Shown piece after piece: positions 1 through 27,028 of a DNA stretch of 27,028 nucleotides (position 1 is its first letter; every line of letters begins with the position of its first letter). The notes beneath the pieces are model-generated. The model was not told the origin of the DNA and searched no databases. It saw nothing but the letters and a program-made list of their open reading frames with translations. The position numbers and the translations under genes were made by a program. This DNA is from an uncultured Victivallales bacterium (GTDB lineage Bacteria > Verrucomicrobiota > Lentisphaeria > Oligosphaerales > JAFGRS01). The stretch is from contig CAILKC010000222.1 of assembly GCA_903834675.1 (NCBI GenBank), positions 1-27,028 on the forward strand, read 5' to 3'.

Positions 1-155
1 ACCGCATCTCCAGCGGATACAGGCGCGCGGCGGTGGAGCCCACCGCATCTTTTGGAGAGGCGCCTGGCCTCAGGCGCAGCGGTGGAGCCCACCGCATCTC
101 CAGCGGATACAGGCGCACGGCGGAGCCCACCGCATCTCCAGCGGAAGCCGGTCGC
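1..155. repeat. Degenerate tandem array of palindromic units
   Basis: Four units beginning with ACCGCATCT start at 1, 42, 91 and 129, so spacing is irregular (41, 49, 38 bp). The unit core is GCGGTGGAGCCCACCGC, a 7-bp stem closed by an AGC loop, perfect at 30-46 and 79-95 and imperfect near 121-134. The array runs off the left edge of the window and ends a few bases short of the stop codon of the minus-strand isomerase at 159. It is a REP-like, hairpin-forming repeat. No gene is visible in it; the open frames that cross it are low-complexity. Confidence 0.75.
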
Positions 156-158
156 GCG

Positions 159-1154
159 TCACTTCTTGGCGAACTGCCCATCGAAGGCCAGGGCGCTGGG
201 CTTGAAGTCGATGTCGTGGACAAAGGCGCAGGCTTCGGTGGCCCCGTGGAGGCGATCCATGCGGGAGTCTTCCCATTCCACCGACAGCGGACCGGCGTAG
301 CCGATGTCGTTCAGCGCCACGATGATCTCTTCGAAGTTGATGTCGCCGTGACCGAGCGAGCGGAAGTCCCAGTAGCGCCGCGGGTCGGCGAAGTCGGTAT
401 GCCCGCCGAAGACGCCGACCGTGCCGTCGCCATGGCCCCACCAGGCGTCCTTCATGTGGGCGTGGAAAATCCGGGGTCCGAAGGTACGCAGGAAGCGCAC
501 GTAGTCCACGCCTTGGTAGCCCAGGTGCGACGGATCGTAGTTGAAGCCGAAAGCGGGATGGCCGCCGAGGGCGTCGAGGGCGCGTTCGGCGGAGGCGATA
601 TCAAAGGCGATCTCGGTAGGATGCACTTCGAGGGCAAACTTCACTCCCTGCTCCGCAAACACATCCAGGATGGGCTTCCAGGTGTCGGCGAAGGTTTTGT
701 AGCCTTGGGCAATCTGCCCCGGCAGGCAGGGCGGGAAGGAGTAGAGGAGATGCCAGATGGGTGAGCCGGTGAAGCCTGCGACGACCTTGACGCCCAGGTT
801 GGCGGCCGCCTTGGCGCTGGTCTTCATGTTCTCGATGGCCCAGGCCCGGGTCGCGGCCGGATTGCCCTTGACCTTGGCCGGCGCGAAGCCGTAGTGCCGC
901 TCGTCGATGACATCGCAGACCAACTGGCCAGCCAGGTGGTTGGAGATGCACCAGGTCTTCAGGCCGTACTTGGCCAGCAGCGCCAGCTTGTCGTCGCAGT
1001 AGGACTTGCTCTGGGCGCCCTGAACCACATCGAAGTGGTCGCCCCAGCAGGCGAGTTCGAGACCTTCGTAGCCGATGCCAGATGCCAGCTTGGCCAAGTC
1101 TTCCAGGGAAAGATCGGCCCACTGTCCCGTGAAGAGAGTGACTGGACGTGCCAT
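159..1154 (-). CDS. Sugar phosphate isomerase/epimerase (xylose-isomerase-like TIM barrel)
   Basis: 331 residues from the ATG at 1154, preceded by AGGAG about 8 nt upstream. A longer frame to 1220 adds 22 poorly conserved residues and lacks this site, so I prefer 1154. The protein has the AP-endonuclease-2/xylose-isomerase fold pattern. Likely metal ligands are E176 (ALEVHPTE), D207 (FNYDPSH), H233 (FHAHMKD) and E293 (SVEWEDS). Family members isomerise or epimerise keto-sugars or inositol derivatives in the cytoplasm; the substrate cannot be read from sequence. It is separated from lnt upstream by a strong terminator (1281-1310), so it probably has its own promoter. A 10-bp palindrome, CGGTATACCG, lies at 1255-1264 in that gap and could be an operator. 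Downstream are palindromic repeats. Confidence 0.9.
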
Positions 1155-1280
1155 AGTGCCTGCTCCTTTTGATCGCTGGGTGGGACTGCGGACGGGATGG
1201 GCCTGAACCGCCACGGTCACCCCGTTCCGCCGCCCGCTAGTGTGACACGGCAGCCGGTATACCGCAAGGGCAGCAGGCGG

Positions 1281-1310
1281 AAAAAAGCCTGAGGCTTGCC
1301 GACCTCAGGC
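1281..1310 (-). terminator. Rho-independent terminator overlapping the lnt stop codon
   Basis: On the minus strand GCCTGAGG pairs with CCTCAGGC (8 bp, 8-nt loop) and is followed by six T residues (A's at 1281-1286). The lnt stop codon (1305-1307) lies inside the first stem arm. This is the clearest intrinsic terminator in the window and ends the argS-lnt transcript. Confidence 0.85.
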
Positions 1311-3080
1311 CACGCTGCGGGTCTGCACGGCCAGGCAGCGCGCCGCCCGCCCGCGGACGACCCTGGCCAGCAACCCGAGCACCAGCAGCCCCGCCAGGGC
1401 GGCCGCCGCCCGCGAGAACCAGTTCCCCCAGCGGGCATAGACGGTCAGCGGCGGCGCGGCATAGATGGGAATCTCGTAGACCTGGGTGCCGCGCACAAAG
1501 CGGTTACCCGTCTGCACGTCGTAGAGCAGCCCGGTGACCTGGCCGTCGGGAAGGATCAGGCAGGTGTCGCTGTTGTTCCCACTACGCAGCAGCGGCCGAC
1601 GGTTCTCGGCGGCGCGAAACACGGCATGCAGCAGATGCTGTCGCGAACCCGCGCTCTCGGCATACCAGGCATCGTTGGTCACGGTCACCAGCACGTTGGC
1701 CCCCCGGCGCACAAACTCACGGCTGATGTCCGAGAAGGCATCTTCGAAGCAGATGTTGACCCCGGCGCGGACTCCCTTTCCGAGTTCGAAGACGGTGAAC
1801 TCCGACCCCGGCACCAGGTCGCGGCCCATGCCGATCCAGCGCCCCAGCCAGGGCAGGTAGCTGCCGAAGGGCACGTATTCGCCAAAGGGCACACGGTGGA
1901 TCTTGTCGTAGGACTCGACGATCCGGCCGTCGGGCGCGAGGAGGAGGGCCGAGTTGAAGTCCAGCAGCGGCGGCTCCCAATCGCTGCCCGTCCAGCGCGC
2001 TCCAGGCAGCGCCCGGCTGTCGATGGCCCCGATGAGCAGGGGCGTCTGGACCTCGGGGAGGAGCTGTTGCAGGCGGGTCTTGAAGGGCTCGTAGGTCAAC
2101 GGCGCCGGGACCGCGCTTTCCGGCCACACCACCAGATCGGGGCGGGATGAGGGAACCGCGTCCCGGGTCAGGTCCGTGTAGACCCCTAGGGCCTCGGTGA
2201 ACTGCGCCTGCGTCCACTCCCGGCACTGCGGTATGTTCCCCTGGACCACCAGCACCCGCAGAGTCCCGGTGGGCGGCTCCAGGCGCGGCGCGTTGCGGGC
2301 CGTCAGTGCGGCCACGGCGACGATGGCGGCCACGGTCAGCCCCGGGGTCCGGCCGGCGAGCCGCGAAGTGCCCTGGGTCACCCCCCGCCACCAGTTCACG
2401 GCAATCAGCGCCAGCGCCAGATTCTCGGCCACCAGCAGGAAGGTGATACCCCCAATCCCGGTGAAACAGCTCAGCGCCAGCAGCAGGGGCCGTTGCCACT
2501 GGCTGACGCCCAGCTCGTTCCAGGGAAAGCCGGTGAACAGCCACCCGCGCACCCATTCCAACCCCACCCACAGCAGGGCGCCGCCCAGGATCAGCCCCGC
2601 CTGCCGCCAGCCCGCCGGCACCTCAGCGGGACGCCCCTGGTGGCCCGGACGTGCCGCGCCAAGCGCCAGAGCGAATTCCGTGATGCCGAGATACCAGACC
2701 GCCGGATAGACGGCACAATAGAGCGCCAGAAGAACCCCGGCTCCGAAGCCGACCTCATTCAGCCAGAATAGGTTAGTGAGGTAGTGAGCGAGACCGAAAA
2801 GGAGGCCGGCAAGGCTGCGGCGGCGGGCTGTGGCAGGCACGGGTGCGAGGAGGATAGGCACAAGTGCAAACCAGGCTGCCCAGTCCCATTCCAGCGGCGG
2901 AAAAGCAGAGGTCAGCAGCGCCCCGGAAAGGAGGGCGCCGACCGTGCAGGCGAGGGTTGGCTGCCAGCCCGCCAGGCGGCTCAGATTGCCCGTCGGCATG
3001 GCCCCGGCCCGTGGACCGGGCGGCGGCATGGCCCGCGCCGGACCCGTCGCGGGCGTCTCGTCATGCTTGTCCTGGCCCAT
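1305..3080 (-). CDS. lnt: Apolipoprotein N-acyltransferase
   Basis: 591-residue inner-membrane enzyme that transfers an acyl chain from phospholipid to the N-terminal cysteine of apolipoproteins, the last step of lipoprotein maturation. The N-terminal half has several hydrophobic segments (about residues 43-235). It is followed by a nitrilase-like domain with the expected triad: E321 in VVWPESAVP, K393 in SYDKIHRVPFGEYVPFG and C444 in NICFED. A last hydrophobic helix lies near 556-577. The length is slightly above the usual 500-560, because of a proline-rich cytoplasmic N-terminus of about 40 residues. The start at 3080 has GTGAGGGC upstream. It begins 16 bp after the argS stop, so the two are probably co-transcribed, and it ends in a terminator. 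Confidence 0.95.
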   Translation of the reverse strand: MGQDKHDETPATGPARAMPPPGPRAGAMPTGNLSRLAGWQPTLACTVGALLSGALLTSAFPPLEWDWAAWFALVPILLAPVPATARRRSLAGLLFGLAHYLTNLFWLNEVGFGAGVLLALYCAVYPAVWYLGITEFALALGAARPGHQGRPAEVPAGWRQAGLILGGALLWVGLEWVRGWLFTGFPWNELGVSQWQRPLLLALSCFTGIGGITFLLVAENLALALIAVNWWRGVTQGTSRLAGRTPGLTVAAIVAVAALTARNAPRLEPPTGTLRVLVVQGNIPQCREWTQAQFTEALGVYTDLTRDAVPSSRPDLVVWPESAVPAPLTYEPFKTRLQQLLPEVQTPLLIGAIDSRALPGARWTGSDWEPPLLDFNSALLLAPDGRIVESYDKIHRVPFGEYVPFGSYLPWLGRWIGMGRDLVPGSEFTVFELGKGVRAGVNICFEDAFSDISREFVRRGANVLVTVTNDAWYAESAGSRQHLLHAVFRAAENRRPLLRSGNNSDTCLILPDGQVTGLLYDVQTGNRFVRGTQVYEIPIYAAPPLTVYARWGNWFSRAAAALAGLLVLGLLARVVRGRAARCLAVQTRSVA

Positions 3081-3096
3081 CGGCTGCCCTCACCCG

Positions 3097-4875
3097 TCAC
3101 ATGGCTTCGAGCGTCCCGATCGTCAGGGTCGACAGGCCGTCCCGCAGAATGTCGCGTACCACCAGGCACAGCCGCAAGCGCGCCAGCCGCTCGGCCGCGC
3201 TGGGCGCCGCCAGCACCGGGCAACTGCGCCAGAAACGACTGAAGTCCTTGGCCAGGTCAAGCAGATAGCCCGCCAGGACCGAGGTGTCGAGCGTGGCTGC
3301 GGCCCGTTGCATGGTCTCGGGGTATTGCGCGCAACGCAGGGCCAGCAGACGTTCCTCGGGGAGCCCCAGCACGCTCCAGTCCACCGGCTCGGTGGACTGG
3401 GCGCCGGCCTTGCGCAGCACCGACGAGAGGCGGGCGTAAGCGTAGAGCACATAGGGACCGGTATCGCCTTCGAAGGTGATACTGGCCTGCGGATCGAAAA
3501 GGATCGTAGTCCGTGGGCTGACCTTCAGCAGCATGAACTTCAGCGCGGCCATGGCAATGACGCGGGCCCGCTCCTCGAGATTCTCGGGCGGGTTATCCCC
3601 GGCGCGCTCCAGGGTCGCCTGTCGAGCCAAGGCCTCCATCTCGTCGATCAAGTCGTCAGCGTCCACTACCGTCCCCTCGCGGCTCTTCATCTTGCCCGTC
3701 GGCAGGTTGACCATGCCATAGGCCAGATGGACCAGACGGTCGGCCCAGGTATAGCCCAGAGCCTTGAGGATCGCAAACAAGATGTTGAAGTGGTGGATCT
3801 GCTCATCGCCGACGACCCAGATCTGCTGGTCGGACTCATAGTCGTGCTGCTTGAGCAGAGTCGTGCCGATGTCCTGGGTCACGTAGACGCTGGTGCCATC
3901 GCTGCGCAGGACCACCTTGGTGCCGAGGTTCTTGTCCTCGAAGTCGATCACGATGGCCCCATCCTCGCGCCGCCGGAAGACGCCGCGGGCAAGGCCCTCA
4001 TGGATGGTGTCGCGGCCCAGCGTGTAGGTCTGACTCTCGAGGTAGGTGCGGTCGAACTGCACGCCCATGCGGCGATAGGTGATGTCGAACCCGGCCAGCA
4101 CCCAGCCGTTCATGGTCTCCCACAGCCGACGGACCTCGGCGTCCCCATTTTCCCAGGCTATTAGCATGTCCTGGGCGGCGCGGCCGACCTCGGTCTCGAG
4201 GAATAGCTCATCGGCGGACTTGTCGGCCAGTTCCGGCCGCGCGCTGTAGAGCGCCGCCAACTGCCGACGGAACTCGGCATCGAATTTCACGTAGTAGTCG
4301 CCCACCAGGTGATCGCCCTTAACCCCGGTCGACGCGGGCGTGGCTCCCTGTCCCAGGCGCTGGTACGCCAACATGCTCTTGCAGATGTGGATGCCGCGGT
4401 CGTTGATCAGGTTCACGCGCACCACCGCGTGTCCGACCCGCGCCAGCAGCGCCGCCGTTGCCAGGCCCACGCTGTTATTGCGGACGTGGCCGAGATGTTG
4501 CGGCTTATTGGTGTTGGGCGCCGAGAACTCGATGAGCACGCGCCGCCGCTGCTCCTGGGGCAGGGCCACCGCCGCCAGCAGCTCGTCCGGCTTCGAGACC
4601 GTATCGCGCAGCAGCGCCGCCGGCTTCAGCGTGATATTGGCAAACGCCTTCACCGCGACGGCCGACTGTACCTCGGCATGGCCCGACAGAAAACGGGCCA
4701 CCATCTCGGCGATCTGGGCCGGATTGCGCCGCAGTTGCCGGGCCAGCAGGAAGCCGTTCACCGTCACATCCCCGGCGAACTCGGGCGGGCACAGCTCAAC
4801 GGACAGCTCCGTCACCGGGGTCCCGCAACTGGCCGACAGGTGCTGCGCAAGATCGTTGATAAAGGCAAACTTCAT
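3097..4875 (-). CDS. argS: Arginyl-tRNA synthetase
   Basis: 592 residues from ATG 4875, charging tRNA-Arg with arginine in the cytoplasm. The class I signature HLGH is at 127-130, inside FSAPNTNKPQHLGHVRNN. The second motif is KMKSREG (395-401), a variant of KMSKS. The hallmark GDTGPYVLYAYAR precedes the C-terminal anticodon-binding helical domain, which ends ...GTLEAM. An N-terminal Add1-like domain occupies about 1-100. In-frame ATGs at 4887 and 4902 are also possible; none has a strong ribosome site. The open frame continues to 5337, but those residues are encoded by the mobile repeat at 5003-5270 and are not real protein. It is closely followed by lnt. Confidence 0.95.
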   Translation of the reverse strand: MKFAFINDLAQHLSASCGTPVTELSVELCPPEFAGDVTVNGFLLARQLRRNPAQIAEMVARFLSGHAEVQSAVAVKAFANITLKPAALLRDTVSKPDELLAAVALPQEQRRRVLIEFSAPNTNKPQHLGHVRNNSVGLATAALLARVGHAVVRVNLINDRGIHICKSMLAYQRLGQGATPASTGVKGDHLVGDYYVKFDAEFRRQLAALYSARPELADKSADELFLETEVGRAAQDMLIAWENGDAEVRRLWETMNGWVLAGFDITYRRMGVQFDRTYLESQTYTLGRDTIHEGLARGVFRRREDGAIVIDFEDKNLGTKVVLRSDGTSVYVTQDIGTTLLKQHDYESDQQIWVVGDEQIHHFNILFAILKALGYTWADRLVHLAYGMVNLPTGKMKSREGTVVDADDLIDEMEALARQATLERAGDNPPENLEERARVIAMAALKFMLLKVSPRTTILFDPQASITFEGDTGPYVLYAYARLSSVLRKAGAQSTEPVDWSVLGLPEERLLALRCAQYPETMQRAAATLDTSVLAGYLLDLAKDFSRFWRSCPVLAAPSAAERLARLRLCLVVRDILRDGLSTLTIGTLEAM

Positions 4876-5002
4876 GGCGCCATTCATCCCGAGGGAACTC
4901 ATGTTCACGGACCGCGCCACCCAGTCCAAGGCAGGGGTTGACGCAGGCCGCCTAACATAGCCACGGCAGCGAGCTGTGTCTAAGCGCGGCAGGTCAGCGC
5001 GA

Positions 5003-5270
5003 CAGGGCTGTTTCAAGAAACCGGGCTGGGCGTCGTAACACCCCGTGGTCTGTCTGCCGTATCGGGTTGCGCGAGAACACACGCCGTCAGGCATGGCACA
5101 GGCGCCAAGCCAAAGCGGTGTCGCGGTCGCCGCAGGCGACCTTGCCACACGCAGTCCACCTGGCCGCCCCGCGATATGGACTGCGTGCGGCAGAGGGCCG
5201 CGGACGCGGCCCGTCGACGCCGCTTTCACTGCCGACGGTACGACGGCGGTCGGTTCTTGAAACAGCCCTG
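5003..5270. mobile_element. MITE-like element, copy 1, carrying a cloverleaf module
   Basis: 268 bp bounded by a perfect 17-bp inverted repeat: CAGGGCTGTTTCAAGAA at 5003-5019 and its complement at 5254-5270. It is flanked by an exact 11-bp direct repeat, GGTCAGCGCGA (4992-5002 and 5271-5281), read as a target duplication. The right duplication contains the stop codon of the neighbouring secreted-protein gene. The interior holds a 115-nt module (5112-5226) closed by aaagcggtgtcg and cgacgccgcttt, with three arms: 5125-5141, 5143-5192 and 5195-5212. There is no transposase inside, so it must be mobilised in trans if it moves. It fills most of the gene-free stretch 4876-5272. Confidence 0.8.
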
Positions 5271-5272
5271 GG

Positions 5273-6589
5273 TCAGCGCGACAGGGTGTCGAGGTAGCGC
5301 TGCAACTCGGGCGCCAGTTCGCGCTCGGCTTTGGCATAGCGCCCGACCACGCTCAGAGGCAGAGCGAAACGCCTTTCGGCGGGAACGTAGCGGCGTTCCT
5401 GTTCGTCGAGGTACGCATCCAGCCGGCGCTGTTGAGCCAAGGCCGACTCAAACTCGCTGCGGGCTTTGCGCCAGCCGCTGCGGGCCGCCCGCGTCCGTCC
5501 CGCTTCGAGGTCGCGACAGGCGGCAAGGTACAGACTGACGGGCTTCTGCAGCAGAAAGGGGACATCCTTGAGCAGCTCAAAGAGGTCGTGCTGAAGTCGA
5601 CCGCTGGCCTCTTTGTCCTGCTGCAGCGCGGCCATCCTCTCCGGCAGTTCATCGAGGGGCACCCGGTTTCCCCGTGAATTCTGATCCCCGGGCACGGCCA
5701 CCGGCACCGTCACCAGGGCCTCGAAGCGTTCCGCCGTGCTGTCGGTATCGCAGTAGCCTCGTCCCCGCCGACTGCTGTCCGCCGCCGTGCGTGCGTACCA
5801 GGCCTGCAGCGTCTCGCCGGAGGTCACTGCGCCCTGCAGGACGAAACGGAGCGCCTCGACGGGCGGGCGACCGTGGGCGTCAAGCTGCAATAGCCGCTGC
5901 GCCGCGTCCAGGCCGGCAGACTCGGACAGGCAAAGCGCCAGAAGATCACAGTGCAAGGCGTACAAACGGTACAGAACCGTGGCCTCCGGGGGCACCGGGT
6001 GCTCGATCAGACGCTGCACGTCCGGGTAGATGCCGCGCTGAAACGCAAAGCGGGCCGGCTCGTAGTCCGACACGAAGCGGCCGTAGCGCTCCCGGTTGCC
6101 GAACAGAACCCGGTTGGTCAGGGCCGCGGCCAGCCATTCCGCCGAGGGCATGACCGGCGGATTGGCGTCCTCCGCGGCCATGAAGCGGCGCTGCAAGAGC
6201 GCCCGCAGCAGCCGGTGCGTCACCACTTCCATGCTGTCGTCCGGACCGAATGAGAGCGAGAGAGGGTCGGGCATCGGGGCGCCAGCGCTGTCGCCAAACC
6301 AGATCCGCAGCAGCTTGGGCGGCACGTCCGAGGCCCCGGCAAACGCCTCCACGTCGGCGAAGCAGGCGGTGGCAAAATGCTGCCAGGTCTTGGCGGTCTG
6401 TTCGCCCTTGCAGGTGACCCGAATCCGGGCCTCGGCCAAGGCTTTGGGCTCGGCCGCCTGGGCGGATCGGCTGAGCACGCACAACAGCACAACCGCGACC
6501 GTCCTCCAGAAGCGGCGGAGGAGAGGGCGCCCGGCACTCCACCAGGCGCTCACCGCGTGTTTGCTTAAGGGATGTGCGGGACAGCGCAC
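5273..6589 (-). CDS. Secreted protein with degenerate peptidase-MA-like region
   Basis: 438 residues from a GTG at 6589; a second GTG at 6553 is possible and the start is uncertain. A signal peptide is clear: basic LLRRFWR, then hydrophobic TVAVVLLCVL, then cleavage after SAQA near residue 45. I do not recognise a named family. The stretch VVTHRLLRALLQRR (122-135) followed by SAEWLAAAL (149-157) resembles the HExxH helix and downstream WLAEGLA helix of gluzincin peptidases. Glutamate and second histidine are replaced by arginine, so activity is unlikely. The rest is helical and charged. It lies 22 bp after the S41-like gene and is probably in the same transcript. Its stop codon is inside the target duplication of the mobile element at 5003-5270. 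Confidence 0.75.
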   Translation of the reverse strand: MRCPAHPLSKHAVSAWWSAGRPLLRRFWRTVAVVLLCVLSRSAQAAEPKALAEARIRVTCKGEQTAKTWQHFATACFADVEAFAGASDVPPKLLRIWFGDSAGAPMPDPLSLSFGPDDSMEVVTHRLLRALLQRRFMAAEDANPPVMPSAEWLAAALTNRVLFGNRERYGRFVSDYEPARFAFQRGIYPDVQRLIEHPVPPEATVLYRLYALHCDLLALCLSESAGLDAAQRLLQLDAHGRPPVEALRFVLQGAVTSGETLQAWYARTAADSSRRGRGYCDTDSTAERFEALVTVPVAVPGDQNSRGNRVPLDELPERMAALQQDKEASGRLQHDLFELLKDVPFLLQKPVSLYLAACRDLEAGRTRAARSGWRKARSEFESALAQQRRLDAYLDEQERRYVPAERRFALPLSVVGRYAKAERELAPELQRYLDTLSR

Positions 6590-6611
6590 GGGTCACCTGT
6601 GCCCATCGGCA

Positions 6612-7490
6612 CTAGAAGTGCTTCTGCTGGAACGTGCAGATAGCCGTCAGCAAGTCCAGAGCCTGGCGTACGCTCGGGTCGCGTTCTCGCTCCACCGGGG
6701 CGACGTCCCCGCGTCGGCGCCACGGACGGCTGTCGCCGCCCACCGGCGGCACCACGGGCACATCCGGCTGCAGCGGCTCGACATGGCTCCGGGTCGGAAT
6801 CTCCGGCAGCAGGACCTCGAGGTTACCGGCAAGTCGGACCGGCCGTAGCGGATAGGGCAGTCCGCGGGTCGGCTCGCCCAGGATCACCGCCCCATGCGCC
6901 GCCCGCAGTCCTGCCGCCAACACCTCCGCGGCAGCCCGCGTGCGGCCGTCGACGATGACCACGGCGGGGTGCCCCCACGAGCCGATCAGGGCGGCACACT
7001 CCGTCGCCGCGCCCAGGTCGTTGCCCGCGGTGTCGCGCAAATCCACCACGGTGCCATCGTAGACCGCGCTCGACAGGCGGCCTCGGGCCTCGGTCAGGGC
7101 CTGCGACAGGCCCGCTTCCACCGCCCCAACCTGCAGGTAGCCGAAGCGGCCAGAGCCGCTCTCCAGGCGCGCCAGTAACGGCGCCGCCGAAACCGCAGCC
7201 ACGCCCATGGCGGCGTCTGGCCCGACCACCACGCCGCCCGAAGCGAACGCATCGAGAAGCGCCTGGCAGGCGATGCGCCGCAGCTCGATCTCCGCGTCCG
7301 GCACGAGTTGCCGGGCCCGTAGTTCCCCCAGAAGATCACCCAGCGCCTCGCGCACCGCGGGAGCCGTCGCCGCTGCCGGCGGCAGGACGTCCGCGGCGTT
7401 GAGCCAGGCGCCAGCGCTCAGGCTGACCCCGGCGCAGGCTCGAGCCACAGGCCGCAACCACCGCCTGACCCGGCCGCGACGGTCACTCAT
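6612..7490 (-). CDS. Secreted S41 (tail-specific protease)-like protein lacking the catalytic serine
   Basis: 292 residues from ATG 7490. The N-terminus is a signal peptide (arginine-rich, then ACAGVSLSAGAWLNA, cleaved near residue 32). The core fits the S41/ClpP-crotonase fold: GYLQVGAVEAGLSQAL, then VVDLRDTAGNDLGAA (148-162, matching DLRGNPGG), VVIVDGRTRAAAEV (177-190) and VILGEPTRG (202-210). In active S41 enzymes the segment after VD reads T-x-S-A-x-E; here it is T-R-A-A-A-E, so the serine is A186. The lysine after G-x-x-T-x-G is also absent. It is therefore probably a non-catalytic relative acting outside the cytoplasm. The start overlaps the purE stop by 8 nt (ATGAGTGA), indicating translational coupling. 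Frames reaching 7697 are out of frame with purE and not needed. Confidence 0.8.
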   Translation of the reverse strand: MSDRRGRVRRWLRPVARACAGVSLSAGAWLNAADVLPPAAATAPAVREALGDLLGELRARQLVPDAEIELRRIACQALLDAFASGGVVVGPDAAMGVAAVSAAPLLARLESGSGRFGYLQVGAVEAGLSQALTEARGRLSSAVYDGTVVDLRDTAGNDLGAATECAALIGSWGHPAVVIVDGRTRAAAEVLAAGLRAAHGAVILGEPTRGLPYPLRPVRLAGNLEVLLPEIPTRSHVEPLQPDVPVVPPVGGDSRPWRRRGDVAPVERERDPSVRQALDLLTAICTFQQKHF

Positions 7491-7983
7491 GTTGCGCCGT
7501 AACCTCACGGTCTGCCGCCTCCACCTTGTCGCGCTGACTGGCGCGCTGCTCTTCAAGACGCCGCCGCAACCCCTCGTCGCCCAGCGCCAGGATCTCGGCC
7601 GCCAGCAGGGCGGCGTTGACCACCCCGCCGCTGCCGATGGCCACCGTGGCGACGGGAATCCCGCCGGGCATCTGGACGGTCGCCAAAAGGGCATCAAGCC
7701 CGTTCAGGGCGCCGCCCTCCACCGGTATGCCAATCACCGGCAGCAACGTGTGCGCCGCACAGACCCCGGCCAGATGCGCGGCGCCGCCCGCCGCGGCAAT
7801 GATGACGCCGAAACCGTTGTCCCAAGCCGTCGACACGAATGACACCACGGCCTCCGGCGTGCGGTGCGCGCTCATCACGCGGACCACATACGGAATCCCG
7901 AGCGCCTTCAGAGTGCTGATACACCCCTCAAGCTTGGGCAGATCGTTCTTGCTGCCCATCACCACCGCTACCCGTCGTATCAT
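7483..7983 (-). CDS. purE: 5-(carboxyamino)imidazole ribonucleotide mutase
   Basis: 166 residues. PurE moves the carboxyl group to make CAIR in purine synthesis. The signature segments are visible: VVMGSKNDLPKL (7-18; family GSxSD with N for S), VMSAHRTPE (36-44), IIAAAGGAAHLAGVCAAHT (61-79) and PVIGIPVEGG (82-91). The C-terminal ~30 residues form a charged helix. The start ATG at 7983 has GAGGGGG about 10 nt upstream. No purK is nearby, so whether it is the N5-CAIR mutase (class I) or AIR carboxylase (class II) type cannot be settled here. It heads a three-gene transcript with two secreted proteins of unrelated appearance, and a mobile repeat lies just upstream (8112-8377). Confidence 0.95.
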   Translation of the reverse strand: MIRRVAVVMGSKNDLPKLEGCISTLKALGIPYVVRVMSAHRTPEAVVSFVSTAWDNGFGVIIAAAGGAAHLAGVCAAHTLLPVIGIPVEGGALNGLDALLATVQMPGGIPVATVAIGSGGVVNAALLAAEILALGDEGLRRRLEEQRASQRDKVEAADREVTAQHE

Positions 7984-8111
7984 GGTCGACTCTGCCCCCT
8001 CTTGTTAAGGACCGCTCTAGCGCGCCCCGGTCTAGCCGTACCGACGGCCCAAGGCGGGCTGAAAAAATAGCCGCCCGGAGATGAAGCTGCAACCAGCCAT
8101 CGGCCTACAGC

Positions 8112-8377
8112 AGGGCTGTTTCAAGAATCGACCGCCGTCGTCCCGCCGACAGTGAAAGCGGCGTCGACGGGCCGCGGACGCGGCCCTTTGCCGCACGCAG
8201 TCCATATCGCGCGGCGGCCATGTGGACTGCGTGTGGCAAGGTCGCCGACGGCGACCGCGACACCGCTTTGGCTTGGCGCCTGTGCCATGCCTGACGGCGC
8301 GTGTTCTCGCACAACCCGATACGGCAGACAGAGCACGGGTTGTTGCGACGCCCAACCCCGTCTCTTAAAACAGCCCT
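8112..8377. mobile_element. MITE-like element, copy 2, inverted relative to copy 1
   Basis: 266 bp, same family as 5003-5270 but in the opposite orientation. Left end AGGGCTGTTTCAAGAA (8112-8127); the right end CTTAAAACAGCCCT is the diverged complement. Flanking direct repeats CGGCCTACAGC (8101-8111) and CGGCCTACGGC (8378-8388) differ at one base and give an 11-bp target duplication. The right copy contains the stop codon (8382-8384) of the large minus-strand gene. The 115-nt cloverleaf module is at 8155-8269, read on the minus strand, with arms at 8240-8256, 8189-8238 and 8169-8186. No coding capacity. It fills most of the gene-free stretch 7984-8381. Confidence 0.78.
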
Positions 8378-8381
8378 CGGC

Positions 8382-11300
8382 CTACGGCAGCGCCAGATCC
8401 GCCAGCGGCGCGGGAACTTCGGCGGGATCGGAACTGAGGTACGGGCAAACCTCGCCGCCAAGCCATAGGGAGATGTCCTGCAACGGCCAGCACTCCAGCG
8501 TCCAGACCCTTCCAGCCGCCTCGGGACCGACCTCAATCGGCTGCGGGGTGCCGACCCAGCGCCCATCGCGGTCCAGGGCCACGCGGCCGTCGGGAGCGCT
8601 GATCCGGATACGTGCCGTCTCGGTCTCCCCGCCGTCACGGGCGGCAAGATGAAAAGTCCGAGCGCCCTTGGGCACGTAGAACCAGCGCTTGATCGGGCTG
8701 CAGAACAGCGACAGGGGGACGTCGGCGGTAGCCACCTCCGCCAAGGCCAGGCCGCCCGCTTCCACCTCGGCCGAACCGCTGCCGGCATCGACCAGCACAT
8801 GCAGGACTCCGGCCTCCGCCGCCTTGGCTGTCAGCACGACACCCTCGTCCACCGGCGCCGTTCCGCTAGCCACGGTTGCGAAGGCGACGTCCAGGAGCCT
8901 GGCCTTGAGCGTATCCACGTACTTGGTGACCCGGAGGTTGCGGACCGTCACCTGCACCTCTTCGCCGGCCTGGCGCCAGAGCGCGACCTGGTTGCTGCGT
9001 CGCAGGCGTGCCTTGGTCGCCACCACCGGCACGGCCGAATTTGGCTGACGGAGTACGCCCAGGCGCTCCCTGACCTCACAGGGGATGTCGGCCGTCATGC
9101 CATCGACCTGCCCCGGAGCGTACTTTACGGTCAGGAGAAGGTTGGCCGTCTGCGTCTTGGCGCCCAGCGGTGGCGTCAGGGTCAGGCGGATCGGTCGTTC
9201 GAGCAACGCGGGCAAATGGATCTCGGCCGGAACCGTACTCACAACCCAGCCCTCGGGGCCAGTCGCCGCCGCCGCCACGGTCAGATTCTGGGGCGATAGG
9301 TTCCGTACCGTCAGCTCCGTAACCACCGACCGACCCGCTACGGCAACGGCGGCCTGGAGGGGGACATTCAGGGCCAACGGACGATTGCTTTCCAGCCACA
9401 GAACGGCCGTCAGCCGCAAGTCCGCCGCGCCGACCGGACAACCCACGAAGGCGACCACCGGCACCAGGCGTTCCACGTAATCCTCCTGGCGCAACAAAAC
9501 CTGGGCCGTGACCAGGTTGGACCCCGCCGCCGCCGGTACGAGGCTGATCTCGAGGGCCTCGGCAGGCACGTCGGCCAGGGCGGTCAGACGCACCGTTGGC
9601 GCCACGCTGCTGCCATGGGTGATCAGGGTGACGGCCTTGGGCAGGCCGGGAGTCAGCCAATCGTCTTCGGACACCAGCGTCGCGTCGATCCCACTGACCC
9701 CGGAGACCAGAGCATTGACGCGCTGCGCCAGAGCCAGCAATGGACTGCCCGGGCTGGCCATGGACGGGGTCCGCCGACAGGCCTCGAACAGAGCGGCCAG
9801 AGACTGCGACAGGACCCCGAGGGTTTCCACCGAGGGCGCCTCGCACAGGCCTTCCAGGGCCCGGCGAACCACTTCGGCTTCCGTCACGGCGACGCCGCAG
9901 GCCTTGGCCCGTTCCAGGATGGTCTTGCCGGCCGCCTTGTCCGGCGCCCAGTAGCCGACCAGGCGTTCCCCGGCGCCGGCGGAGACCGCCAGGGCCGACT
10001 GCAGCGGCGGCAGGGCAATGGGCCCGGTCCCGCCCCCGGCTAGAAACCCCGCCACCAGGCCGGGCTTGGCGAAGTTCAATTCGCCGGCGCCGGAGACCCG
10101 GCAAAGCAACCAGTCCGCCTCGCCGCCCCACACCGTCACCCGCGGTTCGCCGGCGCTGACCCGGTGCGGCAGCCGCCGCAACAGCGCGAAGGGCTGCTCG
10201 AGTTGCCGCCGCGGTAGCCCCCAACCCTCCGCGGCCGGGCCGCGCCGTTCCGCCTGCCGACCGAGACGCGGCACGAGCGCCCCTTGCCCGTCCACGCTCA
10301 GCGCTTCCACGGTCGACTCGTTTGCTCCGAACCCTTGCGCCACCAGGCCGTCGCTGCAAGCCCACAGGCGCCCTTCCTTCTCCACCTGCGGCGGCATGGC
10401 CCCGGCAGTGGCAGTCAGCAGCTCCCAGGGGCACTCCTCCAACGGCTGCCGACGGACCGGCCGCGAGCTGGCGCCAACCGCCAGGATCATGGCCTGGTTG
10501 GGCCCCAGGCTGATTCGGCAGGCCCCAGCGTCGTCCAGCTCCGCAGCCGCGGCGTCGGGCCAGAGGACCGTCAAGCGACTGTCCGCCGCCAGTCCCAGAC
10601 CCGCCAGGTCCAGCCAGAGCTCCGCGTTCTGCGCCACCGCCGTGAGGTTCACCAAGGCCACGCCGACGGCATTGCCCTGCCGCCAGGCTGAGCCCAGGAC
10701 CGCGGGACCCTGCCACTGCCGCCGTTTGCCGCCCAGCACGCCATAGGCCACCGTGTGCGGCGCCGCCGCCAGAGCCAGGCGCCCCGTCGGCCGGCTGGAC
10801 CCCGTGGGCACCAGCGCCAGGCGTTCCCATTGGCCATCCTGTAGGAAGGGTTTGCCGACCCGATAGTAGGCCTGAACCAGTTCGCGCAACAGCTCGCTGT
10901 TCCGGTCCCCTTCGCGGGGTGGCACGGCCACGCTGGTCGAGAGCAGCGGCACAAACCCCCAGGTGAACAGGGTCCCCATCTGCAGCGCAAAGGCATCGGC
11001 ATCCAGGTCAAGCTGCGCATCGCTGCCGAAGTTGATGGTGTACGGATGGTAGACGGCACTGAAGAGCGGGAAGACCTGCTCCCCGGCGCCCAGGGACGAG
11101 CGGGTCAAGTCGAGGGTCAGGAACCCGTCCATCAGGTCGAGGAACTGCTCCCCGATCTCCTCGGTGAAGAAGCAGGCATCCGGGACCTTCCGGCGCGTGC
11201 TCAAACGCAACTCTTCCATGAGCCGGCGGTTGTTCTGCGAGCGATGATCGCCGCCGTGCAGGCTGTGCTGATGCTGCGGATCGTAGCAGGGCAGGGTGCG

Positions 11301-12782
11301 CACCGCGGCCAGGCAGTCGAGATAGACCCCGGCCATGCCCTGCTCGCCGACCAGCTTGCCGGTGGTTTCGCGCAGCTTGGCCCGCCAGGGCTCAACCGGG
11401 CACATGTGGGCAAACACCTCGCTCGCGATCGTCCAGGGAACCAGGCGGCCAGTGTCGTCCTTGACCGCGGCCGCCTGGCCGTTCTCACGACGCCAGCTCT
11501 GCGTATCCGTATCCCAGATGACGCCGTTGATGTAGGGCAAAGGCATCACCCCCATCTCGCGGGCCGCCACCATCCCCTGAAGCAGGTACGGGTCCGCAGG
11601 CAGGGGCTCCGGGTAGTCGTCGTCGAAGCGAGCGATGGTGTAGCGGTAATAGTGCGACGCCAGCGGGACCCGTAGCCACTTCTTGTAGGCGGCCCATTCC
11701 GGTACGACCTTCGCCGGCTCATGGTAGAACTTCGCCCAAAAGCCGATCTGCCGAAACCAGAGGGGTACCCAGAGCGCCTCGTCGGCCGTGCCGGGCGCGG
11801 GCGCTTGCTGCGGCCACGACTCCGCAGTTCCGCGCCGGCACCAGGCTTTGCGGCGGGCCCAGTCGCGATAGATGGCGGCGGCCTCATGGTAGTCGCCCCG
11901 GAACGCGGTCAACACCACGGGATACGGCAGGACATAGCTGACCGGGTGCTGTCCCGGCGTGATCGGCCACTGGTCCAGGGGCGGCAGATGATGCACCCAC
12001 CAACTCAGGCGACCCGGCACGGTGCGGGTATCCACCGCAAAGCGTTTGTGCCAGCCATCGCCGTCTTCGGCGGCCAGATACAGCCCAGCCGCCGCGCTCA
12101 GATCCGGACGCCAACCGGATTCCGTCACCGTGCCCGCCACGGGCGCCGACAAGGCCGGAAGCCGCGGTGTCGGCGTGCCCCAGTACGCCAGCCACTGCAT
12201 CGAGGCGGGCTGCGGGTAGTCCAGCAAGACCTGGGTCTTCGCGCCGATGGGGTCACGCACCAGCCGACCGAGATACAGCGGCAGGGCAAGCTCGTCATCA
12301 GAGGGGCCCTTCAACCCCAGAAGCCGTGGAAACTGCACGTCCCACAGGGCGCCCTCCAGGCTGCCCTCCACCGCGATCTCCCAGCGCGATTTCCCTTCGC
12401 TCGGAACCAGCAACACCTGCACCGTCACGGACAGCTCGCCGTCGAGTCCCGGCGCCCGCACGCCGGTCCAGGCCAGCTCCAGGGTACGCCCCGACAGTCT
12501 GTGGGTCAGGCGGGTCGCGTCCCTGGCGGTAAGCTCCCGGAAGCCGCCGTCGGCGGCCCTCAGCACCAACAGCCACGGGGAACGATTCGGGGCCGACTCG
12601 CCGAGCGGCGGCAGAAAGACCGTGTCGCAGGGAATGTTGCGCAGTCCGCACAGGCCGCCCTGCGCCTCCAGGTCAAACACCATCTCCATGGACTCGTTGA
12701 CCAGGCTGACCTCAACCCCGCCGGCAAGGCGTGTCAGCAGAACCAGCCCAAGCAGTGTACTCATCGCCAGCCAGCGCGTCAT
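8382..12782 (-). CDS. Large secreted glycoside-hydrolase-like protein (DUF6259-like) with NEW3-type domain
   Basis: 1466 residues from ATG 12782, with GGGAGGA about 7 nt upstream; the frame to 12815 is longer but lacks this site. A signal peptide occupies about 1-22. Residues ~23-290 look like a beta-rich sugar-binding domain. RGDYHEAAAIYRDWARRK (295-312) leads into a putative TIM barrel (~340-700) resembling DUF6259 proteins. Candidate acidic catalytic residues are D489 in GVYLDCLA and E541/E542 in FFTEEIGE, assigned by pattern only. Residues about 1146-1220 match the NEW3/NPCBM-associated domain of alpha-galactosidases, and further beta domains follow. It probably acts on a polysaccharide outside the cytoplasm. 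It is transcribed alone, from a promoter near 12896-12923. The stop codon lies inside the target duplication of the 8112-8377 element. Confidence 0.8.
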   Translation of the reverse strand: MTRWLAMSTLLGLVLLTRLAGGVEVSLVNESMEMVFDLEAQGGLCGLRNIPCDTVFLPPLGESAPNRSPWLLVLRAADGGFRELTARDATRLTHRLSGRTLELAWTGVRAPGLDGELSVTVQVLLVPSEGKSRWEIAVEGSLEGALWDVQFPRLLGLKGPSDDELALPLYLGRLVRDPIGAKTQVLLDYPQPASMQWLAYWGTPTPRLPALSAPVAGTVTESGWRPDLSAAAGLYLAAEDGDGWHKRFAVDTRTVPGRLSWWVHHLPPLDQWPITPGQHPVSYVLPYPVVLTAFRGDYHEAAAIYRDWARRKAWCRRGTAESWPQQAPAPGTADEALWVPLWFRQIGFWAKFYHEPAKVVPEWAAYKKWLRVPLASHYYRYTIARFDDDYPEPLPADPYLLQGMVAAREMGVMPLPYINGVIWDTDTQSWRRENGQAAAVKDDTGRLVPWTIASEVFAHMCPVEPWRAKLRETTGKLVGEQGMAGVYLDCLAAVRTLPCYDPQHQHSLHGGDHRSQNNRRLMEELRLSTRRKVPDACFFTEEIGEQFLDLMDGFLTLDLTRSSLGAGEQVFPLFSAVYHPYTINFGSDAQLDLDADAFALQMGTLFTWGFVPLLSTSVAVPPREGDRNSELLRELVQAYYRVGKPFLQDGQWERLALVPTGSSRPTGRLALAAAPHTVAYGVLGGKRRQWQGPAVLGSAWRQGNAVGVALVNLTAVAQNAELWLDLAGLGLAADSRLTVLWPDAAAAELDDAGACRISLGPNQAMILAVGASSRPVRRQPLEECPWELLTATAGAMPPQVEKEGRLWACSDGLVAQGFGANESTVEALSVDGQGALVPRLGRQAERRGPAAEGWGLPRRQLEQPFALLRRLPHRVSAGEPRVTVWGGEADWLLCRVSGAGELNFAKPGLVAGFLAGGGTGPIALPPLQSALAVSAGAGERLVGYWAPDKAAGKTILERAKACGVAVTEAEVVRRALEGLCEAPSVETLGVLSQSLAALFEACRRTPSMASPGSPLLALAQRVNALVSGVSGIDATLVSEDDWLTPGLPKAVTLITHGSSVAPTVRLTALADVPAEALEISLVPAAAGSNLVTAQVLLRQEDYVERLVPVVAFVGCPVGAADLRLTAVLWLESNRPLALNVPLQAAVAVAGRSVVTELTVRNLSPQNLTVAAAATGPEGWVVSTVPAEIHLPALLERPIRLTLTPPLGAKTQTANLLLTVKYAPGQVDGMTADIPCEVRERLGVLRQPNSAVPVVATKARLRRSNQVALWRQAGEEVQVTVRNLRVTKYVDTLKARLLDVAFATVASGTAPVDEGVVLTAKAAEAGVLHVLVDAGSGSAEVEAGGLALAEVATADVPLSLFCSPIKRWFYVPKGARTFHLAARDGGETETARIRISAPDGRVALDRDGRWVGTPQPIEVGPEAAGRVWTLECWPLQDISLWLGGEVCPYLSSDPAEVPAPLADLALP

Positions 12783-12895
12783 CGCTTGTCCTCCCGTCGG
12801 AAGATCACTCGTCAAAAAGCCGTAGAGCGGCCCCCTCGCTCAGTCGAGGGCGCCCCGCCCCGCCAGCCGTTCCGGGGTTTCGCCACAGCCGCCGC

Positions 12896-12923
12896 TATAT
12901 ACCATCGCTTGGTCCCATGGCAA
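12896..12923 (-). promoter_or_regulatory. Candidate sigma-70-type promoter for the 1466-residue protein
   Basis: On the minus strand TTGCCA (12923-12918), a 16-nt spacer, then TATATA (12901-12896). This predicts a transcript start near 12889 and a leader of about 107 nt. It is the most AT-rich spot in the divergent gap 12783-13116, which otherwise holds only a plus-strand promoter candidate and a short hairpin (GCCCTG/CAGGGC, 12982-13002). Confidence 0.5.
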
Positions 12924-12969
12924 TAGGGATCGGGCCCCAGTGCATGTCTGAGACTTCAGGAAAACCTAT

Positions 12970-13030
12970 GAACTGACCTGCGCCCTGACCCCGCCGCAGG
13001 GCTGGACAAGACTGCGGCGGACGGTATGGT
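12970..13030 (+). promoter_or_regulatory. Candidate promoter with upstream shared 16-mer
   Basis: GAACTGACCTGCGCCC (12970-12985) is followed 39 nt later by TATGGT (13025-13030), with TGGACA 16 nt before that hexamer (13003-13008). The same 16-mer and the same 39-nt distance to TATAGT recur at 25045-25105. The 16-mer would sit near -60, where class I activators bind. It precedes the small gene at 13117. Confidence 0.4.
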
Positions 13031-13116
13031 GTCGCGGCCGAACCGGCCTGGCGCCGACGTCAGGTTGACGCGGAAGCAGGCTCAACCCGCAAGCGTACCG
13101 TGACTGCAGGGCGGCG

Positions 13117-13491
13117 ATGGCACAACGATACCGGCGAATCCAGGAACAGCTCTTCACCCGCACCCGCGACCTCTTCGGACTCAGCGACGCCGAGGCGTTG
13201 TTCATCCTTGACGACGTCGTGCTCAATCTGGAGGCCCTCAGCGCCGACCTCGCGCCACGTGGGGATGGGCGGGTCGATCCGGCCAAGTCGCCGCAACGCA
13301 TCATGCAAGCCCTTGGTTCGGTGTCCGATCAACTCGAATGCGCCGTGCTGGCCGAGATTGTGGCGGGTCTGATCGAGGCCGGGGCGCTGGAGTGCCACCC
13401 GCTGTCTGAACAAGCCGTGGAACCCTTGACGCACTTCGTCAAGGGACTGCGGGACGCCATGCCGCCCATGTCCCATGACTATGCGAATTAG
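13117..13491 (+). CDS. Small hypothetical protein, mostly helical
   Basis: 124 residues, not recognised. It has no signal peptide, membrane segment or cysteine pair, and only one cysteine (in LECAVLAE). The composition is alternating hydrophobic and acidic, fitting a soluble helical bundle (IQEQLFTRTRDLFGLSDAEALFILDDVVLNLE at the start). It lacks obvious catalytic motifs. Third codon positions are GC-rich, as in neighbouring genes, supporting a real gene. A weak AGGGCGG precedes the ATG. It lies 62 bp before the heptose-phosphate adenylyltransferase and could share its transcript; a promoter candidate is at 13003-13030. Function cannot be inferred. Confidence 0.55.
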   Translation: MAQRYRRIQEQLFTRTRDLFGLSDAEALFILDDVVLNLEALSADLAPRGDGRVDPAKSPQRIMQALGSVSDQLECAVLAEIVAGLIEAGALECHPLSEQAVEPLTHFVKGLRDAMPPMSHDYAN

Positions 13492-13553
13492 TCCGAGGCG
13501 CTGAAGGATGTCGCCAACCGGTGCAGGGGACACGGCGGCGGAGAAACACGACC

Positions 13554-14045
13554 ATGCGTACTCCCGACAGTAAGATTATGACGCTTGAGCAGGCCACCGC
13601 CTGGCGCCAGACCCTCCGCCGCGACCACCTGCGCCTGGCCCTGACCAACGGCTGTTTCGACCTCCTGCATCGTGGCCACGCCGAGTACCTCGCCCGAGCC
13701 CGCGAAAGCGCGGATGCCCTGCTGGTTGCGGTGAACAGCGATGCGTCCGTCAAGCTCCTGAAGGGCCCCACCCGCCCCGTCGTCAGCGAACAGGACCGCG
13801 CCTTCCTGCTTGCCTGCCTGGAGGCCGTGGATGCCGTGGTCGTCTTCGCGGGCGTGAAGCCGACCGACGTCTTCCGCCAAGTGCCGCCCGACGTCTACGT
13901 GAAAGGCGGCGACTACACCCTCGATACCCTCGACCGCGAGGAGCGTGACGTGCTCATGAGTTTTGGTTGCGCCTTCCGCTTCATTCCCTTCGTCCCCGGT
14001 TTCTCCACCACGAGCACGATCTCCCGCGTTCGCAGCCAGGGCTGA
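13554..14045 (+). CDS. rfaE2: D-glycero-beta-D-manno-heptose 1-phosphate adenylyltransferase (stand-alone HldE C-domain type)
   Basis: 163 residues from ATG 13554, with GGAG about 10 nt upstream; a GTG at 13521 gives an 11-residue basic extension that I reject. A cytidylyltransferase-fold enzyme joining AMP to heptose-1-phosphate to make ADP-heptose for LPS core. The HxGH motif is HRGH (39-42), inside TNGCFDLLHRGHAEYL. VYVKGGDY (114-121) and the C-terminal STTSTISRVR (151-160) are typical of the family. In E. coli this activity is fused to the heptose kinase; here it stands alone, as in many other phyla. Related nucleotidyltransferases (glycerol-3-phosphate or FAD type) are less likely given YVKGGDY. 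Supports an LPS-bearing outer membrane. Confidence 0.88.
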   Translation: MRTPDSKIMTLEQATAWRQTLRRDHLRLALTNGCFDLLHRGHAEYLARARESADALLVAVNSDASVKLLKGPTRPVVSEQDRAFLLACLEAVDAVVVFAGVKPTDVFRQVPPDVYVKGGDYTLDTLDREERDVLMSFGCAFRFIPFVPGFSTTSTISRVRSQG

Positions 14046-14193
14046 CACCCCGGGCCCCGGCGGCGCCAGGGGGTGGATGGGCGGGCGGGTAGGCAACGCG
14101 CCTTTGGGGCTGGATGTCTTGGGTTGGTCCTTGGGTGTTTCGTCATGGGTCATCGGCTGGCAGTCAAGGTCCGCACTTTGGGAGGGCCGCGGT

Positions 14194-14712
14194 ATGAACC
14201 CTGATCTCAACTTCATCTTCAGCCGCAGAAGCGTGCGCCGCTACGCTCAGCGCGACATCCCACCCGAGACCTTGCAGGCGCTGCTGGAAGCCGCCATGGC
14301 TGCCCCCTCGGCCTGCTGCACGGACCCCTGGGACTTCATCGTAGTCCGCGACCAGGACAAGCGCGAGGCCATCGCCGCGGCTCTGCCCTACGGCAAGATG
14401 CTGCCCCAGGCGCCCATCGGTATCGTCGTCTGCGGCGACCTGCAACGCGCCAACGGCGGCGAACTGTCCTACCTGCTGCAGGACTGCGCCGCGGCGATTG
14501 AGAATCTGCTGCTGGCGGCGCAGGCCTGCGGCCTCGGCGCCTGCTGGCTCGGAGTCCATCCGCGCCCGGACCGGATCGCCCATCTGCGGACCTTGTTCAG
14601 CCTGCCGGAGCACATCGTGCCGGTCTCCGTCATCGCTCTGGGTTGGCCGGCCGAAACCCCCGCCCCGCGCAGCCGCTATGCCGCCGGGCGCGTCCATCAT
14701 GAACGCTGGTGA
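14194..14712 (+). CDS. Nitroreductase-family FMN oxidoreductase
   Basis: 172 residues from ATG 14194, with GGGAGGG about 8 nt upstream; the longer open frame from 13963 overlaps the adenylyltransferase gene and is rejected. The N-terminal FMN phosphate-binding SRRSVRRY (10-17) and MAAPSACCTDPWDFIVV (35-51) are typical. GLGACWLGVHP (113-123) is the usual glycine-rich FMN segment near the C-terminus. This short subfamily forms dimers with one FMN per active site and reduces nitro or quinone compounds with NAD(P)H. The physiological substrate is unknown. A possible GTG start of radC overlaps its stop codon. Confidence 0.9.
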   Translation: MNPDLNFIFSRRSVRRYAQRDIPPETLQALLEAAMAAPSACCTDPWDFIVVRDQDKREAIAAALPYGKMLPQAPIGIVVCGDLQRANGGELSYLLQDCAAAIENLLLAAQACGLGACWLGVHPRPDRIAHLRTLFSLPEHIVPVSVIALGWPAETPAPRSRYAAGRVHHERW

Positions 14713-14729
14713 GACGGGTAAAGACGGCC

Positions 14730-15476
14730 ATGCCTACGGAATCACGCTCCATCTCAGACTCCTCAGCGGGCGGCGGCTCCCTGCTGATTGCCGATCTGCC
14801 GGACCACGAACGGCCCCGGGAACGCCTCGTCGCCCAAGGCTCTGAGGCGCTTAGTGATGCGGAACTGCTCGCCATCCTCCTGCGTACCGGTCGCCGCGGC
14901 GTCTCGGCCCTGGACGTCGCCCGGCACCTGCTGAACGAGTTCGGCGGCTCGCTGAACCGCCTGGCGACCGCTGGCGTCTCCGAACTGCGCCGTGTCCCCG
15001 GCATCGGTCCCGCCAAGGCCGTCGAGATCCACGCCGCCTTCGCCTTGGCCCGCCGCCTCGCTGGCACCACGGACGCCGCCCGCCGTTGCCTGAATGAACC
15101 GCAGGGCGTCTGCGATCTCTTCAGGGAGCAGTTTCGCACCGCCACGCAGGAGGAGTTCCACGTGCTGCTGCTGGACGCCAAGAACCACCTGCTGCTGCGC
15201 GAGCGCATCACCCTTGGTCTGGTCGACCGCACCCAGATTCATCCGCGCGAGGTGTTCCGCAGCGCCATCCGCGAGAACTGCTCGCGCTTGCTGCTGGTCC
15301 ACAATCACCCCAGCGGCGACCCCACCCCTTCGGCCCAGGACATCGCCGCCAACCGCCAGCTCGTCGAAGCCGGCAAGATCATCGGCATTGAGGTCCTGGA
15401 CCATGTCGTGATCGGCAATCCGGCGCGAGTCCACGGCCGGGCCTACGTCAGCTTTCGCCAGGAAAATCTTATGTAG
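14730..15476 (+). CDS. radC: RadC family JAB/MPN-domain protein
   Basis: 248 residues from ATG 14730. A GTG at 14709, overlapping the previous stop, is a possible alternative; neither has a strong ribosome site. An N-terminal UPF0758 region (DLPDHERPRERLVAQG, ALSDAELLAILLRTG) is followed by a helix-hairpin-helix (VPGIGPAKAVEI, 89-100). The C-terminal JAMM metalloprotease-like site HNHPSGDPTPSAQD (191-204) has the zinc ligands. The originally proposed DNA-repair role of RadC is not supported for E. coli, and the biochemical role is open. It probably shares a transcript with the nitroreductase. The following oxidoreductase starts 36 bp downstream. Confidence 0.93.
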   Translation: MPTESRSISDSSAGGGSLLIADLPDHERPRERLVAQGSEALSDAELLAILLRTGRRGVSALDVARHLLNEFGGSLNRLATAGVSELRRVPGIGPAKAVEIHAAFALARRLAGTTDAARRCLNEPQGVCDLFREQFRTATQEEFHVLLLDAKNHLLLRERITLGLVDRTQIHPREVFRSAIRENCSRLLLVHNHPSGDPTPSAQDIAANRQLVEAGKIIGIEVLDHVVIGNPARVHGRAYVSFRQENLM

Positions 15477-15512
15477 TGCGGGACCGTTTGTGTCCCCCGG
15501 AGGCCAGGCAGA

Positions 15513-16541
15513 ATGACGCTGAAATTTGGTCTGATCGGACTGGGGCAACATGGGCGCAATGCCGTGGCGCCCGCCTTCGAAGATCCCCAGGCCTGCGCTG
15601 AACTGTGCGCCGTGTGCGACGTCAGCCCCGCCGCTCTCGACGCCTTCACGCGCCCGGTCCAGGCTAAGTACTCGGACCATCGGCAGATGCTGGCGAACTA
15701 CGCCCTGGACGCGGTCTATGTCGCCGCGGGCATGGACCGGCACTGCGCTCTGGTGCTGGACTGTCTGGCGGCCGGCAAGCACGTCGTGGTCGAGAAGCCG
15801 ATGGCGTCGACCCTGCCGGACTGCCGCCGCATGATCGATACCGCCCGCCACGCCGGACGAGTGCTCGCGGTGAACTTCGAGACCCGTTACAGCGAACAGA
15901 ATGACATCCTGCGCCGCTGGATCGCCGGGGGCCATTTCGGCCGCATCGAAGCCCTGCACTTCGCTAACATGTGGGACGGCCACAAGACCTTCGGACCCAT
16001 CCGGGAACGGCGGGCCAGGCTGATGGCTCTCGCCGGCGCCCTCGACTGCGGCATCCACAAACTCGACCAGGCCAGATTCTTGCTCGGGGGCACCTGGAAC
16101 CGGGTTGAAGCGCTTGGGGCCTGGCTCGGCGAACCCTCGGAGCCGCCCCCGCACATCGGCATCCTGGCCCAGCTCAGCACCGGGGTCATGGTCACCCTCA
16201 ACGCCAGCCTCGCCTGGGCGGCCAATATCGAGCCGCGACCCATGGTCAACACCCTCGAAATCGCCGGCACCCAAGGCGTGGCACTCTGTCGCTCAACTCC
16301 CGACTTCCGCCGTATGACCCTCCAGCTCTGCAGCGCCACGCTCTGCCAGGAAATGACCCTCGATAGCGCCGGACATACCAGCGACATCGCGTTGTTGCTC
16401 AATGATTTTCATAAGACGGTAGAGGGCGGTGGGAAGGCCTCGGGAAGCCTCGCGTCGGGCGAGGATGGCTACTGGGCGCAGTTCGCCACCGAGCAGGCCA
16501 ACCAGAGCGCCAGACGCAACCGTATCCCGCTGTCGTCCTGA
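15513..16541 (+). CDS. Gfo/Idh/MocA family oxidoreductase
   Basis: 342 residues, with GGAGG shortly upstream of ATG 15513. The N-terminal Rossmann domain has GLIGLGQHGR (6-15) and the hallmark VVVEKPMAST (91-100), where the EKP lysine (K95) is catalytic. The C-terminal alpha/beta domain has ALDCGIHKLDQARFLLGG, carrying the conserved D-x-x-x-H. These enzymes oxidise or epimerise sugars, inositols or related polyols with NAD(P). The exact substrate is unknown. An MFS transporter follows 187 bp later, suggesting a transport-and-oxidation pair, although structured repeats (16549-16699) fill the gap. The first repeat starts 7 nt after the stop codon. Confidence 0.92.
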   Translation: MTLKFGLIGLGQHGRNAVAPAFEDPQACAELCAVCDVSPAALDAFTRPVQAKYSDHRQMLANYALDAVYVAAGMDRHCALVLDCLAAGKHVVVEKPMASTLPDCRRMIDTARHAGRVLAVNFETRYSEQNDILRRWIAGGHFGRIEALHFANMWDGHKTFGPIRERRARLMALAGALDCGIHKLDQARFLLGGTWNRVEALGAWLGEPSEPPPHIGILAQLSTGVMVTLNASLAWAANIEPRPMVNTLEIAGTQGVALCRSTPDFRRMTLQLCSATLCQEMTLDSAGHTSDIALLLNDFHKTVEGGGKASGSLASGEDGYWAQFATEQANQSARRNRIPLSS

Positions 16542-16548
16542 GCCACGG

Positions 16549-16657
16549 TCCCAGAAGATGGAGCGGCCGCGGCTCGCGGCCAGAGCCGACCCGACGGTCG
16601 GCGCTCCCAGAAGATGGAGCGGCCGCGGCTCGCGGCCAGAGCCGACCCGACGGTGGG
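16549..16657. repeat. Two copies of a 56-bp hairpin repeat
   Basis: Units beginning TCCCAGAAGATGGAGC start at 16549 and 16605 (period 56) and are nearly identical until the second diverges after CCCGACGGT. Each contains a perfect palindrome, GGCCGCG-GCT-CGCGGCC, a 7-bp stem with a 3-nt loop. The first unit begins 7 nt after the stop of the upstream oxidoreductase. Confidence 0.85.
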
Positions 16658-16699
16658 CGGTCCGGTGGGCGGTCCGGTGGGCGGTCCGGTGGGCGGTCC
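16652..16699. repeat. Four perfect copies of GGTGGGCGGTCC
   Basis: A 12-bp minisatellite, four exact units (48 bp), immediately after the 56-bp repeats and 29 bp before the MFS start codon. GGG tracts every 12 nt could allow a weak G-quadruplex, but this is speculative. The unit number is a multiple of three bases, so the crossing frame stays open; that frame is not a protein. Confidence 0.9.
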
Positions 16700-16728
16700 C
16701 AGATTCGAGCGGTCGTGGCAAGGGTCTC

Positions 16729-17988
16729 ATGAATCCAACCGAACGGCGCAACTCCACCCTCAACGCTGCCGGCGAAGCCCTGTTTGGCTTCAAGGCGAAC
16801 CTGATCGCCTCGGCGACGGTATTGACCGTGTTGTTGCGCGAGTACGGCGCCAGTCCGCGGCTGATCGGGGCGGTCTGGAGCATCGAAACCGCGGGAGCGC
16901 TGCTGCCCCAGTTGCTCGGGCTGTACGTCTTTCACTCCTACCGCCAGCGTAAGCGCCGCCTCATCCTCTGGCACATGGTCGTGATGCTCCCGGTTCTGGG
17001 CGTGATGAGCGCGCTGACCTGCATGGCGTCCAGTCTCGACCCCGCCGTGTACCGCTGGAGCATGCTGGCGGGACACGCCTACTACTGGCTCATGATCGGC
17101 GTGGTCAATGCCGCCTGGTCCGACTTCCTGGCGGGAATCTTCCCCACTAGCATTCGCGGCACGGTGATGGGGCTGGCCATGTTCGCCGCCTCGTTCGCCG
17201 GGGCGCTGGGCGGGTTGGTTGCCGGGTACCTGATCCGCAGTTTCCCAGCCCCGCAGGTCTATGCGGCGCTTTACGGTGTCGCCTGGGGTTTGGGAACCCT
17301 GTCGATGTGCTTGTGGATCCCGGTGGATGACACGGCTCTGCGTGACAGTACCGAGCCCCCGCCGCCCTCGATCCCACTCCTGGCCAAGCACTTCGCGCAC
17401 AGCCTGGCGGATGGCAACTTCCGCGCCTTTCTCCTCGCCCGCATCCTCGCGACCCTGGGATTCTGCATCATCCCCTTCATCGCGCTGCGTTTCATGGACC
17501 CCGCCAGCGGCGGACTCTCGCGCAGCACGATCGTTTCGTGTGGCGCCGTCATGACCCTGGGCTTCTCGCTCGGCAGCCTGGTCATGGGACCGCTCGGCGA
17601 TCGCTATGGACACCGCCTGGGCGTGTTACTGGGAAGCGGCCTGCAGGTTGTCGCCCTGCTGGTCCTGCTCTTCATCCCCGGGCTGGCAGGCTGCATTCTG
17701 GCCTACGGCTGCGCCGGAATCTGCAATGCCTGCGGCTGTGTGTCGCACTACAACATGATCTTCGAAACCTGCCCCCATGAGCACCGCATGGCGCACATCT
17801 CGATTGGCAGCCTGCTCATCGGCGCCCCCATGGCCTTTGCCGCGGTGCTGGCTGGCCTGATCGCCGAATGGTCCTCCCTCGACGCCGTCTTCGGCCTCTG
17901 CCTGGCCCTCAGCGCCATGGCCTTCGTCTGGTGCCTGCTGCGGGTCAAAGAACCGCGCACGCTGAAGCTCGCGGCGGGCTCCCTCTGA
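16729..17988 (+). CDS. MFS transporter
   Basis: 419 residues from ATG 16729, with AAGGG upstream. The open frame to 16429 runs back through tandem repeats and the previous gene, so it is not used. About twelve hydrophobic segments are visible, with the first half ending around the EPPPPSIPLLAKHF cytoplasmic loop (~residues 205-220). GPLGDRYGHRLG in the second half is the usual MFS loop motif D-R-x-G-x-R. An inner-membrane carrier; the substrate is not determinable, but the adjacent Gfo/Idh enzyme suggests a sugar or polyol. It converges on glnN, with 69-bp repeats between the two stop codons. Confidence 0.9.
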   Translation: MNPTERRNSTLNAAGEALFGFKANLIASATVLTVLLREYGASPRLIGAVWSIETAGALLPQLLGLYVFHSYRQRKRRLILWHMVVMLPVLGVMSALTCMASSLDPAVYRWSMLAGHAYYWLMIGVVNAAWSDFLAGIFPTSIRGTVMGLAMFAASFAGALGGLVAGYLIRSFPAPQVYAALYGVAWGLGTLSMCLWIPVDDTALRDSTEPPPPSIPLLAKHFAHSLADGNFRAFLLARILATLGFCIIPFIALRFMDPASGGLSRSTIVSCGAVMTLGFSLGSLVMGPLGDRYGHRLGVLLGSGLQVVALLVLLFIPGLAGCILAYGCAGICNACGCVSHYNMIFETCPHEHRMAHISIGSLLIGAPMAFAAVLAGLIAEWSSLDAVFGLCLALSAMAFVWCLLRVKEPRTLKLAAGSL

Positions 17989-17993
17989 GCCCA

Positions 17994-18150
17994 GCGGGCG
18001 GGTTCGCGGTATCCCCCGTGGGACGGCGCGCTATCCCTGGAGCCCGCGATGCCCAGCCCGTTGCGGGCGGGTTCGCGGTATCCCCCGTGGGACGGCGCGC
18101 TATCCCTGGAGCCCGCGATGCCCAGCCCGTTGCGGGCGGGTTCGCGGTAT
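17994..18150. repeat. 69-bp tandem repeat between convergent genes
   Basis: Units beginning GGTTCGCGGTATCCCCC start at 18001, 18070 and 18139 (period exactly 69). The first two are essentially identical and the third is a 12-bp stub ending a few bases before the glnN stop codon (18153). A partial copy of the unit's tail (GCGGGC) precedes the first. The array fills the whole gap between the stops of the MFS and glnN genes. Confidence 0.92.
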
Positions 18151-18152
18151 TC

Positions 18153-20270
<2,118 letters not shown>

Positions 20271-20294
20271 CGGTGTTTCGCTCCCCTAAACGTC

Positions 20295-20328
20295 GCGTGC
20301 CGACCGGGCACAGCCCCAGTCGGCACGC
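20295..20328 (-). promoter_or_regulatory. Stem-loop between oxidoreductase stop and glnN start
   Basis: GCGTGCCGAC (20295-20304) pairs perfectly with GTCGGCACGC (20319-20328). The 14-nt loop can form an inner GGGC/GCCC helix. It has no T-tract, so it is not a textbook terminator. It lies 24 nt upstream of the glnN start codon and just above its ribosome site, so it may be a 3' stabiliser for the upstream message or a leader structure for glnN. Confidence 0.55.
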
Positions 20329-20344
20329 TCTGAAGAATCGTGGC

Positions 20345-21538
20345 TCACTTCACCTCGTCGAGGCGAATGCAATGCTTCTCCGCGGCCAACAGGGTCACCG
20401 CCTCAAGCACGCGCTGGGTCTTGAAGGCGTCCGCAAAGTCGGGAATGGGCACGACCGGCTCCTGCCCGCCGAGAACCCGCAGGATGTCCGAGGCCGTGTT
20501 GGTGAAGGCGTGTTCGTAGCCGATGCCGTGCGAATCCGGCCACCAGGCGTCGGCGTACGGGTGGTCCGGCGCGTGCGTACACATGATCGTGCGCCACCCC
20601 TGAATGCCGCGCGGCCCGGTCGCATCGTAGTACTCAAGCTCGTTCATGCGCTCGAAGTTGAACTTCAGCGAGCCCTTGGTGCCGTTGATCTCAAAGCCGT
20701 TGCGGTTCTGGTTGCCCGTGGCCATCCGCGTCGCCTCGAAGTGGGCCACCGCACCGCCCTCGAACCGGCAGATGAACAGCACCGCGTCATCCACGGTCAC
20801 CGGCGCCATGGTCCGGGTATCGCCCTGCGTGCCTCCGGCAATCCCGCCGCCCGAGACCTTGGTGAGCACCGCGCGCTGCTTGATGAAGGTCTCAAACAGT
20901 GCCCCGTTCACCTCGGTGATCTCTTCTCCCGTCACGAAACGCGTCATATCAATGACATGCGCCGCCAGATCGCCATGCGACCCGGAGCCGGCGACCTCCT
21001 TCTGGAAGCGCCAGATCAGCGGCACCGACTCATCCGCCCAGTCTTGCAGATAGAAGGCGCGGACGTGCCGGATGGTCCCCAGCGCCCCCGAGCGCGCCAG
21101 CTTGTAGGCGTAGGCGACCGCCGGGCAGCGCCGGTAGTTGTACCAGACGAAGGTCGGCACCTTCGCCTGCTTGGCGAGCTGCACCATCTCGCGGGCGTCA
21201 GCCAGGTTGTCAGACAACGGCTTCTCGCACGACACCGGCTTGCCGGCGGCCAACGCCGCCCTGGCCACCGTCGCGTGCAGATGGTTCGGCGTCACCACAT
21301 CCACCAAGCCGATCTCGGCAGCCCGCACCGTCGCTTGCCAGTCGGTCGAAACGTTCTTCCACCCCCACTTCTGCGCGAAGACCTGGGGCTCCTCCTGCGG
21401 CATGCCGTAGGACGTATGCATCACCGGCGTGACCGGAGACTTGAAGAACTTCCTGACCTGAGACCAGGCGTTGGAGTGCGTCCGCCCCATGAACCCCTGC
21501 CCAATCAAGGCAATGTTGAGCTGCTCTTTCTCGGCCAT
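20345..21538 (-). CDS. Gfo/Idh/MocA family oxidoreductase (inositol-dehydrogenase-like)
   Basis: 397 residues from ATG 21538, with AGGAGG 7 nt upstream; the open frame to 21781 adds sequence upstream of this strong site and is rejected. The Rossmann motif is IALIGQGFMGRTHSNAW (9-25) and the catalytic EKP is at 105-107 (VSCEKPLSDN). The C-terminal domain has GSGSHGDLAAHVIDMTRFVTGE, including the conserved D and H. Domain size and sequence look closest to inositol 2-dehydrogenase or levoglucosan-dehydrogenase-like enzymes. It is upstream of glnN on the same strand, 74 bp apart with a hairpin between. Two palindromes about 37-70 nt upstream of the start (21575-21607) may be operator sites. Confidence 0.93.
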   Translation of the reverse strand: MAEKEQLNIALIGQGFMGRTHSNAWSQVRKFFKSPVTPVMHTSYGMPQEEPQVFAQKWGWKNVSTDWQATVRAAEIGLVDVVTPNHLHATVARAALAAGKPVSCEKPLSDNLADAREMVQLAKQAKVPTFVWYNYRRCPAVAYAYKLARSGALGTIRHVRAFYLQDWADESVPLIWRFQKEVAGSGSHGDLAAHVIDMTRFVTGEEITEVNGALFETFIKQRAVLTKVSGGGIAGGTQGDTRTMAPVTVDDAVLFICRFEGGAVAHFEATRMATGNQNRNGFEINGTKGSLKFNFERMNELEYYDATGPRGIQGWRTIMCTHAPDHPYADAWWPDSHGIGYEHAFTNTASDILRVLGGQEPVVPIPDFADAFKTQRVLEAVTLLAAEKHCIRLDEVK

Positions 21539-21574
21539 CACCAAACCTCCTCTGTTCGTCGTGCTGCCGCTCAC

Positions 21575-21607
21575 TCCCCCGTGGGGGACTACCGTGTTCC
21601 CGGGAAC
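21575..21607. promoter_or_regulatory. Two palindromes upstream of the oxidoreductase gene
   Basis: TCCCCCGTGGGGGA (21575-21588) and the perfect 12-bp palindrome GTTCCCGGGAAC (21596-21607) lie 37-69 nt upstream of the minus-strand start at 21538. Paired dyads at this distance fit a repressor operator, for example of a LacI-type sugar regulator, but no regulator gene is in the window. The first could instead be a leader hairpin. Confidence 0.35.
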
Positions 21608-21796
21608 CCCGGCGCCGCGCTGCGCCAGCTCCCGCCTGCCGCCTGCGTGACCCTGACTATACCGCGACAGAAAAGCAGCGGCAAGCACCGCGCGCCAACG
21701 ACCGTAATGCCAGAGAAGTTCGCCGCGGACCGTGGAGGGCGAACCTCTCCAGGCGCGCAGGCGCCGCTGAGCCGTCGGCAAGAGGCGAGCGCGACG

Positions 21797-22117
21797 GGGA
21801 ACGGCTCACCGCCTTTGGCGGCCTTGCCACGCGCACTCCAAAAGGGGCGGCGCGTCTCCCACTATGGACTGCGCGCGGCAGAGGGCTGCTGGCCAGCAGA
21901 CCGCCGACGCCGCTTTCACTCCCGGCGCCCCGCCAAAGCGGTGTCGCGTCCGCCTTTGGCGGTCTTGCCACGCGCACTCCAAAAAGGGCGCGTCTCCCAC
22001 TTTGGACTGCGTGCGGCAGAGGTCTGCTGGCCAGCAGACCGCCGACGCCGCTTTCACTCCCAGCGCCCCGCCAAAGCGGTGTCGCGGTCGCTTTCGCGGC
22101 CTTGCCACCGCAGTCCA
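21797..22117. repeat. Array of 2.3 cloverleaf repeat units downstream of the RAYT gene
   Basis: Period about 138-141 bp. Unit B (21935-22054) is complete: outer stem aaagcggtgtcg (21935-21946) with cgacgccgcttt (22043-22054); arm 1 CCGCC-TTT-GGCGG (21950-21962); arm 2 21966-21981 with 22003-22018; arm 3 the perfect 20-bp palindrome GGTCTGCTGGCCAGCAGACC (22021-22040). Unit A (~21797-21916) has a degraded left outer stem. Unit C starts at 22073 and is cut off inside arm 2, three bases before the RAYT stop codon. The module is the same as in the elements at 5003-5270 and 8112-8377. The rest of the gap (21608-21796) shows no gene. Confidence 0.88.
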
Positions 22118-22119
22118 CA

Positions 22120-22719
22120 TCACCAGTCCGGGGCAGCGTCGTACTCGTCTGAGACCTGCAGCCGGTCTATCGGCAGCGCGTAGATCGTTCTGATCTGCGC
22201 CGACAGCGCCGTCCGCTCAAACCAGCCCGCCGAGCACCATGGGTACAGGTTCGCCACAGGTACCAGGCAGTGTTTCACGGGGTTCTGATGCGCGTAATTC
22301 AGCCGCGTCAGGTACGACTTCTGGTAAGTCAGCCGCGTCTCGCGGAAGTTGTGCCAGACCTTCCGGCCGGGTCTGCCGTCCTGACGATTGACCCACTTGG
22401 CGGTCTTCTCATGCAGCAGCCCCAGCATGCCGCTGAGACTCTCGGCCCCGGGCGGTTTCGGCGGGGAGTGGCCCACAAAGTGGTAATGGTTCGAGAATAC
22501 GGCCCACGCCTCCAGTTGCCAGCCGAAGTCGCCGGCCACGGCCAGAAGTCCGCGATGCAGAACCTCCAGCCGTGCCGCCCCGCGGAAGTGATGCTCTTTG
22601 CGGTAGGTTCCCACCGTCACGAAGTAGGTGCCGCTCTCCGCCAGCCTATGCACCGGAGCATGCGGCCACGGCGGCGCTTTGTGGAGAGTGGATCTGCCGT
22701 TGTCGCATCCTGTGCTCAT
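22120..22719 (-). CDS. REP-associated tyrosine transposase (RAYT, Y1/HUH family)
   Basis: 199 residues from ATG 22719, with GGGGAGAGG just upstream; a TTG at 22737 adds six residues taken from the adjoining repeat and is rejected. A single-strand DNA transposase-like nuclease. The N-terminal strand is TYFVTVGTYR (31-40), the HUH metal motif is HYH (78-80, in SNHYHFVGH) and the likely nucleophile is Y142 in NYAHQNPVKH, which matches the RAYT Y-x-x-x-NPV pattern. RAYTs are domesticated IS200/IS605 relatives that are normally single-copy and flanked by the palindromic repeats they process. Here structured repeats touch both ends of the gene: a truncated unit ends 3 nt before the stop and a full unit starts 17 nt above the start codon. 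The gene looks intact. Confidence 0.92.
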   Translation of the reverse strand: MSTGCDNGRSTLHKAPPWPHAPVHRLAESGTYFVTVGTYRKEHHFRGAARLEVLHRGLLAVAGDFGWQLEAWAVFSNHYHFVGHSPPKPPGAESLSGMLGLLHEKTAKWVNRQDGRPGRKVWHNFRETRLTYQKSYLTRLNYAHQNPVKHCLVPVANLYPWCSAGWFERTALSAQIRTIYALPIDRLQVSDEYDAAPDW

Positions 22720-22735
22720 GCCTCTCCCCTTAGCC

Positions 22736-22855
22736 AAAGCGGTGTCGCGTCCGCCTTTGGCGGTCTTGCCACGCGCACTCCAAAAGGGGCGGCGCGTCTC
22801 CCACTTTGGACTGCGTGCGGCAGAGGTCTGCTGGCCAGCCGACCGCCGACGCTTT
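22736..22855. repeat. Cloverleaf repeat unit upstream of the RAYT gene
   Basis: Nearly identical to unit B at 21935-22054 and in the same orientation: aaagcggtgtcg at 22736-22747, CCGCC-TTT-GGCGG arm, then GGTCTGCTGGCCAGC, with the second half of arm 3 slightly changed (CCGACC). A 3-bp deletion in the closing stem leaves cgacgcttt. Between this unit and the next gene (22856-22997) I see only the ribosome site of that gene. Confidence 0.88.
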
Positions 22856-22997
22856 CACTATCGGTGGTCAGGAGCCGCAGGTCCAACTATTGGAACAGTC
22901 CCAGCGAACGACTGGCGGCCGGCCAAACCCCGCGCCATGGTAGGCACGGTGACGATCGTGAGGCTGGCATCATGGCAAGACTCGGGAGGTAGAGCTG

Positions 22998-23993
22998 ATG
23001 CGTGCGCAAGCGTTGTGCATCCTCAACCCAGACAGCTACGAACAGATCTATGGCCCGGAGGAGCGCGCCGAGATGGCGGCGCTGGTGGATCTCTACGCCC
23101 CGCCGCAGACCCGCGAGTCCGTGGCGGCCAATCCGGCTCTCCTGCGACCTTGCGAGATCATCTTCTCCGGCTGGGGGGCGCCCTGTATCGATGCTGCCTT
23201 TCTGGCGGCGGCGCCGCGGCTGCGGGCCCTGTTCTACGGGGCGGGGTCCGTCAAGGGTGTGGTGACTGACGCGCTCTGGGATCGCGCCATCGTGGTCACC
23301 AGCAGTTGGGGCGCCAACGGCATCCCGGTGGCCGAGTACACCCTGGCGCAGATTCTCTTCTCGCTCAAACTGGGCTGGCGGTTCGCCCTGCAGATCAAGC
23401 AGCAGGGCAAGTACCCAGCGCGCACTCCCGTACCCGGCGCCTACAGCAGCACCGTGGCCATCATCTCGCTGGGCATGATCGGCCGTCTGGTCTGCGATCT
23501 GCTCCGGCGCTTTGAGGTTAAGGTCATCGCCTACGACCCCTTCGCCAGCGCCGAGACCGCCGCGACCCTGGGGGTGTCGCTCTGCTCCCTCGACGAGTGC
23601 TTCGCGCGAGCGGATGTCGTCTCCCTGCACACACCCTGGCTCCCCGAGACGGAGAAGATGATCACGGGAACACACTTCCGGGCCATGAAGCAGGACGCTA
23701 CCTTCATCAACACCGCCCGCGGCGCGGTGGTCGACGAGCCGGCCATGATCGCCGTCTTGCAGGCGCGACCCGACCTCACCGCCATCCTCGATGTGACCCA
23801 CCCCGAGCCACCCAAGCCCGGCTCGCCCTTGTACACGCTGCCAAACGTCATCCTTACGCCCCATATCGCCGGCTCGATGAACCATGAGTGCCGCCGGATG
23901 GGACACTATGCCGTCGAGGAATGCCGACGCTTCCTCAAGGGCGAGCCGCTGCTGTGGCAGGTAACCAAGGAGCGCGCGGCGACCTTGGCGTGA
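22998..23993 (+). CDS. D-isomer-specific 2-hydroxyacid dehydrogenase family protein
   Basis: 331 residues, with GGGAGG about 8 nt upstream of ATG 22998. NAD-dependent dehydrogenase with the usual two-domain layout. The catalytic set is complete: R241 in INTARGAVVDE, E270 in DVTHPEPP and H289 in LTPHIAGS. In the NAD-binding motif the first glycine is replaced by serine (SLGMIG, 157-162), with D180 ending the second strand (VIAYDP), which favours NAD over NADP. D-lactate, glycerate, hydroxypyruvate or 2-keto sugar acids are possible substrates; sequence does not decide. It is followed 82 bp later by a sugar isomerase on the same strand, consistent with a sugar-acid pathway. Confidence 0.92.
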   Translation: MRAQALCILNPDSYEQIYGPEERAEMAALVDLYAPPQTRESVAANPALLRPCEIIFSGWGAPCIDAAFLAAAPRLRALFYGAGSVKGVVTDALWDRAIVVTSSWGANGIPVAEYTLAQILFSLKLGWRFALQIKQQGKYPARTPVPGAYSSTVAIISLGMIGRLVCDLLRRFEVKVIAYDPFASAETAATLGVSLCSLDECFARADVVSLHTPWLPETEKMITGTHFRAMKQDATFINTARGAVVDEPAMIAVLQARPDLTAILDVTHPEPPKPGSPLYTLPNVILTPHIAGSMNHECRRMGHYAVEECRRFLKGEPLLWQVTKERAATLA

Positions 23994-24075
23994 GCCGGCT
24001 GCGGCGTTTGTCGTAGAGTCACTCGACAGTCACGGTAAACGATCTCCAACCCTCCATCATCAGGAGTCTCATCCC

Positions 24076-24855
24076 ATGATCCGCGGCGGTCTGGTCTCCG
24101 TCAGTTTCCGCAAACTCTCGGCACGCGAGATCATCGATCTTGTCGTGCGCGCTGGCCTGGAGGGCATCGAATGGGGGGGGGATGTCCACGTTCCCCACGG
24201 CGATGCCAGCACTGCCCGCGAGGTCGCCGCCATGACCCGCGACGCCGGGCTGACGGTGGCCGCCTACGGCTCCTACTACCGGGCCGGCGAACCCCCGACC
24301 GGCGATAACCCCGACTTCGCCGCGGTCCTGAATTCCGCCGCGCGGCTCGGTGCGCCCACCATCCGGGTGTGGAGCGGCCGGCGGCCGAGCCAGGCAGCGG
24401 ACCACGCCTACCGCGGCCTGGTGCTGGCGGACCTGCGCCGCATCGGCGCCCTGGCCGCGGCCCACCAGATCGTGGTGACCTGCGAACACCACGGTCACAC
24501 CCTGACCGATTCCCCCGCTTCGGCGCGCGATCTCTACGCCGCCCTCAAAGGCCAGAACGTCGAGGCCTACTGGCAGCCCTCGCCGGAACGGTCCGTCGGG
24601 GAGAATGCCGCCGGGCTGATGGAACTCCTGCCGCGACTGGTCAATCTGCACCTGTTTCACTGGATCAGCGCCAACGGCCGCAGCGAGCGCTGCCCCCTCG
24701 CCGCCGGGCGGGCGGACTGGGAGCGCTACCTGCGCCTGGCCAAGAGCACGGGGCGACCCCACTGGGCACTGCTTGAGTTCTTCAAAGATGACCGAGCCGA
24801 GCAGTTCAGCGACGACGCCACCACCCTGCGGTCCTGGCTGGCGGGGCTTGTATGA
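24076..24855 (+). CDS. Sugar phosphate isomerase/epimerase (short form)
   Basis: 259 residues, with AGGAG about 10 nt upstream of ATG 24076. Xylose-isomerase-like TIM barrel, distinct from the 331-residue protein at 159-1154. Candidate metal ligands are E137 in VVTCEHHGHT, H192 in NLHLFHW and E234 in ALLEFFKDD. YWQPSPERSVGEN occupies the place where other members have a DxxH segment, so one ligand may differ. Likely cytoplasmic, acting on a keto-sugar or inositol derivative. The stop codon TGA is the first three bases of the TGAGAAC end of a fold-back repeat (24853-25035). Confidence 0.87.
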   Translation: MIRGGLVSVSFRKLSAREIIDLVVRAGLEGIEWGGDVHVPHGDASTAREVAAMTRDAGLTVAAYGSYYRAGEPPTGDNPDFAAVLNSAARLGAPTIRVWSGRRPSQAADHAYRGLVLADLRRIGALAAAHQIVVTCEHHGHTLTDSPASARDLYAALKGQNVEAYWQPSPERSVGENAAGLMELLPRLVNLHLFHWISANGRSERCPLAAGRADWERYLRLAKSTGRPHWALLEFFKDDRAEQFSDDATTLRSWLAGLV

Positions 24856-25035
24856 GAACCAGGGTTCAGGGTTCAGGGTTCAGGGTTCAGGGTTCAGGGT
24901 TCAGGCTGGACATGGAGGCGGTTGCCATGCATATCAGACCCCGAAACCTGAAACCCGTTCTCACTTCAGTATGTCCGGCCCCAGCCGGGGGCTGGGCTGA
25001 ACCCTGAACCCTGAACCCTCGGACCTGAGTTCTCA
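24853..25035. repeat. Fold-back element with AGGGTTC/TGAACCC heptamer arrays
   Basis: The left arm has six exact AGGGTTC units (24861-24902). The right arm has three TGAACCC units (24998-25018), the reverse complement of the left. A degenerate pair (AAACCTGAAACCC) lies at about 24944-24956. The outer ends TGAGAAC (24853-24859) and GTTCTCA (25028-25034) are also complementary. An inner hairpin CCCAGCC-GGG-GGCTGGG lies at 24980-24996. The whole ~180 bp can fold back on itself. It overlaps the isomerase stop codon. No gene inside. Confidence 0.85.
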
Positions 25036-25044
25036 CGACCTACG

Positions 25045-25105
25045 GAACTGACCTGCGCCCGGTGCGGTTCCGCGCGCCTGCCACGGTGTGGGCACCGGGT
25101 ATAGT
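25045..25105 (+). promoter_or_regulatory. Candidate promoter for the glycosyltransferase with shared 16-mer
   Basis: GAACTGACCTGCGCCC (25045-25060) is identical to 12970-12985. TATAGT (25100-25105) follows after the same 39 nt, and CTGCCA (25078-25083) lies 16 nt before it. The predicted start is about 55 nt upstream of the GTG at 25166. The remaining gap between the fold-back repeat and the gene holds nothing else. Confidence 0.45.
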
Positions 25106-25165
25106 ATGAGCCCAACGTCGGGGAACAGGCCCCGTTCCAACGCCCGCGTCCAGCAGGAGAAAGCG

Positions 25166-26743
25166 GTGTCCGAGACCTCCTCCACGACCCCAGCCGCAGC
25201 CGCGCTGCCGAGCCGACCCGGTCAGGCCAACCTCCAGAACCTGGCCCTGCTTGGACTGTGCGCCACGGCTCTGCTGGTACGCTTCTACGCCCTCGAACGC
25301 CAGTCTATCTGGTACGACGAGGCCAACGGTATCCGCATCGCCATGCGACCGCTGCGCGAGGTGTTCAGCGAACTCACGGCAGACGCCTCGCCGCCCCTCT
25401 ATTACCTCATCCTGCACGGGTGGACCGCCTGGCTGGGCCAAAGCGAGTTTGCGGCACGCGCCCTTTCCGCCCTGGCTGGCGCCGCTCTGATCCCGCTGCT
25501 GTACCTGGCCGCGCGACGCCTGTTTGGCCAACGCACTGCCTGGACCGCGGCGGGGCTGGCCACGCTGAGCCCCTTCCACGTCTACTACAGCCAGGAAGCC
25601 CGCATGTACTCACTGCTCGCCGCCCTGGCGGTACTGGCGCTCTGGACCGGCTTCCAGGCGGCCCGGACAAACCGTTGGCGCGACTGGAGCGCCTTTGCGG
25701 TCGCCTGCGCCCTCTGCGCCTACACCCACAACTACGGGCTGTTCGTCGCCCTGGGCGCCGCCAGCGGCGCACTCGTCATCTCCGGGCGCCGACGCGAAAA
25801 GCAAATCCGCCTCGGGTTGGCCTGCCTGCTGGCGGCCCTGCTCTACCTGCCCTGGCTGCCGCAGGCCCTGCGCAGCCAGTTCCAGGGCAGCGCCATCACC
25901 GGCGGCTGGTTGCCCCCCTTCAGCCTGGGCCTGATCACCCAAACCGTGTCACACCTCTGCGGCATGCACATGTTCACGCCTGCCGCGGCACTATTTTGGG
26001 TGGGCTACGCCGCGGTTGCCCTGGCCTTCGGCGGATTACTGCTCCGCCGTCGGTACCGGCGCGACGGTACGCCGTTCTGGCGCTGGCAGGTGACCCCGAC
26101 GACAGCCTTTGTAGCCACCGCCTTCGGCGTTGCCGCCGCAACCCCCTTGTTGATCTCGATCCTCAAGCCCATCTATCTCCCCGAGCGCTACCCCATCGCC
26201 TTCTGGCCAGCCTGGGTGCTCCTGCTTGCCGCCGGACTCTGTCGACTGCCGCGGCCCTGGTTCCTCAGCGCCACCGCGGCGCTGCTCATCACCGCCAGCG
26301 TCGGGCTTCTCGGACACTTCGGCTACATGCAGAAGTCCGGTGACCGCAACGCCACGATCTTCCTGGCCGAGCAGATCCAGGACAACGACCTCGTGGTCTT
26401 TGCCCCGCACTGGACCGCCGTGGCCCCCCTTTATTACCTCAAGAAGCTCCCCCGCCAGACCGGATTCCCTATGCTCACCCTCGAAGAGCGCCCGCACCAC
26501 AACGAGGCCCTGGAGCGCGAGCCCCGCTCACTGGCCGATCTGATGACGCTCCTGAATTCGCACCAGCGCGACACCGGTGGCCGCGTCATCCTGTTCCGAC
26601 TGGTCTCCGACTGGGAGCGCGACGCCGCCCAGCTGCAGGCGGAGCTTGAGCGCACTTGGACGCGCCTCGCCGCCCGCGAGTTTCCACCCGTGGCGGTGCT
26701 GATCTATGGACCCCGCCAGACCGCACCCGAGGCATCCCCATGA
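25166..26743 (+). CDS. GT39/ArnT-like membrane glycosyltransferase
   Basis: 525 residues from a GTG at 25166 with AGGAGA about 6 nt upstream; frames from 25088 or 25106 are longer but lack a ribosome site. A polytopic GT-C fold enzyme using a polyprenyl-phosphate sugar donor outside the membrane. SIWYDEANGI (47-56) in the first extracytoplasmic loop carries the acidic pair D51/E52 expected at the active site. SPFHVYYSQEARMYSLLAAL is the classic PMT_2-type loop and helix. About ten hydrophobic segments follow up to ~residue 400, then a ~120-residue soluble C-terminal domain. The acceptor (lipid A, protein or lipid carrier) is unknown. Its stop overlaps a possible downstream ATG (ATGA). Confidence 0.88.
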   Translation: MSETSSTTPAAAALPSRPGQANLQNLALLGLCATALLVRFYALERQSIWYDEANGIRIAMRPLREVFSELTADASPPLYYLILHGWTAWLGQSEFAARALSALAGAALIPLLYLAARRLFGQRTAWTAAGLATLSPFHVYYSQEARMYSLLAALAVLALWTGFQAARTNRWRDWSAFAVACALCAYTHNYGLFVALGAASGALVISGRRREKQIRLGLACLLAALLYLPWLPQALRSQFQGSAITGGWLPPFSLGLITQTVSHLCGMHMFTPAAALFWVGYAAVALAFGGLLLRRRYRRDGTPFWRWQVTPTTAFVATAFGVAAATPLLISILKPIYLPERYPIAFWPAWVLLLAAGLCRLPRPWFLSATAALLITASVGLLGHFGYMQKSGDRNATIFLAEQIQDNDLVVFAPHWTAVAPLYYLKKLPRQTGFPMLTLEERPHHNEALEREPRSLADLMTLLNSHQRDTGGRVILFRLVSDWERDAAQLQAELERTWTRLAAREFPPVAVLIYGPRQTAPEASP

Positions 26744-26903
26744 GCCTGGTCGGCCAACCTATCCGCGCCGCCAGGATCCCCCTTGACTACCCGTACCCCC
26801 CGGCGCTGACCAGAGGCTGGCCAAGATCATCCTGAGCGGCTGGAACCGCGGCGCCCGGAGCGGCCCCACACGCACCTTCGCCGCGGCCTCCAGCCCTGAT
26901 TAA
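26740..26903 (+). pseudogene. Short frameshifted reading frame after the glycosyltransferase
   Basis: ATG 26740 overlaps the previous stop (ATGA). As written, the frame stops at 26833-26835 after 31 residues. From about 26811 another frame, reading QRLAKIILSGWNRG onward to TAA 26901-26903, has strongly GC-rich third positions. One extra base in the CCCCCC run at 26796-26801 would join the two into a single protein of about 54 residues. It is either an assembly error, a true frameshifted remnant or a chance frame. I do not recognise the product. Confidence 0.35.
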
Positions 26904-26930
26904 ACACTTCGCGGCTGTAACTCTTTGGTA

Positions 26931-27028
26931 TCAAGCGAGATGATGTTTTTGCTTTCTCCACCACACGCACTCGTCCAGGCCGGCCGGGTTCCTGATGCCG
27001 ACCAGACGGAGGAAGTGCTCCTGTTCCG
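26931..27028 (-). CDS. Possible C-terminal fragment of a gene entering from the right edge
   Basis: An open minus-strand frame enters at 27028 and stops at 26931-26933. It encodes about 31 residues, including HFLRLVGIRNPAGLDE and ending WWRKQKHHLA. The last part is less GC-rich than the rest of the window. No family is recognisable from so short a piece, and it could be chance. Confidence 0.25.
   Translation of the reverse strand, partial: EQEHFLRLVGIRNPAGLDECVWWRKQKHHLA

What the first reader, a model, noticed from the sequence alone, without database searches (positions are those of the whole stretch)
5112..5226. 115-nt cloverleaf module with compensatory stem changes
The module is closed by aaagcggtgtcg/cgacgccgcttt (12 pairs, one T-G) and has three internal arms. 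In both MITE-like copies arm 1 is GGTCGCC/GGCGACC and arm 3 is GGGCCGCG/CGCGGCCC; in the RAYT-flanking units these are CCGCC/GGCGG and GGTCTGCTGG/CCAGCAGACC. Pairing is kept while sequence changes. The arm 1 loop also differs between the two MITE-like copies, and arm 2 pairs over about 15 positions. This pattern indicates selection on structure, either as folded DNA or as RNA.
Basis: seen in the sequence. Interest (0 to 1): 0.85.

Follow-up and report, generated by a model that had tools for sequence, protein, structure and literature searches.

The report
Paired hairpin repeats of a transposase
The 115-base cloverleaf is two back-to-back copies of a small DNA hairpin repeat that goes with a tame single-strand-DNA transposase (a REP pair); evolution keeps each hairpin paired more strictly than the cloverleaf as a whole, and the repeat carries an unusual recognition tag.

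Summary
The module is real. It is a REPIN: two REP hairpins in inverted orientation, belonging to the RAYT gene at 22120-22719. Each half is AAA-GCGGYG-[arm]-CRC(N)CGC-A(C/G)TCCA. Arms 1 and 3 of the "cloverleaf" are the tips of the two hairpins; its closing helix and arm 2 are pairings between the repeats.

Covariation supports the single hairpin. In 55 repeats beside RAYT genes, stem pairs 4, 5, 6 are Watson-Crick in 54, 47, 54. In 41 inward pairs, positions 4-6 pair within a repeat in 233/246 cells, between repeats in 149/246. In the window the between-repeat helices show no compensatory change. Against this, the folding energy of the whole pair is the lower one in 41/41, and 8 of 41 pairs are homodimers.

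Repeats lie within ~300 bp of 29 of 30 related RAYT genes; the strict motif is in 79/387 genomes of one phylum and 27/396 of a second. The tag is GGA(C/G)T, not GT(A/G)G; two GTAG-contact residues of E. coli are replaced.

A new variant of a known kind. Two copies sit inside a ~267-bp MITE-like element.

The parts
5003..5270 (+). MITE-like element A, 17-bp terminal inverted repeats CAGGGCTGTTTCAAGAA, carrying the REP pair
   Evidence: inverted arms 5003-5019 / 5254-5270, 100% complementary; 11-bp direct repeat GGTCAGCGCGA at 4992-5002 and 5271-5281
5112..5226 (+). module A: inverted pair of two different REP hairpins (REPIN)
5112..5158 (+). left REP of A: AAA, base stem GCG-GTG/CAC-A-CGC, arm 1 (5125-5141), AGTCCA tag (tag strand 5'-TGGACT)
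   Evidence: base stem Watson-Crick in 24 of 24 cells over four window copies; the program's DNA fold uses a neighbouring register with a bulged G
5177..5226 (-). right REP of A: base stem GCG-GCG/CGC-A-CGC, arm 3 (5195-5212), tag TGGACT
   Evidence: base stem Watson-Crick in 21 of 24 cells, 1 G.T, 2 gaps, the last three in copy D; DNA fold
8112..8377 (-). MITE-like element B, with 8-bp direct repeat CGGCCTAC at 8101-8108 and 8378-8385
   Evidence: inverted arms 8112-8126 / 8363-8377, 93% complementary
8155..8269 (-). module B: REP pair, opposite orientation to A
21791..21916 (+). partial RAYT-side unit: degenerate left REP, right REP (21865-21916) with full ends
21935..22054 (+). RAYT-side REP pair C2
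22073..22118 (+). left REP without an inward partner, ending just beside the RAYT stop codon, no extra base (GCGGTG/CACCGC)
22120..22719 (-). RAYT (TnpA-REP-like HuH tyrosine transposase), 199 aa
   Evidence: NCBIfam NF047646 REP-associated tyrosine transposase 66.6 bits, E 2.1e-18, below its cut-off of 80; only PDB match at E<=1 is 4ER8, E. coli TnpA-REP, E 6e-4; no Pfam match at 1e-3
22736..22855 (+). RAYT-side REP pair D (right REP damaged by a 3-base deletion and substitutions)

Best explanation
The module is a REPIN of a RAYT system: two REP hairpins in inverted orientation, tags facing inward. Each REP is a hairpin (base stem GCGGYG/CRCCGC, often with an apical arm) with unpaired AAA on one side and the tag on the other (tag strand 5'-TGGA(G/C)T). 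SHOWN: shape, covariation of the single hairpin, physical and genome-level association with this RAYT family, copy number in other genomes, a tag other than GT(A/G)G. INFERRED: the RAYT, as known for E. coli TnpA-REP, binds the folded hairpin plus tag when the DNA is single-stranded, cuts and rejoins there, and so spreads the pair; where the two hairpins of a pair differ, each stays a good substrate while the long palindrome they could form together is weakened. In the window two pairs also sit inside a MITE-like element and probably moved with it.
For: Repeats within ~300 bp of 29 of 30 RAYT loci, both sides in 26, reversed control motif 0; density 4.73/kb near the gene against 0.28/kb further away, counted with a narrower pattern. 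Second phylum: all 8 RAYT loci examined have a repeat within ~200 bp, 7 on both sides. Co-occurrence: strict motif in 31 of 42 genomes with a RAYT match at E<=1e-30 against 48 of 345 others (Fisher p 1.3e-15, lists). Covariation: 55 repeats next to protein-selected RAYT genes, pairs 4/5/6 Watson-Crick in 54/47/54; 142 distinct repeats 137/128/137, shuffle maxima 113/70/106, pairs 5 and 6 in all four types; pair 5 in 63 distinct repeats: 37 CG, 21 TA, 1 GC, 2 TC, 1 TG, 1 CA. Pairs of repeats: 33 of 41 inward pairs are heterodimers; at 52 stem positions where the halves differ, 40 stay Watson-Crick inside both halves; 68 outward pairs, within 394/408, between 272/408. HuH (H 120, Y 119, H 118) and catalytic Tyr (119) kept in the 120 nearest RAYTs.
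Against: The full pair has lower folding energy than its two hairpins apart in 41 of 41 inward pairs, with 20 or more pairings between the halves in 34. 8 of 41 inward and 20 of 68 outward pairs are homodimers, where both readings pair equally well. In the window's own repeats an extra base in the 3' stem pairs in arm 2 but is a bulge in the single hairpin; the within-repeat counts allow that bulge (without it 196/246 against 133/246). PMC3116915 (passages) reports compensatory changes in the between-half spacer of Pseudomonas REPINs. The tag is not GT(A/G)G. The RAYT is below NCBIfam's cut-off. Many motif-bearing genomes have no close RAYT: 48 of 79 in the first phylum, 19 of 27 in the second; 11 of 42 RAYT genomes lack the strict motif. 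No mobility, binding or cleavage was observed. No genome is held for the window.
Confidence: 0.9

Rival explanations
1. Structured RNA (riboswitch-like or small RNA cloverleaf) under selection as a four-helix fold.
For: Very low RNA folding energy, z -7.7; both MITE copies lie between same-strand ORFs, a few bases after a stop codon, so they may be transcribed.
Against: No Rfam match at gathering score in the window. The two helices that only a cloverleaf has show no compensatory change in the window and 149/246 cells paired in 41 inward pairs against 233/246 for the single hairpin.
Confidence: 0.04
2. Only a MITE of a DDE transposase; the fold is a by-product of its palindromes.
For: A and B have inverted ends of 17 and 15 bp and direct repeats of 11 and 8 bp. 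One genome (G294) has 76 hits of the same end sequence, and 2 of its 10 fetched loci show both ends of a ~166-bp element (L168, L170).
Against: The same module occurs beside the RAYT without those ends (no match with up to 3 mismatches there). The hairpins occur in 79 of 387 genomes, the MITE end in 8 of 387, seven of them with a single hit, no more than the reversed control, which hits 6 genomes once each. True for the carrier, not for the module.
Confidence: 0.03
3. The module is the two ends (LE/RE) of an IS200/IS605-like insertion sequence with the RAYT as its transposase, and the pair is its deletion derivative.
For: A left REP lies at one end of the RAYT gene (22073-22118) and a full pair at the other (22736-22855).
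Against: Flanking repeats occur in both orientations (downstream: tag toward the gene 20, away 9; upstream: toward 12, away 14), not as a fixed left end and right end; repeats can far outnumber the gene, e.g. 102 strict-motif copies and 3 RAYT matches in G249.
Confidence: 0.03

Closest known systems
REP / REPIN / BIME with RAYT (TnpA-REP), E. coli and Pseudomonas type (PMC3116915, PMC8266576, PMC6006769, PMC3733652; passages and single sections seen)
   Same: Short hairpins, inverted doublets, next to a HuH-Y1 transposase, many copies, compensatory stem changes, homo- and heterodimers (PMC3733652 section 14).
   Different: Tag GGA(C/G)T directly 5' of the hairpin instead of GT(A/G)G; E. coli tag-contact residues Q95 and R104 are H and T in 108 and 116 of the 120 nearest RAYTs; some units, the window's included, carry an apical arm of their own.
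TIRtron / TIRYT (PMC3733652, passages)
   Same: RAYT-like genes flanked by repeats without GTAG, some self-complementary and forming repeat families, including in Acidobacteria.
   Different: The reported shared motif GGGGWSAS was not compared here; the figure with the sequences is not held, so an overlap with this family cannot be excluded.
Opitutus terrae GTAG REPs (PMC3733652, passages)
   Same: REPs in a Verrucomicrobiota member, also as dimers.
   Different: Described there as GTAG/GTGG-tagged; sequences not seen by me.
Subclass 2.6 (Bacteroidetes) and class 3 TnpA-Y1 with atypical structures (PMC6006769, passages)
   Same: Non-GTRG feet.
   Different: Class 3 foot is CnGA; 'verrucomicrobi' does not occur in that paper's main text.

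Membership tests
REP/REPIN-RAYT (REPtron) | HuH single-Tyr transposase gene of the RAYT type | tested here: met
   NF047646 E 2.1e-18 but below cut-off; PDB 4ER8; HuH and Tyr kept in at least 118 of 120
REP/REPIN-RAYT (REPtron) | repeats flank the RAYT gene | tested here: met
   29 of 30 loci, 26 on both sides; 8 of 8 in a second phylum, 7 on both sides
REP/REPIN-RAYT (REPtron) | short hairpin with conserved pairing | tested here: met
REP/REPIN-RAYT (REPtron) | many copies per genome | tested here: met
   up to 102 strict-motif copies in a genome of the first phylum, 108 in the second; 79 of 387 and 27 of 396 genomes; not countable in the window's own genome
REP/REPIN-RAYT (REPtron) | inverted doublets (REPIN) | tested here: met
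   41 distinct inward and 68 outward pairs in the fetched DNA; a centre pattern hits 18 of 387 genomes, its reversed control 4
Canonical REP | GT(A/G)G tetranucleotide at the 5' foot | tested here: not met
   GGA(C/G)T directly 5' of 104 hairpins in 37 of 39 loci; GT(A/G)G 28 in 15 loci, below same-form controls GA(A/G)G 42 in 18 and GC(A/G)G 91 in 27
REP/REPIN-RAYT (REPtron) | RAYT cuts and rejoins single-stranded REP | not testable with these tools
   needs an in vitro assay
CGTC repeats | CGTC unpaired tag, no associated transposase | tested here: not met
   the feet are A(C/G)TCC in 76 hairpins from 29 of 30 loci, 64 of them with A(A/G)A on the other side, and the repeats are RAYT-associated; CGTC itself was not counted
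TIRtron/TIRYT | RAYT-like gene flanked by long TIRs unrelated to REPs, often with GGGGWSAS | not tested
   published sequences are in a figure not held
Known RNA family | Rfam covariance model match | tested here: not met
   0 matches at gathering threshold in the whole window

The most novel reading that the evidence does not exclude
A REP-RAYT class of its own, spread over at least two phyla, whose transposases have changed the residues that read the tag (Q95H, R104T in E. coli numbering) together with a switch of the tag from GT(A/G)G to GGA(C/G)T, and whose mobile pairs are mostly built of two different, separately co-evolving hairpins.
Probability: 0.45. Interest if true: 0.5.

Novelty: new variant of a known kind. 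Interest (0 to 1): 0.36.

Why it matters
It gives many natural hairpin-and-tag variants paired with their transposases, across two phyla, for working out how a domesticated single-strand transposase reads its DNA. It also shows how a covariation signal that looks like one four-helix RNA can come from two inverted copies of a DNA hairpin.

Tried and rejected
Cloverleaf as the selected fold: rejected on pair counts. Rfam: nothing at gathering score. A genome-wide count in the window's own organism: not possible, no genome held. MITE as a full explanation: rejected, since the hairpin pairs occur without the MITE ends beside the RAYT. Pfam on the RAYT: no match at 1e-3. Literature: six searches; judged by the listings, only PMC3733652 joined REPs or RAYTs with Verrucomicrobia in a relevant way, and I found no description of this tag or family in the passages seen; the library lacks most subscription papers. 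One search was useless, since 'repin' matched other words.

Limits. No tree-aware (R-scape-type) test was run; the shuffles keep column make-up and not relatedness, so the numbers are not probabilities, and copies within a genome are not independent. The 142 repeats are biased: part of the DNA was fetched with a motif that fixes stem pairs 4 and 6, 22 of them use a one-base bulge chosen to fit, and the reversed pattern gave 9 matches in the same DNA; the 55 RAYT-side repeats come from loci chosen by protein. In the 120 without a bulge the counts are 116/106/115, shuffle maxima 93/62/86. My first count of pairs (28 inward pairs, 26 heterodimers, within 160/168, between 87/168) used a pattern that dropped shorter hairpins, among them homodimers of G260 and G162; with the wider pattern gives 41 pairs from 17 sources, 33 heterodimers, 15 sources with at least one. 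The E<=1e-30 RAYT threshold was chosen.

Full report
What is there. A second copy is 8155-8269 on the minus strand, and there are two full and two partial copies around a RAYT gene at 22120-22719. A and B lie in ~267-bp elements with inverted ends of 17 and 15 bp and direct repeats of 11 and 8 bp, each placed a few bases after the stop codon of an open reading frame.

What it is. The module is two half-units facing each other: AAAGCGGTGTCGC-arm 1-TTGCCACACGCAGTCCA and, on the other strand, AAAGCGGCGTCGA-arm 3-CTCTGCCGCACGCAGTCCA. Each half can fold by itself, with base stem GCG-GYG/CRC-(N)-CGC. The same half-unit, mostly without the extra base (22 of 142 distinct repeats are best fitted with it), sits beside relatives of this RAYT. 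Of 387 genomes sampled from one phylum (the centre G004 is an Akkermansiaceae MAG by its record title), 122 have a RAYT match at E<=0.001. Of the 30 best loci fetched there, one per genome, 29 have a repeat of the form A(A/G)(A/G)GCG...CGC(A/G)(C/G)TCC within ~300 bp on at least one side and 26 on both; the reversed motif has none in those zones. Density is 4.73 per kb within ~300 bp (86 in 18,200 bp) against 0.28 per kb further out (18 in 63,734 bp), counted with a narrower pattern that finds a near repeat at 25 of the 30 loci.

Distribution. The strict motif AAAGCGGYG N3-33 CRCCGCASTCCA is in 79 of 387 genomes, up to 102 copies in one; the reversed control shows one hit, in G264. It is in 31 of 42 genomes with a RAYT match at E<=1e-30 and in 48 of 345 others (Fisher p 1.3e-15). 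So 48 of the 79 motif-bearing genomes have no close RAYT and 11 of 42 RAYT genomes lack the strict motif; loss of the gene, incomplete genomes and variant stems are possible reasons, not tested. Of these 27, 8 have a RAYT match at E<=1e-30 and 19 have not, against 0 of 25 motif-negative genomes that I picked (p 0.004). All 8 of those RAYT loci have an adjacent repeat, 7 on both sides. The RAYT of G003 is 72% identical to the window's over most of its length; the best in the first group is 67%. Horizontal spread is a fair inference, not shown. The window itself is probably from the Verrucomicrobiota/Lentisphaerota side: among the listed PurE matches that bear an organism name, seven are named Victivallales (68-73% identity) and one Lentisphaerae (70%); the closest matches bear none.

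Which structure is under selection. For the 55 repeats nearest to RAYT genes in loci chosen by protein, pairs 4, 5 and 6 are Watson-Crick in 54, 47 and 54, with several pair types in different genomes. In 142 distinct repeats from all fetched DNA the counts are 137, 128 and 137; the highest of 2000 shuffles were 113, 70 and 106; pairs 5 and 6 occur as all four Watson-Crick types; pair 7 is a T.C mismatch in 79 (part of this DNA was fetched with a motif that fixes pairs 4 and 6). In 41 distinct inward pairs, positions 4-6 are Watson-Crick within a half in 233 of 246 cells and between halves in 149 of 246; without allowing a bulge, 196 and 133. 33 of 41 pairs, and 15 of 17 sources, have two different stems; at 52 positions where the halves differ, 40 remain paired within both halves. 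In 68 outward pairs the numbers are 394 and 272 of 408, with 48 heterodimers. In the window's four copies the closing stem and arm 2 have no compensatory change, while arms 1 and 3 have one and two, with one broken pair type each. Against this reading: the folding program gives the whole pair a lower energy than its two hairpins in 41 of 41, with 20 or more between-half pairs in 34; homodimers exist; and the window's extra base pairs in arm 2 but bulges in the single hairpin.

Mechanism. E. coli TnpA-REP, the only PDB match, binds single-stranded REP hairpins strand-specifically, needs the 5' GTAG and cuts near the structure (PMC8266576, passages and one section read). By analogy, inferred, the RAYT here reads the hairpin plus GGA(C/G)T. 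This tag is directly 5' of 104 six-base-pair hairpins in 37 of 39 RAYT loci (both strands scanned, window included), whereas GT(A/G)G shows no excess over same-form controls. In the 120 nearest RAYTs the HuH and the catalytic Tyr are kept, but positions aligned to Q95 and R104, named as GTAG contacts in that paper, are H in 108 and T in 116. [quoted passage not shown] compensatory changes in the spacer hairpin of REPINs are reported in PMC3116915 (passages). So the finding fits a known kind.

What may be new. The GGA(C/G)T-tagged REPs of this RAYT family, their spread over two phyla, the accompanying change of tag-contact residues, and two pairs carried within a MITE-like element. I found none of these in the six literature searches and the passages read, but TIRYT repeats of Acidobacteria in PMC3733652 may overlap; the sequences are in a figure that is not held.

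Noticed in passing
5003-5270 and 8112-8377: Both MITE-like elements sit a few bases after the stop codon of a same-strand ORF (5273-6589, 8382-12815), and the direct repeats include that stop codon, so the ORFs stay whole.
   Followed up: partly
L163, L168-L176 (genome G294): 76 hits of the MITE end AGGGCTGTTTCAAGA in one genome; two of its ten fetched loci (L168, L170) show both ends of a ~166-bp element with a different interior.
   Followed up: partly
22890-22904: By eye, TTGGAACAGTCCCAG to the right of pair D resembles a decayed MITE end; it did not pass the 3-mismatch scan.
   Followed up: no
L034, L038: Some units have CAGAG instead of CAAAG at the 5' flank and also CAGAG after the tag, a possible direct repeat at both ends linked to the cutting site; L034 also has units where only one side is changed.
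   Followed up: no
17994-18131, 16546-16657, 1-145: Tandem or near-tandem direct repeats (69 bp twice identical; 56 bp twice at 96%; 28-33-bp units near the window start).
   Followed up: no
RAYT loci: Several RAYT homologs show one in-frame stop within the matched stretch; whether this is decay or the natural end of the gene was not examined.
   Followed up: no
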